Part shown: positions 1 through 64,000 of the stretch, one piece after another
How positions within the stretch are numbered: the stretch's first letter is position 1
Layout of the letters: each line of letters opens with the position of its first letter
From: Candidatus Aminicenantota bacterium
GTDB taxonomy: Bacteria > Acidobacteriota > Aminicenantia > JAMOAD01
Assembly (NCBI GenBank): GCA_027061995.1
Contig: JAMOUT010000057.1
Span: 82,298 to 146,297, forward strand
DNA length: 64,000 nt
Reading direction: 5' to 3'
Made by a program: the position numbers and the translations under genes
The notes under the pieces: model-generated
Told to the model about the DNA's origin: nothing
The model's input: the letters and a program-made list of their open reading frames with translations, nothing else
Database searches by the model: none

Positions 1-699
1 CATATAATATATTCCATTTTACTTTTTCTGTTTGCCGCAGCATCTTATATCCTTAAATTTCTTAATCTTTCGGGGAGCATATCAGCTTTTGTCATAGGAT
101 TTTCCATTTTATGCTTATCGGGAATTTATTCCCTCGGACTTTTAATAATATTTTTTATTTTATCGATTGCCGCCACAAAATTCAGGGACGATTATAAAAG
201 AATCATGGAGATTTCGGAAGAAAACAATGGAATCAGAGGGTTGACAAGTGTTTTACCTAAGGGGATTGTTCCCCTTTATGTCTCTCTTCTTATCGCTTTT
301 CATCCGAGTATGATTTATTTTAAGATTATATACCTTGTTGTGATAGGAACAGCTCTTTTTGATACTGTCAGTAGTGAGATAGGGAAAGGGTATGCGGGGC
401 AAACATTCTCACTGTTAAAACTCAGAAGGGTTTATCCGGGAGAAAGAGGGGGAATATCCGTCGAAGGAACTGTTGCTGGTTTTATCTCTCTGTTTATCCT
501 TTATTATATAGGGTATTATTTTAATATGTTGAGAGTTGAATATTTGGGGATAATGATATTGGCCCCTCTTATCTCAAATATTTTGGAGCCTTATTTTTAT
601 TTTATTGTAAAAGGGGAAGAGAGGATAAAAAAAGCGATTGTAAATTCACTTAATTTATTATCAGCTGTTTTTATAATGATTATTTTTATTTATCTGTAA
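1..699 (+). CDS. DUF92 family integral membrane protein (5' truncated)
   Basis: The reading frame is open from the first base of the window, so the true start lies upstream; 232 residues are visible. They are strongly hydrophobic, with five or more predicted membrane segments. The conserved DUF92 core is visible: GLTSVLPKGIVP, then a segment with ALFDTVSSEIGK, then RVYPGERGGISVEGT and a final hydrophobic hairpin. DUF92 proteins resemble the plant phytyl-phosphate kinase VTE6; the bacterial role is not established. The stop overlaps the 3' end of the convergent ruvC by 14 nt. Family assignment is firm; the substrate is unknown. Confidence 0.85.
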   Translation, partial: HIIYSILLFLFAAASYILKFLNLSGSISAFVIGFSILCLSGIYSLGLLIIFFILSIAATKFRDDYKRIMEISEENNGIRGLTSVLPKGIVPLYVSLLIAFHPSMIYFKIIYLVVIGTALFDTVSSEIGKGYAGQTFSLLKLRRVYPGERGGISVEGTVAGFISLFILYYIGYYFNMLRVEYLGIMILAPLISNILEPYFYFIVKGEERIKKAIVNSLNLLSAVFIMIIFIYL

Positions 700-1162
700 A
701 AAAAGAGGCTACCCCTATTGAGATAGCATCGGATTCATCCTCTTTCATCTTGTTTGTATCAACCTTGATAAAATATTTAAGAGCCTCTTTTACTTGGGAT
801 TTTTGTGCTCTTCCGTATCCTGTGATTATATTTTTTACATCGGTAGGGGATATTGAAATTGTTTTAAGATTATTTTCAAAACCAAGATATATCAAAGCGC
901 CCCTGAGATGAGCAAGGAGAAAAGAGCTTCTGACATTTATTCCCGTGAAAATATCCTCTATGATTATTTTATCAACTTGATATTGTTTTAAGATTTGTTT
1001 TATCTCTGTTGTTATTATGAAAATTCTTTCTTCAAAAGAAAGTGTTTTATCGGTTGATATTATTCCGCTTTTTATAAGGGTTAATTCATCGCCGTTTTTT
1101 TCTATGACGGCAAAACCGGTTCTATTTAATCCCGGGTCAATACCTATTACCCGTTTGCAAAT
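686..1162 (-). CDS. ruvC: Holliday junction resolvase RuvC, probable ATT start
   Basis: RuvC is the dimeric endonuclease that cuts Holliday junctions with RuvAB. The frame encodes [17 protein letters not shown] (first catalytic Asp), then [11 protein letters not shown] (catalytic Glu), [11 protein letters not shown] and the C-terminal DESDAISIG acidic pair, about 158 residues, normal for the family. There is no ATG, GTG or TTG between the in-frame upstream stop and IGIDPG; the only ATG in the frame (895) would discard half the catalytic core. An ATT at 1162-1160 lies 8 nt after GGAG and would give [11 protein letters not shown], the expected N-terminal length. It overlaps the 3' end of yebC by 16 nt, so translation is probably coupled. 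Confidence 0.85.
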
Positions 1163-1899
1163 TTGTCTATCTCCTCATCGCTAATATCAAAATTAGCCCA
1201 AACATTCTGAATATCATCATGATCTTCAAGAACTTCCATAAGTTTTAACATCTGATTCGCTTGTTTACCTTCGAGTTTAACAAATGTTTGGGGGATTAGT
1301 CCCACTTTCGCATCATCATATTCAACGCCATTTTCTTTAAAAGCATTGACAACGGTATCAAAATCTTCGGGTGTCGTATAAACAACGAAATTGGATTCCT
1401 CCTCCTGCATATCCTCTGCGCCCGAATTTATAACGAGCTCCATAAGTTTTTCCTCATCTATTTTATCTTTAGGAACTATTATGAAACCTTTCCTGTGAAA
1501 CATCCATGCGACACAGCCTGATTCTCCCAAATTCCCGCCGTGTTTTGAAAAAATATGTCTTAATTCGGCAACCGTTCTGTTTTTGTTGTCGGTTACTGTT
1601 TCAAGATAAACTGCAACCCCTCCCGGTCCGTATCCTTCATATTTTATCTCTTCATAATTTACCCCTTCTATTTCACCGGTTCCCCTTTTAATAGCTTTTT
1701 CTATATTATCTTTGGGCATGTTTGCTTGCTTTGCGTCTGCTATTGCTTTTCTTAATCTTGAATTTTTCTCGGGATCTCCCCCTCCCTCTCTTGCTGCAAT
1801 TTGAAGTTCCCTGATAAGCCTTGTGAATATTTTACCCCTTTTTGCATCAACCGCAGCTTTTTTATGTTTTATCGAATGCCATTTGGAATGTCCTGACAT
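1147..1899 (-). CDS. yebC: YebC/PmpR family protein
   Basis: Full-length 250-residue member of the YebC family, beginning with the signature [16 protein letters not shown] and followed by [12 protein letters not shown] and [15 protein letters not shown]. Family members were first described as DNA-binding regulators (PmpR), and more recently as ribosome-associated factors that help at difficult sequences such as polyproline. A good Shine-Dalgarno (TAAGGAGG on the minus strand, 1905-1912) precedes the ATG. It is directly upstream of ruvC, the yebC-ruvC order common in bacteria. Confidence 0.95.
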
Positions 1900-1958
1900 A
1901 TCAACCTCCTTAGTATTGAATATTGAATTTTATCACATAGAATTTATTCTTTCAAATA

Positions 1959-3101
1959 TTATTTTTTTCCGATAAAAACAGAGATTGATTGTTTTACTTT
2001 TGAAAGATATTTTTCATAACTGAAGTTTTCTTCAGCGAATTTTTTCCCTTTTTCCCCCGCTTTTATCCCCTCTTGGGATAATCCTCTGTTTATCCCTTCC
2101 GCTATCCCTTCCGGGGTAGGGGGGATTAGAACAGAGATTTCATCCGTTAAAATCTGAGTATGGCTCAGTATATTTGTTGCAACTATCGGTTTTCCCGATT
2201 TTAGATAACTGTATATTTTAAGCGGGGTATTTGTTCCCTCTTTTCGCGGAGACAAAAGTAAATCGGCTGCTTTAATATAATTTATTATCTCTTTCTTAGG
2301 AACCTGTTTTATAAATTTTATTTTACTGTCATCGGGTTTATAATTATTTTTGATTTTTGCTATCTGCTCCTCATCTCCGCCGACAACCAAAATTTTAACA
2401 TCATCTTTTAAAAGTTCGGATGCTTTTACAAGAAGATCTATCCCTTGGTAGTGTTCAAGAGTTCCCGCATAAAGAGCTATTTTTTTATCGGGAAACATAT
2501 TTTTAATCTCTTTTATCTTTGTTTTATCGGGCTCATACTCTTCATCCAAAAAATTTTCAATTAATATAATGGTTGAGTTTTCGAATTTCGATTTCACATG
2601 GTTAAAGAGTTCGGGGCAAATCGTTATTATTGAATCCGAGTTTTTAAGGACAAAGTTTTCAAGAATGGTGAGAGTTTTGATAATTGTTTTTGATTTTGTG
2701 AAATTGAAATTTGTCATTTGTTGAGGGAGTGAAGAATGCATATCATAAAGATGGGGTTTTTTAAAAAATTTATTCAAAAAAGCACCGAGATATCCCCCCT
2801 CCTCATGAGTATGAATGATGTCATATCTTTTAAAAACAGCATAATAGAATGCTTTGGGAAACAAAAACATATCAAGTATGATTTTTTTTAAAGAGGGACC
2901 TATCTTCACTTTTTTAATAAAGGGAACTTTGAAACTTCTTATGATTCTCAGGTTTTTGATTTCAACATCCTCCCCTATCGGGTATGTGATAATATCGATT
3001 TTATGTCCTAATTCGGATAATGCTTTTATTCGATAAAATTCACTGAAAGGGGTTCCTCTCGGTTCAAAAAAAGGCTCGGGGGCTATCATTAATATTTTCA
3101 T
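1959..3101 (-). CDS. Glycosyltransferase family 4 protein
   Basis: 380-residue GT-B fold glycosyltransferase. The N-terminal domain opens with MKILMIAPEPFFEPRGTPFS and carries HTHEEGGYLGAFL. The C-terminal domain has the usual GT4 features: LYAGTLEHYQGIDLLV, then SPRKEGTNTPLKIYSYLKSG, where the Glu binds the donor nucleotide-sugar, then GKPIVATN. It probably builds a surface glycan or glycolipid in the cytoplasm from a sugar nucleotide. The epimerase at 3605 and the UDP-galactopyranose mutase at 49541 fit surface glycan work, but no polymerase or flippase lies nearby. The exact donor and acceptor cannot be read. An AAGGA site precedes the ATG. Confidence 0.85.
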   Translation of the reverse strand: MKILMIAPEPFFEPRGTPFSEFYRIKALSELGHKIDIITYPIGEDVEIKNLRIIRSFKVPFIKKVKIGPSLKKIILDMFLFPKAFYYAVFKRYDIIHTHEEGGYLGAFLNKFFKKPHLYDMHSSLPQQMTNFNFTKSKTIIKTLTILENFVLKNSDSIITICPELFNHVKSKFENSTIILIENFLDEEYEPDKTKIKEIKNMFPDKKIALYAGTLEHYQGIDLLVKASELLKDDVKILVVGGDEEQIAKIKNNYKPDDSKIKFIKQVPKKEIINYIKAADLLLSPRKEGTNTPLKIYSYLKSGKPIVATNILSHTQILTDEISVLIPPTPEGIAEGINRGLSQEGIKAGEKGKKFAEENFSYEKYLSKVKQSISVFIGKK

Positions 3102-3250
3102 TTTATTTCCTTAATAAATATTTAAGATTGAGATTTTAACATTTATAACCTTATTATTCAACCTTATCCTCTTAAACATGTTGAATAGAGTTGATTTTAT
3201 CTGTTAAAAAATGATATTCTACCCTTTAATAAATTGAAACGGAGAAAAAA

Positions 3251-3583
3251 ATGGAGATAATAATAAAATCAAAAGATGAGTTAAAAGAAAGATTGGAAAA
3301 GGATACGGCTCAGCTTTTATATTTTTCCACCCCTACTTGTAATGTTTGTAAAATATTAAAACCTAAAATTATTAAAATGCTTGAAGAAAAATATCCTGAG
3401 ATGGGATTTTATTATATAGATGTTGAGGAACATAAAGAAATAGCCGCGGAAAATTCGGTTTTTACAATACCTACAATTCTTGTATTTTTCGATAATAAAG
3501 AGACAATAAGAAAGAGCAGATATGTCGGGGTAAAAGAGTTAGAAGAGCTTATTCGTCGCCCTTATTCAATGTTTTTTGAATAG
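3251..3583 (+). CDS. Thioredoxin-fold protein, CNVC active site
   Basis: 110 residues, one thioredoxin-fold domain without signal peptide. The redox motif is C30-N-V-C33 within STPTCNVCK, followed by the cis-proline region FTIPTILVFFDN. It departs from the classical WCGPC, so it is better called thioredoxin-like than trxA. An ATG with GGAG upstream starts a single-gene unit that converges with the epimerase gene; an AT-only 9-bp inverted repeat (3588-3608) sits between the two stops. It is a possible substrate of the thioredoxin reductase at 30215, although that enzyme has its own neighbouring partner. Confidence 0.8.
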   Translation: MEIIIKSKDELKERLEKDTAQLLYFSTPTCNVCKILKPKIIKMLEEKYPEMGFYYIDVEEHKEIAAENSVFTIPTILVFFDNKETIRKSRYVGVKELEELIRRPYSMFFE

Positions 3584-3604
3584 TATAATAAATAAATCTT
3601 TTAT

Positions 3605-4570
3605 TTATAATAATCCCTGTTTTTTATACCAAGCTATTGTTATTTTCATCCCCTCTTTGAATTTTATTTTAGGGGAATAATTAAAGAGCTTTTTGGCTTT
3701 TTCTATTGAAAGAGGTTTGCTTCTCTCAAAAAAAGCAAGACTTGATGATGTTAACGGGAGAGTTATTCCGAGAGGTTTGGAGATTGCATCAAGAGATTTT
3801 GCCAGAAGTTTGAGTGGAAGAAGCGGGATTTTAAAAGGGAGAATCTTTTTATTAAGAGTTTTGGCAATGGTTTTTACCATCTCTTCTATTGTTAAAATTT
3901 CATCCGAGCTCATATTAAATATCTCTCCCGAAGGGATGTTTTTTGATTTCATTAAGAGGATTATTCCTTCTGCAATATCTTCAACGAAAACAGGGGTTTG
4001 TTTACCATCCCCTTTCCCGGCTATAAAAAAATATCCTTTATTTATTGTTCTGAAAAGTTTAAGTGTTCTTTTATCCTCGGGACCATATATCCAACCCGGC
4101 CGGATAATCTTTATGTTTATTTTATCTTTGAATTTTAATACAGCTTTTTCCCCTTCATATTTTGTTTTTTCATAATTATCTTCAGGGGTGGGAGGAAAGT
4201 TTTCATCAATAACCCCTTGTTTTGTCCCTTTCCCGTAAACTCCAGCGGAGCTTATGTATATGAAATTTTTTATTCCGGAAGAAATTGCCGCTTTAACCAT
4301 ATTTTCGGGAAAAAGAGTGTTTATTTTATAATAATAATCATAATCAGCTTTTGTCCATCCGAGAGCAGCAGCCATATGAATGATTGTATCAGCTCCGGCT
4401 ATAATTTGTTTTAGAAAATCAAAGGATATATTATCTGTTTTTATCTCTTTTACCCCTTTGATTTTTGAACTTGTTTTATTGATAAGATTTACAGTTTCAT
4501 ACCCTTCATCAACAAGTTTTCGTAAAACGAATTTTCCCAAAAAACCGGAACCACCTGTAACAATTATCAT
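3605..4570 (-). CDS. NAD-dependent epimerase/dehydratase (extended SDR)
   Basis: 321-residue extended short-chain dehydrogenase. The nucleotide-binding motif is GGSGFLGKFV at the N-terminus. The catalytic YxxxK is YEKTK in NYEKTKYEGEKAV, preceded by the Ser-bearing YISSAGVYGKG strand, with RPGWIYGP after it. These enzymes act on nucleotide-sugars or related NAD-linked substrates; this member's substrate is not evident. No Shine-Dalgarno precedes the ATG; instead a promoter sits so close that the transcript would be leaderless (see 4576-4604). It may serve the same glycan as the GT4 gene. Confidence 0.8.
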   Translation of the reverse strand: MIIVTGGSGFLGKFVLRKLVDEGYETVNLINKTSSKIKGVKEIKTDNISFDFLKQIIAGADTIIHMAAALGWTKADYDYYYKINTLFPENMVKAAISSGIKNFIYISSAGVYGKGTKQGVIDENFPPTPEDNYEKTKYEGEKAVLKFKDKINIKIIRPGWIYGPEDKRTLKLFRTINKGYFFIAGKGDGKQTPVFVEDIAEGIILLMKSKNIPSGEIFNMSSDEILTIEEMVKTIAKTLNKKILPFKIPLLPLKLLAKSLDAISKPLGITLPLTSSSLAFFERSKPLSIEKAKKLFNYSPKIKFKEGMKITIAWYKKQGLL

Positions 4571-4575
4571 TTGAG

Positions 4576-4604
4576 ATGATATAATAATTATAAAAACCGG
4601 TCAA
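4576..4604 (-). promoter_or_regulatory. Promoter for epimerase gene, predicted leaderless
   Basis: On the minus strand TTGACC, a 17-nt spacer and TATCAT. The -10 ends 5 nt before the ATG, so a start 7 nt downstream falls at about 4569, within the start codon. No Shine-Dalgarno is present. Confidence 0.6.
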
Positions 4605-4697
4605 TTATTTTTTTTCCATAAAATACGAATAAGAAGGAAAAACGAATTATAAAAGAGGATTAAAATATATGTTAGGAAGCCATGTAATTGCTTGGTT

Positions 4698-6128
4698 TTA
4701 TAATTGGGTTTTAAAAACAAAAATATGTTTTATTAGATTTCGAGGAATGATTACTATTGTTTCTCCATTTTCTATGGTTGATTTAAGCTTTTCACCCGAT
4801 AGTGTTCTGAATATCGAGTTTGCGGGAAATATTTTTTTAAGAGAGATTCTTTTTGTATTATTATTATCGGGAAAATGAAATATATGGACAGTATCAGCTT
4901 TTTTATTGAATCTTATATTCCCGAAACCATATATTTTAAAAGTTGTTGTTCCATAAATAGCTTCTCCGTTAATTTTAAGCCATTCACCAATCTCCTTCAG
5001 TATTTTGTAAGCTTCGGGATCCCAATCACCTTCGGGTGAGGGAGCGATATTTAAAAGGAGATTTCCCCCTTTTGATACTATATCAATAAGCATTCGGATA
5101 ATTTGCTCTGATGATTTATATATCGGTTTTTTAACAAAAGACCAACTTTGAGACATAGGAATACAGGATTCCCAAGGGTAGGGAATAATATTCTCGGGGA
5201 CAGTATTTTCTGGAGTCAGATAATTTTGATTCTTCCCTTCGACAGATCTGTCAACAACTATCATATCTGGCTGTTTTTCTCTGATTCTATCAACTAATTC
5301 ATCCATCTTTATATCTTGTGATACTATTCTGTGCTTAATAAAGCCTGTTTTTGATTCTTTGGCTTTTTCTTTATAAAAGTTTTCAATATCCTGTTTTGAA
5401 CTCTTTGCAACCCAGCCACCGTCAAGCCATATAATATCAATCTTTCCGTAATTACTCACAAGCTCCATAATCTGATTATGGGTAAATCTGACAAATTTAT
5501 TCCAAAGCGACGGATAAGTAGCGGGATCATAATTCACATTCCTATCGAACGGTGGGAAAGAGGGGTTCCAATAGTATTCTGAGTGCCAATCGGGTTTTGA
5601 AAAATAAGCACCCACCCAAAGCCCCTTCTTCCTGAAACTATTAAAAATCTCTTTTGTTATATCGGCTCTTTTATTTTTACCGAAGGGGCAATCTTTAGCC
5701 GTTATCTTATAATCAGTGTATTTTGTATCAAACATGCAAAATCCGTCATGGTGTTTTGTGGTAAAGATAAGGTATTTCATGCCCGCCTGTTTCGCAGCTT
5801 TTGCCCATTTGTCGGGATTAAATTTCACAGGATTAAAACTGTTTTTAAGAGATTCATACTCCTTTTTGTATTTGAAATAGTTTTCGGGATTTTTGCCGGT
5901 TGTTCTTTTACACCATTCATAATCTTCGGGAACAAGGGACCAAGATTCCACTATTCCCCACTGACTGTATATGCCCCAGTGCATCAAAAGACCGAATTTC
6001 AGATTTTGCCATTTTTTGATTTTTTCTCTTACGAGAGGGTTTGAATCTGTGATATATCTATATTGTTTTGCATAAGATACGATTAAAACAGATAAAAAAA
6101 TAAGGATGATGAAATATTTTTTTTTCAT
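4698..6128 (-). CDS. Secreted alpha-L-fucosidase, GH29
   Basis: 476 residues with an N-terminal signal peptide (MKKKYFIILIFLSVLIVSYA), so it acts outside the cytoplasm, releasing alpha-L-fucose from glycans. GH29 hallmarks include WQNLKFGLLMHWGIYS, TTKHHDGFCMFDTKY and the nucleophile Asp (about residue 236) in IIWLDGGW; a GGNLLLNIAPSPEGDW motif follows. The acid/base residue is poorly conserved in the family and I do not assign it. The length suits a catalytic domain plus a short C-terminal beta domain. It is transcribed alone, with a strong promoter abutting its start codon and no Shine-Dalgarno. Confidence 0.9.
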   Translation of the reverse strand: MKKKYFIILIFLSVLIVSYAKQYRYITDSNPLVREKIKKWQNLKFGLLMHWGIYSQWGIVESWSLVPEDYEWCKRTTGKNPENYFKYKKEYESLKNSFNPVKFNPDKWAKAAKQAGMKYLIFTTKHHDGFCMFDTKYTDYKITAKDCPFGKNKRADITKEIFNSFRKKGLWVGAYFSKPDWHSEYYWNPSFPPFDRNVNYDPATYPSLWNKFVRFTHNQIMELVSNYGKIDIIWLDGGWVAKSSKQDIENFYKEKAKESKTGFIKHRIVSQDIKMDELVDRIREKQPDMIVVDRSVEGKNQNYLTPENTVPENIIPYPWESCIPMSQSWSFVKKPIYKSSEQIIRMLIDIVSKGGNLLLNIAPSPEGDWDPEAYKILKEIGEWLKINGEAIYGTTTFKIYGFGNIRFNKKADTVHIFHFPDNNNTKRISLKKIFPANSIFRTLSGEKLKSTIENGETIVIIPRNLIKHIFVFKTQL

Positions 6129-6134
6129 TAAATG

Positions 6135-6163
6135 ATAATAGCCTTGAAACCTTGTTTTGTCAA
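6135..6163 (-). promoter_or_regulatory. Promoter for GH29 gene, predicted leaderless
   Basis: Minus strand TTGACA, 17-nt spacer, TATTAT, then six bases and the ATG. The predicted +1 (6128) is the A of the start codon. Confidence 0.7.
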
Positions 6164-6510
6164 GGAGTTTACAGATAAAAAAAGCGCTTGCTTGGAATGG
6201 ACGGAAGAGAAAAGGGGGAAAGCAAGGGGTGTTGTATATCTCTTTATAAATTTCTATTGCTGTATATATAGGGAAGTTTATTTTGTGTGAATCTTTTCAT
6301 GTCGTCATCTTGTATTTTATTAATCCTGTTTTTTTTATTATTCGATTTTTATAATAAAAACTCTAAAGTCTCGGCCTGTAAAAATTATAAATTGCAAATG
6401 GATATTATCGGAGCAAAAAATAAGCGGTAAAATCTTCCGATTTTATGCATCTTATGCCGATTTATTGACATATTACTGATAAAAAGTCCCATGAATACTT
6501 AATTATAGAA

Positions 6511-6526
6511 TGGCATAATATTTGAT
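6511..6526 (+). promoter_or_regulatory. Sigma-54-like promoter candidate before flgF
   Basis: TGGCATAATATTTGAT has the -24/-12 spacing of sigma-54 promoters and matches TGGCA, the purine at position 7 and TTG. It deviates at the -12 C (A here). The predicted start, about 6536, would leave a 15-nt leader holding just the AAGGAGG site. Many bacteria place middle flagellar genes under sigma-54, but this match is imperfect. Confidence 0.35.
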
Positions 6527-6551
6527 AATTAATTTTAATAAGGAGGTTTAT

Positions 6552-7304
6552 ATGTGGAATGGATATTATACCGCGGCATCGGGAATGCTTTCAACGATAA
6601 GACAACTTGATATTGTTTCAAATAATCTTGCCAATATATCAACCTCGGCTTATAAAAAGGATAAGATGAGTATTGAAACGATTAAGTTTAAAAACCCTTC
6701 AGCCCAATCCGATAGTTTTGATGAAATCCTGAATAATCAGGCAAGAATAGCCGGAGTATCGATTGATTTTGAGCCCGGTTCCATAAAAACCACGACAAGA
6801 GAGCTTGATATAGCTCTTCTGAATCCCAAAGGTTTTTTTGCAGTTAAAACTGAAAACGGGATAAGATATACGAGAGACGGAGAATTTTATATCAATGATA
6901 AAGGGGTGCTGACAAATAAAAACGGATACATTGTTATGTCAAAATCGGATAAACCGATAAAAATAATCGGAACTAATAATAAAGTTAGTTTTAGTGAAAA
7001 AGGGGATGTTTATATAGGTGAAAATCTTATCTCCACGCTGAAAATCGTTGATTTTAAAAACAGAGTGAATTTGAGAAAAGAGGGTAAATCTTTGTTTGTC
7101 TATAATGGTAAAAAAAATGAGATATTTGAGGTGAAAGATCCTCAAGTGAGAACCGGAGCTCTTGAAAGATCCAATGTATCAATTGCAGATGCAATGGTGG
7201 ATATGATAAAAATAACAAGGATGTATGAATTTCAGCAAAGAGTGATGGACACAATTTTGACTGATATTGCCAAAAAAACAACGGATGAAGTTGGAAAACC
7301 ATAA
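6552..7304 (+). CDS. flgF: Flagellar basal-body rod protein FlgF
   Basis: 250 residues. Starts MWNGYYTAASGM and continues with the SNNLANISTSAYKK motif shared by all rod and hook proteins; ends with the MVDMIKITRMYEFQQ helix. FlgF is a proximal rod component in the periplasm, exported by the flagellar type III system. I take the ATG at 6552, preceded by AAGGAGG, rather than the in-frame ATG at 6522, which has no ribosome site and would add residues before the conserved N-terminus. It is first of a long co-directional flagellar operon and next to flgG, which is what separates flgF from other rod paralogues. Confidence 0.9.
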   Translation: MWNGYYTAASGMLSTIRQLDIVSNNLANISTSAYKKDKMSIETIKFKNPSAQSDSFDEILNNQARIAGVSIDFEPGSIKTTTRELDIALLNPKGFFAVKTENGIRYTRDGEFYINDKGVLTNKNGYIVMSKSDKPIKIIGTNNKVSFSEKGDVYIGENLISTLKIVDFKNRVNLRKEGKSLFVYNGKKNEIFEVKDPQVRTGALERSNVSIADAMVDMIKITRMYEFQQRVMDTILTDIAKKTTDEVGKP

Positions 7305-7319
7305 ATATAGGAGGAAAGA

Positions 7320-8108
7320 ATGTTAAGAAGTTTATTTTCGGCGGCTTCCGGAATGCAAGCACAAGCTTTGAATATTGATGTTATCTCCCATAATCTTGCA
7401 AATGTTAATACTGTTGGTTTTAAAAAATCAAGAACTGAGTTTGAAGATTTATTATATAATACTGTCAGAGAGCCGGGGGCAAAATCAACGATAAACACTG
7501 AGATTCCAACCGGAATTCAGGTTGGTCTCGGTTCGAGAATAATAGGTGTAAACAGAGTTTTTTCCCAAGGGAATTTTAAAAGAACGGGAAATGCTCTTGA
7601 TCTTGTTATAGAGGGGGACGGTTTTTTTCAAGTTACACTCCCCGATGGCTCAATAGCTTATACAAGAAGCGGAAATTTTTCAAAAGATTCGACCGGAAGG
7701 GTTGTTACCCCCGAAGGATATCCTCTTGAACCTCCTTTGAATATACCTGCTGATGCCATAAGTGTTACTATCGGAAATGACGGAACTGTTTCTGTTATAA
7801 GTGCGGGCTCGAATACAGCCACTGAGATAGGAACCATTCAACTTGCAAAATTTATTAATCCGGCGGGTTTAAAAAGCATAGGTAAAAATATGTATACTCA
7901 AACAACATCATCGGGGGATCCTATTTTGGGAACACCCGGACTTGAAGGTTTCGGAACTTTGGCACAAGGCTTTCAGGAACTTTCAAATGTTGATATTGTC
8001 GAAGAGCTTGTTGAGATGATTATAGCTCAAAGAGCTTATGAGACAAATGCAAGATCGATTAGAACGGCGGATGAGATGCTTAACAGAGCGATAAATCTCG
8101 GAAGGTAA
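7320..8108 (+). CDS. flgG: Flagellar distal rod protein FlgG
   Basis: 262 residues, the standard length for FlgG. The N-terminal [11 protein letters not shown] and [17 protein letters not shown], a central domain, and the C-terminal [19 protein letters not shown] and [10 protein letters not shown] are textbook. It forms the distal rod, the drive shaft passing through the P and L rings. It lies 15 nt after flgF with its own AGGAGG site, and immediately before flgA. Confidence 0.95.
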
Positions 8109-8111
8109 ATA

Positions 8112-9047
8112 ATGAGATTTAAAACATTGTTTTTTATTTTTATTTTTTTAATCTCCGTGGTTTTACTGAATTCTCGGGTTATGGTTCAACTTCACAGTAA
8201 AGCTGTAATCAAATCCGATATTATATATATGAAAGATATTGCCTCCATTTATTCAAACTACAGTAATCTTAAGGATAAAGTGGAAAAAATAATTATCTCG
8301 AAAGGGAAAAGTATTGATAGTGTTGATAGAAAAACAATTTATATGAAACTTATCAATAACGGGATAAACGGATTTAAAGTTGTTGGTGCAAAACAAGTTG
8401 AAATATTAAAAGGGAAAAAGAGAGTATCTAATTCTTTAATGAAAAAAAAGATAGAAAATTATATAAGATCTCGGTTCGGTTATGCTTCCGATATTAAAAT
8501 AATATATCAGAAAATCCCCGATATAAAACTTCCTTCGGGAGGTAAAATAGTTTTGCAAAGATATGGAAAAGGGTTTTCAAACTCCTATCTTCTGAAAGTG
8601 CTGTTAATTAAAAACGGTAAGATTATAAAACAGGATTTTGCACAAGTATATGTGAAAATTTGGGCGAAAATTCCTGTTGCGACTAAATTTATCCGAAGGG
8701 GGAAGATATTAACGAGTAGTGATTTCAGATGGGAAATCAGGGAGATTAATTATGGAAATTATGATTTTGCTGGAAATTCATCCCAAATAATAGGTAAAAA
8801 AGCTCTTTATTCCATAGGCTCGGGAAATGTTATAAGAAACAAGGTATTAAGTAACAAAATATCTGTAAAAAGAGGTGAAATTATAAGAATAATGGTTAGA
8901 ATGAATGGTATTAGCATATCTACCATAGGAAAAGCTTTAACTTCAGGTATTAAAGGACAGATGATTAAAGTTGTAAATCTGAAATCAAAGAAAAAACTTG
9001 AAGGTAAAGTTATAGGGGAAAATCTTGTGGAGGTATTCGTATTATGA
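8112..9047 (+). CDS. flgA: Flagellar P-ring assembly chaperone FlgA
   Basis: 311 residues, somewhat longer than the usual 220-240 because of an extended N-terminal region. A signal peptide (residues 1-22) directs it to the periplasm. The C-terminal SAF-type domain is visible: VPVATKFIRRGKILTSSDF-like region, then GKKALYSIGSGNVIRNKVL and the final strand GKVIGENLVEVFVL. FlgA binds FlgI subunits and helps them polymerise into the P ring. It sits between flgG and flgH/flgI and overlaps flgH by 4 nt. Sequence similarity is modest; order and the SAF domain carry the call. Confidence 0.8.
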   Translation: MRFKTLFFIFIFLISVVLLNSRVMVQLHSKAVIKSDIIYMKDIASIYSNYSNLKDKVEKIIISKGKSIDSVDRKTIYMKLINNGINGFKVVGAKQVEILKGKKRVSNSLMKKKIENYIRSRFGYASDIKIIYQKIPDIKLPSGGKIVLQRYGKGFSNSYLLKVLLIKNGKIIKQDFAQVYVKIWAKIPVATKFIRRGKILTSSDFRWEIREINYGNYDFAGNSSQIIGKKALYSIGSGNVIRNKVLSNKISVKRGEIIRIMVRMNGISISTIGKALTSGIKGQMIKVVNLKSKKKLEGKVIGENLVEVFVL

Positions 9048-9673
9048 AAAAGACACTGTTTTTTATTATATTTTTATATGGTTCATTAATATTGTTTGCT
9101 CAAGATGCTCCTGGGCATAGAACTTCCCTTTGGGATAATTCAAAATCCCTTTTTAATGACCCTAAAGCAAAAGCAATAAATGATATAGTCATAATAAAAG
9201 TAGAAGAAAGCACAAAAGCTGAAAATTCGGCGGAAACAAAAACCAAAAAAGGTTCTTCGAGTTCTCTCGGGATTAATACATTTTTGGGGTTTGAAAAATC
9301 TCTTGCGGGAAAAATGAATCCCAATTTTGACCCCACATCAATGTTCGGTCATAGTGTTTCAAAAAAAGATGAAGGGGCGGGCTCTACAAAATCCACGACA
9401 AAGATTCAAGGATATATAGCCGCAAAAGTTGTTGAGGTGATACCGAACGGAAATCTTATAATAGAGGCGAAAAAAGAGATAATAGTTAATAATGAAAAAC
9501 AAACAATGATTTTACGAGGGATGGTGAGGCCGAGAGATATAGATTATAACAATTTTGTATCTTCAAATGCGGTTGCTGATGTTCAGATTATGATAAAAGG
9601 TAAAGGAGCTGTTGCGGAACAACAGAGAAGAGGATGGTTATCATGGCTTTTAAGTATTGTTTGGCCGTTTTAA
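9044..9673 (+). CDS. flgH: Flagellar L-ring protein FlgH, without a lipobox cysteine
   Basis: 209 residues. The FlgH core is clear: GHRTSLWDNSKSLFND, KAINDIVIIKVEESTKAEN, the conserved NGNLIIEAKKEIIVNNEKQ and RGMVRPRDIDYNN. A signal sequence precedes it, but there is no cysteine anywhere in the protein, so it cannot be the usual N-acylated lipoprotein; cleavage after FAQ is plausible. FlgH forms the outer-membrane L ring, the bushing around the rod. The start codon overlaps the end of flgA. Confidence 0.88.
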   Translation: MKKTLFFIIFLYGSLILFAQDAPGHRTSLWDNSKSLFNDPKAKAINDIVIIKVEESTKAENSAETKTKKGSSSSLGINTFLGFEKSLAGKMNPNFDPTSMFGHSVSKKDEGAGSTKSTTKIQGYIAAKVVEVIPNGNLIIEAKKEIIVNNEKQTMILRGMVRPRDIDYNNFVSSNAVADVQIMIKGKGAVAEQQRRGWLSWLLSIVWPF

Positions 9674-9684
9674 GGAGAGGAAAG

Positions 9685-10776
9685 ATGAAAAAAAGGATTT
9701 TACCTGTTATTTTTTTATTTATAACAATATCCTTAATCTCCATGGAAGTAAGATTAAAAGATATCTCAACTTTCGAAGGGGTCAGGGATAATGAATTGAT
9801 AGGTTATGGAATAGTTGTGGGGCTTAATGGAACAGGGGATACAACACAAAATAAATTTACATTTCAAGCCATAGCGAATATGCTTGATAAAATGGGAGTT
9901 ACCGTGGATCCCAAACAATTTCAATTAAGAAATGTTGCCTCGGTTATGGTAACGGGAAAACTTCCGATGTTTGCAAGATCAGGTTCCAAAATAGATGTAA
10001 CTGTTTCCTCTATGGGTAGTGCCAAGAGTATTCAGGGGGGGATATTATTAATGACTCCGCTTAAAGCTGCAAACGGTCAGGTTTATGCGGTAGCTCAAGG
10101 CCCTGTATCAATAGGGGGATATAATGAAGGTGGTGGTGGCGGTAATGTTCGTAAAAACCATCCTACGGTCGGAATTATACCCGGAGGGGGAATCGTGGAA
10201 AAAGAGGTTCCTTTCTCCTTTTCAAATGAGGGATATTTGAATCTTTTACTTTATAATCCGGATTTTACAACAGCATCAAGGGTGGCTGAAAGAATTAACA
10301 GTGTTTTGGGATTAAAGAGCGCAAAAGCTCTTGATTCCTCCACGATAAAAATAGATGTCCCCCCCTCTTTCCGGGGAAAAACGGTGAAACTTGCATCAGT
10401 TATAGAAAATATAAATATAACCCCTGATTCAAAAGCTGTTATCATAATAAACGAGAGAACGGGAACAATTGTATTCGGTGAAAATGCAAAGATAAGTAAA
10501 GTTGCAATAGCACACGGAAGCCTAACAGTGGCAATTCAAACTCAACAATTTGCCTCCCAACCTCCTCCGATGTCTGGAGGACAAACCGTGGTTATGCAAA
10601 ATCAAAAAACGGATGTAACCGAAGAGCAAGCATCTTTTATGATGATGGAGGGGCCTACTGTCGGTGATTTGATAAAAGCTCTAAATTCCATAGGAGCAAC
10701 ACCGAGGGATATAATAGCCATACTTGAAGCTATAAAAAGAGCTGGTGCCATTAATGCGGAGTTAAAGATAATATGA
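9685..10776 (+). CDS. flgI: Flagellar P-ring protein FlgI
   Basis: 363 residues from the ATG at 9685, preceded by GGAG and giving a proper signal peptide (MKKRILPVIFLFITISLIS); the longer in-frame start at 9634 overlaps flgH and would mask it. Conserved blocks: RLKDISTFEGVRDNELIGYG, GLNGTGDTTQ, SVMVTGKLP, then VIINERTGTIVFG and the C-terminal DLIKALNSIGATPRDIIAIL. FlgI builds the periplasmic P ring in the peptidoglycan layer. It is followed by flgJ with a 4-nt overlap. Confidence 0.95.
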   Translation: MKKRILPVIFLFITISLISMEVRLKDISTFEGVRDNELIGYGIVVGLNGTGDTTQNKFTFQAIANMLDKMGVTVDPKQFQLRNVASVMVTGKLPMFARSGSKIDVTVSSMGSAKSIQGGILLMTPLKAANGQVYAVAQGPVSIGGYNEGGGGGNVRKNHPTVGIIPGGGIVEKEVPFSFSNEGYLNLLLYNPDFTTASRVAERINSVLGLKSAKALDSSTIKIDVPPSFRGKTVKLASVIENINITPDSKAVIIINERTGTIVFGENAKISKVAIAHGSLTVAIQTQQFASQPPPMSGGQTVVMQNQKTDVTEEQASFMMMEGPTVGDLIKALNSIGATPRDIIAILEAIKRAGAINAELKII

Positions 10777-11621
10777 GTATAGGATTCGGGAAAATTCCGG
10801 TAATAGATCCATTCCTTTTGACTAATCAATCGGAAAAACTGAATTCAGTGGATTTTTCCAAACTTTCGGATAAAGAGAAAAGAGCAAAATTAAAATTAAT
10901 AGCTTCTCAGTTTGAGGAGATTATGGTAAACACCCTTTTGAAAACTTCCACCGAAGCAAACAAAGTTTTCGCAAAAGGGGATAATGAGAATTACGGATTG
11001 AATATGGGCTTTTATAAAGATATGAATAACTATTATTTAAGCCAAAGTATAGTGGCTGAAGGGGGGCTCGGACTTCAAGATCTTATCGTGGAACAATTGA
11101 TGGACAAATTAAATATAAAAAATAAAAATATTGTAGATAAACAAAATAATAATTTAATAAAAAAGGGATTAAAGTTTAATCATGAAAAATTATCTTTTTC
11201 TCAGCCTGTTAAAGGGAGAATATCATCGGATTTCGGTTGGAGAATAGATCCTTTTGACGGAAAAAAAAGGTTTCATAATGGGGTTGATATAGCGGCTCCC
11301 GAGGGAACACCCGTCCAATCGGTTGAAACAGGGAAAGTTGTATTTGCAGGGAGAGAAAAAGGGTATGGAAATTTAATAATCTTAGAGCATATAAATGGTT
11401 ATAAAACATATTATGCTCATTTAAAGGAGGTGAAAGTAAAAGAGGGTGATATAATAGGAAAAGACGAGATTATAGGTAATGTTGGGAAGACAGGGAGAGC
11501 GACGGGTCCGCATCTTCATTTTGAAATCCGAAAAGGCAGATATGTTTTAAACCCCGAGGATAAGGTTTTATCTATTAAGTTTATGAAGAATCTTCCGATA
11601 AAGAAAACGGATGGAGGTTAG
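10773..11621 (+). CDS. flgJ: FlgJ-type rod scaffold fused to an M23 peptidase
   Basis: 282 residues in two domains. Residues about 25-115 are the FlgJ rod-binding domain (ASQFEEIMVNTLLKTS, GFYKDMNNYYLSQSI, GGLGLQDLI). Residues about 140-275 are a LytM/M23 metallopeptidase with complete zinc ligands: H168 and D172 in FHNGVDIA, and H247-x-H249 in GPHLHFE. In proteobacterial FlgJ the second domain is a glucosaminidase; here an endopeptidase that cuts peptide cross-links takes that role, presumably opening the wall for the rod. No signal peptide, consistent with type III export. It overlaps flgI by 4 nt. Confidence 0.88.
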   Translation: MSIGFGKIPVIDPFLLTNQSEKLNSVDFSKLSDKEKRAKLKLIASQFEEIMVNTLLKTSTEANKVFAKGDNENYGLNMGFYKDMNNYYLSQSIVAEGGLGLQDLIVEQLMDKLNIKNKNIVDKQNNNLIKKGLKFNHEKLSFSQPVKGRISSDFGWRIDPFDGKKRFHNGVDIAAPEGTPVQSVETGKVVFAGREKGYGNLIILEHINGYKTYYAHLKEVKVKEGDIIGKDEIIGNVGKTGRATGPHLHFEIRKGRYVLNPEDKVLSIKFMKNLPIKKTDGG

Positions 11622-11623
11622 TG

Positions 11624-11935
11624 ATGATAAAGATATTTAAAACAACCGATATTAAGAACAATGGAATAACCGATAAATCTGTAAAAGATTCCAAAAACAA
11701 GAATGATAATTTAAAAACGGGAAATTTTTTAAACCCGAACAATGATATAGTGGATATCTCAGGTCTGAGTGAAATTTTTTCCACTGCAAAAAAAGAGATG
11801 GAAAACATACCGGATATACGGGAAGATAAAATCAATCTTTTAAAACAAAAGATAGAAAACGGTGAATATAATATAGATGAAACCAAAGTAGCGGATAAAA
11901 TTATAGAAAATCATATAATTGATGAACTTGTATAG
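11624..11935 (+). CDS. flgM: Anti-sigma-28 factor FlgM
   Basis: 103 residues. The C-terminal half has the FlgM sigma-binding pattern: DIREDKINLLKQKIENGEYNIDETKVADKIIE in short form (IREDKINLLKQKIENGEYNI, then KVADKII). The N-terminal half is polar and probably disordered. FlgM binds FliA (sigma-28) until the hook is complete and FlgM is exported. The ATG at 11624 lies 6 nt after GGAGG; the overlapping GTG at 11621 is possible but too close. Its target would include the flagellin promoter at 30174-30200. Confidence 0.85.
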   Translation: MIKIFKTTDIKNNGITDKSVKDSKNKNDNLKTGNFLNPNNDIVDISGLSEIFSTAKKEMENIPDIREDKINLLKQKIENGEYNIDETKVADKIIENHIIDELV

Positions 11936-11944
11936 AGGTAAAAC

Positions 11945-12265
11945 ATGTCTGATGTTGGAAAAGTTAGTAGAAATACACCGAAACCTTTTCCGACCATAAG
12001 AAAATCAAATGACCCTTTAAAACCTGAAACAGGTGAGGTCGAATTCTCCCAATATATGGCTGAAACGGATGAAATAAAGAGGAAAGTCGTTGAAAGTGCT
12101 GCGGAAACAGAAGGTTCCGTAATAAGAGAAGAAGAGAGAAGAAAAAAATTAAGATTAAAATCCAAAAAAAAGGATACTGAAGATGACAAAGAGATGGAAG
12201 AATATGAAACAGAAGGAGATGATGAAAATGATGATGAAGGAAAGATTGTGGATTTAGAGGTATAA
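11945..12265 (+). CDS. Acidic hypothetical protein in the flagellar operon
   Basis: 106 residues, not recognised. The N-terminal 30 residues are polar and rich in Pro; the middle (about residues 31-80) is predicted as a charged helix (EIKRKVVESAAETEGSVIRE, then a basic RRKKLRLKSKKK run). The last 25 residues are almost purely acidic (EDDKEMEEYETEGDDENDDE). No signal peptide or membrane segment. It lies 9 nt after flgM and 1 nt before flgN, the slot where some Gram-positive operons have yvyF, but it shows no similarity to YvyF zinc ribbons. A link to flagellar export or regulation is inferred only from position. Confidence 0.6.
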   Translation: MSDVGKVSRNTPKPFPTIRKSNDPLKPETGEVEFSQYMAETDEIKRKVVESAAETEGSVIREEERRKKLRLKSKKKDTEDDKEMEEYETEGDDENDDEGKIVDLEV

Positions 12266-12266
12266 A

Positions 12267-12746
12267 ATGGAAGAAAAAATATTTAAAGAATTGTATCTTT
12301 TTATGAAAGATTATTTGAAAGTTTTAATAGAATCTTATGAGGAGAGTTTAAATTTAAGAAAGATTTTAAGAGAGAATAAAATAGAGAGAATTGAAAGAAT
12401 GATTCCGAGAATAGAAAATTTTGACATTAAAATTAAGATGCTTGAAAATACAAAAAACAGTTTACTGTCAAAACTCGCTAAAGCACTAAATATAAATGTC
12501 GGAAGCATAGATTGGGAACTTGTCGGAAACAGAGGGGGGAAGGAGATAGCAGAACTCGGTAAATTAATCGAAGAAAAAGTAAAGAATCTTGTAGATGCTA
12601 ATATTGTGAATAAAATAATTATCGAAAGACTGATAATGTTTAACAGTTCTCTTCTTAATGTTATAAGAAATGACGGGGATTCATTATACAGTTCCGACGG
12701 TAATATTAACTCTTCTCATGAGAATTCGATGTTAGAGGAGGTTTGA
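12267..12746 (+). CDS. flgN: FlgN-like flagellar export chaperone
   Basis: 159 residues, almost entirely alpha-helical with heptad-like spacing: a long N-terminal helix (FMKDYLKVLIESYEESLNLR), a second helix around residues 45-75 and a third around 105-135. This matches the FlgN fold, a cytoplasmic chaperone that delivers the hook-junction proteins FlgK and FlgL. Sequence conservation in this family is low; the call leans on its position between flgM and flgK, whose ATG follows one base after this gene's stop. Confidence 0.75.
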   Translation: MEEKIFKELYLFMKDYLKVLIESYEESLNLRKILRENKIERIERMIPRIENFDIKIKMLENTKNSLLSKLAKALNINVGSIDWELVGNRGGKEIAELGKLIEEKVKNLVDANIVNKIIIERLIMFNSSLLNVIRNDGDSLYSSDGNINSSHENSMLEEV

Positions 12747-12747
12747 T

Positions 12748-14187
12748 ATGGTAGGATTATTTAGTTCTCTTGAACTTGCTAAAAAGAGTCTTATGACTCA
12801 TCAGTTTGTTTTTCATGTTATAGGGCATAATATAGCTAATGTTAATACACCTGAGTATTCAAGGCAAAGAGTTGAACTCGGAGTTGTCAGACCTTTTCGA
12901 CTCGGAGAAAGGACTGTTGGTGTTGGAGTTGATGTTCTCGGTGTTCATGGTGTCCGAGATAAATATCTTGAATACCAAATACAAAAAGAGGTTCAGGGAA
13001 GGGGTGAAGCTTCATATATGTCGGGAAGTTATAAAATAATAGAATCAATTTTTCAAGAACAAACGGATACCGGAATTTCAAAGATAATGGGGAATTTTTT
13101 TAATTCATGGAATGATTTAACCGTGAATCCGACGGGTCTTCCCGAAAGATCGACCGTTTTAAATAATGGTAAGGTTCTTGCGGACAAAATAAAAGAGGCT
13201 TACAGAAGATTAAAGGAACAACAGGCGGTTGAAAACGGAGATGTTTCATCAATGGTAAAAGATATTAATGAGACCGGAAAGGAGATAGCAAAACTTAATA
13301 TGGAGATAGCGAGCGGAGAAGCCGGCGGAGAAGAGATGAATGATTTAAGAGACAGAAGAAACAAACTTTTGCAGGATTTGGGAGAAAAAGTCGGAATTAA
13401 TGTTTATGAAAATGAGATGCATCAGGTAACAGTTGAAATAGCTTCAAGACCTTTTATCGTTGGAAACAATTTAAATGAGCTTTCCGTTCAAAGGAATGCA
13501 AGCAATTCAAATTATTATGATATATATATTAATGAATCGGGTCATGTTGTGAATATAACCAATCAGATAGACGGTGGAGCAATGAAAGGTCTTATAACAA
13601 TGAGAGATTCGAGAATCCCCGAATATCTGACAAAATTGGATAATCTTGCTTATGGTTTGATTACAAATGTCAACAATCTTCATAGCGGAGGGTTTGATTT
13701 AAACGGTAATACCGGAGTTAATTTTTTCACCCCCTTTGTTCCTACTACCCCCGGAGATTACACCGGAGCAGCCGCTCTTATTGAGGTAAATCCCGCTATT
13801 GCATCTGATCCCGAAGCTGTTGCAGCTTCTTCTGTCGCGGGGGAAATCGGTAATAATACCGTAGCTCTTCAAATAGCTGATCTTGAAAGAGCGTATAATA
13901 CGGTTGATAGTGATAATGACGGAACTTTTGATTATGGGACATTCCATGATTATTATCATCAACTTGTAACAAGTGTGGGAGCCGAGGCATTAAACTCTTA
14001 TACGAGAGAAACAGCGGAGGGCGAAATAATAACAAATCTTCAGGATAGAAGAAGTGAAGTCTCATCGGTTTCTCTTGATGAAGAGAGTGCCACACTTATT
14101 CAGTTTCAAAAAGCTTATCAAGTGATGGCAAGATTTATGGGGGTCGTGGATAAAATGACCGATATAATGATTAATCTCGGGAGGTAA
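12748..14187 (+). CDS. flgK: Hook-filament junction protein FlgK (HAP1)
   Basis: 479 residues. N-terminal LELAKKSLMTHQFVFHVIGH and NIANVNTPEYSRQRVEL, middle FNSWNDLTVNPTGLPERS, and C-terminal DEESATLIQFQKAYQVMARF are classic. FlgK and FlgL link hook and filament. An odd point is a DxDxDGxxD-type loop (VDSDNDGTFDYG, 13906-13932) just before the conserved FHDYYHQLV helix, which looks like a calcium-binding loop inserted in a surface turn. It follows flgN by one base, with AGAGGAGG upstream. Confidence 0.95.
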   Translation: MVGLFSSLELAKKSLMTHQFVFHVIGHNIANVNTPEYSRQRVELGVVRPFRLGERTVGVGVDVLGVHGVRDKYLEYQIQKEVQGRGEASYMSGSYKIIESIFQEQTDTGISKIMGNFFNSWNDLTVNPTGLPERSTVLNNGKVLADKIKEAYRRLKEQQAVENGDVSSMVKDINETGKEIAKLNMEIASGEAGGEEMNDLRDRRNKLLQDLGEKVGINVYENEMHQVTVEIASRPFIVGNNLNELSVQRNASNSNYYDIYINESGHVVNITNQIDGGAMKGLITMRDSRIPEYLTKLDNLAYGLITNVNNLHSGGFDLNGNTGVNFFTPFVPTTPGDYTGAAALIEVNPAIASDPEAVAASSVAGEIGNNTVALQIADLERAYNTVDSDNDGTFDYGTFHDYYHQLVTSVGAEALNSYTRETAEGEIITNLQDRRSEVSSVSLDEESATLIQFQKAYQVMARFMGVVDKMTDIMINLGR

Positions 14188-14190
14188 AAA

Positions 14191-15078
14191 ATGAGAGCAA
14201 ACGAGAGTATATGGTATAGGGATGCATTGTTTTATATTAATTTAACCAAATTAAGATATGATAAGGCAATACAAGAGACAACTTCCGGCAAAAAGATACA
14301 TAAAATTTCGGATGATCCTTCCGGAGCCGCTTTTGCTCTCGGATTAAAGGATAGAAGGGGGCAGATTGAACAATTTACAAAAAACCTTGATACTGCGAGA
14401 ATATATCTTTCCAATGCCGAGGATGTGTTAAACAAAGTTCAAAATGTTTTAAATAAAGTTGTAACAGATGCAAGTGAGGGAGCAACGGACACTATGGATC
14501 TCTCTCAAAAACAATTAATTGCAAATGATATAGACCAATTGAGAACTCAAATAATGGATCTTGCCAATACAAGGGTTATGAACAGATATCTTTTTTCGGG
14601 AACTCTGATTGATACCCAACCTTTTACTGAGACAGGAGGGGTTGTGGGATACAATGGAAATACAAATAATATAGATGTTCAAATAGGATATTCCATAAGA
14701 GTTACTACAAATCTACCCGGAGATCAGGTTTTTACAAATGGTGCGGATGATGTTTTTCAAGTCCTTGCGGATATAAGAGATCATTTGAATGCAAATGATT
14801 CTGTTGCCGTGTCAAATGATATACCGAGGCTCGGGAGCATCCTTGATAATATGGCACATCAAAGAGGGATAATTGGTAACAGGATGCATGAGCTTGATAT
14901 TATGAGAGATAGCCTTAAGGAATTTTCAAATAATCTTCAGGAGAAGATCTCCGAGATAGAGGATGCAAATATGCCGGAAGCGATATCAAATCTCATGAAA
15001 GAGGAGACAGGTTTAAGAGTAACTCTTCAAGCCGCATCAAGAATTCAAAGGATTACATTATTTGATTATTTAGGGTAA
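14191..15078 (+). CDS. flgL: Hook-filament junction protein FlgL (HAP3)
   Basis: 295 residues with flagellin-like ends: N-terminal TSGKKIHKISDDPSGAAFAL, then LDTARIYLSNAEDVLNKVQN and NRYLFSGTL; the C-terminal coiled helix NLQEKISEIEDANMPEAIS matches the flagellin D0/D1 helices. It is the second junction protein between hook and filament and an export client of the FlgN chaperone. It starts three bases after flgK's stop with GGGAGG upstream. Confidence 0.93.
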   Translation: MRANESIWYRDALFYINLTKLRYDKAIQETTSGKKIHKISDDPSGAAFALGLKDRRGQIEQFTKNLDTARIYLSNAEDVLNKVQNVLNKVVTDASEGATDTMDLSQKQLIANDIDQLRTQIMDLANTRVMNRYLFSGTLIDTQPFTETGGVVGYNGNTNNIDVQIGYSIRVTTNLPGDQVFTNGADDVFQVLADIRDHLNANDSVAVSNDIPRLGSILDNMAHQRGIIGNRMHELDIMRDSLKEFSNNLQEKISEIEDANMPEAISNLMKEETGLRVTLQAASRIQRITLFDYLG

Positions 15079-15086
15079 AATACGGT

Positions 15087-15557
15087 ATGAAAATAAAATC
15101 AAGAAGTTTCGGAGAACTTGAATTTAAAGAGGAGTCAATAGTCAATTTCCCCGAAGGGATAATAGGTTTTGAGAACCTTAAAAAATGGATTCTGATTGAA
15201 AATCAATCCATGGAACCTTTTAAATGGATTCAATCCATAGAAGACGGGAATATCGCTCTTATGGTTATTGACCCCCATCTTATAAGAAGCAATTATAAGA
15301 TGGCGATTCCATCAATTGAACATCAAAAGATAGGGTTGGAAAATTTGGAAAAAAGGGATGATTGGATAAGTTTTTGTGTTGTTGTTCCGAAAGAGGATAT
15401 TAAAAATTCAATCGTTAATTTGAAAGCACCCATATTAATCAATTTGAAAGAAAAAACAGGTAAACAAATAATTCTGTTGAATGATGATTATGATGTGGAG
15501 GAAAAGTTTTTTTCGGAAGAAACAGTTCGTATGAAGATGGAGCAGGAGAAAGGATAG
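15087..15557 (+). CDS. fliW: Flagellar assembly factor FliW
   Basis: 156 residues. Diagnostic features: N-terminal SFGELEFKEESIVNFPEGIIGFENLKKW, given here in part as NFPEGIIGFENL, then FKWIQSIEDGNIALMVIDP and the C-terminal NLKAPILINLKEKTGKQIIL. FliW binds CsrA non-competitively and also binds flagellin, so free cytoplasmic flagellin releases CsrA to shut down flagellin translation. It abuts csrA (stop TAG directly followed by csrA's GTG), the usual gene pair. Confidence 0.95.
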   Translation: MKIKSRSFGELEFKEESIVNFPEGIIGFENLKKWILIENQSMEPFKWIQSIEDGNIALMVIDPHLIRSNYKMAIPSIEHQKIGLENLEKRDDWISFCVVVPKEDIKNSIVNLKAPILINLKEKTGKQIILLNDDYDVEEKFFSEETVRMKMEQEKG

Positions 15558-15791
15558 GTGCTTGTTTTAACCAGAAAGAAAGGGCAATCCATAATTATAG
15601 GTGATAATATAAAGATTAAAATAGTGTCAATAAACCCGTCAGGTGTTGAAATAGGGATTGAAGCACCGAGAGATATAAATATTGTCAGGGAGGAACTTCT
15701 TGAAAAAGTAAAATCATTGAATATGGAAGCGGCAAACCTGAAGATAGAAAAGGATTCCTTAAACAAACTAAAAAAAATACTTAAAAAATAG
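15558..15791 (+). CDS. csrA: Carbon storage/translation regulator CsrA
   Basis: 77 residues starting with GTG (MLVLTRKKGQSIIIGDNIKI), followed by VSINPSGVEIGIEAPRDINIVREEL, which is the complete five-strand fold with the RNA-binding edge (L-T-R-K at the start, the VREE segment at the end). CsrA dimers bind GGA in hairpin loops and block Shine-Dalgarno sites. A likely target is visible in this window: the flagellin leader (30120-30154). It is last in the flagellar operon and convergent with the CPBP gene. Confidence 0.95.
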   Translation: MLVLTRKKGQSIIIGDNIKIKIVSINPSGVEIGIEAPRDINIVREELLEKVKSLNMEAANLKIEKDSLNKLKKILKK

Positions 15792-15799
15792 AATTAAAA

Positions 15800-16429
15800 C
15801 TATTTAATCGGTGAAAGGATAAAAATCATAATATCCCAAAATATGTGAGAAAGAATAACAAGTGACGGATTTTTTGTTTTCATATATAAAAATCCCCAAA
15901 ATAATCCGCAAGTTAAAGCAGCGAGAATAAGAATAGGATTAAATGATATCAGATGAACGGCTGTGTATAATATAGCCGTTAATAATAATGCAAAATATTT
16001 CTTCATATGATTTTCCAAACTTTTTTGTATGAAACCTCTCCAAAATACCTCCTCACCGAAAGCTATGGGAAAAATGAGCAGAACAGAGATTACAAGAGGT
16101 GATAGACCTGTTTTATTAGCGTATATATTATCAAGGAATATCCATCTGTCATTTAGAATATTAAATTTCAGATTAATCAGGATTAAAATTTTATTTCCGA
16201 CAAAAAAGATAAAATAGAGAAATAAAGCGGATATAAAGGAATAGAGAATATTTGTATAACTGATTCGTATCTCATCAAATACCGATTTATCAAAAAGAAA
16301 AACAATGAAGATTAAAAGAGAAACCGCAAGGCTCATAGAGAGCCAAAAATTGAAAGGTTTTAAACCGAAAACAATCCCCCATAATATAAAGGCAAAAAAT
16401 AATGATATGTAAATTTTATTAATATTCAA
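15800..16429 (-). CDS. CPBP family intramembrane glutamic protease
   Basis: 209 residues with six or more hydrophobic segments. The CPBP/Rce1 motif 1 is FGEEVFWRG (E126, E127 and the Arg three residues on), motif 2 lies in LYTAVHLISF and motif 3 is LSHIFWDIMIF. Bacterial members cleave membrane-linked peptides, and some are immunity or processing proteins; this one's substrate is unknown. It begins with TTG one base after the prenyltransferase stop, so it is translationally coupled to it. Confidence 0.85.
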   Translation of the reverse strand: MNINKIYISLFFAFILWGIVFGLKPFNFWLSMSLAVSLLIFIVFLFDKSVFDEIRISYTNILYSFISALFLYFIFFVGNKILILINLKFNILNDRWIFLDNIYANKTGLSPLVISVLLIFPIAFGEEVFWRGFIQKSLENHMKKYFALLLTAILYTAVHLISFNPILILAALTCGLFWGFLYMKTKNPSLVILSHIFWDIMIFILSPIK

Positions 16430-16430
16430 A

Positions 16431-17345
16431 TTATTTTACATATAATTTGATTAATATTCCTACGATAAATAAGATACTGAAAACCATATGAAATTGGGAA
16501 GTGAAAGCATCGATCATTGCGAACTTTTTTTCCTCTGTTTTTTCTTTGTTTTTAACAAGGTTGATAAGTCTTAATGACACGGGAAGAGAAAAGAATATAA
16601 TCAGAGTAAACCACGGGAGCTTATATAAAAGAACTAAAGTAATGACCGATAGATATGAAAGCATTATTAAGGAATAATACATTGTTTTTGCTTTGTTTAA
16701 TCCCAAGTTTATTGCAACTGTTTTTATGTTTGCCGCTTTATCATTTTCCATATCCCTTATATTATTTCCGTGTAAAATTGCAACAACAATAAAAGCAATA
16801 GGTAGAGCGTAAAGGACGGGTGTCCATGAGAATATATGAGTTTGAATAAAATACGCCCCGAGAACCATTGCGGGACCAAAAGCTATAAAAACAGCGATAT
16901 CTCCGAGGGCTTTGTATTTTAATGCTACAGGGCCTGCGGTATAAAAAAAACCGAGAAACCCTCCGGTGAGAATAATCATAAGAAAGGTTATTTTATTCGG
17001 TAAAACAGCAAGAAAATACAAGCCGATTGCCATAGATAGAAGAAAAAGGATAATAGCTCCTTTTAATAGTGTTTTCGGAGTTAATATTTTCTCGACAAGC
17101 AGTCCGCTTGAACCATAGGTTCCCTCTCTGTCAACATTCTTTTTATAATCAAAATAATCATTGAACATATTTGATGCAGCGTGAATACTAACCGAACCGA
17201 TTAAAGCCATAATAAGATAAAGCCAATTAAAATTTATTTCGGGAAACTCCATAACAGCTATAATACTACCCAAAATAGGGGGGATAATACTAACCGTAAA
17301 CGCGAAAGGTCTTGTCGCTCTCCACCATATTTTAAGGTTCTTCAT
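16431..17345 (-). CDS. menA: UbiA-family prenyltransferase, MenA-like
   Basis: 304 residues, eight to nine membrane helices. Both Asp-rich motifs are present: NDYFDYKKNVDRE (the NDxxDxxxD site) and DMENDKAANIKTVA (the second site with its characteristic Thr). The opening WWRATRPFAFTVSIIPPILG and the GLYFLA region match MenA, which joins a polyprenyl chain to 1,4-dihydroxy-2-naphthoate to make demethylmenaquinone. Menaquinone would serve the succinate/fumarate enzyme at 57-60 kb. No other men genes are in the window, so another UbiA acceptor is not excluded. A strong AAGGAGG precedes the ATG. Confidence 0.75.
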   Translation of the reverse strand: MKNLKIWWRATRPFAFTVSIIPPILGSIIAVMEFPEINFNWLYLIMALIGSVSIHAASNMFNDYFDYKKNVDREGTYGSSGLLVEKILTPKTLLKGAIILFLLSMAIGLYFLAVLPNKITFLMIILTGGFLGFFYTAGPVALKYKALGDIAVFIAFGPAMVLGAYFIQTHIFSWTPVLYALPIAFIVVAILHGNNIRDMENDKAANIKTVAINLGLNKAKTMYYSLIMLSYLSVITLVLLYKLPWFTLIIFFSLPVSLRLINLVKNKEKTEEKKFAMIDAFTSQFHMVFSILFIVGILIKLYVK

Positions 17346-17372
17346 AATAACACCTCCTTACAATAGAACTTT

Positions 17373-17401
17373 ATTCTATTATAGTATCATTTAATAGTCA
17401 A
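17373..17401 (-). promoter_or_regulatory. Promoter with dyad for the menA-CPBP unit
   Basis: Minus strand TTGACT, 17-nt spacer, TAGAAT. A perfect 7-bp inverted repeat (AATAGAA, 5 nt, TTCTATT; 17362-17380) overlaps the -10 and the predicted start and could be an operator. The AAGGAGG of menA follows. Confidence 0.45.
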
Positions 17402-17426
17402 TATTTTAGGGAGAAGGATGAAATCC

Positions 17427-17455
17427 TTGAAAGATAGATGAATATATTTTATAAT
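17427..17455 (+). promoter_or_regulatory. Promoter for the HDOD-kinase gene, predicted leaderless
   Basis: TTGAAA, 17-nt spacer, TATAAT. The -10 ends 9 nt before the ATG at 17465, so the leader would be about 3 nt. There is no Shine-Dalgarno before that ATG. Confidence 0.6.
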
Positions 17456-17464
17456 AAATAAATC

Positions 17465-20038
17465 ATGATAAAAAGTTTAAACCTTGATCAAATCCCGATT
17501 ATTTCAAAAACAATAATTGATATTTTTAAATATGAAAGAAAAAATCAGATAGAATTTTCTCAAACATTATCGGAGATTATTGCTAAAGATCCAGGATTGT
17601 CATCTAAAATATTAAAATTTGCCAATTCCCCTTATTATGGGTTTATGGGGAAAATATCCACCGTTAGACATGCTATTAATCTCTTGGGAGTTGAAACAGT
17701 AAAAAACATAGTATTAAGGTCATCAATAACCGATATTTTTCTGAAACTTAAAAATGATAAAATATTAAAAAATATTTATACATATTTTCTGAAAAGGGGT
17801 TTAATTGCCGGTGTTGTTAGTAAAATATTGTGTGAAACACTTGGCTTGGGAACTCCGGAGAGTTTTTTGTTGAGAGGAACTTTACTTAAAATCGGTAATA
17901 TAGCTTTGATAATGAATTTTGAAGAAAAATATGATTTTGTTGTGGAAAAATTGTATGACAATGATTTATTAGACGAGGAAAGGAGAAGATTCGGGACTGA
18001 TTCTGTTGAAGTTGGTAAATACCTTGTTGAACAATGGAATTTCCCTTATGAATTCTATCAGTCAATTGACAACCACATTGAGATTAAAAACAATGATTAT
18101 ATTTCAAAAGTTGCTTATATCTCAAATCTGTTTTCCGAATTATTGTTATTGAAGGATGAAACAAAAAGGGACCTATTGATGGATAGATTTAAAGTTAAAT
18201 TAAAAGAGATATTTAATTTAAGCTTTTCGGATATAGATGTATTTAAAGGGGAGTTAGAGCTTGAAATAAAATTGTTTATAGAAGGTGCCCCCGAATTTAG
18301 TGATAATTGTAAAGAGGTGTTGGAGCTTTTCGATAATATACAGAAAAAACTTGTGGAAGAGATTAATGACCTCGAAGAGATTAATAAAAAACTAAATAAA
18401 TTGAAGAATCAAATTGCCTTGGAAAAAAAATACCTTAAACTAAATCTTAGATTCGCAAAAAGCTTATCATGGATTAGTGAACCTCAATATCTTATAAACA
18501 AAATATTACATCAGATAAATTATTTAACTCAAAAAGCCGAAGCAAAATTTATATTTTGGGATATTAACTCAAAGCAATTTTATGCTTATAAATTAAATGA
18601 TTCAAAAAATAATGTTTACATATATGATTTAAAAAAAGCTCCGCTTTATGAGAGAAGTTATAAATTAAGAGAGATTCAAATTAAAAATTTTGATGATAGT
18701 ATATTGGTTGTTATCCCTGTCTTTTATGAAACAACATCCTATGGTATTATCCCGATTTTATTTGAAAATAAAAAAGATTATTCATCGGAATTGATAAGTG
18801 CTATTGAGACAGCTGCAAATATTGTGGCTAATGCTTTTAATAATTATTATTCAAATGAGAGGGTAAAAAAAGAGATAATAAAAAAATATGTAATGTTTGA
18901 TGAAATTAAAAACGGGATGTTTAATAATCAGAGGATGAAAGAGATAATAAAAGAACTGCAATTGTATAATATTCACAAATATATATTAAGAAGTATTATA
19001 CATAAATTAAATAATAAATTAACACCGGTGATAGGGTATGCTCAGATGATTGAGGGAAAATCCGCAGATGAAAAGATGAATGAGAGAGTTTCGATAATAA
19101 GGAAAAATTCGGATGAAGTGGTTCAAATCTTAAATCGTTTATTTGAGCAATTCTCAGCTCCTGTTCTTCAAAAAGAGATTATTAATCTGAATATGTTGAT
19201 TAAAGAGAAGATACAATTGATAGATTATAAGATAAAAGAGGAGGGGATTAAAGTTGAATTTGAACTTGAAAACGGATTGCCGGATATATATTTTTCAAGG
19301 GTTCAACTTGGAGATGTAATAATGAATCTGATTGTGAATTCAATTGAAGCTGTGGAACGGACAGATAAAGCTGAGAAAAGACTAAAGGTGAAAACCTATT
19401 ATGATTCCCTGAATTTTTATATTGAGGTTAGTGATAATGGGGTAGGGATAGATGAAAAGATACAGGAAAAAATATTCGAACCGTTTTTTACAACTTATGA
19501 TAATAAAAACGGATTAGGGTTAAATTTTGTTCATGGTTTTGTTAATGCAAATCAGGGTTCAATAGATATAAAAAGTAAAGTTGGGGTCGGAACAACAATA
19601 ACAATATCTTTTTATGCGAAAACCATTAAACAACCTAAGAAAGAAAAAATAGATAAGGGTAATTTTAAAATATTGATTGTGGATGATGAAGAGAGTTTGG
19701 TTGAATTACTTACCGAATTTTTGAATTATGAGGGATTAAACAATATAAGCACGGCAAAAGACGGAGAGAAAGCTATTAATTTGATTAAAAAGAATCAATA
19801 TAATCTTATTATTACCGATATAAGGATGCCGAAAGTATCAGGAATAGAGCTTTACAGGTGGTTGAAGAGTGAGAAAAAAGATGTTGATGTGATTTTTATA
19901 ACAGCTGAGATTTCTTCGGAAGAATTGAATAAAATTATTAATAATGATAAAATCCCGATATTACAAAAACCTTTCTCCTTAATGGAATTTACAGGGTTGA
20001 TTTATGAATTTATAAGTAAGAAATATATGGAGGTATAA
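17465..20038 (+). CDS. HDOD domain-histidine kinase-receiver protein
   Basis: 857 residues, cytoplasmic. Order: HDOD domain (about 1-260: [36 protein letters not shown]); a coiled linker; a GAF-like domain (about 320-460); a phosphoacceptor helix with H513 in [16 protein letters not shown]; an ATPase domain ([39 protein letters not shown]); and a receiver (D740, D741, phospho-acceptor D785 in TDIRMPK, Lys in QKPF). HDOD plus hybrid kinase in one chain is uncommon. Its stop is one base from the pyruvate phosphate dikinase start, so the two are almost surely co-transcribed. The signal sensed is unknown. Confidence 0.85.
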
Positions 20039-20039
20039 T

Positions 20040-22799
20040 ATGAAAAAATATGTTTATCTTTTTGGTAATGGAAAGGCTGAAGGAAACAGTTCGATGAAAA
20101 ATTTACTTGGAGGAAAAGGAGCGAATCTTGCCGAGATGGCGAATCTCGGAATTCCTGTTCCCCCGGGTTTTACTATTTCTACGGAAGTATGCACCTACTA
20201 TTATAAGAACAAAACTTATCCGGAAGGGTTAAAGGATGAAGTTCTTAATGCTTTGAAAAATGTTGAAAAAATGGTGGAGAAAAAGTTTGGTGATGAGAAA
20301 AACCCTCTTCTTGTATCTGTCAGATCGGGAGCGAGAGTTTCTATGCCCGGGATGATGGATACTGTTTTAAATCTCGGGATTAATGACACAACTGTTAATG
20401 GTTTGGCTGCCCTTACAAATAATGAAAGATTTGCGTGGGATAGTTATAGAAGATTTATACAGATGTTCGGTAATGTTGTCATGGGGATTGATTCCTCGAA
20501 ATTCGAACATATTTTATCGGGGTTAAAAAAGGAAAAGGGGGTGGAATATGATACTGAACTTGATGCTGATGATTTGAAGAAATTAGTCGATTTATATAAA
20601 GAGTTTGTCCGAAAAGAAAAAGGGGAAGATTTTCCTCAGGATCCTTATAAACAGATGTGGATGGCGATTGATGCGGTTTTTAAATCTTGGGATAATGAAA
20701 GAGCTATTGCCTATAGGAGGATGCATCAAATATCCGATGATTGGGGAACAGCTGTTAATGTTGTGGCTATGGTTTACGGTAATATGGGCGATAATAGTGG
20801 GACCGGTGTTGCATTTACAAGGGATCCTGCAACAGGGGAGAAAAAATTCTTCGGAGAGTTTTTGATTAATGCTCAGGGAGAAGATGTTGTTGCCGGAATT
20901 AGAACCCCTCAAGCCATTACTCTTAAAGATTCTCGAAAATGGGCGAAGGAACACAATATTTCCGAAGAGGAAAGGAGAACAAAATATCCCTCTCTTGAAG
21001 AATATATGCCTGAAGTTTATAAACAGCTTGTTGAAATATATCAAAAACTTGAAAAACATTATAGGGATATGCAGGATCTTGAGTTTACAATTGAACGGGG
21101 AAAATTATGGATGCTTCAAACAAGAACAGGTAAAAGAACAGGTTTTGCAGCTGTTAATATTGCAATAGATATGGTGGATGAAGGTTTGATTACAGAGAAA
21201 GAGGCTTTATTAAGAATAGAGGGTGAACATCTTACTCAATTGATGAACCCGATATTCGACCCCGAAGATGTTAAAAAAGCGAAAGGGGAAGGAAGAATTG
21301 TTGCGAAGGGATTACCGGCGGGCCCGGGAGCTGCGACCGGTAAAATAGTGTTTTATGCAGAAGATGCGGAAGCATGGGCGGAAAAAGGGGAAAAAGTCAT
21401 TTTAGTCAGAGATGAAACTTCTCCCGAGGATATTAAAGGGATGGATTCCGCCGAAGGTATTTTGACCGCTCGAGGTGGTATGACATCTCATGCTGCCGTT
21501 GTTGCGAGAGGAATGGGCAAAACATGTGTTGTTGGCTGCGGTGCCCTTGATATAGATTATGATAAAAAGGAGATGAAAGTTAGCGGTAAAGTATTAAAAG
21601 AGGGAGATTGGATTTCCATAGATGGTAATACGGGCGAAGTTATTCAGGGAAAAGTTAAGGTAAAACCTTCCGAAGTTGTTCAAGTAATGATTGAGAAAAC
21701 TCTTGATCCCGAGAATGCTCCGGTTTACAAAAAATTTGAAAAACTTATGAAATGGGCAGATAAATATAGGAAGTTAGGTGTCAGAACAAATGCGGATACT
21801 CCTAAGGATAGCGGAGTAGCAAGAAAATTCGGAGCGGAAGGAATAGGGTTGTGTAGAACGGAGCATATGTTTTTTGAGGGGGAAAGAATACAAGCGGTCA
21901 GAGAGATGATTCTCGCTGAAAATCTTGAAAATAGAAAAAAAGCTTTAGAAAAGATTTTACCGATGCAAAAGGAGGATTTTATCGGCATATTTAAAGCGAT
22001 GGCGGGATTTCCGGTAACAATAAGACTTCTTGATCCCCCGCTTCACGAGTTTTTACCTCATGAAGAGGAAGATATAAAAGAACTCTCAAATGAGATGGGC
22101 GTTGATTTTGAGACCTTAAAATCAAAAGTGGAATCCCTTAAAGAGATGAATCCTATGTTGGGTCATCGAGGTTGTAGGCTTGGAATATCTTATCCGGAGA
22201 TTACGGAGATGCAGACAAGAGCGATTATTGAAGCTGCTCTTGAAGTTAAAAAACAGGGGATTGAGGTGAAACCCGAAATAATGATTCCTCTCGTAGGACA
22301 TTATAAGGAGTTTGAATTACAGAAGGATATAGTTGATAGAACTGCAAAAGAGGTGATGGAAGAGAGAGGAGAAACAATAGATTATCTTGTGGGAACAATG
22401 ATAGAACTTCCGAGGGCAGCCTTAACAGCCGATGAAATAGCACAAAATGCTGAATTTTTCTCTTTCGGAACAAATGATTTGACTCAAACAACTTTCGGAT
22501 TGTCCAGAGATGATGCCGGAAAATTTTTACCCGAATATATTGAAAAAGGGATATATAGTGTGGATCCTTTTGTTGCAATTGATCAAAAGGGGTTGGGTGA
22601 GTTGATGAAAATCGGGGTTGAAAAAGGCAGAAGCACAAGAAAAGATATTAAAATCGGAATCTGTGGCGAACACGGTGGTGAGCCATCTTCAGTTAAATTT
22701 TGCCATAGAATTGGATTTAACTATGTTAGTTGTTCCCCTTACAGGGTCCCTATCGCAAGATTATCCGCAGCTCAGGCAGTTATTGAAGAGGAAAATTAA
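20040..22799 (+). CDS. ppdK: Pyruvate, phosphate dikinase
   Basis: 919 residues; the family is usually 870-910. It interconverts pyruvate, ATP and phosphate with phosphoenolpyruvate, AMP and pyrophosphate, supporting gluconeogenesis or PPi-based glycolysis in anaerobes. Visible: N-terminal ATP-grasp domain ([31 protein letters not shown]), the phospho-histidine domain with H484 in [17 protein letters not shown], and the C-terminal PEP-binding barrel with [10 protein letters not shown] holding the catalytic Cys. ATGGAGGTATA precedes the ATG. A clear terminator follows. The kinase gene upstream is in the same unit. Confidence 0.97.
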
Positions 22800-22808
22800 T
22801 AAATTGAT

Positions 22809-22848
22809 AAAAAAAAAGGGAGAATTTAAAAAATTCTCCCTTTTTTTA
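22809..22848 (+). terminator. Rho-independent terminator after ppdK
   Basis: Perfect 10-bp stem GGGAGAATTT / AAATTCTCCC (22818-22840) with a 3-nt loop, followed by seven T. An A-run on the left lets it work for the convergent minus-strand gene too. Confidence 0.9.
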
Positions 22849-22864
22849 TTTAAACTTATTGTCA

Positions 22865-23617
22865 TCAGAAAGTATAAGCTATACCTCCTTTAACCATAAA
22901 ACCATTCCAAATACCACCATCGACAAAAACAGAACCATTCTGAATTATTTCAACTCTGATTCCGAAATTTATTATTAAAACCGGGAGGTATGATATTTTT
23001 ATATCCTCAATCTCGGTTAAATCCTCTGATTCGTTTATTGTATAGCTACCCTTTTTTTTATTATGCGAGTAGTAAGCACCAATAGCATTATAATTCAAAT
23101 TTCCTTTAAGGGGTGAGATACCTCCGCCGAATGATATATACGGGTGGATTTTTCCTTCAACCAAAAGATCCCATTTTAAATCAACCACAAAGGCGGAATA
23201 ATTTATAATTAAATTTCCCTCTGCATTTGATGATATGTAATCACCCGATACAAAATTCTGTCTGACATGTCCTGATATAATTATTTTGGAATCTATGCGA
23301 AAGTAGGAAAAACCGAGAGAAAAACTCCCTTTTTCACCACCCGGATAAATTCTTATCTGGAAATTAACTCCACCCCCAGAGGAATCAAAGTTTACATCCT
23401 GGGAGTAATCTCCCAGGGTTTGTGCGGGGTAATCATTTTTAATATTGTCTTGCAAATTATCTTTAAGCAAATCATTTAATTTATCCTCTATTGTGTTTTT
23501 TAAAAGATTCAATGACCAATTACCATAACCTACGGATATGTAATATTTTGGATTTGAAAAACCAAATGATATGATTAAAATCATGTAAAAAAACATAAAA
23601 ATCATTTTTTTTATCAT
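22865..23617 (-). CDS. Predicted outer-membrane beta-barrel protein
   Basis: 250 residues, not matched to a named family. It has an N-terminal signal peptide (MIKKMIFMFFYMILIISFGFS) and then amphipathic beta-strands with alternating aromatic residues (GVNFQIRIYPGGEKGSFSLG, YISFGGGISPLKG). It ends in an aromatic residue (GGIAYTF), the usual outer-membrane assembly signal. The start overlaps the stop of the Maf gene by 4 nt (ATGA type), so the two are coupled. A porin-like or surface role is likely; nothing more specific can be read. Confidence 0.65.
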   Translation of the reverse strand: MIKKMIFMFFYMILIISFGFSNPKYYISVGYGNWSLNLLKNTIEDKLNDLLKDNLQDNIKNDYPAQTLGDYSQDVNFDSSGGGVNFQIRIYPGGEKGSFSLGFSYFRIDSKIIISGHVRQNFVSGDYISSNAEGNLIINYSAFVVDLKWDLLVEGKIHPYISFGGGISPLKGNLNYNAIGAYYSHNKKKGSYTINESEDLTEIEDIKISYLPVLIINFGIRVEIIQNGSVFVDGGIWNGFMVKGGIAYTF

Positions 23618-25404
23618 TTTTTACCCTCCTTTTTTATTTTTATATTATACAATGATGAATTAAAATCATCTATTATCTCTTTGATTAATGACAGCATCTT
23701 AGTATAATAGGTTATATAACTTGTCTTAAAATTATTGAAATTACCATCTTTTTTATATTTGTTCTGGTCCTTTAAAAACTGATATATCGGCTCTTGGGTA
23801 TAATTTTCGATTATTTCCGCTGTTTCCGGGTTGGAATAGATATAATTGTATCCTTTTGATAAATCATCAATGGACAGGTTGTCCTTTTTAAGAAGTTTTA
23901 AATTTTCTTCTATATTCAAAAGGATGTTTTTGAAATTTTTTATATATATTTTAAGAAATCGCTTGATTTTTTTCCATTTATCTTTTGTAATGCTATTTGA
24001 ATGAATTTTACCTATCTCTTTGAAAAACTCCCTTTTGCTTGCTTTAAGTTTAAGAACTTCAAACCATGATTGTGAATTATATATTGAGTCAAAAAAACCA
24101 CCCTCTGTAATATTGATATATTTTTCATCCTTTTTAAGGATGGAACTTATATATTCTTTGTATTTCTCAAGTTTATAATTTGTTAATATATATCTTCCGA
24201 ATATATCCCGAACGGTTTTATTCTCTTTTGTATTTATTATCGAGTGTCTTTTGGCTGAAATATAAGTTTGATTATTCCTTTTATAAATCCAATCATTATC
24301 ATATATTGTTTCCCTCGTATATTTCAGATTATACGGGAAGGAAAGGTCCTGACCGATGAATAGGATAGGGGAGGCTCCCATAAAATGGGCAACTTCAAGC
24401 GCAAGGGATGCAACAGTTCCCCAAGTGTTAAGGTGTGATATCTCGCCTATGAAATTTTCAAGTAATTCAAGAAGGGGTTTGTCAAAGATAGTAAGGAAAA
24501 CTTTATCTTTAAATTCATCAAAAACTCTCGAATCAACCGATGGTTCTGTTATCAGATATGTTTTTTTTGTTTTAATGTTTTTAAGGTGAAGATAATTAAA
24601 ATAGGAGGGATCTCCCGCAACAACAAAATGGGGTTCAATATTTAAACTTAGCAATGGTTTTAATGCGGTATCAGTGGAGATTATTATCCCTCTTTTTTCC
24701 ATATCTTTTAAATAGAGTATGTTTTTATCAAGAGAGGGGCCTGCCGAAACTATTATAGCGGGAACATCGCTGAAAAGATTTCTTAATCTGTTTATCGGGG
24801 GTGATTTTGTAATGATTTCAAGATTATTTAAAATATTTTTTTGAACTCTTCTGCCATCCTTCATCCTTGTAACAAAATCATAAACCAATTGAAGAGCGGT
24901 ATTATTTATCTTCTCCAAGATAGTATCTATCTCTGTTTTTAAGAGATTATTAATTATGGGATGAATTATATAATCTATCTTATCAAGTTTGACAATATCA
25001 ATCCCCTCTTGTATCTTTTGTTCAAAATCATTCTTTTGCGGTATTATCATTGTGAAAAAATCAAAATGATTGATATATTCGTCCATATTAAGATTTTTTA
25101 CCGCAAATGATAGAAGTTCGGGGTAGGGTTCTATGTAAAACACCCTCTTCCCCTTATCTATTTTATTTAATACTTCTTTTAAAAAATAGGGGCTTCCTCC
25201 ACCTATGATAACAATGTGGTCCTCTTTAATCGATATGTTTTCAGCCTGTCTTTCCCCCTCTTTAACAGGGTTATATTTAGAAAACAGGTAGGTGGGATTT
25301 CCGTTTCTTTCTATTATGAGAATGGGGTTATTGTCTTTTGCTTTTGCTTCGAAAAATCGGAGTATATTATTCGGAGGGGTATTATCCGGCTCCATCTGAT
25401 TCAT
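23614..25404 (-). CDS. Maf/DUF115 motility-associated glycosyltransferase-like protein
   Basis: 596 residues. The central DUF115 (MAF_flag10) domain is clear: IIVSAGPSLDKNILYLKDM, IISTDTALKPLLSLNIEPHF, VVAGDPSYFNY, and LNTWGTVASLALEVAHFMGA followed by ILFIGQDLSFPYNLKYTRE. Maf proteins transfer nonulosonic acids such as pseudaminic or legionaminic acid to flagellin before export. The gene lies about 4 kb downstream of flagellin on the same strand, in keeping with that role. No sugar-biosynthesis genes are nearby. The start is the ATG with a weak GAGTGATAG upstream. Confidence 0.85.
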   Translation of the reverse strand: MNQMEPDNTPPNNILRFFEAKAKDNNPILIIERNGNPTYLFSKYNPVKEGERQAENISIKEDHIVIIGGGSPYFLKEVLNKIDKGKRVFYIEPYPELLSFAVKNLNMDEYINHFDFFTMIIPQKNDFEQKIQEGIDIVKLDKIDYIIHPIINNLLKTEIDTILEKINNTALQLVYDFVTRMKDGRRVQKNILNNLEIITKSPPINRLRNLFSDVPAIIVSAGPSLDKNILYLKDMEKRGIIISTDTALKPLLSLNIEPHFVVAGDPSYFNYLHLKNIKTKKTYLITEPSVDSRVFDEFKDKVFLTIFDKPLLELLENFIGEISHLNTWGTVASLALEVAHFMGASPILFIGQDLSFPYNLKYTRETIYDNDWIYKRNNQTYISAKRHSIINTKENKTVRDIFGRYILTNYKLEKYKEYISSILKKDEKYINITEGGFFDSIYNSQSWFEVLKLKASKREFFKEIGKIHSNSITKDKWKKIKRFLKIYIKNFKNILLNIEENLKLLKKDNLSIDDLSKGYNYIYSNPETAEIIENYTQEPIYQFLKDQNKYKKDGNFNNFKTSYITYYTKMLSLIKEIIDDFNSSLYNIKIKKEGKK

Positions 25405-25408
25405 ACTA

Positions 25409-25828
25409 TCACTCTCCTATAATTTGTATTAATATCTCTCTGTCTCTGTCTCTCTCATCAAAGTTTAATACGATTATCTGTTGCCAGGTTCCGAGAAAAA
25501 GTTTACCGTTAACAAAAGGGATGGATAATGATGTCTTCTGGAGAGAAGAGCGAAGGTGGGAAAATCCATTATAATCTCCCCATGTTTTTGTATGATGGTA
25601 AGGTTTGTCTGAAGGGGCGATTTTTTCCATTAATTCTTCATAATCTTTCATTAGATTGGGTTCATATTCTATGGTTGTGATTCCTCCTGTTGAACCTTTG
25701 ATACTGATTATTACGATTCCTGCGGAAAAATTTTCTTCCATGATAAAATTTTGAACCTCGGAAGTTATATCGACACTTCCGATTTTAGCCTTTAAAAAAC
25801 TTGATAATAATCTGCTTTTTACCCTCAT
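25409..25828 (-). CDS. YjbQ family (UPF0047) protein
   Basis: 139 residues, full length. The family signature is present: HHTKTWGDYNGFSHLRSSL, then FLGTWQQIIVLNFDERDRDR, and an N-terminal strand with ITSEVQNFI. YjbQ proteins show weak thiamine-phosphate synthase activity in vitro, but the physiological role is unclear. There is no Shine-Dalgarno; a promoter lies immediately upstream, giving a predicted leaderless mRNA. The Maf gene follows after 4 nt, so this promoter may also drive Maf and the outer-membrane protein. Confidence 0.88.
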   Translation of the reverse strand: MRVKSRLLSSFLKAKIGSVDITSEVQNFIMEENFSAGIVIISIKGSTGGITTIEYEPNLMKDYEELMEKIAPSDKPYHHTKTWGDYNGFSHLRSSLQKTSLSIPFVNGKLFLGTWQQIIVLNFDERDRDREILIQIIGE

Positions 25829-25833
25829 AAAAT

Positions 25834-25862
25834 AATATATTTTAAAATATGATTTTAGTCAA
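25834..25862 (-). promoter_or_regulatory. Promoter for yjbQ-maf-OMP unit, predicted leaderless
   Basis: Minus strand TTGACT, 17-nt spacer, TATATT, then five bases and the ATG. The predicted +1 (about 25827) falls inside the start codon. Confidence 0.6.
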
Positions 25863-26005
25863 TAGTGAAGGGATTAAATAATAAAATTAATAGCATGAAC
25901 TGTGGTAATAAAGGAATAAAAAATCTATTAATAATTATAAGTGTAAAAACAAGAAAATCCTGCGAATTTATAATAAAAGATACTATCTGTTGTCCTTAAT
26001 AATAA

Positions 26006-26341
26006 TTATTTATTTTCGTCTATGAAATAGGACGGTTGATCGGTTTTAGTAAATAGATTATTAAGATTTGAGCTTGTATTTTGAAGAAAACCTATTTTTT
26101 TTTGAATATTTGTGATTTTATCATTTAGGAACTCTCTCAATTCCATAATTTTATTTACCATGTTTTGTAATAACACTTTTTCTTCATCAGATTTAATCTG
26201 TCTTAACAATAATCTTTTAATTAATTTATCATTATCTTTTATAATTTTATCTACTAATTTCCAATTTCCCTCTAAAATTGCTTTTCTTTCTTCTTCTATA
26301 TTATTAGTAAGTTTTGCTATGGTGTCTTCGATATTATCCAT
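26006..26341 (-). CDS. FliT-like flagellar chaperone (tentative)
   Basis: 111 residues from MDNIEDTIAKL. It is all helical and highly charged: helix 1 about 3-25, helix 2 about 30-60 (KIIKDNDKLIKRLLLRQIKS), helix 3 about 62-95 (MVNKIMELREFLNDKITNIQ). This layout resembles FliT, the FliD chaperone, and other small flagellar export proteins, but no strong motif proves it. The start overlaps the fliS stop by 8 nt, so they are coupled. The longer reading of the frame to 26374 lies inside fliS and lacks a ribosome site. Confidence 0.6.
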   Translation of the reverse strand: MDNIEDTIAKLTNNIEEERKAILEGNWKLVDKIIKDNDKLIKRLLLRQIKSDEEKVLLQNMVNKIMELREFLNDKITNIQKKIGFLQNTSSNLNNLFTKTDQPSYFIDENK

Positions 26342-26783
26342 ATATCTCAACTCTTTTTTCACGAAGATTATCACTGAAATTTATCTCGTTTTGATCTGAA
26401 TTTTTTAGGTATTCCCCCTTTTTCTTTTTTATCATCTCATTCCATGCACTCAATAACTCTTTGAATATATTTTCCACCGAAATAATTTTTGTTATATCGT
26501 TTGAAAAATTTGAATCCGTTAATTCCTTGATGGAAAACAGATATAAATTATTAAGATTCTTTGATATGACTCCACCTTTATCATAATCAAGAATTGAACG
26601 GAGGTAAGAGATAACATCTATGGCTTTATTTATCCAATTAATTTTTTCCGACGGATTATTTTGTTCAATACTTTTCTTTATCTTCTCGAGATAATCAAGA
26701 AGTCCTCTGTAAATAAAGGAGATTAACTCATCATTGTTAAGGCTTAAAATCTCATTTTCAACATAATTTGTTTCAAAAGCCAT
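26334..26783 (-). CDS. fliS: Flagellin chaperone FliS
   Basis: 149 residues. FliS features: N-terminal TNYVENEILSLNNDELISFIYRGLLDYLEK region (ELISFIYRGLLDYLEK visible), then INKAIDVISYLRSILDYDKG, the conserved helix where other members read L..LD...GG. FliS keeps flagellin unpolymerised in the cytoplasm and hands it to the export gate. It follows fliD by 9 nt. It is a little longer than the common 125-135 residues because of a charged C-terminal tail. Confidence 0.9.
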   Translation of the reverse strand: MAFETNYVENEILSLNNDELISFIYRGLLDYLEKIKKSIEQNNPSEKINWINKAIDVISYLRSILDYDKGGVISKNLNNLYLFSIKELTDSNFSNDITKIISVENIFKELLSAWNEMIKKKKGEYLKNSDQNEINFSDNLREKRVEIYG

Positions 26784-26792
26784 TTTATTCTC

Positions 26793-28706
26793 CTATGAAA
26801 GATTTATACCGCTAAAATTACTTTGCAGACTCTGTAATAATTGCTGCATCTGTGCCATAGCCCTGTTTGCCGCATCAAATTCCTGAAATAATCGTTGTCT
26901 CTCATCTTCAAGTTGATCTTTAAAAGATTCTATCTTCTCATTTATAGTTTCAATGTTTTTATCAAGATTATTTAACTCTTTTACCAATTGACCTTCATTA
27001 TTGATGTCAGTGCTCATTAATGATTCAAGTTTGTTATTTAAATTGGAAACAACACCATAACTCAATTGAACATTACCAAATGAACCGGAGGAACTCATTG
27101 TTCCGTATATTTTAAGACCTTTTACAGGACCTTCTGTCCCGGTTAGAGTTCTTCCTTCTCCGGTAGCTGCGTATCCTCCGATTGTGCCTGCTATATCTGT
27201 TCCCGTATCTGTCAATGCTGTTGTTCCTACTCCAGTGCCATTTGCGGTGGCTGCAATATCGGATACAACGGATAATGTTTCTGATGATCCGTAATTATCT
27301 GTTTCAAAAACAAGATAGTTTCCGTTGCTTGTCGCTGTAATCGGGATATTATTATCATCCATTTCAGTATTTATTTTATCCATGATATCGGTTAGAGTGT
27401 CATTTTCGGAAAGATTAACAGTGTAATTTTTTGATTTATATGTTATGGTAAGTGTCTCATCCTGAGCAATACCTCCCGAAGGAACCTCTTCACTTCCTTG
27501 AACTTTGGCGATTTCAGCCGCTTGAGTTATATTCACAGAATAAGTTCCCGCTTGAGTATCTTCTGTCCTTAAAAGGTATGTAACATTATCATTGGTGGTA
27601 GAGCCTATTTCCTCAAACACTTTTTTTACACCTTGGTAATCATTTTGCAAGGCTGTTTCAAGTTTGTCGGTATCAAGATATATGGTTCCGTCATTGTTCA
27701 TTTTGATTCCGATATCGATTAATGATTTATAGGTATCAGAGCTATTACTCCCTTCAATTTGTGATGTTATCATGGATTGGATGGAAGATTGAACCGAAAG
27801 AGCGGCTGAATTACCTGACAAAATTCCCGCTTTGCCCGCTGCTGAATTATATGTGAATTGTTTATTAAGATAACCGATGATATCATTATATTTGGAGATA
27901 AAATCATTTAATTTTGATTCGACATTGGAAAAATCGTTAGAAATCTTGAGAGTGACGGTTTTACTTGCATCAGCCTCTTTTAAATTAAGGGTAACTCCTT
28001 CAATTACATCTGAGATTGTATTTGATGATCTTGTTATTGCATCACCCGCATCCGTTGTATTAACATTTATAAGAGCATCTTGGGCGGAAATCTTTTCAGT
28101 CATATTTGTTCCTACGCTTGAATCGGATATTGTAAAAGCATAATCACTACCTGTTTCGGTTGAAGTGATTTGTAATTTATAATCCGAACCATCATAGATG
28201 ATAGTTGCTCTGACATCAAGCTCATCAAGATTATTAATCGCATCCCTTAAACCCGTTAAAGAGCGGGTATCACCCGTTATATCAATATTTTTGGTTTTTC
28301 CGTTTTGTGTTATTGAGAAAGTTGTTCCATCAGTCAGAACATTATCACTCGGTGATGAAAAACCATCCGAGGAATCGGATTCCACGGTGGCAAGTTGACG
28401 AACGATTATATAATAATCTCCGTTTTGAGCGCCGCTTTGGGTTGTCGCGGTTAATATATCTTCATTTGATACGGAGGCTGAGCCTGTTGAGATAGAATCA
28501 AAATTTGCCAAATTTTCCGAAACAGATTGAAGTGATGATACTTTGGTGTTTAGTGTTTGAAGAGCTTTTTTCTCGGCTTCATAATTATATATCTCATTTT
28601 GATAGGTGTTTAAAGGATAGCTTTTAGCATAAATTATTTTATTAACAAGATCATTTACATCAAGCGGTCCTGCCGCAAACATGCCGCTATAAATAGAGCT
28701 ATCCAT
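26793..28706 (-). CDS. fliD: Filament cap protein FliD (HAP2)
   Basis: 637 residues. N-terminal FliD domain: GPLDVNDLVNKIIYAKSYPL and NYEAEKKALQTLNTKVSSLQ; middle VRQLATVESDSS; C-terminal coiled region ELNNLDKNIETINEKIESFK and the final DAANRAMAQMQQLLQSLQSN. It forms the cap at the filament tip that guides flagellin folding. It is longer than E. coli FliD (about 470) owing to surface-domain insertions rich in Thr, Ser and Asn. It lies between flaG and fliS, 12 nt after flaG. Confidence 0.95.
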   Translation of the reverse strand: MDSSIYSGMFAAGPLDVNDLVNKIIYAKSYPLNTYQNEIYNYEAEKKALQTLNTKVSSLQSVSENLANFDSISTGSASVSNEDILTATTQSGAQNGDYYIIVRQLATVESDSSDGFSSPSDNVLTDGTTFSITQNGKTKNIDITGDTRSLTGLRDAINNLDELDVRATIIYDGSDYKLQITSTETGSDYAFTISDSSVGTNMTEKISAQDALINVNTTDAGDAITRSSNTISDVIEGVTLNLKEADASKTVTLKISNDFSNVESKLNDFISKYNDIIGYLNKQFTYNSAAGKAGILSGNSAALSVQSSIQSMITSQIEGSNSSDTYKSLIDIGIKMNNDGTIYLDTDKLETALQNDYQGVKKVFEEIGSTTNDNVTYLLRTEDTQAGTYSVNITQAAEIAKVQGSEEVPSGGIAQDETLTITYKSKNYTVNLSENDTLTDIMDKINTEMDDNNIPITATSNGNYLVFETDNYGSSETLSVVSDIAATANGTGVGTTALTDTGTDIAGTIGGYAATGEGRTLTGTEGPVKGLKIYGTMSSSGSFGNVQLSYGVVSNLNNKLESLMSTDINNEGQLVKELNNLDKNIETINEKIESFKDQLEDERQRLFQEFDAANRAMAQMQQLLQSLQSNFSGINLS

Positions 28707-28718
28707 TATTACCTCCTT

Positions 28719-29234
28719 TTATATGTTTTCATTAATGAAAACACCTTTTAAATTATCTCCTTTGGACATATATTCTCTGTTATTATTAAGTTTATCATTT
28801 TTCTGATTGATTTTGTAGAGCTCCACTATAAATTTATAAAACTCTTCGGGTGGTATCTGTCTGATAACCTTTTTTGTCTTTTTATCAAGAATCTTAATGA
28901 GATTTCTTTTTGTAATTTTGTCCTTTTCAAATTTTAGTTCGGTATTTTCAAGGTTATTAAGTTTTGCATTTAATTTTTCCAGATTTTCATTAAGAGGTTT
29001 GTTTTTGTCAAACGGTGTTTTTTCTTTATTGTTTAATTGAATCGGATTATCGGTGGACTTTATTTTGTCATTATCATTTTTGAAGATTTCGACCACATCG
29101 GAATTATCCGAAGAATTGCGATCTCTGTATATTTTAGAAGAAGAATCGGAAGTATCGGGAGGGGAGATTTGTTCCCCTCCCTTATTAAGTACAGATAGTT
29201 CTTTATATTCTATATTTCCGGTTGTAACAAGCAT
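28719..29234 (-). CDS. flaG: FlaG family flagellar protein
   Basis: 171 residues. The C-terminal third is the FlaG domain: ITKRNLIKILDKKTKKVIRQIPPEEFYKFI in short form (the D-x-x-T-x-x-V-I-R-Q-I-P-P-E pattern). The N-terminal hundred residues are low-complexity, rich in Asn, Asp and Lys, and longer than in most FlaG proteins. FlaG limits filament length in some species. Its Shine-Dalgarno lies inside a hairpin (29242-29262), so its translation may be damped relative to flagellin upstream. Confidence 0.85.
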   Translation of the reverse strand: MLVTTGNIEYKELSVLNKGGEQISPPDTSDSSSKIYRDRNSSDNSDVVEIFKNDNDKIKSTDNPIQLNNKEKTPFDKNKPLNENLEKLNAKLNNLENTELKFEKDKITKRNLIKILDKKTKKVIRQIPPEEFYKFIVELYKINQKNDKLNNNREYMSKGDNLKGVFINENI

Positions 29235-29241
29235 TTTTCAC

Positions 29242-29262
29242 CTCTCTTAAAAATAAAGAGAG
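29242..29262 (-). promoter_or_regulatory. Hairpin covering the flaG Shine-Dalgarno
   Basis: Perfect 7-bp stem CTCTCTT / AAGAGAG with a 7-nt loop in the minus-strand RNA. The 3' arm is the flaG ribosome site, 8 nt before its ATG. No U-run follows, so it is not a standard terminator; it may lower flaG translation or protect the flagellin mRNA 3' end. Confidence 0.5.
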
Positions 29263-29279
29263 TCAGTGTTCGTTAAATA

Positions 29280-30113
29280 TTACCTGAACAACCCTAATAC
29301 CATCTGTGAAGAAGCGTTTGCCTGTCCGAGTGATGCCATACCACTTTGTAGCAATATCTGGAATTTGGTTAAGTTAACCATCTCCTGAGCCATATTAGCA
29401 TCTCTGATAATTGACTCAGCACCTTTCAGGTTGATTGCCTGTGTGTTGATAATAGCGATTGAGTTCTGTAATCTGTTTGATTGTGCTCCGAGGACACCTC
29501 TCCATCTTGAGATAGAAGTTATGGCATTTCTTATCTCTGTTAAAGCTGATTGTGCTCCTGATGCAGTGCTCAAACTGCTTGTCAAACCAAGAGAACTTGT
29601 TGTCGCAGCTCCACCGATTGACAAAGTGATTGTGCTTTGAACATGTGTGTCTCCGACAAAGATTGTTTTTTGAACCGCACCTGAAGAACTGAAAAGATGT
29701 TCTCCCTTAAAGTTAACGGAACTGAAAACTCTGTCGATTTCAGCTTTAATTTGGCTATACTCGGTGTCGATTGTTTGTCTTTCGGTAGCACCGACTGTTC
29801 CTGATGCTGATTCTTCGGCAAGTGTTACGGCTCTGTTTAAAAGATCGGTAACTTTTGCTAAAGCTCCATCAGCAATCTGGATGATACCGGATGCATCATT
29901 TGCATTCCTGTAAGCTTGGTTCAGAGCATAGACATCAGCTTTTAAAAGGTTAGCAATAGCAAGACCTGCCGCATCATCTCCGGCATCAACAATACGATAA
30001 CCGGATGAAATTCTTGCGATAGTCTTGTTCAAACCGATGTTTGAAGAATAAAGATTTTGCTGTGCATACAGCGATGAAACATTAGTGATAACACTAAAAG
30101 ATTGTGCTCCCAT
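29280..30113 (-). CDS. fliC: Flagellin
   Basis: 277 residues from MGAQSFSVITN, after GGAGGAGG. It is a short flagellin: N-terminal D0/D1 (SLYAQQNLYSSNIGLNKTIA, RISSGYRIVDAGDDAAGLAI, DASGIIQIADGALAKVTDLL) and C-terminal D1/D0 (ESIIRDANMAQEMVNLTKFQ ending MVLGLFR), with only about 60 residues between, rich in Ser and Thr, available for Maf-directed glycosylation. I reject the longer in-frame start at 30146, which lies upstream of the ribosome site. It is preceded by a sigma-28 promoter and a CsrA-type leader, and followed by flaG. Confidence 0.95.
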   Translation of the reverse strand: MGAQSFSVITNVSSLYAQQNLYSSNIGLNKTIARISSGYRIVDAGDDAAGLAIANLLKADVYALNQAYRNANDASGIIQIADGALAKVTDLLNRAVTLAEESASGTVGATERQTIDTEYSQIKAEIDRVFSSVNFKGEHLFSSSGAVQKTIFVGDTHVQSTITLSIGGAATTSSLGLTSSLSTASGAQSALTEIRNAITSISRWRGVLGAQSNRLQNSIAIINTQAINLKGAESIIRDANMAQEMVNLTKFQILLQSGMASLGQANASSQMVLGLFR

Positions 30114-30119
30114 AAAGCA

Positions 30120-30154
30120 CCTCCTCCATAAGGTTTTTTCGGGCATCCATGCCC
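30120..30154 (-). promoter_or_regulatory. Candidate CsrA-binding leader of flagellin mRNA
   Basis: In the minus-strand leader, GGGCATGGATGCCC (30141-30154) folds into a 5-bp hairpin with GGA in its UGGA loop. Eleven bases later, ATGGAGGAGG (30120-30129) is both the Shine-Dalgarno and a second ANGGA site. This is the two-site layout known for B. subtilis hag. csrA and fliW are in this window. Confidence 0.65.
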
Positions 30155-30173
30155 TGATTAAATTTCAATTATT

Positions 30174-30200
30174 AAATCGTAATAATTGAAAAAAACTTTA
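30174..30200 (-). promoter_or_regulatory. Sigma-28 promoter of flagellin
   Basis: Minus strand TAAAGTTT, exactly 11 nt, TACGATTT. The -35 is a perfect match to the FliA consensus and the -10 keeps the CGAT core of GCCGATAA. The predicted start, about 30167, gives a 54-nt leader. Confidence 0.85.
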
Positions 30201-30214
30201 GGGTATTTTTTATT

Positions 30215-31135
30215 TTATTTTTTATTTTCAAGATATGAGATTAAACTCATTGCAGCGGTTACACCGCTTCCGGCCGCAATGACAACTTGTGAGTATTCGT
30301 TTTTGACGGAATCTCCGGCTGCATAAACTCCTTCGACACTCGTTTTCTTTGTATAATCGGTAATTATATACCCTCTTTCATCAAGTTCTATAAAACCTTT
30401 GAGAAAATTGGTATTAGGCGCATTTCCCACGAAAAGAAAAACTCCGTCAACTTTTATAAATTTTTCTTCTCCGGATTCTCTGTTTTTTATTCTGATTCCC
30501 TCTATTTTATTATCTCCGACAATTTCCATAAGTTGGGTGTTTAAGAAAAATTCAACATTATCTTTTTCTTTTATCCTTTCCTGCAATATTTTCTCGGCAT
30601 TGATTTTGGGCAAGAATTCAATATATTTTATACTTCTGACAAAATTAAGGGCGAAAAGACCCTCCTGTATTCCTGAATTTCCGGCTCCGATTATTGCAAT
30701 ATCCTTATCTTTAAAAAAAGGTGCATCACAAGTTGCACAAAAAGCAACACCTTTACCAATAAACTTTTCCTCTCCCGGAACTCCGGTTCTTTTAGCGGAA
30801 GAACCGACCGCAATTATTATTCCCCTCGCTTCATATTCATCCCAATCGGTTTTAATGAGAAATCCGTCATCTTTTTTTATAATCTCTTTAACTTCGTCAA
30901 ACTCAAATTTGACACCGAAATTTTCAGCTTGTTTTTGCATATCATTAAGGAGATCGGTAGGATTAAGAGGTTTAGTGAAACCCGGATAATTTTCAATCAC
31001 ATCACTTAATACTATTTGACCGCCGACAGCTGTTTTTTCTATAACAAGAGTTTTTAACAAACCTCTTGCGGTATAAATGGAAGCCGCGACACCAGCCGGG
31101 CCTCCACCTATTATAATTACATCATATTTTTCCAT
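30215..31135 (-). CDS. trxB: Thioredoxin reductase
   Basis: 306 residues. FAD motif IIIGGGPAGVAASIYTARG, redox pair C133-A-T-C136 in FCATCDAPFF, NAD(P)H motif IGAGNSGIQEGLFAL and the C-terminal FAD contact GVYAAGDSVKNEYSQVV. The second nucleotide-binding site has IGAGNS rather than the more usual GGGDSA, so cofactor preference is uncertain. It is last in the operon rrf2-osmC-pdo-trxB and should reduce the neighbouring disulfide oxidoreductase. Confidence 0.93.
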   Translation of the reverse strand: MEKYDVIIIGGGPAGVAASIYTARGLLKTLVIEKTAVGGQIVLSDVIENYPGFTKPLNPTDLLNDMQKQAENFGVKFEFDEVKEIIKKDDGFLIKTDWDEYEARGIIIAVGSSAKRTGVPGEEKFIGKGVAFCATCDAPFFKDKDIAIIGAGNSGIQEGLFALNFVRSIKYIEFLPKINAEKILQERIKEKDNVEFFLNTQLMEIVGDNKIEGIRIKNRESGEEKFIKVDGVFLFVGNAPNTNFLKGFIELDERGYIITDYTKKTSVEGVYAAGDSVKNEYSQVVIAAGSGVTAAMSLISYLENKK

Positions 31136-31158
31136 TTCTCACCTCTTGAAAACTCGAA

Positions 31159-31809
31159 TTATTTAACAGCTTCAAGAACATGTTTTACATATACTTTTTC
31201 AGGGACAGCACCTTCAAATTCTACACTGTCATTTACGATGCTCTTGGGAACTCCGTAAACATTATACTTTTGAGCTAACTCCTGATATTCCATAGATTCA
31301 TACATTTTACCCGTAATATTTTTGTTAATAAACGCCAATTGATGTGCCAAAAATACGGCTTTGGGGCAGTATGGGCAGGTAGGGGTAACAAAAACCTTAA
31401 TATCTACGGGTTTTTCAATTTTTTTAATCTCTTCCACCGCTTTGTCGGAGAGTTGATGTTTTCCTGTTGAAATCATTATGATATCCTCTATGAAAGTGGA
31501 AAATTCATAACCTGAGGGGATGCCGTAAAATCTGATTCCGGTATCACTACCATCCTCTTTAAGCATCGCTATTGCAGGAGAATCCTCTATCCCGTATTTT
31601 GCAGCTTCATCTTTACTATTGTGAAAATTGAATTCCGTTACCTCGATTTTGTCATCTAACTCTTTAACTTCGTCAAGAAGCATTTTAATCTCTTTGCAAT
31701 ATTGGCAATTCAATTCATTTGAGAAAAAAACTATCTTAACCTTTTTGTCTAATTCTTTTGAAAATTTCTCCTTTAAAAATTGTTTGTCTTTGTCTTCTAA
31801 AAGTCCCAT
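31159..31809 (-). CDS. Protein disulfide oxidoreductase (two thioredoxin folds)
   Basis: 216 residues, two tandem thioredoxin folds: CQYC (C35, C38) in the first and CPYC (C145, C148) in the second, each followed by a cis-Pro loop (EDSPAIAML, YGVPKSIVN). This is the PDO/glutaredoxin-like architecture of archaea and some anaerobic bacteria, which partners with a TrxB-type reductase. Cytoplasmic, no signal peptide. It lies 23 nt upstream of trxB and just after osmC. Confidence 0.88.
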   Translation of the reverse strand: MGLLEDKDKQFLKEKFSKELDKKVKIVFFSNELNCQYCKEIKMLLDEVKELDDKIEVTEFNFHNSKDEAAKYGIEDSPAIAMLKEDGSDTGIRFYGIPSGYEFSTFIEDIIMISTGKHQLSDKAVEEIKKIEKPVDIKVFVTPTCPYCPKAVFLAHQLAFINKNITGKMYESMEYQELAQKYNVYGVPKSIVNDSVEFEGAVPEKVYVKHVLEAVK

Positions 31810-31810
31810 T

Positions 31811-32245
31811 TTATTCCTCCTTTAATTTTTTATTTTCGATTTTATATTCATAGGATACTTCTGCGGTTTTACTTAACATTGCAGATATTGAGCAATATTT
31901 ATCATGTGATAATTTGATTGCTTTCGCAAATAATTTTTCATCAATATTATCACCTGTGATTTTAAACAATAATCTGATTTTCGTATATACTTTCGGATGC
32001 TTTGGTGCTCTCTCGTATTCAAGAATCGAAATTTCAAAATCATCCCATTCGACCTCCATCTTTCTCAGTATGGCAACAACATCCATTCCCGTGCAACCGA
32101 GAAGACTTATAAGGCATAATTCCATAGGTCTTGTTGCTGTATCTTCACCTCCTACTTCCGGTCCTGCATCCATAACAACACTATGACCGGAATCACCGTT
32201 ACCAACGAATTTCATCCCGTCAACCCATTTAATCTTTACACTCAT
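31811..32245 (-). CDS. OsmC/YhfA family protein
   Basis: 144 residues from MSVKIKWVDG. The OsmC fold is recognised by RPMELCLISLLGCTGMDVVA, with the first reactive Cys in LLGCTGMD, and the second Cys in SHDKYCSISAML. OsmC/Ohr proteins reduce organic peroxides through this cysteine pair; the YhfA subgroup is less defined. I use the ATG at 32245 after GGAGG; the longer TTG start at 32257 would place the ribosome site inside the gene. It overlaps the rrf2 gene by 17 nt. Confidence 0.85.
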   Translation of the reverse strand: MSVKIKWVDGMKFVGNGDSGHSVVMDAGPEVGGEDTATRPMELCLISLLGCTGMDVVAILRKMEVEWDDFEISILEYERAPKHPKVYTKIRLLFKITGDNIDEKLFAKAIKLSHDKYCSISAMLSKTAEVSYEYKIENKKLKEE

Positions 32246-32645
32246 TCTTACCTCCAATTAAAAGTTTTTCCAGTGTTATCGAACTCAAATATTTGTTTAT
32301 CATATTATTAAGATTATCCCATACGGGGTATATATAACAATTTTTTTTATAGATACAATCTTTTTTTAAATCCTCACAATGTATAACATCTATCCTTTTT
32401 TCAAGGCATACGATTATATCCTTAAGAGTCAGTTCATCTGTTTTTTTTGTAAGGGAATATCCCCCTTTAGGGCCCCTTTTACCTTTAACGATGCCACATG
32501 TTTCAAGATCGGAAAATATCCTTTCGAGATATTTTCTGGAAATAAGATATTTTTCCGATAACTCTCTTATCGAAACTGTTTTATCTTTCTCTTTAAACTC
32601 TCCGAGAGCTAATAATGCATATTTTGTTTTACTTGTTATTCTCAT
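32229..32645 (-). CDS. Rrf2-family transcriptional regulator
   Basis: 138 residues. Winged-helix N-terminus MRITSKTKYALLALGEF, recognition helix YLISRKYLERIFSDLETCGI, wing KGKRGPKGGYSLTKK, and a Cys cluster in the dimerisation region (IVCLEK, IHCEDLKKDCIYKKNC) that could hold an Fe-S cluster or sense thiols, as in IscR, NsrR or CymR relatives. It heads a redox operon and has a perfect palindrome right at its own promoter, so autoregulation and redox control are likely. Which signal it reads cannot be told from sequence. Confidence 0.9.
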   Translation of the reverse strand: MRITSKTKYALLALGEFKEKDKTVSIRELSEKYLISRKYLERIFSDLETCGIVKGKRGPKGGYSLTKKTDELTLKDIIVCLEKRIDVIHCEDLKKDCIYKKNCYIYPVWDNLNNMINKYLSSITLEKLLIGGKNECKD

Positions 32646-32653
32646 CTTAAAAT

Positions 32654-32699
32654 CCTACTTTAATAGTAGGTATTATAGCACAAAAAAATAAAATATCAA
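32654..32699 (-). promoter_or_regulatory. Promoter and palindromic operator of the redox operon
   Basis: Minus strand TTGATA, 16 nt, TGC-TATAAT (extended -10), and right after it the perfect palindrome CCTACT-ATTAA-AGTAGG (32654-32670), which covers the predicted start at about 32665. The symmetry and length resemble known Rrf2-family boxes. Confidence 0.75.
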
Positions 32700-32730
32700 A
32701 ATTTTTCGGATAAGGAATTCATGGAAAATA

Positions 32731-34044
32731 TTATAAGAAATTTTTCATCCAAAAATCAAATTGTTCGGCCGCCTTTTGGGAAAGATATCTCCTTCTGTCT
32801 CTTTTATCCTTTATTTTAATTCCGGGGGGTTCAAGCAAACCGAAAACAAATTTTGTGGGTTGAAAATTTTTATAATTAGCATTTTCAAGATAATATCCCA
32901 AAGCTCCGAGAGCTGTTGAGCGGGGAGGAGCAACAAGTTTTTCATTGTTAAGATGTTTTGCCATCATTATTCCAGCATAAAGACCTGAAGCAATAGCTTC
33001 AACATAACCTTCAAGACCTGAGAGTTGTCCCACTATAAATATATCTTTTATATCTTTTGATTGAAAAAAGCGGTTTAAAATCAAGGGAGCATTTATATAT
33101 GAATTTCTATGCATAACCCCGTATCTGACAAATTCAGCTTTCTCAAGCCCGGGAATAAGTCTGAACACCCTCTTTTGTTCACTCCATGTTAAACGGGTTT
33201 GAAAACCCACCAATTGATAGTGTTCCGCCGCCAAATTATCCTGTCGCAGTTGAACGACCGCATGAGGCATTTTACCTGTCCTGGGGTCGGTAAGCCCTAT
33301 CGGTTTTAATGGTCCGAAAGCAAGTGTTCTTTCCCCCCTTGCGGCAAGTTCTTCTATCGGTAAACAAGCTTCGAAAAAAAGATGTTTTTCAAACTCTTTT
33401 AAAGGAACTTTTTCAGCATTTAAAAGTTCGGTGTAAAATCTTTTATATTCCTCTTCAGTAAAAGGGGCATTAAGATAATCTTCTCCCCCTCTGTCATATC
33501 TTGAGGCGGGAAAAACTATCTCTCTGTTTATGGAGGATACTTCAACAATAGGGGAGGTTGCATCATAAAAAAACAGATTCTCTCTTCCGGTAAATTTCAT
33601 TAAACTAAAAGATAATTCTTTTGATGTCAAAGGACCGGTAGCTATAATTACAGGGGAATCAAAAGGGATCTTGGTTATCTCTTTTCGGGTAATAGTTAAA
33701 TTTTCAAATTTTTCAAGCTCTTCGGTTATTCTTTTTGAGAAAAGTTCTCTATCAACCGCAAGAGCGTGACCTGCCGGGATGCTTGATTTTTCTCCGATTT
33801 TTAATAAAAGGGAATCCAAGAGTTTGAGCTCTCTTTTTAAGACTCCTCCCGAAGTATTCGGGTCACTTGAACCGAATGAATTGGAGCATACTATTTCAGC
33901 GAGATAATCGGTTTTATGAGCCGGAGTCATGACCTCGGGGCGCATTTCGTATAAAACAACTTTAAATCCTCTTTTAAGAAGTTGGTAAGCGGCCTCGGAA
34001 CCGGCTAATCCCCCTCCTATTATTGTAACAGTATTATTTTTCAT
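32731..34044 (-). CDS. trmFO: Folate/FAD-dependent tRNA m5U54 methyltransferase TrmFO
   Basis: 437 residues from MKNNTVTIIGGGLAGSEAAY. Conserved blocks: FAD motif IIGGGLAGSEAAYQL, AHKTDYLAEIVCSNSFG, the catalytic-region CLPIEELAARGERTLAFGPL, VVQLRQDN, and GQLSGLEGYVEAIASGLYAG. It methylates U54 of tRNA using methylene-tetrahydrofolate and FADH2. The start overlaps the topA stop by 11 nt; the longer frame to 34137 only re-reads the topA zinc-finger region. topA-trmFO pairing is common. Confidence 0.95.
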   Translation of the reverse strand: MKNNTVTIIGGGLAGSEAAYQLLKRGFKVVLYEMRPEVMTPAHKTDYLAEIVCSNSFGSSDPNTSGGVLKRELKLLDSLLLKIGEKSSIPAGHALAVDRELFSKRITEELEKFENLTITRKEITKIPFDSPVIIATGPLTSKELSFSLMKFTGRENLFFYDATSPIVEVSSINREIVFPASRYDRGGEDYLNAPFTEEEYKRFYTELLNAEKVPLKEFEKHLFFEACLPIEELAARGERTLAFGPLKPIGLTDPRTGKMPHAVVQLRQDNLAAEHYQLVGFQTRLTWSEQKRVFRLIPGLEKAEFVRYGVMHRNSYINAPLILNRFFQSKDIKDIFIVGQLSGLEGYVEAIASGLYAGIMMAKHLNNEKLVAPPRSTALGALGYYLENANYKNFQPTKFVFGLLEPPGIKIKDKRDRRRYLSQKAAEQFDFWMKNFL

Positions 34045-36223
34045 CTTTATTCTCTCTCTCGTATTTACAGGAAGGGCAGTAAATTTTATCTTTCTTTCTA
34101 AACATATAATCAAAACCGCATTCGGGACATTTTTCATCTATCGGAGTATCGGAAGTGATAAATTTACATTTCGGATAGAGTGAACATCCGTAAAAAAAAC
34201 CTTTCCTTTTTTTATATCTTCTTTTTACAAGGACTCCTCCGTCTTTATTCGGGCAGATATATTTTGTTTTTTCACTATTCTTTTTGATATATTTACATTC
34301 GGGATAGTTTGAACAAGCGAGAAAACTCCCGTATCTTCCCCTTCTCCAAACAAGGGGGGCTCCGCATTCGGGACATTTTTCATCGGTTATTTTCGGCTCG
34401 CTTTTTTTAACACTTTCAGTGTGCTTGCATTCATCATTTGTGCATCTGTAGTATTGTCCGAATCTTCCGTTTTTCAGAACCATCGGGCTTCCGCATTCGG
34501 GACATTTTTTTTCTGTCTGAACTCCGTTCTCTTTTGTTTCTTCCATATTTTTTTGAGCATTATCAAGTTGTTTTGAGAGTATTTTATAAAATTTATTAAT
34601 TGAATCCTGCCATACAAGCTTACCTTCGCTGATTTTATCAAGGTCATCTTCCATCTTAGCCGTAAATTCAATATCCATAAGAAGAGGGAAATGTTTTTCA
34701 AGTATCTCTTCTATGAATAAACCCAACTCCGTGGGGATAAAAAACCGATTCTCTTTTATAACATAGGTTCTGTTCTGAAGGGTGGATATGATTGAACTGT
34801 ATGTGGAAGGGCGCCCTATCCCTTTTTCTTCGAGTGTTTTTACGAGAGAACCCTCGGTAAATCTTGAAGGGGGTTGGGTAAAATTTTGTTTTAATTCTAT
34901 TTTAAGAAGTTTAAGAATCATATCTTTTAATAATTCGGGTAATAATTTATCTTCGGGAACTCCAGCTATTTTAAGATATCCGTCAAATACAATTACTTGT
35001 CCCGAGGTTTTAAAAAGATAATCTTCCGCCTTAATCCAAACTTCGGTTTCCTCCAATTTTGCTGAAGCCATCTGTGTTTGTAGAAATCTTTTCCATATAA
35101 GAGAATAAAGTCTCAATTCATCATTTGAAAGAAAAGGTTTTAATTTATCGGGAGTCAAACTTATGTTTGTGGGTCTTATAGCTTCATGAGCATCTTGTGA
35201 TTTTCCCTTTTTTTTGTAAAATCGAACATTTGGCGAAAGATAATTTTTACCGTATTCATTCTCAATGAAATTTCTCAATTCCTGATTGGCGGTTGAAGAT
35301 ATTCTAAGAGAATCCGTTCTCATATATGTTATTAATCCTGTTAATCCCTCTTTACCTATGTTTACCCCTTCATATAATTTTTGAGCGATCATCATAGTTT
35401 TTTTTACCGTGAATTTATAAACTTGAAAAGCGGCTTGTTGGAGAGATGATGTTATAAAAGGTGGGGGAGGATTTTTGGTTTTTTTCTTCTTTTTTATATC
35501 GAAAACTTTAAATTCCGATTTTTTTAATAAAGATTCCACCTGTTTTGCATCTTTTTCATTGGTTATCTCTATCTTTTTATTATTTTTTTTCTCAAGTTTG
35601 GCAACTATTGATTCTTTTGTTTCCTCTTTTTCAAGATTAACTTTTATAGTCCAATATTCCTTTTGGACAAAAGCTTTAATCTCCTTTTCTCTGTCGCATA
35701 TGAGTTTCAAGGCTATTGATTGAACTCTTCCGGCAGATAAACCTCCCATAACTTTTTTCCAAAGAATCGGGGAGATTTTATAACCTACAAGTCTGTCTAA
35801 GACCCTTCTTGCTACTTGAGAATCAACTTTTTTCCTATCGATTTCAGTGGGATTTTTAAAAGCTTCCTTAATCCCTTTTTTGGTTATCTCATTCATTAAG
35901 ACTCTTTTAATATTTGAATTGACTTTTGAAATCTCTTCATAAAGATGAAAGGAGATTGCCTCCCCTTCACGATCAGGGTCTGTTGCAAGATATATGTTTT
36001 TTGCTTTTGCCGCTTTTGCTTTTATCTTATTGATAACGGGAGCCTTACCTCTTATAATGATATATTTCGGTTCAAAATTATTTTCAATCTCAACTCCGAG
36101 TTTACTCTTGGGGAGATCTTTAACATGCCCTTTGGAAGCTTCAACCGTGAAGGATTTACCGAGATATTTATTTATTGTTTTGGCTTTTGAAGGTGACTCA
36201 ACTATTACAAGATCTTTACTCAT
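34034..36223 (-). CDS. topA: DNA topoisomerase I (type IA)
   Basis: 729 residues. Toprim domain at the N-terminus (LVIVESPSKAKTINKYLG, LATDPDREGEAISFHL), catalytic Tyr Y300 in GLITYMRTDSLRIS, then GRPSTYSSIISTLQNRTYV. The C-terminus holds four zinc-ribbon repeats: CPECGSPMVLKNGRFGQYYR, CPECGAPLVWRRGRYGSF, a variant CPNKDGGVLV lacking one cysteine, and a terminal CPECGFDYMFRKKDKIYCPSC. It relaxes negative supercoils. It starts 9 nt after the sulfotransferase gene and is coupled to trmFO downstream. Confidence 0.97.
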   Translation of the reverse strand: MSKDLVIVESPSKAKTINKYLGKSFTVEASKGHVKDLPKSKLGVEIENNFEPKYIIIRGKAPVINKIKAKAAKAKNIYLATDPDREGEAISFHLYEEISKVNSNIKRVLMNEITKKGIKEAFKNPTEIDRKKVDSQVARRVLDRLVGYKISPILWKKVMGGLSAGRVQSIALKLICDREKEIKAFVQKEYWTIKVNLEKEETKESIVAKLEKKNNKKIEITNEKDAKQVESLLKKSEFKVFDIKKKKKTKNPPPPFITSSLQQAAFQVYKFTVKKTMMIAQKLYEGVNIGKEGLTGLITYMRTDSLRISSTANQELRNFIENEYGKNYLSPNVRFYKKKGKSQDAHEAIRPTNISLTPDKLKPFLSNDELRLYSLIWKRFLQTQMASAKLEETEVWIKAEDYLFKTSGQVIVFDGYLKIAGVPEDKLLPELLKDMILKLLKIELKQNFTQPPSRFTEGSLVKTLEEKGIGRPSTYSSIISTLQNRTYVIKENRFFIPTELGLFIEEILEKHFPLLMDIEFTAKMEDDLDKISEGKLVWQDSINKFYKILSKQLDNAQKNMEETKENGVQTEKKCPECGSPMVLKNGRFGQYYRCTNDECKHTESVKKSEPKITDEKCPECGAPLVWRRGRYGSFLACSNYPECKYIKKNSEKTKYICPNKDGGVLVKRRYKKRKGFFYGCSLYPKCKFITSDTPIDEKCPECGFDYMFRKKDKIYCPSCKYERENKDEK

Positions 36224-36232
36224 AACTTAAAA

Positions 36233-36916
36233 CTACCTGCAACTCTTTTTTTCTAACTCTTTCAGTTTTTTATAAACTTTCATCTCATCTTTGGTAACAA
36301 TCATTCCGCTGTTCTTTTGAGTTCTGTATATCTTTTTTATTCTGTTCAGATCTATGTTAAACCCTATTTTTTTAAAAGCATTTATTATACAGGGTTTTTT
36401 CTCCATCAGGGTTTCATAACTTATAACAATACTGTTCTTGATATTCTCATGAGCGGCGATTATCGCATTATTATTGTCAAACCAGCTGAGTTTGAATTGA
36501 GAGATTCCTCTCCTGAGCATACTTGCTTTTGAATCAGCGGGATTCCTGAAAATAAAAACAGCTTTAAGATTTTTTCGACCTATATGTCTGTAGAAAAATA
36601 TTGCCGGAGTTAAGACTATTTTCAGACCGCTCCAACCATCATTTTCATTTAAAAGTTTTACTATTTTATTTAAATCTCTGGTGTTTTCATCAGTCATGGC
36701 TTGCTCTATAAGTCTTTTTGAAAGTTCTTTTTCAAGAGAATATTCAAAATAACCCTCTTTATTGTAAATATCCGAACCTATATCAGATAAAAATTTAACT
36801 CCCGCACTCTCCAAAAGTTGACAAACAAGGGATGTTCCGCTTCTCGGATGTCCGCTTACAATTACTGTTTTTCCCATTTTTTCGGGAGTTAAATCATTTT
36901 TGTTTTCATCGCTCAT
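36233..36916 (-). CDS. Sulfotransferase-family P-loop protein
   Basis: 227 residues. The PAPS-binding 5' loop is VSGHPRSGTSLVCQLLESAG, and FIFRNPADSKASMLRRG resembles the 3'-phosphate-binding strand and Ser. These proteins transfer sulfate from PAPS to sugars, lipids or proteins; a substrate cannot be assigned. It is short for the family and lacks a signal or membrane segment. GGAGG precedes the ATG and forms part of a long inverted repeat (36922-37003). It leads the unit with topA and trmFO. Confidence 0.7.
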   Translation of the reverse strand: MSDENKNDLTPEKMGKTVIVSGHPRSGTSLVCQLLESAGVKFLSDIGSDIYNKEGYFEYSLEKELSKRLIEQAMTDENTRDLNKIVKLLNENDGWSGLKIVLTPAIFFYRHIGRKNLKAVFIFRNPADSKASMLRRGISQFKLSWFDNNNAIIAAHENIKNSIVISYETLMEKKPCIINAFKKIGFNIDLNRIKKIYRTQKNSGMIVTKDEMKVYKKLKELEKKSCR

Positions 36917-36921
36917 TAATA

Positions 36922-37003
36922 TTCCTCCGTTTTTAAATGTAAAATTAAAGCTAATTATTATAACATAGAATAAATTGATTTGGAAAATTTAAAAACGGAA
37001 GAA
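36922..37003. repeat. 17-bp inverted repeat around the sulfotransferase promoter region
   Basis: The left arm (36922-36938, TTCCTCCGTTTTTAAAT) and the right arm (36987-37003) are reverse complements at 16 of 17 positions, 48 bp apart. The left arm contains the sulfotransferase Shine-Dalgarno; a minus-strand TATAAT (36957-36962) lies between the arms. Confidence 0.7.
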
Positions 37004-37154
37004 AAATAATGTCCGATAATTAAATATTATAAATGATAGAGAGATATTAATCTTAAATTGTGTGGTGAATTTATAATTAATTGAGATGAAAATATCGGGA
37101 ACTTTTTATTGTCTATTCCGTTAAATGTAAGTAAATTCAAAAAGGAGAAATTTT

Positions 37155-38285
37155 ATGAGAAAAGGATTAACAATTATTTTGGTTGTATTTTTTGTTTTAG
37201 CAAGTCTTTCTAATGGTAATAATCTGAAAAAAGAAAATCTCCGACTTGGTTATAAGGAGATAAAAGTTGAAATTAATGAGAATATTGAGACATTAAGCTT
37301 GATATATAGCCTTGCTGATGATGAGTTGATTAATGTTGATTTTGCCGAAAAAGCTCATCTGCTAAAACATTATTTAAAAGAGTTTGAAAAATTTAAAGAT
37401 CATCCAGCGGTTAAAAAAATGAAATTTCTTCTGAAAAAGGAGATATTTGGTGCTTCATGTGTTACATACGGACTTTTTTATACTGATTTCCCCGAATTTA
37501 AAGAAAAATATCCTTTTGATTTTTCAGTTTATAAAAAAGAGGAAAAAAATCAATTATTGGAGTTTTATCAATTAGCCAGAAAATTTTATAAAGATGTGAA
37601 ATTATCAAAATTTTTTATAAAACACCATACAGTATATGAAAGAATAAAAAATGAAGTAAAATCCGTTTTACCTTCGAACTCTTATATAAAAACATTGGAA
37701 AAATTTCACGGAATATCAATGTTAGATTATGTAATAATTCCTTCGATTTTTGTTCCTAATTATTTTAATTACGGACCAACCATAAAAACCCGAAAAGGGA
37801 TTATCAATTATTATGTGATGGGTCCCGCTTACGATGTAAATATTAAATCCGGAGTGAAATTACCGGACAAATTGGGTTTTAATGCCAAGAGTTATATTTT
37901 TTCAATCGGAATACATGAATTCGGGCATACTTTTGTTAGATTTATTGATAAACCGAAAAATGCACGACTTATAAATTCCATATCGTATTTAAATACGGAA
38001 GAATTAAGAAAAAAGATTTACCCTCAAGGATATGGTAATTGGAAAGGGGTTTTTGAGGAACATCTTGTAAGAGTTTGTGAGATAGAGATAGCAAAAATGA
38101 TGAACAACGAAAAATATAGCAAAATATTATATGAAGATAATGTAATCAAAAGAGGGTTTAAATATATTCCGTATATTCTTGATATAATCCCCCAATATGA
38201 AAAAAACAGAGACAAATATAAAACTTTTGAAGAATTTTTTCCATTAATTATAAAAAAGTTATCCGAGGTTAAAATTAAAAGATAA
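37155..38285 (+). CDS. Exported DUF4932-like zinc metalloprotease
   Basis: 376 residues with a signal peptide (MRKGLTIILVVFFVLASLSNG). A zinc-binding HExxH is present in IGIHEFGHTFVRF (about residue 255), followed by the helix FEEHLVRVCEIEIAKMM, which could supply the third ligand. Overall organisation resembles DUF4932 proteins, mostly known from Bacteroidota, of unknown function. AAAGGAG precedes the ATG. It stands alone at the edge of an AT-rich accessory patch. The protease call rests on the motif only. Confidence 0.65.
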   Translation: MRKGLTIILVVFFVLASLSNGNNLKKENLRLGYKEIKVEINENIETLSLIYSLADDELINVDFAEKAHLLKHYLKEFEKFKDHPAVKKMKFLLKKEIFGASCVTYGLFYTDFPEFKEKYPFDFSVYKKEEKNQLLEFYQLARKFYKDVKLSKFFIKHHTVYERIKNEVKSVLPSNSYIKTLEKFHGISMLDYVIIPSIFVPNYFNYGPTIKTRKGIINYYVMGPAYDVNIKSGVKLPDKLGFNAKSYIFSIGIHEFGHTFVRFIDKPKNARLINSISYLNTEELRKKIYPQGYGNWKGVFEEHLVRVCEIEIAKMMNNEKYSKILYEDNVIKRGFKYIPYILDIIPQYEKNRDKYKTFEEFFPLIIKKLSEVKIKR

Positions 38286-38310
38286 ATCCTGATACAAAAA
38301 ATAATTTGAA

Positions 38311-38535
38311 TTAATTATAGTATATTGTAAATTTGCATTTTTCAATATTAATCTCAATTTTTTTTATCTCTGTTAACAAGACATTCAGATATAAAATATC
38401 ATATTCTCCCTCAGTATTAGTGTCGATATGTTTAACTTTTTCAATTGAGATTATTATATCGGAAGTCATTATTTTGTAGGAATTATTATATATAAATACT
38501 AATAAAATAATAATATATATACTATGTTTTTTCAT
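38311..38535 (-). pseudogene. Decayed paralogue of the small exported protein at 40818
   Basis: The 74 codons match the 138-residue protein encoded at 40818-41234 from the first residue (MKK-S-IIILL-F-YN) through SIE-VK--DTN--G-YDI-YLNV-LTE. They then jump from residue 66 directly to the equivalent of residue 117 (KFTIYYN) and stop 14 residues early. So it has an in-frame loss of about 150 bp plus a premature stop. The Cys after the leader (NKC in the intact copy) is replaced (NNS), and the D-x-N-x-D-G loop has degenerated. A duplicated and shrunken copy is the simplest reading; a functional mini-version is possible. Confidence 0.7.
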
Positions 38536-38653
38536 ATATATATAATATTAATTATTATATATATCAAATATACTTTTTGTAAAAAAACAAAAACTAAAAA
38601 AGTATAAAAATATATTAATGTGTTAATTTGATTTTGCAGTAAAAAAACAGAAA

Positions 38654-38839
38654 TTAATCTATATTCTTTTTTAATAATTCGGAAGCTATTTTTTTTATTT
38701 TGTTGACATTATCCGCCGAATCTTCTATTGTAGCTGCTTCCTTCTTTGTGATTTTGCTCTTTTCTGCTAATTTTATTCGGCCCTCAAGCCCTAATTCATT
38801 CTCAACTATCTTAAAAATTGATAATATCTTATCGCCCAT
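38654..38839 (-). CDS. Small helical protein, third gene of the roadblock operon
   Basis: 61 residues, not recognised. It is predicted to be helical with two amphipathic stretches (ILSIFKIVENELGLEGRIKL and IEDSADNVNKIKKIASELLK); the middle reads AEKSKITKKEAATIED. No signal peptide. GGAGGAATAAT precedes the ATG. It lies 19 nt after the roadblock gene in the same direction, so it is probably part of the same operon and may be a partner peptide. Function unknown. Confidence 0.65.
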   Translation of the reverse strand: MGDKILSIFKIVENELGLEGRIKLAEKSKITKKEAATIEDSADNVNKIKKIASELLKKNID

Positions 38840-38858
38840 ATTATTCCTCCGTTTAAGG

Positions 38859-39233
38859 TTAATTACCTACAATAGCTTCTTCAAAAGCAGATGTTATCTT
38901 AGGTAAAATAATGCTTAAAAGCATTCCCAAAGGAACCTCTCTTGTATCAATCACCATACCCCATTGAAATTCACCAAGTGGCATAACTATTAGTGCTTTG
39001 TCGTCAACAAGGTCTAATAAATAATATTTATTCAAAGCCGGAAACTTTGCTCCGTCAAGAGCTTTTTTAACATATTCCGTAATTTTACCGAATAAGGCGC
39101 AACCTTCGGGGCTACTGTTATAAGCGACAATAGGTTGTAAATCTTTTGATGAATAGATATCAGTTCCAATTAACCCTTGACCTGTCTCTTTTTTCAAGAG
39201 CTCCATTGCTTCTTTTAGCTTTTTTACATTCAT
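38859..39233 (-). CDS. Stand-alone roadblock/LC7-like protein
   Basis: 124 residues, one alpha/beta domain resembling the roadblock/LC7 fold: helix, central sheet (ALIVMPLGEFQWGMVIDTRE) and C-terminal helix (LGMLLSIILPKITSAFEEAI). Its last 50 residues match the C-terminus of the neighbouring receiver protein (both have WGM/LGM-x-ID and LG-xLL/FL-x-IILPKIT). Roadblock proteins such as MglB regulate small Ras-like GTPases, but no GTPase gene is in the window. GGAGGAAAAA precedes the ATG. Confidence 0.7.
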   Translation of the reverse strand: MNVKKLKEAMELLKKETGQGLIGTDIYSSKDLQPIVAYNSSPEGCALFGKITEYVKKALDGAKFPALNKYYLLDLVDDKALIVMPLGEFQWGMVIDTREVPLGMLLSIILPKITSAFEEAIVGN

Positions 39234-39242
39234 TTTTTCCTC

Positions 39243-40310
39243 CTATGATTTAAGATTTTTTATTTTTATTTCCTTTGTAATTTTCGGAAGTATGATATTT
39301 AAAAATAAGCCGAGTTGAATTTTTGAAATATCTATGGTCATTCCTAATAAATAATTATTGATAGGAGAAATGATTATTATTATGAATTTTCCGGAATTAA
39401 TCAAATAATAATCTCCCAAATGAGTATCCAAATATTTTGATAATTCTTTGTTAATCAATGAAGTTAATGATGAAAAATCCTTATAAGAGCCCTCGTCTAT
39501 ATTATATTGAAAGATAGAGGAGTTGTCTGATAATGATATTAATTCGGCATTAATTATGGAATCATCTAAATCATCTTTAAATTTTTCAAAGAATTCATGA
39601 AAAACTTTTGTATCTGAATTATTATTGTTACTATTATTATTATTGTTGTTTTCATCTATTTTTCTTACAGTTTCCAAAATACCGAATTCAATAGGAATTG
39701 AAACATCATCGTTTTCCTCTATATAGGGTGTTTCCGTAAAAATATAATCATCTAATTTCTGAATTTCTTCCAATGCTTCCAATCCTTCCAATTTGCCGAA
39801 TTTACATTTTTTTAAAAATCCGTTTTTAACATTGATGATTCCATTTCCTTTTTTGGATTTTATTGATATTGAAGTTTTCTTATTGGAATATTTTAAAATT
39901 TGTAGTAATGTCATTATGTCAATGTTAATTTGTGCTATATTATTTTCTTTGTTTTTTAATGATTTCTCGATTAAATTCTCCAACCTGTCTATTGAGAATG
40001 GTTTTTCAAGAAGGTATTGTATTCCGAGAGATAAAAGCTCTTTATTATACATCATAGAGGGGAATCCCGTTATAACAATGAATTTTTTACCGGGGAATTT
40101 TTTCAGAACTTCTCTTATAAATTGAATACCATCCATTTCAGGCATATTGATATCTACTATGAATAAATCGATTTTTTTGATATTAATGCTTTTTAATGCT
40201 TTTAAAGGTGAATTAAATATTATTATTTCATAACGATTATTTAAACTGTCTTTAAGAAGTTTTAACAAATTTTTGTCATCATCTAAAATTAAGATATTCT
40301 TTTTTTTCAT
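39243..40310 (-). CDS. Receiver-PATAN(DUF4388)-roadblock protein
   Basis: 355 residues from MKKKNILILDDDKN. Residues 1-120 are a response-regulator receiver (DDD acidic pocket, phospho-acceptor in FIVDINMPEMDG, Thr in VITGF, Lys in LEKPFS). Residues about 128-225 look like a DUF4388/PATAN domain (IDIMTLLQILKYSNKKTSIS, GIINVKNGFLKKCKFG, LEGLEALEEI). After an Asn-rich linker, the C-terminal ~110 residues are roadblock-like, paralogous to the next gene. There is no DNA-binding domain, so output is by protein contact. The start at 40310 is chosen because upstream codons precede the promoter. Confidence 0.75.
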   Translation of the reverse strand: MKKKNILILDDDKNLLKLLKDSLNNRYEIIIFNSPLKALKSINIKKIDLFIVDINMPEMDGIQFIREVLKKFPGKKFIVITGFPSMMYNKELLSLGIQYLLEKPFSIDRLENLIEKSLKNKENNIAQINIDIMTLLQILKYSNKKTSISIKSKKGNGIINVKNGFLKKCKFGKLEGLEALEEIQKLDDYIFTETPYIEENDDVSIPIEFGILETVRKIDENNNNNNSNNNNSDTKVFHEFFEKFKDDLDDSIINAELISLSDNSSIFQYNIDEGSYKDFSSLTSLINKELSKYLDTHLGDYYLINSGKFIIIIISPINNYLLGMTIDISKIQLGLFLNIILPKITKEIKIKNLKS

Positions 40311-40322
40311 AATTCTTTTGCC

Positions 40323-40361
40323 ATAACAACTTATGTTATAAAAACTAATTCTTTTTGTCAA
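40323..40361 (-). promoter_or_regulatory. Promoter with dyad for the receiver-PATAN-roadblock operon
   Basis: Minus strand TTGACA (40356-40361), 17-nt spacer, TAACAT (40333-40338). An inverted repeat ATAACA-N5-TGTTAT (40323-40339) overlaps the -10 and predicted start, and could be an operator. The leader is about 16 nt with no strong Shine-Dalgarno. Confidence 0.55.
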
Positions 40362-40817
40362 GTAAAATCGACCCTCCCCGTGGAAATAGCATAAGCAATG
40401 CATGATAGAGGACAAAGTTGTTAAATTGAAAAAAAAAATAAATTGGATAAAACATAATATAATAATCTTGGTATTATTGTCGGAGATTACGAGTAAATTT
40501 CTAATGGTATTAAATCTTAAAATAAATTATAAAAAGGTAAACACTATGCTTTAGTAAACCGCTGGAATAGACATTGTGGTATGGAAAACACAATAATATA
40601 TTTTTCAGTATAAAGAGTTTTTCATTTGAGTTAAATAAGGAAGGGATAACGCGGACATATGATTAACTAATACAAAAAGTTGTGTTTTTATAGATTATAA
40701 ACTTGATGCAACCCTTGTATCATCAAAGAGTGAAAATGAAACATACGGGATTATGGTGGAGGGATTATTTATAAAAGAGTGAAATGCCATAATCATAATT
40801 TAAATGTTATAACAGAA
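40362..40817. other. 456-bp non-coding stretch in the accessory patch
   Basis: No complete gene. An open stretch on the plus strand near 40690-40782 reads like protein (KLDATLVSSKSENETYGI, then a stop) but has no start or recognisable family, and could be a gene remnant. The region is AT-rich with scattered stops in all frames. Confidence 0.4.
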
Positions 40818-41234
40818 TCAAATTTTTATCTTTTTTGAATTCTTATAAGATTTTCCGTTTGAATTATAGTATATTGTAAATTTATATTTTGATGATTTTC
40901 TATTATTATATCTAAGGTTAATTTTTATATTTGTAAAAGTATAAAGCCCGAAACCTGTAATTTTATAAACGGGAGGATTGTTCTCCGCATATTTGTAAAT
41001 AAGTGTATCATTAGAATCATATACCTCATTCATATATTGTTCGATATTAAGATCAAGACCTTTTGTTTCTGTTAACATGACATTCAAATATATAATATCA
41101 TAGCGACCATCACCGTTCGTATCAACATATTTAACTCTTTCAATTGAGATAAGGAGGTCGGGAGTTGTTTTCTTATCACACTTATTGTATAAAAACATTA
41201 ACAAGATAATAATAAATACACTATATTTTTTCAT
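40818..41234 (-). CDS. Small exported protein with a D-x-N-x-D-G loop
   Basis: 138 residues, not recognised. It has an N-terminal hydrophobic leader with a Cys right after it (FLYNKCDKK); the lipobox is not canonical, so lipoprotein status is uncertain. Residues 37-46 read VDTNGDGRYD, a dockerin-like calcium-binding loop. The C-terminal half looks like a small beta-sandwich (FTNIKINLRYNNRKSS, YKFTIYYNSNGKSY). Its mRNA is predicted leaderless. A shortened copy lies 2.3 kb away at 38311. Confidence 0.6.
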   Translation of the reverse strand: MKKYSVFIIILLMFLYNKCDKKTTPDLLISIERVKYVDTNGDGRYDIIYLNVMLTETKGLDLNIEQYMNEVYDSNDTLIYKYAENNPPVYKITGFGLYTFTNIKINLRYNNRKSSKYKFTIYYNSNGKSYKNSKKIKI

Positions 41235-41240
41235 ATATTT

Positions 41241-41269
41241 ATTATATTAATAGTTTTGTTTAATATCAA
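41241..41269 (-). promoter_or_regulatory. Promoter for the 138-aa exported protein, predicted leaderless
   Basis: Minus strand TTGATA, 17-nt spacer, TATAAT, then six bases and the ATG. The predicted +1 (41234) is the A of the start codon; no Shine-Dalgarno. Confidence 0.7.
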
Positions 41270-41296
41270 GGGGAATTTGTAAGAATTAAATATTAG

Positions 41297-41325
41297 TTGA
41301 CAAAATCAGATATTATGTTTAAAAT
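41297..41325 (+). promoter_or_regulatory. Sigma-70 promoter for the TPR-ligA unit
   Basis: TTGACA, 17-nt spacer, TAAAAT, about 38 nt before the ATG, which has a GGAGG site of its own: a conventional leadered promoter. Confidence 0.75.
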
Positions 41326-41363
41326 ACATAAATTAAAGCTTTAAATTTGCTGGAGGTTTATTT

Positions 41364-42449
41364 ATGAAAAAGAAAAATTCTGTTTTGATTGTGATGTTAT
41401 TAGCTTTAGCTTTCTATTTAATTATGCCTAATATGATTTATGCAAGCGAAGCTACTTCTTATTTGGCTTTTATTGATGCCACAACAAATTATAGTGCAAT
41501 GGTTAGAGCAAAAAAACCGGGGGAAGAGATAAAAGCGGCTCAAGCTAAAATGATAGCAGCCGGAGAAAAATATATAAAAAAATATGAAGACAAGGTTCCT
41601 GTGAATACATCTATTATATTGCAAAATCTTGTTCTTGTTTTTTATAATTTAAAAAAATATGATAAGGTGATCTATTACGGAGAAAAATTAGCTAAAAAAC
41701 CCGGATTAAAAGATATTCAAAAGGCAAGTTTATTTCTTTTTCTTGCCGATTCATATATTTCAACGGGTAAAGATTATAAAAGAGGTGTTGATTTTGCAGA
41801 AGGGATTGAACTTATTGTCAATAATAATATAAACACAAGCACGGGTTTGCAAAAGAAAAGATGGCAGAATTTATTAGGGCAAGCGTTGAGACTCAAAGGA
41901 AATGTATTTTATATTAAAAAAGATTATGATAATGCGGTTGCTAATTTTATTAAATCATATAATAATTATCCTTCTATGAGAACGCTAAAAGTCATAAGAG
42001 AAATCGGAAGAAAATATTTTAAACAAAAGCAATACAAAAAAGCACTCGGAGTGTTTGAATTTGCATACAAAGAGTTAAGTAAAAAATCACCGAAAAGAGC
42101 TCAGGAGTGTTTGAAACTTCTTGGTAGAACTTATTCAAAACTTGGAATGATAGATAAGGCCATACAAACATTTTCAAAACTTTATTCAAAGAGGAAAAAT
42201 GCTGAATTAGCTTATAGAATCGGGGCTTTGTATAACAAGAAATTTAAACAATCAGGTGGAAAGGATAAATCATTTCTTGAAAAAGCAAAACTTTATTGGG
42301 CTGAATCAGTTGTTTTAAAATCACCGGCTCTTTATTCAAAACAAGCGGAAAAAATTCTGAAAAATTATATGATAAGTATGGAAAAAGCCACTCTTCAGGA
42401 GTATGAAGATATTTTAAAAGTAGCTAAAAAAAGATTAGGTTTGATTTAA
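41364..42449 (+). CDS. Exported TPR-repeat protein
   Basis: 361 residues with a signal peptide (residues 1-28, ending IYAS). The rest is helical repeats of TPR type: VFYNLKKYDKVIYYGEKLAK, LRLKGNVFYIKKDYDNAVAN, YFKQKQYKKALGVFEFAYKE, LLGRTYSKLGMIDKAIQTFS. TPRs are protein-docking scaffolds, here probably periplasmic. No catalytic domain. It is followed by ligA after 9 nt, an odd operon partner; the promoter lies upstream of this gene, so ligA expression may depend on it. Confidence 0.75.
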   Translation: MKKKNSVLIVMLLALAFYLIMPNMIYASEATSYLAFIDATTNYSAMVRAKKPGEEIKAAQAKMIAAGEKYIKKYEDKVPVNTSIILQNLVLVFYNLKKYDKVIYYGEKLAKKPGLKDIQKASLFLFLADSYISTGKDYKRGVDFAEGIELIVNNNINTSTGLQKKRWQNLLGQALRLKGNVFYIKKDYDNAVANFIKSYNNYPSMRTLKVIREIGRKYFKQKQYKKALGVFEFAYKELSKKSPKRAQECLKLLGRTYSKLGMIDKAIQTFSKLYSKRKNAELAYRIGALYNKKFKQSGGKDKSFLEKAKLYWAESVVLKSPALYSKQAEKILKNYMISMEKATLQEYEDILKVAKKRLGLI

Positions 42450-44453
<2,004 letters not shown>

Positions 44454-44464
44454 TGGTTTTACAC

Positions 44465-44493
44465 TTGAAAAACTTATATAAAAAAGTTAAGAT
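44465..44493 (+). promoter_or_regulatory. Promoter with dyad for the OMP-subtilase-recN operon
   Basis: TTGAAA, 17-nt spacer, TAAGAT. A perfect 6-bp inverted repeat AAGTTA-AGA-TAACTT (44484-44498) covers the -10. A good AAGGAGG follows before the ATG at 44521. Confidence 0.5.
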
Positions 44494-44520
44494 AACTTAG
44501 TATGGATGAAGGAGGTTAAA

Positions 44521-45258
44521 ATGAAAAAAGGATTGGCTCTTTTTGCAGTTATGATAATATTAGTTGGTTTTTCATTTGCGGGGGATATAAATTTTTACGG
44601 AGGTTTAAAAGGGTTGTTTAACTCTATAAAAATAAAGTATAAAGACAGTTCCGTGGAAAATAAAATAAATCTTTCATCATTGTCTTTCGGAGGTAAAATT
44701 GAGGTTGATGAAATTTATTATTTTTCTCTGTATGTCGGTTTAACCTCCGCAAAATTTTCGGAGCCTGTAATATTTGATAATCTCCCTTTTTCTATTAAGT
44801 TTCCGAGTGATACGCAAAGAGGTTATTATGTTAATCTCAATTTTCATACTTACCCTTTTGAGATAAAGGGGATTGAGTTCGGAATGGGGATTAATGTAGG
44901 TATGTTTATGCTAAAAAACTCCCAATGGGATATACAACTGCCGATTGTATCTGGTATGTTTGATTCTGATATTAATTCATATGATTTTAATTTTAATTTT
45001 TTGGCAAAGGGTGAGATATTTAATGGTTTTTATTTATATGGAGGACCTTCTTTTTTAAAAATATTTGGTAATATTAAAGGGACGGAACAAATAAATAATG
45101 ATTTAACAGGGGAAGAGAATAAAAATTTTTCAAATAAAAAACTTATGGGTTTTTTAGTGGGATTTGATTATGAGGTTGAGGATTATCTTATGATTTCAAC
45201 TGAAATCCGTTTAATAAATAGCTATGGTTTAATGGTAAGTTTGAATTATATCTTTTAG
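44521..45258 (+). CDS. Predicted outer-membrane beta-barrel protein
   Basis: 245 residues from MKKGLALFAVMIILVGFSFAG, a clear signal peptide placed 6 nt after AAGGAGG; the frame's earlier ATG at 44506 lies before the ribosome site. The mature part is a run of amphipathic strands (YYFSLYVGLTSAKFSE, GYYVNLNFHTYPFEIKG, FEMGINVG-like turn) ending in the aromatic strand LMVSLNYIF, typical of outer-membrane barrels. The family is not identified. It is first of an operon that ends with repair and tRNA-modification genes. Confidence 0.65.
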   Translation: MKKGLALFAVMIILVGFSFAGDINFYGGLKGLFNSIKIKYKDSSVENKINLSSLSFGGKIEVDEIYYFSLYVGLTSAKFSEPVIFDNLPFSIKFPSDTQRGYYVNLNFHTYPFEIKGIEFGMGINVGMFMLKNSQWDIQLPIVSGMFDSDINSYDFNFNFLAKGEIFNGFYLYGGPSFLKIFGNIKGTEQINNDLTGEENKNFSNKKLMGFLVGFDYEVEDYLMISTEIRLINSYGLMVSLNYIF

Positions 45259-45267
45259 GAGGGAGCT

Positions 45268-46584
45268 ATGAAAAGATATAGATATTATATGTTGATAATT
45301 TTAATGCTTATAGTGTTTTTACCGGCATGGAAAAATATGGAAAGAGATAGTTATAATGATAGATTTTCTGATAATTCCGTGATTAATTTTAAATTAAGGA
45401 GTTATATAGGGCAAACAGGAAATGAGTATTCAAAAGATAAAATTATAGTAAAGTTAGAATCAAATCTTGATTCGTATGACAGGAAAAAGATATTTGCTGA
45501 AACAGGTTTTAAAAAGGTTGAAAAATTATTTGATGATTATTATATTTATGAAAATAATGAAAGAACCGATAATATTGAAGACATAATACGAAAGATAAGG
45601 GATATACCGGGGGTTAAAGAGGTTGAACCCGATTATATCGCTTATTTGCAAACGACTCCGCATGATCCGTATCTGAAGTATCAGTATTATCTTGCTAATT
45701 TCGGGCAAACCCTGACAATAGACGGTAAAAATATAACCGTAAAAAAGGACTCCGATATTAAAGCAAAAGGAGCTTGGGATTATTCAAGGGGAAGTAGTGA
45801 TTTAATTATAGCTGTTGTTGATTCCGGAGTTGATTATTCTCATCCTGATTTAAGGGACAAACTTTTAGAAGGATACAATTTTGTTGTTGGTAATCCCTAT
45901 GCTATAGATGATAATGGGCACGGAACAGAGATGGCGGGAATTATAGGAGCGACGACGGATAATAGACTCGGTATATCCGGGATTTGTTGGGATTGTAAAA
46001 TTCTACCGGTGAAAGTTCTTGATGCGGATGGAAAAGGAAGATATAGTGCAATTGCTCTTGGTATAAGATATGCTGTTGACCACGGAGCTAAGATTATAAA
46101 TCTTAGTTTGGGAGGTTATAATCCCTCTTTTATACTTGAAGATGCGGTTAAATATGCTTTTAATAAAGGAGTTGCTGTTATAGCTTCAGTTGGAGATGAT
46201 AAAAAGAAGAGTATTTTATATCCGGCGGCATATACTTCGTATGTTCTTGCTGTTGCAGCTTCGAATTATAGTGATCAAAGGACAACTTATTCGAATTACG
46301 GGCCGGAAGTGTCGGTTGCCGCTCCCGGAACATATATTTTAACAACAACTCTTCAAGGAAAATATGCTTATGTAACGGGAACTTCACCTGCGACTGCAAT
46401 AGTATCGGGAATTGCAGGCTTGATTTTGTCCTTGAAAAACAATATCTCTCCTTCGGATTTATATAAAGTGATTATGTATGCGGCTGATGATGTTAATGAA
46501 AAGACATGTCCGGGGACAGATATATATTTTGGCTATGGAAGAGCTGATGCTAAAAAAGCTGTATCACCCATAGAGCTTAAATAA
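45268..46584 (+). CDS. Secreted subtilisin-like serine protease (S8)
   Basis: 438 residues: signal region, an inhibitor-type propeptide (about 45-130: KIIVKLESNLDSYDRKKI, IPGVKEVEPDYIAYL), then the catalytic domain with the full triad: D185 in AVVDSGVDYSHPDL, H218 in NGHGTEMAGII and S373 in VTGTSPATAIVSGIAGL. The oxyanion-region Ser motif reads GTSPAT rather than GTSMAT. It is exported and probably self-processes, as in fervidolysin-type enzymes. It lies between the OMP and recN, with recN starting one base after its stop. Confidence 0.9.
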   Translation: MKRYRYYMLIILMLIVFLPAWKNMERDSYNDRFSDNSVINFKLRSYIGQTGNEYSKDKIIVKLESNLDSYDRKKIFAETGFKKVEKLFDDYYIYENNERTDNIEDIIRKIRDIPGVKEVEPDYIAYLQTTPHDPYLKYQYYLANFGQTLTIDGKNITVKKDSDIKAKGAWDYSRGSSDLIIAVVDSGVDYSHPDLRDKLLEGYNFVVGNPYAIDDNGHGTEMAGIIGATTDNRLGISGICWDCKILPVKVLDADGKGRYSAIALGIRYAVDHGAKIINLSLGGYNPSFILEDAVKYAFNKGVAVIASVGDDKKKSILYPAAYTSYVLAVAASNYSDQRTTYSNYGPEVSVAAPGTYILTTTLQGKYAYVTGTSPATAIVSGIAGLILSLKNNISPSDLYKVIMYAADDVNEKTCPGTDIYFGYGRADAKKAVSPIELK

Positions 46585-46585
46585 A

Positions 46586-48241
46586 TTGATAAAAAACATT
46601 AAAATCCGAAATCTTGCTATTATTGATGAATTAAACATAAATTTTGGAAAGGGGTTAAATATATTGACAGGTGAAACAGGAGCGGGAAAATCAATTATAT
46701 TGGATAGTATTAGATTTGTTGGTGGAGAAAGGGCTGATAGAACATTATTAAGAAACGGAGAAAAAAGGATGGTTGTTGAAGCTGTATTTGAATTTCAAAA
46801 AGAAATTAAAGAGCTTGAAGAATATTTTGAAGATTCGGAAGACAGAAAAGAGATAATTGTTCGAAGAGAATATTTTGAAGACGGAAGAAATAAAATATTT
46901 ATTAATAATATGAGTTTTAAACTATCGTTTTTGAGAGAATTATCAAAACGGTTTTTTAATATATACGGTCAAAATGATCATAGGTATCTCTTAAACATAG
47001 AGAATCAACTGGAATATCTTGATGAGGTTGGTAATAATGCTGAATTATTGGCTGAAACAGAGGGAATAAGTAAAAAAATAATTTCTTTGGGAAAACAGAT
47101 TAAAGAACTTGAAGACAAGGAGCGAGAGAAAACTCAAAGGGAAGCATATCTTAAATATGTTATATCGGAGATAGAAGAGATAGGTTTACGGGAAGGGTTG
47201 GAAAAAGAACTTCTTGAAAAAAGAGTTGTTTTCAGAGATTCCGAATTAATATTTAATACTATTAAGAGAACCCTGCAATATCTTTATGATGAAGATGATT
47301 CAATTTTAAATAAAATCTCGGAAATAGAAAATAATTTTGAAATACTCTCAAAATATAAAAAAGAGTGGGAAGAGTATTATGGTAAAATAACGGAGTTTAG
47401 AATATCTTCGGAGGAAGTATCATATCAACTAAGAGATTTTATCGGAAATTATGAATTTTCACCCGAAGAATCGGATGAGATTGAAAAAACACTGTCAAAG
47501 ATTGAGAATTTAAAGAAAAAACATGGAGAATCGGAAAAAGAGATTCTTGATGTTTATGAAAAGTCAAAAAAAGAGTTAGAACTTTTGGATAATATTGATA
47601 TTGAAAAAGATGAATTATTATTATTAGTTGGTAAGCTTAAGAAAGAATATGATGAGATTTCCGGCAAATTAACCGAAAAAAGAAAAGAAATCGCTTTGGA
47701 CATAGAGAAAAAAGTGATAAACGAGCTTAAAACTCTCGGTATGAAAAATCCTTCCTTTAAAATTAAGTTCTTTGAAAATAAGGATAATTTCTCACCGAAA
47801 GGTAAAGAATATATTGAATTTTATTTTTCCGCTAATCCGGGGGAAACTGTAAAACCTCTCTCTAAGGTTGCTTCGGGGGGTGAACTTTCAAGGATAATGT
47901 TATCACTAAAACTATTGTCTGTCGAAAAGAATTACAAAACTTTTATTTTTGATGAGATTGATAGCGGAGTAGGGGGAGAGACCGCTGAAAAACTCGGAGA
48001 AAAATTAAAACAATTGTCCGAAAAAGCGCAGGTGCTTTGTATTACACATTTTCCTCAGGTGGCTTCTTTTGCTGATAATCATTTTAAGGTTGATAAACGG
48101 GAGGATAATAAGAGAACCTTTGCGAAGATAAAGGAACTGAAGGATAAAGAAAAGGTTAAAGAGATTGCAAGGATGATGTCGGGAACAAATATTACAGAAA
48201 ATTCATTAAAAAGTGCCGAAGAATTGATTAACAGGAATTAA
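46586..48241 (+). CDS. recN: DNA repair protein RecN
   Basis: 551 residues starting with TTG (MIKNIKIRNLAIIDELNINF). SMC-like ATPase: Walker A in LTGETGAGKSI, central coiled coils, signature VASGGELSRIMLSLKLL, Walker B in FIFDEIDSGVGGETAEKLG, and the C-terminal LCITHFPQVASFADNHF. RecN acts early in double-strand break repair. The TTG start and absence of a ribosome site suggest translation coupled to the subtilase gene one base upstream. Confidence 0.95.
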   Translation: MIKNIKIRNLAIIDELNINFGKGLNILTGETGAGKSIILDSIRFVGGERADRTLLRNGEKRMVVEAVFEFQKEIKELEEYFEDSEDRKEIIVRREYFEDGRNKIFINNMSFKLSFLRELSKRFFNIYGQNDHRYLLNIENQLEYLDEVGNNAELLAETEGISKKIISLGKQIKELEDKEREKTQREAYLKYVISEIEEIGLREGLEKELLEKRVVFRDSELIFNTIKRTLQYLYDEDDSILNKISEIENNFEILSKYKKEWEEYYGKITEFRISSEEVSYQLRDFIGNYEFSPEESDEIEKTLSKIENLKKKHGESEKEILDVYEKSKKELELLDNIDIEKDELLLLVGKLKKEYDEISGKLTEKRKEIALDIEKKVINELKTLGMKNPSFKIKFFENKDNFSPKGKEYIEFYFSANPGETVKPLSKVASGGELSRIMLSLKLLSVEKNYKTFIFDEIDSGVGGETAEKLGEKLKQLSEKAQVLCITHFPQVASFADNHFKVDKREDNKRTFAKIKELKDKEKVKEIARMMSGTNITENSLKSAEELINRN

Positions 48242-48242
48242 A

Positions 48243-49541
48243 ATGAAATATTTTATAAAAACTTACGGATGTCAAATGAATATAAATGATTCTGAAAAGA
48301 TGGGGGGGATTCTGGTTAAAAAAGGGTATATTCCGACAGATAAAGAGGAAGAAGCCGATATATTTATTATTAATACTTGTTCTGTCAGAGAAAAAGCGAA
48401 AGAAAAACTTTTTTCATATCTCGGAAGATTAAAAAAGTTCAAACAAAAAAAAGGGGTAAAAATAATTGTAGCAGGTTGTGTTTCACAGCTTGAAAAGGAT
48501 AATATAAAAAAGAGGGCTCCTTATGTTGATATTTTAATAGGAACAAATTCCTATTTTAAATTAAAAGATGTAATGGATAAAAGAGATTATAGTGATTTCC
48601 AGTTTTACAGGGATTGGAAAGAGATTGACAGTCAACCTGTCCGAAGGCAAAATTTTTCCGCATATATAACAATTATGGAAGGGTGTGATAGTTTTTGCAC
48701 CTATTGCGTTGTTCCATTTTCAAGAGGAAGAGAGAGATCAAGGCCCATGAGTTATATACTAAAAGAGGTGGAAAAATTAGAAAAGGAAGGATACAAGGAG
48801 ATTCAATTACTCGGACAAAATGTTGATGCTTATGTTGATCCCGAGACAGGGGGGAGACTTGATAAACTGTTGGAAAAAATAGCTGTGAACAGTAAGATTC
48901 CATGGGTAAGATTTCTTACATCTCATCCGGCTAAATTTTCAATTGATATTGTGAAAATAATGAAAGATTATCGTTCTATTTTAAGAGCGATTCATATCCC
49001 TTTTCAAGCGGGTGGAGATAAAGTATTAAAGTTAATGAACAGGGGCTATACGAGAGGGGAATATCTGAAACTTATGGATTCTATAAAAAAGATTATTCCT
49101 GATATCGCTTTATCAACCGATATTATTGTGGGGTTTCCGGGAGAAACTAATAAGGATTTTGAGAAAACAGTGGAAATATTAAAATATGTTGAGTATGAAA
49201 ATATATTTTCTTTTAAATATTCTCCCCGTCCTGGAACAAAAGCTTTTAATTATGATGATAATATTCCCGATAAGGAAAAGACCGAAAGATTGATAATGAT
49301 TCAAGAATTACAAAAAAATATTCAACTAAAAAATAACAGAAAAAAGATAGGAAAAATATTTAAAATTTTAACCGAGGTGAAAAACAGAAGAGATGAAAGC
49401 CAGCTTGTGGGGAGGATAGAGAGCGGGAGAATAGTTAATGTGAAAGGGGCGGATAAAATCGGGGAGTTTTATGATGTTTTGATAGAGGGTGTAGGCCCTC
49501 ATAATTTAAAAGGGAAAGTTGTAAATAAAAAGGGGGGTTAA
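48243..49541 (+). CDS. miaB: tRNA-2-methylthio-N6-dimethylallyladenosine synthase MiaB
   Basis: 432 residues, a radical-SAM methylthiotransferase. N-terminal UPF0004 domain with three cluster cysteines (TYGCQMNIND, NTCSVREKA, AGCVSQ), the radical-SAM CxxxCxxC in EGCDSFCTYCVVPFSRGRER, and a C-terminal TRAM domain. SRGRE(R)SR and the overall form match MiaB rather than MtaB or RimO. It adds the methylthio group to i6A37 of tRNA. It begins one base after recN and overlaps glf (TAATG). Confidence 0.93.
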   Translation: MKYFIKTYGCQMNINDSEKMGGILVKKGYIPTDKEEEADIFIINTCSVREKAKEKLFSYLGRLKKFKQKKGVKIIVAGCVSQLEKDNIKKRAPYVDILIGTNSYFKLKDVMDKRDYSDFQFYRDWKEIDSQPVRRQNFSAYITIMEGCDSFCTYCVVPFSRGRERSRPMSYILKEVEKLEKEGYKEIQLLGQNVDAYVDPETGGRLDKLLEKIAVNSKIPWVRFLTSHPAKFSIDIVKIMKDYRSILRAIHIPFQAGGDKVLKLMNRGYTRGEYLKLMDSIKKIIPDIALSTDIIVGFPGETNKDFEKTVEILKYVEYENIFSFKYSPRPGTKAFNYDDNIPDKEKTERLIMIQELQKNIQLKNNRKKIGKIFKILTEVKNRRDESQLVGRIESGRIVNVKGADKIGEFYDVLIEGVGPHNLKGKVVNKKGG

Positions 49542-50710
49542 TGGATATACCGAAATTCGTAGTAATAGGCGGAGGGTTTTCAGGAGCTGTTTTTGCCGAG
49601 AGAGTTGCGGAAATGTTAAATGAACAAATTCTTATTGTGGAAAAAAGAGAGCATATCGGGGGAAATTCTTATGATTATAAAAGTGAAGAGGGGATTTTTG
49701 TTCATAAATACGGACCCCATATATTTCATACTGATTATGATATTGTTTGGGATTATCTTTTAAACTTTTCATCATTTAATAATTATAAACATAAAGTTCT
49801 CGCTTATATTGACGGTAAATACATTAAACTTCCGTTTGATTTTCAAGGGATTGAAGAATTTTTTAAAGAGAGAAAGGAGAAAATAAAAGAGAGACTTTTG
49901 GAGAATTATAAAATATCAGATAAAGTTCCCATTTATGAATTACTTAATTCCAAGGATAAACTTCTCAAAGAGATAGGGGAATTTGTTTATAATAAAATTT
50001 TCTTAAATTATTCAATAAAACAATGGGGTGAAAACCCTTTGAATTTATCAAAAGAGATTTTAAAAAGGGTTCCCGTATATATAGGCATAAAAGACGGTTA
50101 TTTTGAAAACAGATATGAGGGGATTCCCGAAAAAGGTTTTATAAATATCTTTAATAATATGCTTAAAAATGAAAATATTGGGATAAAATTAAAAACAGAT
50201 GTAAAAGAGTTTTTTTATCTGAAAGACGGAATGATTTACACAAAGGACAATAAAGTATTTGACGGGTATTTTATTTATACGGGACCTATTGATTATCTTT
50301 TTGATTATAAATTCGGAAAACTTCCTTACAGATCATTAAAATTCGATTTTCAGAAAATTGATAAAGAATATTATCAGAAAGCCGCAGTTGTAAATTATCC
50401 TAATGATTATGATTTTACGAGAATAACCGAATATAAACATTTTATAGAGATTAAAACTTCAAAAACAATCATTTCAAAAGAGTTTCCCGGAGAATATGAT
50501 GAAAACAATAAAGAATTCAATATCCCGTATTATCCCATTTTAAAAGAAGAAAACATTAATATACTGAGCAAATATCTTAATGAATCGAAAAAATATAAAA
50601 AATTATATCTGATAGGGAGACTTGCCGAATATAAGTATTATAATATGGATGAAGTAATCCTAAGTGCTTTGAATCTTTATAATAAGGAATTTGAAGATAA
50701 AAATAAATAA
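49541..50710 (+). CDS. glf: UDP-galactopyranose mutase
   Basis: 389 residues. FAD motif VVIGGGFSGAVFAERVA, then LIVEKREHIGGNSYDYKSEE, KYGPHIFHTDYDIVWDYL, the region LNYSIKQWGENPLNL (W of the substrate site), RVPVYIGIKDGYFENRYEGI, and the C-terminal YLIGRLAEYKYYNMDEVI. It converts UDP-galactopyranose to UDP-galactofuranose, a precursor for surface glycans. Its ATG overlaps the miaB stop. No galactofuranosyl transferase is adjacent. Confidence 0.95.
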   Translation: MDIPKFVVIGGGFSGAVFAERVAEMLNEQILIVEKREHIGGNSYDYKSEEGIFVHKYGPHIFHTDYDIVWDYLLNFSSFNNYKHKVLAYIDGKYIKLPFDFQGIEEFFKERKEKIKERLLENYKISDKVPIYELLNSKDKLLKEIGEFVYNKIFLNYSIKQWGENPLNLSKEILKRVPVYIGIKDGYFENRYEGIPEKGFINIFNNMLKNENIGIKLKTDVKEFFYLKDGMIYTKDNKVFDGYFIYTGPIDYLFDYKFGKLPYRSLKFDFQKIDKEYYQKAAVVNYPNDYDFTRITEYKHFIEIKTSKTIISKEFPGEYDENNKEFNIPYYPILKEENINILSKYLNESKKYKKLYLIGRLAEYKYYNMDEVILSALNLYNKEFEDKNK

Positions 50711-50711
50711 A

Positions 50712-50822
50712 AAAGTATCGGATTTATTAATTCATTGTCGAGTAAGTGGTAAAAGTGTATTAAACGAGAATATTGATTATGAGTTTAGTGATGCCTCTCA
50801 TATTTTTAAATTTATTAATTAA
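50712..50822 (+). pseudogene. Short coding remnant, possibly AraC-type helix-turn-helix
   Basis: A 36-codon open stretch without a start codon ends in TAA. It encodes KKVSDLLIHCRVSG and then NIDYEFSDASHIFKFIN. The FSDASH-IFKF pattern resembles the second helix-turn-helix of AraC regulators (FSD-SHF-R-FK). Too short to be sure. Confidence 0.25.
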
Positions 50823-50826
50823 ATAC

Positions 50827-50855
50827 TTGAACTTAAAAACTATTTCATATATTAT
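50827..50855 (+). promoter_or_regulatory. Sigma-70 promoter for the C69 peptidase gene
   Basis: TTGAAC, 17-nt spacer, TATTAT, followed by about 25 nt and a CGGAGG site before the ATG at 50886. Confidence 0.6.
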
Positions 50856-50885
50856 TTAATCTTTAATTCAAATTCGGAGGATTTT

Positions 50886-52514
50886 ATGAAAAAAAAATTA
50901 TTAATCATTATTATTTTTGTGTTTTATATTGTTACTGACGGTGTTCTGTTTTCCTGCACCAATTATTTGGTATCAAAAAAAGCAACTGTTGACGGCTCCA
51001 CAATGATAACTTATGCCGCTGATTCTCATACACTTTACGGAGAGCTTTATTATACCCCGGGAAGATTTCATAGGGAAGGGGAGATGCTTGATGTTTATGA
51101 GTGGGATACGGGAAACTATCTCGGGAAAATCAAACAGGTTAAAAAAACATATACTGTCATAGGTAATATGAATGAATATCAGGTTTCCATCGGAGAGACA
51201 ACATACGGGGGAAGAAAAGAACTTCAGCATAGTAAACTCGGTGTTATGGATTACGGAAGCCTTATGTATATAACTTTACAAAGAGCAAGAACCGCAAGGG
51301 AAGCGATTAAAATCATGGGTAAACTCGTGGAAGAATACGGATATCTTAGTGAGGGAGAAACTTTTTCAATCTCGGATCCGAAAGAGGTTTGGATTATGGA
51401 TATGATAGGAAAAGGAAAAGAGAAAGGAGCCGTATGGGTTGCAAGGAGAGTCCCCGACGGATATGTTTCCGCCCATGCAAATCAAGCAAGAATAAGAAGG
51501 TTTCCGCTTCATGATTCAAAAAACTGTCTTTATTCGAAAGATGTTATAAGCTTTGCGAGAAAAATGGGATATTTTAAGGGTAAGGATGAAGAGTTCAGTT
51601 TTGTTGATGCTTATGCTCCGCCCGATTTCGGCGGTTTAAGATTTTGCGAAGCAAGGGTTTGGAGTTTTTTCAGAAGAGTCGCCCCTTCGCAAAATATGGA
51701 TAAATATTTGGACTATGTTAAAGGTGATCATAGAGCCACCCCTTTGCCTCTTTGGATTAAACCGGATAAAAAACTGTCTGTGATGAATCTTATGGATCTT
51801 ATGAGAGATCATTTTGAAGGAACCGCTTTGGATATGACAAAAGATATAGGAGCCGGTCCGTATATTCTCCCTTACAGATGGAGACCTTTGGTGTGGAAGT
51901 TAAACGGTAAAAAGTATTTTAATGAAAGAGCGGCCTCAACACAACAAACAGGTTTTTCTTTTGTTGCTCAGGCAAGGTCATGGCTCCCGAGGTTTATAGG
52001 GGGAGTATTTTGGTTTGGTGTTGATGATACATACAGCACGGTTTATGTTCCCATGTATTGCGGTATAAAAAAAGCTCCCTATAATTATGCTGTAGGAACC
52101 GGTGATTTTCATCATTTTTCATGGGATTCAGCTTTTTGGGTTTTTAATTTTGTAGCTAATTTTGCATATTCAAGATACAGTGAGATGATTGTTGATATTC
52201 AAAAAGCTCAAAGGGAACTTGAAGGACAATTTTTATATAATCGGAAAAATATTGATAAAGCGGCTGTCTCTTTATATAAAAAATCTCCCGAATTGGCAAG
52301 AGATTATCTTACAAAATATTCTTGTTCTCAATCGAGGATGGTTATAAAAAGGTGGAAAAAACTATTAACCGAACTTCTTGTAAAATATCTTGACGGTAAT
52401 TTGAAAAATGAGCATGGTAAGGTTTTACATCCCGGATATCCTAAATCATGGTATGAAAGGATTGTAAAAGAAACGGGAGATAAATTTTTAATAAAAGAGA
52501 AAAAGAAAAAATAA
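50886..52514 (+). CDS. Exported C69-family dipeptidase
   Basis: 542 residues. The leader (residues 1-23) ends at VLFSC; the next residues CTNYLVSKKATVDGSTMITY are the C69 N-terminal nucleophile motif, so cleavage of the leader would expose the catalytic Cys, as in PepD-type enzymes of the Ntn-hydrolase superfamily. Further family blocks: GETTYGGRKEL, AREAIKIMGKLVEEYGY and WIMDMIGKGKEKGAVWVARR. It likely degrades peptides outside the cytoplasm. It is full length and stands alone, with its own promoter. Confidence 0.92.
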   Translation: MKKKLLIIIIFVFYIVTDGVLFSCTNYLVSKKATVDGSTMITYAADSHTLYGELYYTPGRFHREGEMLDVYEWDTGNYLGKIKQVKKTYTVIGNMNEYQVSIGETTYGGRKELQHSKLGVMDYGSLMYITLQRARTAREAIKIMGKLVEEYGYLSEGETFSISDPKEVWIMDMIGKGKEKGAVWVARRVPDGYVSAHANQARIRRFPLHDSKNCLYSKDVISFARKMGYFKGKDEEFSFVDAYAPPDFGGLRFCEARVWSFFRRVAPSQNMDKYLDYVKGDHRATPLPLWIKPDKKLSVMNLMDLMRDHFEGTALDMTKDIGAGPYILPYRWRPLVWKLNGKKYFNERAASTQQTGFSFVAQARSWLPRFIGGVFWFGVDDTYSTVYVPMYCGIKKAPYNYAVGTGDFHHFSWDSAFWVFNFVANFAYSRYSEMIVDIQKAQRELEGQFLYNRKNIDKAAVSLYKKSPELARDYLTKYSCSQSRMVIKRWKKLLTELLVKYLDGNLKNEHGKVLHPGYPKSWYERIVKETGDKFLIKEKKKK

Positions 52515-52600
52515 CGACAAAAAAGTAGTAATAAAAAACAAAAATGTCGAAATAAATTTTTTAAGTAAAGGAAGAATACTGTTTTTATTGGATTTTTTCA

Positions 52601-52616
52601 TGGAATGAAAATTGCA
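52601..52616 (+). promoter_or_regulatory. Sigma-54-like promoter upstream of the TPR/SGNH-like gene
   Basis: TGGAATGAAAATTGCA matches the -24/-12 consensus TGGCACRNNNNTTGCW at 9 of 11 defined positions with exact spacing. It lies 33 nt before the ATG at 52649, which has GCGGAGG. Confidence 0.55.
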
Positions 52617-52648
52617 TAGTATTTTTTAAATATTATGCGGAGGAAACT

Positions 52649-53911
52649 ATGAGGAAAAACAATCTTTTGAAAACAATAATTATAATCCTTTTGTTTGGAG
52701 TGTCTCTTTTTAATCAAACATTATATACAACCGAAATAAATTATGGTTCAGTAGTGGGAGAGTTTGAAAAAGGGAACTATATAAAACTGATTAATGAATT
52801 GGAAAACAATATATCATCTTTTAAAAAAATAAAGGACAAAAAAAATGAAATCGCAAAATTGTATCTTTTACTCGGAGCTTCTTACGAGAAATCAAATAAT
52901 CTTAAAAAAGCGGAAATATATTATCTGAAAGCAAAAGAACTATCTGTTGACTTTGAATCGGATAAATCAATTGGTATTAATTCTCTCCCTCTATATAGAA
53001 AAATATTTAATATGGAGGGGGTTATTTCAAATGAGTCAACCGGGAAAAGGAGTTTCTTAAAATCGCCGATTTTTATTGTTTCGGCAATTGTTGTGGTAGC
53101 GGCAATTACATATTTTGCTGTGAAAAGTTTGAAGAAAAATAGTGATGAGGAGGGAGATGGTGAAAACAACAATAATCAAAATATAGATAATGGTTTGATT
53201 ATTGATCATCGCAATACTGATGTTGCATCAATTCCGGATAGCTGGATAAATAAAGTTAAATCAAATATTAAACTTCATTATGCACATACTTCTCACGGAA
53301 GTCAGCTTACAAAAGGTTTGGAGATTTTGGAAAACAGATATCCGAGACTTAAATATTCTTTGGATTATTATGTTTTACCTAATTCATCTTATCTTTGTAT
53401 CCTTGACGGACAGAGTAATGGGGATGATTATATTACTCCCGATCTATATTGGCAGAATGGTGGTGATAAATATACGAAAAACACTCTTAATAAATATAAA
53501 AAAATAAATGTATCAATGTGGTCATGGTGCACCCAACTCGAGTATTATTCCGAAAGTGAAGTTAACGGATATCTTAATAAAATGAGTGAACTTGAAAAAA
53601 AATACCCTTCCGTAACTTTTGTATATATGACAGGAAATGCTCAAGCAACGGGAGAGGACGGGTATAACAGATATCTCAGAAATCAGCAGATAAGAGATTA
53701 TTGTAAACAAAATAAAAAAGTATTGTTTGATTTTGCTGATTTGGATAGTTGGTATAACGGACAGCAATCAACATATACTTACAATGGAAAAACAATCCCG
53801 AAAGAACATCCTCATTATAGCGGTGATGAATGGGGGCATACAACTCTCTCAAGCTGCGAAAATAAAGCTAAAGCCTTATGGTATCTTCTTGCGAAAATAG
53901 CCGGATGGTAA
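52649..53911 (+). CDS. TPR-transmembrane-SGNH-like hydrolase protein
   Basis: 420 residues. Signal-like leader (1-27), a short helical/TPR region (about 35-105: AKLYLLLGASYEKSNNLKKA), a membrane segment (about 130-152, IVSAIVVVAAITYFAVKSLK) and a 240-residue C-terminal domain. That domain starts HYAHTSHGSQLTKGLEILE, continues with VYMTGNAQATGED and ends with HPHYSGDEWGHTT and NKAKALWYLLAKIAGW, blocks reminiscent of SGNH/GDSL-type hydrolases (Ser near the start, Asp/His near the end). Not firmly assigned. If the leader is cleaved, the inner membrane segment would put the enzyme domain in the cytoplasm, which is odd. Confidence 0.55.
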   Translation: MRKNNLLKTIIIILLFGVSLFNQTLYTTEINYGSVVGEFEKGNYIKLINELENNISSFKKIKDKKNEIAKLYLLLGASYEKSNNLKKAEIYYLKAKELSVDFESDKSIGINSLPLYRKIFNMEGVISNESTGKRSFLKSPIFIVSAIVVVAAITYFAVKSLKKNSDEEGDGENNNNQNIDNGLIIDHRNTDVASIPDSWINKVKSNIKLHYAHTSHGSQLTKGLEILENRYPRLKYSLDYYVLPNSSYLCILDGQSNGDDYITPDLYWQNGGDKYTKNTLNKYKKINVSMWSWCTQLEYYSESEVNGYLNKMSELEKKYPSVTFVYMTGNAQATGEDGYNRYLRNQQIRDYCKQNKKVLFDFADLDSWYNGQQSTYTYNGKTIPKEHPHYSGDEWGHTTLSSCENKAKALWYLLAKIAGW

Positions 53912-53958
53912 ATTTTACGCTATAGTGAATTGTTTTTTCTTTTACCTTTTTAGTATAT

Positions 53959-53987
53959 TTGTAAGGAGTCTGTTTTTTATTTATAAT
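53959..53987 (+). promoter_or_regulatory. Promoter for the antiporter gene, predicted leaderless
   Basis: TTGTAA, 17-nt spacer, TATAAT, then five bases and the ATG at 53993. The predicted +1 falls on the start codon. No Shine-Dalgarno. Confidence 0.6.
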
Positions 53988-53992
53988 TAATA

Positions 53993-55216
53993 ATGGACAC
54001 AAAATTTATTTTACTTTTAATCTCGTTGATAATATTATTCGGCTATTTTGCGGAATGGGTATTCAGAAAATTTTCCATACCGGATACTTTGATTCTGCTT
54101 TCCATCGGTTTTATATTGGGACCATCGGTTTTAAATCTTTTGAACATCGGGTCTTTACAATATATTGCTCCCATTTTTACAACTTTCACTCTTCTTTTTC
54201 TGATGTTTGACGGAGCATTATACATAGATCTGAAATCTTTTGCCAATGGACTCGGCTCGGGAATAATGATAGGTCTATGGAATTTTACTTTATCAGCCGC
54301 CATAATAACAGCTATTCTTTATTATTTGAATTATGATTTGCTAACGGCTGTTTTTATAGGTTTTACACTCGGCGGGATAACTTCCGCCTATGTTATCCCT
54401 ATATTAAAACAACTTAATATAAATAAAAAAATATTTACAATAATGACTATCGAATCATCCATTACGGATGTTTTATCAATAGTTTTTGCCCTTACGGTAA
54501 TGCAATTGAAGTTAGCACATAAAATACAAGCCGGAACCATTTTTTCAAATATCGCATCTCTTTTTGCGATAGCTTCCTTAACCGGTGTAATTTCAGGGGT
54601 CGTGTGGTTCTCAATAGAGGGAACGATAATAAAAGAGGATGAGAATTATATTATGATGATTGCCTATGTCGTCCTGACTTATATCATTACTGAATATCTT
54701 GGAGGTAATGGCGCGATAGCCACACTTTTTCTCGGGCTGATTCTCGCAAATTCAAAAACAGTCAAATCTTTCGGAAGACTAATAAAAAAATCGAGAAAAA
54801 AAGAGGAAAACCAAAAACCCATTGTATCAAAGAGAGAAAAACTTTTTTATAAAGAGATCTCATTTTTCCTTAAAACTTTTTTCTTTGTTTATATAGGTTT
54901 ACTATTGAACCTGAAAAACATGGAAGCTGTTATTATTGGTTCCGTAATATCTGTAAGTTTAATGTTAATTCGCCCTATTTCTTCGATATTAACAAAAAAA
55001 TATGAATTTTTTGACAGAAAACTTATCAATTCTCTTTTTGCGAGGGGGATAGCACCTGCTGTTATTGTTCTTATTGCAAGTAGTAACGGGATTATTAAAG
55101 ATAAAACTATTATTGATGTTGTGTATTTTGTAATAACAATGAGTATAATATTAAGTTCGATAAAGGTGTTTTTATATAAATATAAGTTAAAAAATGCTTT
55201 GAAAAATAAAAAATGA
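53993..55216 (+). CDS. Cation:proton antiporter (CPA1/NhaP-like)
   Basis: 407 residues, about 12 membrane helices, matching the Na+/H+ exchanger fold: N-terminal FAEWVFRKFSIPDTLILLSI, GFILGPSVLNLL, LLFLMFDGALYIDLKSF (the conserved FxxG-LxxD-like helix) and TIESSITDVLSIV carrying the acidic residue of the ion site. The C-terminal soluble tail is short. It probably exchanges Na+ or K+ for protons across the inner membrane. Single-gene unit. Confidence 0.85.
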   Translation: MDTKFILLLISLIILFGYFAEWVFRKFSIPDTLILLSIGFILGPSVLNLLNIGSLQYIAPIFTTFTLLFLMFDGALYIDLKSFANGLGSGIMIGLWNFTLSAAIITAILYYLNYDLLTAVFIGFTLGGITSAYVIPILKQLNINKKIFTIMTIESSITDVLSIVFALTVMQLKLAHKIQAGTIFSNIASLFAIASLTGVISGVVWFSIEGTIIKEDENYIMMIAYVVLTYIITEYLGGNGAIATLFLGLILANSKTVKSFGRLIKKSRKKEENQKPIVSKREKLFYKEISFFLKTFFFVYIGLLLNLKNMEAVIIGSVISVSLMLIRPISSILTKKYEFFDRKLINSLFARGIAPAVIVLIASSNGIIKDKTIIDVVYFVITMSIILSSIKVFLYKYKLKNALKNKK

Positions 55217-55240
55217 AATATATACATTTTAAAAAATTTA

Positions 55241-55268
55241 TTGACAAATTGCCATATAATGATAAAAT
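55241..55268 (+). promoter_or_regulatory. Sigma-70 promoter for the rubrerythrin-like gene
   Basis: TTGACA, 16-nt spacer, TAAAAT, with a TTGGAGG site before the ATG at 55296. Confidence 0.65.
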
Positions 55269-55295
55269 CTTATAATATTATTTGGAGGTATAATA

Positions 55296-55757
55296 ATGGA
55301 TAAAATGAATTTTAATTCTATTGAGGAAACATTGGAATTTGCTATTGAAAAAGAGAGGGAGGCTGCCGAATTTTATGAAGAGTGGTCTGAAAAAGCAAAT
55401 AATGAATCCATGAAAAAAGTATTGCTCGGTTTTTCCGAAGAGGAAAGAAAGCATGAGGCTTTGATACAGGATATTATGAATGGTAAAAAATTCAAACCGG
55501 TTGAAAACAAAATAATAAATCTCAAGATATCGGATTATCTTGTTGATTCCGCTCCTTCTGAGGATATGAAATATCAGGATGCTCTTATAATAGCAATGAA
55601 AAGAGAGAAAGCCGCCTTTAAATTGTATTCTGACCTTGCGGAAAACATTCGGGAAGAGGATATTAAAAATATGTTTTTGGCTCTTGCGCAGGAAGAGGCG
55701 AAACATAAATTAAGACTTGAAACTATATATGATGATGTAGCATACCCTGAAAATTAA
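55296..55757 (+). CDS. Rubrerythrin-like ferritin-family diiron protein
   Basis: 153 residues, a four-helix bundle with the paired diiron motifs: EKEREAAEFYEEW and EEERKHEALI in the first half, KREKAAFKLYSDL and AQEEAKHKLRLE in the second. It lacks the C-terminal rubredoxin domain of true rubrerythrin, so it belongs to the ferritin-like 'rubrerythrin' domain proteins. Role in peroxide or iron handling in an anaerobe is likely. It is co-transcribed with the LOG-family gene 2 nt downstream. Confidence 0.85.
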   Translation: MDKMNFNSIEETLEFAIEKEREAAEFYEEWSEKANNESMKKVLLGFSEEERKHEALIQDIMNGKKFKPVENKIINLKISDYLVDSAPSEDMKYQDALIIAMKREKAAFKLYSDLAENIREEDIKNMFLALAQEEAKHKLRLETIYDDVAYPEN

Positions 55758-55759
55758 TA

Positions 55760-56593
55760 ATGAATAAAACAGAGAAAGAGATATATGTTCCTTTAAAAGC
55801 CTACAATAATAAGAAATTCTTAAACAGTAAGGAGGCGAGGACAATAAGGATTCTCGCCGAATACTTGGAACCTGAAAGCAGATTTGAAAAACTGGATATA
55901 GAGGATACAATTGTTTTTTTCGGATCCGCAAGGGTTTTATCAAAGGGGGAAGCTGAAGAAAAAGTTAAAACAGCTGAAAAAACTTATAAAATTGATAATA
56001 CTGAAGAGAATAAATTAATATATGAAAAGGCTGAAAGAGATTTAATAATGTCTCGATATTATGAGGATGCGAGAGAGCTTGCCAAAAGAATAACTTTGTG
56101 GTCAAAAGAGATTCGCAATAAAAAACATAGATTCATAATATGCTCGGGTGGAGGCCCCGGCATAATGGAGGCAGCTAACAAAGGAGCTGCCGAAGCCAAC
56201 GGGGTTTCCATAGGACTGAATATAAGCTTGCCGCATGAGCAGTATCCTAATCCTTATATAACAAAATCTCTATCTTTTGAATTCCACTATTTTTTTATGA
56301 GGAAATTCTGGTTCTTTTATCTTGCGAAAGCAATGGTTGTTTTCCCCGGAGGTTTCGGAACGATGGATGAATTTTTTGAATTGATAACACTTATTCAAAC
56401 GGGAAAGAGTGATAAACAACTTCCGATAGTTCTTTACGGGAGTAGGTATTGGAGCGAAGTTTTAAATTTCGATGCTTTTATAAAATGGGGAACAATTAGT
56501 CCTGAAGATAAAGATATCTTTAAAATAACAGATAATATTGACGAGGCTTTTAATTATATAAAAGATGAATTAACAAATCATTATTTGAGATAG
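55760..56593 (+). CDS. LOG-family (TIGR00730) Rossmann-fold protein
   Basis: 277 residues. The family motif PGGxGTxxE appears as FPGGFGTMDEFFELITLIQT, with CSGGGPGIMEAANKGAAEA before it. Members are often misannotated as lysine decarboxylases; characterised ones are nucleotide 5'-monophosphate phosphoribohydrolases. This one has an N-terminal extension of about 75 residues (TIRILAEYLEPESRFEKL), a subgroup feature. No Shine-Dalgarno; it follows the rubrerythrin-like gene by 2 nt. Confidence 0.88.
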   Translation: MNKTEKEIYVPLKAYNNKKFLNSKEARTIRILAEYLEPESRFEKLDIEDTIVFFGSARVLSKGEAEEKVKTAEKTYKIDNTEENKLIYEKAERDLIMSRYYEDARELAKRITLWSKEIRNKKHRFIICSGGGPGIMEAANKGAAEANGVSIGLNISLPHEQYPNPYITKSLSFEFHYFFMRKFWFFYLAKAMVVFPGGFGTMDEFFELITLIQTGKSDKQLPIVLYGSRYWSEVLNFDAFIKWGTISPEDKDIFKITDNIDEAFNYIKDELTNHYLR

Positions 56594-56736
56594 TGCGGTT
56601 TAATGCAAAATATTAACATCCGATTTTTATGTTGCTCCTCTTATACTTTTTTTACTTTATGCGGATAATTGCGAATAAATATATCCTGTTAATTCAATTA
56701 AAATAATGGATATTAGTAAAACATTATATTGTTTTA

Positions 56737-56913
56737 CTAATATTTTTTTTTATCTAAAAGAATTATGATTAATGTGGCGACGGGTCCCAAAAACAGGGAT
56801 ACAAACCACCATAAAAGTCCGCTTCTCCCTTTGCACTGAGCCAAACCCGCATTTATTAAAGAGAGAGTTCCCCATCCCACATAAAACTCATGACTGATTG
56901 AAGTAATATTCAT
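56737..56913 (-). CDS. Small membrane protein (58 aa)
   Basis: Found by reading the minus strand between the LOG gene and sdhB. The 58 residues start MNITSISHEFYVGWGTLSLI, carry GLAQCKGRSG and then a single hydrophobic helix (LLWWFVSLFLGPVATLIIIL) ending LDKKKY. The K-G-R-S-x-x-x-W-x-x-x-G-x-x-x-GP-x-A pattern is widespread in small bacterial membrane proteins of unknown function. CGGGGGAAAA upstream may be a ribosome site. It lies just after the sdh terminator, so it depends on read-through or an unseen promoter. Confidence 0.65.
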   Translation of the reverse strand: MNITSISHEFYVGWGTLSLINAGLAQCKGRSGLLWWFVSLFLGPVATLIIILLDKKKY

Positions 56914-56923
56914 TTTTCCCCCG

Positions 56924-56953
56924 AAAAAAACAGGGGAGGTTTAAAACCTCCCC
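56924..56953 (-). terminator. Rho-independent terminator of the sdh operon
   Basis: Minus strand stem GGGGAGGTTT / AAACCTCCCC (56933-56953), a near-perfect palindrome, followed by TGTTTTTTT. It starts 14 nt after the sdhB stop. Confidence 0.85.
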
Positions 56954-56966
56954 TTATTTATATGTT

Positions 56967-57671
56967 TTACAGTTTATTCTGAACAAGCATATTTCTTAGT
57001 CTGGCGATATAATCGGTTATTTTAATATCCTTAGGGCAAGCATCCATACAATTTGCTGTATAATGGCACCGCCAAACTCCGTTTTTATCATTAACTATCG
57101 CCAATCTTTCATCAGCACCTTCATCCCTTGTATCGGCGCAGAATTTATAGGCTTTTAAAAGGGCTGCGGGACCAAGATAATCTTTACCCGCCCATGAAGA
57201 TGGACAGGCTGAAACACAAGCTCCGCAAAGAATACAATCGGCGGCTTCATTAATGAACTTAAAATCTTCCGGAGATTGTAATCTTTCCTTTTCGGGAGGT
57301 GCCTTATGAGTGATATGATATGGTTTTGTTCTTTTAAGTTTATCAAAGAAATTATCCATATCCACAACAAGATCTTTAATTATTTCATATCCTGGAAGAG
57401 GTTCCACTTTTATATGGTCGGATTTGATATCTTTTATAACTTGAGTTTTGCATGCGAGATAGGTCCTGCCGTTTATTTTCATTGCACATGAACCGCAGAT
57501 AGCACTCCTACATGATCTTCTATATGTTAGGGTTCCGTCAATCTCCCATCTTATATAATTAAGAGCATCAAGAAGGGTCATCCCTTCATATACCTCTACT
57601 TCATAACTCTTAAAATAAGGCTTTTTATCTGTTTCCGGGTTATATCTGAAAATTTCAAATCTCTTTTTCAT
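56967..57671 (-). CDS. sdhB: Succinate dehydrogenase/fumarate reductase iron-sulfur subunit
   Basis: 234 residues. The [2Fe-2S] ligands are in YRRSCRSAICGSCAMKING with a further Cys in TYLACKTQV. The [4Fe-4S] site is DCILCGACVSACPSSW and the [3Fe-4S] site includes WRCHYTANCMDACPKDI. It passes electrons between the flavin and the membrane quinone site. Last gene of sdhC-sdhD-sdhA-sdhB, followed by a terminator. Direction of the enzyme (succinate oxidation or fumarate reduction) cannot be decided from sequence. Confidence 0.95.
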   Translation of the reverse strand: MKKRFEIFRYNPETDKKPYFKSYEVEVYEGMTLLDALNYIRWEIDGTLTYRRSCRSAICGSCAMKINGRTYLACKTQVIKDIKSDHIKVEPLPGYEIIKDLVVDMDNFFDKLKRTKPYHITHKAPPEKERLQSPEDFKFINEAADCILCGACVSACPSSWAGKDYLGPAALLKAYKFCADTRDEGADERLAIVNDKNGVWRCHYTANCMDACPKDIKITDYIARLRNMLVQNKL

Positions 57672-57683
57672 TCTATCGCCTCC

Positions 57684-59414
57684 TTAATATTTCCTTTCAG
57701 TCGGTTGATATTTTGTAATTACAACCGGTTTATAATCAAACTTGGTTTTTCCGTCGGGAGTTCTCCATGCCAAGGTGTGTTTTGTCCAATTTTTATCATC
57801 CCTTTTGGGAAAATCCGTTCTAAAATGAGCGCCTCTACTCTCTTTCCTGTTCAATGCTCCGGCAATAATAATCTTCGAGAAAGTTAGAAGATTATGAACT
57901 TCGAGTGCTTCTTGCATATCAAGATTGAATAACAGACCTTTATCATCAATTCTAACATTTTTAAGAAAATCTTCTTCAAGTGAAGAAACGGTTGATAAAG
58001 CTTCTTTCAGATCTTTATCATTTCTGAAAATCCAAACTTTATTATACATTGTTTCCTGCAACTCTTTTTTGTAATGGTAATGGTGTGTTTTACCGTCATT
58101 TTCAAAGAGTCTTTTAACTTTTTCCTCGGCTCTTTTAACAGCTTCTTCATCAACAGGCAGAAAATCTGTTTTTCTGGCGAATTCAGTCATATTATTTCCC
58201 GCTATTCTACCGAATGTTGATGCTTCCTGCAAAGAGTTTGTTCCGAGTCTGTTTGCTCCGTGGATTGATACGCATGCGGCTTCTCCGGCTGCATAAAAAC
58301 CGGGCATTACACTGTTTTGAGCATCAATTACAACCTCACCTCTTTTATTTGTCGGGATTCCGCCCATGGAATAATGGGCTGTGGGTTGAATCGGGATGGG
58401 AGCTTTAATAGGATCAACACCTACAAAAGAGATAGCGAGATCTCTTATTTGAGGTAATCTTTCCATAATTTTTTCAGCTCCGAGATGTGTTAAATCTATA
58501 TGGACATAATCCTTGCCATTGATTCCCCTTCCTTCAAGAATTTCCGTCCAAATTGATCTTGCAACAAGATCTCTCGGTCCGAGTTCCATCTTTTCGGGAG
58601 CGTATTTTTTCATAAATCTTTCACCTTCACCATTAAGAAGATGTCCGCCTTCCCCTCTTGCTCCTTCTGTTACAAGAATACCCTGTCTGTAATAACCGGT
58701 CGGGTGAAATTGAACGAATTCCAAATCTTCAACGGGTAATCCCGCTTCAAGAACAGTTGCAAGACCATCACCTGTATTTGAAAGAGCATTTGAAGTAACC
58801 TTGTATGCTCTACCATAACCTCCGGTTGCAAAAAGGACAGCCTTTGTTCTGAAGATATGAAAACCTCCGTTTCTTAAATCCCAAGCAACAACACCTGATG
58901 CTTGTCCGTCTGTTATCATAAGACTTAAAACAAGAAACTCATTATAAAAACTAACTTGATGTTTAACGCATTGTTCATAAAGAGTATGTAAAAGGACATG
59001 ACCTGTTTTATCAGCGGAATAGCATGCTCTTCTGTATGTGTGTCCTCCGAAAGCTCTTTGGGCTATTTTACCGTTAGGTAGTCTTGAAAAAGGAACTCCC
59101 ATATGTTCATATTCATATATTGTTTTTATCGATTCCTCGACAAAAAGCTCTATTGCATCCTGATCTCCGAGAAAATCACTCCCTTTGACCGTATCCCACA
59201 TATGTGTTTCAAGATTATCTTCTGCATCAACATTTCCGATTGCCGCCGAAATCCCCCCCTGAGCTCCTCCCGAGTGAGATCTCGTAGGATATACTTTTGT
59301 AATTACAGCTGTTTTAAGGTTTGATGAAGCCGCCGCAAGAGCCGCTCTTTCTCCTGCAAGTCCTGATCCTACTATGATAACATCATATTTATGATAAATC
59401 TTTTCAAATTCCAT
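57684..59414 (-). CDS. sdhA: Succinate dehydrogenase/fumarate reductase flavoprotein
   Basis: 576 residues. FAD motif VIIVGSGLAGERAALAAASS, covalent-flavin His in YPTRSHSGGAQGGISAAIG, substrate-site blocks EFVQFHPTGYYRQGILVTEG and HYSMGGIPTNKRGEV, and the conserved GLYAAGEAACVSIHGANRLG region (here MPGFYAAGEAACVSIHGA). It carries the dicarboxylate active site on the cytoplasmic face. It is between sdhD (1 nt) and sdhB (12 nt). Confidence 0.97.
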   Translation of the reverse strand: MEFEKIYHKYDVIIVGSGLAGERAALAAASSNLKTAVITKVYPTRSHSGGAQGGISAAIGNVDAEDNLETHMWDTVKGSDFLGDQDAIELFVEESIKTIYEYEHMGVPFSRLPNGKIAQRAFGGHTYRRACYSADKTGHVLLHTLYEQCVKHQVSFYNEFLVLSLMITDGQASGVVAWDLRNGGFHIFRTKAVLFATGGYGRAYKVTSNALSNTGDGLATVLEAGLPVEDLEFVQFHPTGYYRQGILVTEGARGEGGHLLNGEGERFMKKYAPEKMELGPRDLVARSIWTEILEGRGINGKDYVHIDLTHLGAEKIMERLPQIRDLAISFVGVDPIKAPIPIQPTAHYSMGGIPTNKRGEVVIDAQNSVMPGFYAAGEAACVSIHGANRLGTNSLQEASTFGRIAGNNMTEFARKTDFLPVDEEAVKRAEEKVKRLFENDGKTHHYHYKKELQETMYNKVWIFRNDKDLKEALSTVSSLEEDFLKNVRIDDKGLLFNLDMQEALEVHNLLTFSKIIIAGALNRKESRGAHFRTDFPKRDDKNWTKHTLAWRTPDGKTKFDYKPVVITKYQPTERKY

Positions 59415-59415
59415 C

Positions 59416-59784
59416 TTATCCTCCTATCTTCTTAAAATTGACTATTGTTATTGTCCCGAGAATTACAAGGGCGAATCCTCCGAAAGCTATAAGAAAATAG
59501 ATAAAAGCTCTCCAGAATGAGTTATGAATATAATCTTCGAGAAGATTCCATAATCCGTATAGTCCGTGATAAAGCCCCGTATAAAGAAATAATATATCAA
59601 GCACTTTCCAACCCGGTGATGCCAATCTGTCCGCAATCTTGGCATAAGTTATTGTTCCGTCTCCGATAAAATGCATAACTGCAAAATGAATTAGAAGAAC
59701 AACAGCAAGATAGATGGATGTTAGCCTGTGGAAAAACCATCCCATAGCTCCCGTGTTACCACTTGTTCCGAATGTTTTTCTCAT
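59416..59784 (-). CDS. sdhD: Succinate dehydrogenase membrane anchor SdhD
   Basis: 122 residues, three membrane helices. Helix 1 has WFFHRLTSIYLAVVLLIHFA and VMHFIG, carrying His residues suited to haem b or quinone; helix 2 includes DILFLYTGLYHGLYGLWNLL; helix 3 is FLIAFGGFALVILGTITIV. It anchors SdhAB to the membrane with SdhC. The start overlaps the sdhC stop by 4 nt. Confidence 0.88.
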   Translation of the reverse strand: MRKTFGTSGNTGAMGWFFHRLTSIYLAVVLLIHFAVMHFIGDGTITYAKIADRLASPGWKVLDILFLYTGLYHGLYGLWNLLEDYIHNSFWRAFIYFLIAFGGFALVILGTITIVNFKKIGG

Positions 59785-60161
59785 TTTAAACCTCCGAGAT
59801 GATGTAGAAACGGTATTGCTCCTAAGACAGTCAGGATGAGAACAATAAGAAATACCACCCAGAATAGTTGTTTATGATATTTTGCCCCTCCTGCAAAATC
59901 AATTAAAAGAAGCCTTATACCATTAAGAACATGATAAAGTATAACTCCCCATAATCCTATTTCCAAAATTTTAAAAACAGGGGAGTTTAATAATTCCATA
60001 ACTTTGTTGAAAGCTAAAGGACCTCCGTTAAGATTGCTTATTACCCAAATATGAAGTCCCAGGTAAAACATAAGCGCTAAACCTGATAAACGATGCAAAA
60101 TCCAGGCTACTTGGCCTACAGATAGCTTGTAGGAAAAATCATAGCCATCTTTATATCTCAT
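59781..60161 (-). CDS. sdhC: Succinate dehydrogenase cytochrome b subunit SdhC
   Basis: 126 residues from MRYKDGYDF, after GGAGG; the longer start at 60173 is upstream of the ribosome site. The diagnostic WILHRLSGLALMFYLGLHIW (His-Arg-x-Ser-Gly, then the haem His) is in helix 1, and ILYHVLNGIRLLLIDF in helix 2. With SdhD it makes the quinone site and binds haem b. First gene of the sdh operon, which has a candidate promoter just upstream. Confidence 0.9.
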   Translation of the reverse strand: MRYKDGYDFSYKLSVGQVAWILHRLSGLALMFYLGLHIWVISNLNGGPLAFNKVMELLNSPVFKILEIGLWGVILYHVLNGIRLLLIDFAGGAKYHKQLFWVVFLIVLILTVLGAIPFLHHLGGLK

Positions 60162-60186
60162 ATTTACCTCCAAAATAGAATTAACT

Positions 60187-60214
60187 ATTTTACTACTCTC
60201 ACAAAATTTTGCAA
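60187..60214 (-). promoter_or_regulatory. Candidate sigma-70 promoter of the sdh operon
   Basis: Minus strand TTGCAA, 16-nt spacer, TAAAAT, with a leader of about 19 nt holding the GGAGG site of sdhC. Confidence 0.45.
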
Positions 60215-60262
60215 GAGTCCCATGTTTTCAGAATATATTATTCAATTTTTTTATTATTATAT

Positions 60263-60291
60263 TTGACTTTTAGTTAACTATTGGATATTAT
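60263..60291 (+). promoter_or_regulatory. Promoter for the hybrid kinase gene, predicted leaderless
   Basis: TTGACT, 17-nt spacer, TATTAT, then eight bases and the ATG at 60300. The predicted leader is 0-2 nt and there is no Shine-Dalgarno. Confidence 0.6.
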
Positions 60292-60299
60292 TAAAAATA

Positions 60300-63200
60300 A
60301 TGGGGAAAATTATTAAACTAAATAAAATTGTCAAAAATTCTTTTAAAAAACATACCCTTCTTTTGTTGATTACCGAGTATATATTGTTTTTAATGATTTC
60401 AATATTATTAATCTATTATTTTGAAATAAATTCTTTAAAAACCACGGCAAATCTGTTAAAAACCCTGAATTATCAAAAAGGGGGGATTAAACTATTCTCA
60501 AATAAGAGAATAGAGAACTTTGATAAAGATATTAAGAAAAAATACGGATATTTGATGAAAAAGGGGGAAAACGGAAAAAAGCCATATGAAATCAAAATAA
60601 TTTTACATAAAAATTTATCAATGGAATTGGTTTACATTGATTTTATTAAAAAGGATGTTATTATCAAAATGGAACAACCGTATAAACTTTTGTTTTTATT
60701 TTTCACCCCTCTTTTTATAATAATAATATTTTGGGTTTTTTTTAATATATTTTTAAGGAACCCTGTTTTAAATGAAACGGAAGATGGAATAAACACAGTG
60801 ATTACCGAGATATTGAATCGGATTGAAAGGTTATCAAAAGGTGCGAAAATGCAATCTATTGATAATGATATAACTATTAATGAATCCTTCGTTATTCTGA
60901 AAGAGGTGGAAAAATTATTTATAAAGATGAATGAAAATTTGAATTATAATAGGAAAAGTAAATCTTTTTGGAAATCAATTCTTGATAATATTGATTACCC
61001 GATATTATTAATTAACGGAGATTCCATAATAACCTACGGAAATAAGTCTGCCAAAGAATTGCTCGGGGAAAAAATAAATGGTAAGTCATCTGTTTACGCT
61101 GTTAAATCATTACAGAACCTAAGAGAGAATATCTATAATTCAATAGGGGCAATGAAAAAATTTGTCTTACATACAGTAAGAGTTATTACGGATGATGGTA
61201 ATGAAAAAATATATGATTTTTCATTTATTCCTTTTAAAGATAATAATCAGCTCTCATTTGCTTTAATAGGAAAAGAGGTATCCGATTATCTGAATTTTAA
61301 AACAAATCTTGAGAGTTTAACTGAAACAGAGGACAGAGGAATCTTAATTATTAAAGATAGTGGAGAAATTATCCATTTCAATGCTCATATCTGCACTATT
61401 CTTAAATGTCCCGAAGAAAAAGTTAAAAACCTCGAGTTTTATAATATTTTACAAGAAGAAAATAGGATAAAAATCATATCCGAAATAAATAAAAGAAAAA
61501 AAGGGGAGATAAACACATCTTTAAGAGACGGAGAAGGAAATTATGTGCCTGTTAAAATCAGGTTTAGCTCCGTTGGTCGAGGTTCCAATAAAACAATCTA
61601 TTTGATTGTAGAAGATATAGGTAAAAAGCTTATATTACAAAGGGAGTTAAGTTTTTATAAAATAATGGGGAATATGTTTCTGAAATTAACTGAATTATTG
61701 AAGAATCAAAGTGTTTCACCGGAAGTTGTTTTAAGAGAGATAGGACAGTATCTGAATTTTGATAAAATATTGATAATAGATCTTGACGAAGAAAAAAATT
61801 TATTATCATTGTCTTATGAATTAAATATAAATCCCGCAAAAGTTCCCGAAGAGAGCAAAAAAACAAAAATAAATACTAATACTAAAATTGATAAAATTCC
61901 ACCTCTTAAATATTCTTTTAATAATTTTTATTTTTTTGATATTAAATCTTCACCGGAAGAAATTATTAAATATCTTAAATTTAAAAATGTTCAAACAATG
62001 ATTAGTATTCCGATTAATATGAGCAGAACGAAAATAAAATTTATTGTTTTTGAAAGTTTTTCAAAAATTATCAAATTTACGGCTGAAGAGAAAAAGATGA
62101 TAATTGCCGTTATAAATACAATAGCAGGTTATTATGAGATACGGCTATTACAACAAATAAACAAACTCTCTTTAAATAGATATTTATCTGTTTTTGATAG
62201 AATTGATTCTCCGGTTTATCTGATTGATATTGATACTCATGAGCTTGTTTTTACAAACAGAGCTATGAAAAAAATATTAAATGGAAAAAATTTGGAAAAG
62301 GATAGGTGTTTTGAAATTATTTTTGAAAACAGTGAGATATGTCCCTTTTGTTTATTGAAAGATAAAAACGAAGAAAAGCAGGTTGTCGAATTTAATGATA
62401 GTTTTTATCGTATATCTCAAAAAATAATCGAATTATCAAAAACAAAATCATTCTTGCTAACAACTATGGTTGATGTAACTGAAAAAAAGATCTATGAAAA
62501 AAAGATTCAGGTTTCTCAAAAATTGGAACTTCTCGGACAATTTGCCGGTGGTTTTATTCATGATATCAATAATATAATAGCGGGAATATCGGGAAATATC
62601 CAGATGTTAGAGCTTACGGAAGAGGAAGATAAGAGAAAAAAATATATAGATAGAACAAAGGGTATTATTGATAAAGCTACTGAAATGGCTCAACATGTTT
62701 TGAATTTTTCTCGGGATAAAGAGGAAAAAAAGGAGATAATTTCTCTAAAGCGTGTCTTGGAAGATGCTCTTGGAATAGCAACTCCTTCAATCTCTAAGAA
62801 TATTAGTATTGAGAAACGAATTAATTGTATGATGAATGTTGAAGGAAAGGAAAACCAGTTATTACAGGTGTTTCTGAATCTTCTTACGAATGCTCGGGAT
62901 GCTTTGGATAATAAAAAGGAAAACGGTGTTATAAAAATTTCTTTGGATAAGAAAACGATAGGTCCGAATGAAGCTCAAAAACACGGGGTGAAAAGCGGAG
63001 CGTATGCTGTGGTTGAAATCAAGGATAATGGAATAGGGATGGACAAAAAAACCATTACAAAAATATTTGAACCATTTTTTACAACAAAGGAGAAAGATAA
63101 TAGGAAAGGGACAGGGATAGGACTTTCAACCGCTTTACGAATTATTAAGGAACATAATGGATTTATAGATGTAAAATCTCGACAAGGGGAAGGGACAAGT

Positions 63201-63656
63201 TTTTTTATATATCTACCTCTTCAGAAGAAAGCTGTTCGAGAAGGGGAAAAAACCGGACAACAGGCGATTCCCGAAGAGATTAGAAAATCTTTTAGCGGGG
63301 TTTTGTTGTTGATAGAGGATGATGAAGTTATAAGAGAAGCTACTCAGGATATTCTTGAATATATGGGATTTGAAGTTCTTAGTGTTTCTGAAGTTGAAGA
63401 GGGAAAAGAGATTCTGAAAAAGAATAAAATAGATGTTTTGATATTCGATATTCAATTAAAGGAGAATTCTTCGGATAAAATACTGAAATATCTTAACAGA
63501 AGGAAAGACAAAATAGATAAAGTTATGGTTCTATCATCTTTTATTGATGATGAGTTAATCTCAAAACTTGATAAATACGGTTCACCGTTAATAGTTAAAA
63601 AACCGTTTTCAATCTATATATTGGCGCAAAAATTGAAAAAATTGCATAAAAAATAG
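60300..63656 (+). CDS. Membrane-bound multi-PAS hybrid histidine kinase
   Basis: 1118 residues. Two membrane helices (about 18-41 and 125-150) flank a small extracytoplasmic sensor of some 85 residues. Then come a PAS domain (ILDNIDYPILLINGDSIITY), a second PAS (about 340-440), a GAF-like region (about 450-620), a third PAS with a CFEIIF ... CPFC cysteine group, the kinase core with H754 in FIHDINNIIAGISGNIQML, an ATPase domain (LLTNARDALDN, DNGIGMDKKT, GTGIGLSTALRII) and a C-terminal receiver with phospho-acceptor D1050 (FDIQLKE) and Lys in VKKPFS. Signal and downstream partner are unknown. Confidence 0.9.
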   Translation: MGKIIKLNKIVKNSFKKHTLLLLITEYILFLMISILLIYYFEINSLKTTANLLKTLNYQKGGIKLFSNKRIENFDKDIKKKYGYLMKKGENGKKPYEIKIILHKNLSMELVYIDFIKKDVIIKMEQPYKLLFLFFTPLFIIIIFWVFFNIFLRNPVLNETEDGINTVITEILNRIERLSKGAKMQSIDNDITINESFVILKEVEKLFIKMNENLNYNRKSKSFWKSILDNIDYPILLINGDSIITYGNKSAKELLGEKINGKSSVYAVKSLQNLRENIYNSIGAMKKFVLHTVRVITDDGNEKIYDFSFIPFKDNNQLSFALIGKEVSDYLNFKTNLESLTETEDRGILIIKDSGEIIHFNAHICTILKCPEEKVKNLEFYNILQEENRIKIISEINKRKKGEINTSLRDGEGNYVPVKIRFSSVGRGSNKTIYLIVEDIGKKLILQRELSFYKIMGNMFLKLTELLKNQSVSPEVVLREIGQYLNFDKILIIDLDEEKNLLSLSYELNINPAKVPEESKKTKINTNTKIDKIPPLKYSFNNFYFFDIKSSPEEIIKYLKFKNVQTMISIPINMSRTKIKFIVFESFSKIIKFTAEEKKMIIAVINTIAGYYEIRLLQQINKLSLNRYLSVFDRIDSPVYLIDIDTHELVFTNRAMKKILNGKNLEKDRCFEIIFENSEICPFCLLKDKNEEKQVVEFNDSFYRISQKIIELSKTKSFLLTTMVDVTEKKIYEKKIQVSQKLELLGQFAGGFIHDINNIIAGISGNIQMLELTEEEDKRKKYIDRTKGIIDKATEMAQHVLNFSRDKEEKKEIISLKRVLEDALGIATPSISKNISIEKRINCMMNVEGKENQLLQVFLNLLTNARDALDNKKENGVIKISLDKKTIGPNEAQKHGVKSGAYAVVEIKDNGIGMDKKTITKIFEPFFTTKEKDNRKGTGIGLSTALRIIKEHNGFIDVKSRQGEGTSFFIYLPLQKKAVREGEKTGQQAIPEEIRKSFSGVLLLIEDDEVIREATQDILEYMGFEVLSVSEVEEGKEILKKNKIDVLIFDIQLKENSSDKILKYLNRRKDKIDKVMVLSSFIDDELISKLDKYGSPLIVKKPFSIYILAQKLKKLHKK

Positions 63657-64000
63657 TTTTTATCTCCAATATCCGAAAAAAAATAGATATTGAAACTCAG
63701 TGTTTAAATGAAGCCGGGCAGCTGTTCCAGCCTTAAAGAAAGCCCCACACCAATTTTTTGCTTAATCTTTGATTTACACTCATAAGTTTTTTCTCATTGT
63801 TTTGTTCCTGATTTATAAATTAATGCCGGATCTACGCTACGCTCAGATTTTCGGGGCTATCAGCTATTGAAGCCGTCAGTTTCCTCCTTTAAAAACAATA
63901 TCCCTAATTGCAGCATATAGCTATGAGGATTTGATGCTTGGAAGCTTGGATGCTTCGGGAATCATTCCTTAATTTTTATACCCAAAACTTCGAATAAGAG
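63657..64000. other. Non-coding end region with short repeats
   Basis: No gene on either strand. Composition looks richer in G+C than other intergenic DNA here. It contains a three-unit 8-nt tandem repeat (TGCTTGGA, AGCTTGGA, TGCTTCGG; 63935-63958), a CTACGCTACGCTC run near 63833, and a hairpin-prone GGCTATCAGCTATTGAAGCC near 63856. It may be the edge of a dispersed intergenic repeat or a structured RNA; neither can be confirmed. Confidence 0.4.

Follow-up and report, generated by a model that had tools for sequence, protein, structure and literature searches.

A receiver-PATAN-roadblock regulator, a free roadblock protein and a conserved small partner: a putative kinase-gated roadblock module in Candidatus Aminicenantes

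We describe a three-gene module in a Candidatus Aminicenantes genome, at 38654-40310 on the minus strand of the window (the whole 64-kb stretch of DNA that was analysed), which our evidence supports as a roadblock assembly under kinase control that has a small partner of its own. It encodes a response regulator with a roadblock domain of its own (P0003), a free roadblock protein (P0001) and a 61-aa protein (P0002). Judging from sequence and genomic context, we tentatively propose that phosphorylation gates the action of this assembly on the MglA/MglB switch, its putative target in this organism.

Results and Discussion

Operon structure and promoter

The three open reading frames reported in an earlier, sequence-only reading of this DNA are all present on the minus strand, tightly spaced and ordered from the promoter as the 355-aa response regulator (P0003, 39243..40310), the 124-aa P0001 (38859..39233) and the 61-aa P0002 (38654..38839). 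Relative to the nearest named relative (JAMOVU010000161, in which P0001 is 93% identical), dN/dS is about 0.09 for P0003, about 0.04 for P0001 and about 0.11 for P0002, so purifying selection acts on all three. A sigma-70-type promoter is predicted upstream (TTGACA-17-TAACAT, 40333..40361, minus strand), the core of which is kept in that relative. The inverted repeat over the -10, which had been singled out as a feature of this promoter, fared less well; its arms measure 6 bp, an equally good repeat occurs in 28% of shuffled 120-mers, and it is absent from the aligned upstream region of the nearest relative even though the promoter core survives there. A repeat of this quality is to be expected by chance. 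No RNA families were detected around the module at threshold, and a search for intrinsic terminators at the module found none.

Two copies of a small protein predicted to be exported flank the module, both in the same orientation, one full (138 aa, 40818-41234, minus strand) and one shortened (74 aa, 38311-38535, minus strand), with 75% DNA identity over 216 bases. The module locus of the relative contains no homologue of this protein, and the copies could be the mark of an insertion or of a rearranged duplication. A DUF4932 protein (37155-38285, plus strand; Pfam E 1e-37) also adjoins the module.

A roadblock family beyond the reach of sequence models

The roadblock fold claimed for P0001 from its sequence is borne out by structure prediction. 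An AlphaFold model built on an alignment of 58 sequences has a pLDDT of 95.7, and its best Foldseek matches in the PDB are Ragulator and Asgard roadblocks (E about 6e-6) and MglB (4e-5), the range being about 6e-6 to 1e-4. Z scores to these three groups lie between 13 and 16, reaching 16.1 for Asgard Roadblock3 (rmsd 1.9 over 116 residues) and 15.4 for the MglB of Myxococcus xanthus (rmsd 1.7 over 115 residues), which places P0001 within the roadblock/LC7 fold. At the level of sequence, the Pfam model Robl_LC7 (PF03259) matches none of the 58 family members, even at E 1, and a profile comparison of the family with MglB is weak (E 0.0014, score 25.7 against at most 15.3 in controls). Searches of Pfam, NCBIfam, PHROGs and PDB sequences with P0001 and P0002 returned no convincing known family; a glutamine synthetase match in the search with the two families (E 0.012) was weak and judged to be chance. 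A tree that grouped P0001 with roadblocks linked to mglBA had support (88/38) too poor to use.

The shared fold might invite the simpler view that the roadblock proteins are extra MglB-type GAP subunits, or orphan MglBs, and that the rest of the module is incidental; there are precedents for MglB homologues that stand alone as orphans and for fusions of receiver with roadblock (PMC4316618). We regard this as very improbable, however, given that the P0001 family escapes the Robl_LC7 model entirely, has no acidic C-terminus like that of MglB, coexists with true MglB, even in one operon, and is accompanied by a conserved 61-aa partner.

Domain architecture of the response regulator

Read from its ATG, P0003 comprises a receiver (aa 3-120, 39951..40304), a PATAN/DUF4388 region (aa about 130-221, 39648..39923) and a roadblock domain (aa about 231-354, 39249..39620), all on the minus strand. 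The receiver is recognised by Pfam (Response_reg, E 1.1e-20); in the AlphaFold model of the whole protein (pLDDT 82) this part has a Z of about 20 against receivers, and the matches listed in a fold search with the entire model were all receivers. The phosphorylation site is complete (D10, D11, D53, T81 and K103), so that the receiver has its acidic pocket, the Asp that accepts the phosphoryl group, and the Thr and Lys, and the residues of this site are conserved in 17 of 17 aligned regulators (with D or E at position 10), while they are lost in tandem paralogues. Second tandem copies of the receiver-PATAN-roadblock gene occur at five loci (L069, L072, L083, L086 and L088); in these the receiver has lost its Thr and in most cases its Lys as well, giving them the look of pseudo-receivers, and each has its own small partner.

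The middle part of P0003 scores below the curated Pfam cut-off for DUF4388 (PF14332; E 0.002, 18.6 bits against 25), a family that corresponds to the PATAN domain. Because homologues of P0003 match DUF4388 at 49-70 bits in the same region, we take this part to be PATAN/DUF4388, so that homology upholds the PATAN-like domain that had been claimed for the regulator. The C-terminal part is modelled with the element order alpha-beta-beta-alpha-beta-beta-beta-alpha, which is that of a roadblock, and is homologous to P0001 (about 30% identity, E 1.7e-11); the common ending that had been noticed in the two domains is real (LGLFLNIILPKIT / LGMLLSIILPKIT). In the tree this domain sits on a long branch (length 2.2), indicating strong divergence, and P0001 lies near the family consensus. 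A heterodimer of the two is probable because the fused copy has diverged far and the free copy has kept the consensus; MP1/p14 is an asymmetric roadblock pair of this sort. The diverged domain of P0003 could also form a homodimer, or be inactive.

Recurrence of the module in other bacteria

The sequence-only reading would have failed had the three genes never been together elsewhere; they do recur as a set, in several bacterial phyla. We compared 43 loci, the window included, and the small partner is present in 28 of them. Several loci carry tandem duplications in the order roadblock-small-roadblock-small. At about 15 of the 43, a PAS-HisKA-HATPase kinase and an NtrC-type regulator adjoin the fused gene, which is consistent with two-component input; no histidine kinase lies near the module in the window.

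Behind the roadblock-small pair, four loci (L064 at 5566-8146, L071, L076 and L080) and in part a fifth (L050) share a conserved row of genes for a 173-aa protein, an unknown protein of 206-211 aa, a cysteine-desulfurase-like aminotransferase and a protein of roughly 100 aa; the 173-aa protein has a weak V4R match in its L071 copy.

A conserved small partner

The third protein had been described as an unrecognised helical product of 61 aa, and this stands insofar as no known family was found for it; it nevertheless belongs to a conserved family, one with a profile resembling XRE helix-turn-helix domains. The family alignment contains 35 sequences, to which I8, G17, R21, D40 and A52 are common. 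Among 60 Aminicenantes genomes there are 22 copies in 14 genomes, and each of the 22 has a roadblock gene of the P0001 family no more than 1.5 kb away, 21 of them lying directly behind it. By these comparisons P0002 is a real conserved family, previously undescribed.

The strictness of this pairing can also be read in another way, which forms the main rival to our proposal: P0002 would be a minimal XRE-type DNA-binding protein that a phospho-gated roadblock dimer holds or delivers to promoters, with no need of MglA. When the family profile was aligned by hhalign with HTH_3 (XRE domains of related genomes), a match over 50 columns scored 20.9 (E 7e-4) and was stable across six subsets; no score exceeded 14.7 in 76 controls made by shuffling or reversal, or 12.6 in 14 other families. 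The same method gives an E of 0.0014 for the relation of roadblock to MglB, which structure confirms. The module is also found in several genomes without MglA/MglB, as this reading would allow. Against it, the hhalign probability is only 26%, a Pfam search of the family gave no helix-turn-helix over cut-off, the family ranges in pI from 4.7 to 10.2 and so is not uniformly basic, and the promoter repeat, which was the candidate P0002 site, is not conserved. We consider that P0002 is suggestive of a minimal XRE-type helix-turn-helix, which falls short of proof, and that a transcriptional switch of this kind is somewhat unlikely, although it could operate alongside an action on MglA/MglB.

Linkage with the MglA/MglB switch

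The 64-kb window contains no GTPase near the module. The sequence-only reading had imagined a distant GTPase as a possible target, and a search of the genome does yield a candidate: a single mglB-mglA pair on another contig (G000:C100:40026-41120), unlinked to the module, so that P0001 is not encoded next to mglA as an MglB would be. The MglB of this pair matches the NCBIfam model for Thermus-type MglB at E 1e-16, which is under the cut-off of the model.

Among the homologous loci, three (one from Aminicenantes and two labelled deltaproteobacterial) have the module in an operon with a separate MglB and an MglA-type GTPase. In a Syntrophales MAG (L082) the genes run on one strand as roadblock, small, PATAN-roadblock, small, MglB, MglA, and the order is similar in a Deltaproteobacteria MAG (L087); in another family of Aminicenantes (L033) the roadblock gene is immediately followed by genes for a Robl-like and an unknown protein, and these by genes for MglB and an MglA-like GTPase. 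The GTPases of L082, L087 and our own genome have in common the MglA-type stretch YTVPGQV.Y...R.L.LKGVDG. The distribution is also nested, a Robl_LC7/MglB protein being encoded in 18 of 18 Aminicenantes genomes with the module and in 17 of the 42 that lack it; counted by genus, the figures are 8 of 8 and 6 of 19 (Fisher p 0.0014, uncorrected for phylogeny). In one family (f3), a single genome carries the module; MglB occurs in this genome and in no other of the family, and both are in one operon. Because of the operon linkage in three loci and this nested distribution, MglA/MglB is the best-supported target.

MglA is not an obligate partner of the module everywhere, since among the 17 carrier MAGs outside Aminicenantes (completeness not given) MglA/MglB was missing in ten; the other seven have MglA, and the same seven have Robl_LC7. 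Two related WOR-3 MAGs both lack MglA/MglB. It also counts against a role in the MglA/MglB switch that some copies of the module adjoin unrelated genes, encoding a V4R-like and a cysteine-desulfurase-like protein.

A WOR-3 locus bears on a further possibility, reasoned by analogy: that the receiver-PATAN part might bind a pilus motor ATPase directly, while the roadblock parts would serve only in dimerisation or localisation. At this locus the module comes after pilin-like genes (N_methyl and a weak PilX), in a genome where a search for MglA found none. Pilus or secretion-type motor ATPases are encoded in our own genome, and in cyanobacteria type IV pili are a target of response regulators with PATAN, PixE acting on PilB1 (PMC7690835). 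Such motor ATPases are nearly universal, however, no pilus cluster recurs next to the module in relatives, and the PATAN domain is weakly conserved in P0003, all of which makes direct control of the motor distinctly unlikely. The window genes at 46586-50710, the sizes of which suggested a pilus operon, are RecN-like, MiaB-like and UDP-galactopyranose mutase genes by Pfam.

Comparison with known systems

The structural features of the module have counterparts in several described systems. In the MglA/MglB/RomR polarity module of M. xanthus, roadblock and receiver proteins likewise surround a Ras-like GTPase, and the fold of MglB matches that of P0001; here, by contrast, one protein combines receiver, PATAN and roadblock, and it is joined by a free roadblock and a 61-aa partner; the roadblock family falls outside Robl_LC7, and the GTPase gene lies elsewhere in the genome. 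Ragulator/LAMTOR and the Asgard roadblocks resemble P0001 in fold and are its best Foldseek and Z matches, but P0001 is only 10-18% identical to them and occurs in a bacterial two-component context.

The same sorts of domain combination and neighbourhood have been reported before, namely fusions of receiver with roadblock, PATAN genes in the vicinity of mglA and ties between MglA systems and two-component signalling (Wuichet and Sogaard-Andersen 2014, PMC4316618). That survey began from MglB BLASTP and Robl_LC7 domains, which miss the P0001 family, and its available text describes neither this family nor the small partner. It also covers the actinobacterial conservons (CvnA-D), which unite a sensor kinase, an MglB-type roadblock, an extra protein and a Ras-like GTPase in one system. 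Unlike conservons, the present module has a real response regulator, a different extra protein and a GTPase that is mostly unlinked, and the window genes and domain searches do not reveal an operon that brings together a kinase, an MglB-type roadblock, a CvnC-type protein and a GTPase. The cyanobacterial regulators PixE, PixG and LsiR share with P0003 the combination of receiver and PATAN without a DNA-binding output; a roadblock domain or small partner is not mentioned for them in the available text of PMC7690835. Our literature search (mostly open-access, with a few subscription papers, and including DUF4388) found no description of the P0001 roadblock family or its small partner.

A proposed mechanism and its implications

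In our model, the P0003, P0001 and P0002 genes would form a single operon, and their products a roadblock assembly gated by phosphorylation. A histidine kinase, adjoining in many relatives and unlinked here, would phosphorylate Asp53 of the P0003 receiver; the roadblock domains of P0003 and P0001 would dimerise, probably together; and P0002 would be the dedicated partner of this roadblock unit, presumably binding it directly. Phosphorylation would alter the assembly such that it acts on the MglA/MglB Ras-like switch and, through this, on polarity or type IV pili. Given its recurrence across phyla and the operons that it sometimes shares with MglA and MglB, the module probably connects environmental signals with a switch for cell polarity or surface motility. 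A more elaborate version, which we think unlikely, would have the two-component regulator control an asymmetric dimer of roadblocks to which a minimal helix-turn-helix protein is bound, so that kinase input, MglA/MglB and gene expression meet in one assembly; such a module, present in several bacterial phyla, would have escaped notice because Pfam has no model for either the roadblock family or the small protein.

This study brings to light a roadblock family that goes undetected by sequence models, in bacteria for which metagenomes are almost the sole source of knowledge, and a conserved small partner that is absent from Pfam, NCBIfam, PHROGs and PDB sequences. The L082 and L087 operons place the module and the MglA/MglB switch side by side, where their relationship can be tested in vitro. 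If the module acts on MglA, it would let a histidine kinase signal directly to a Ras-like switch in bacteria, and if P0002 is a DNA-binding helix-turn-helix, roadblock proteins would have a transcriptional output too.
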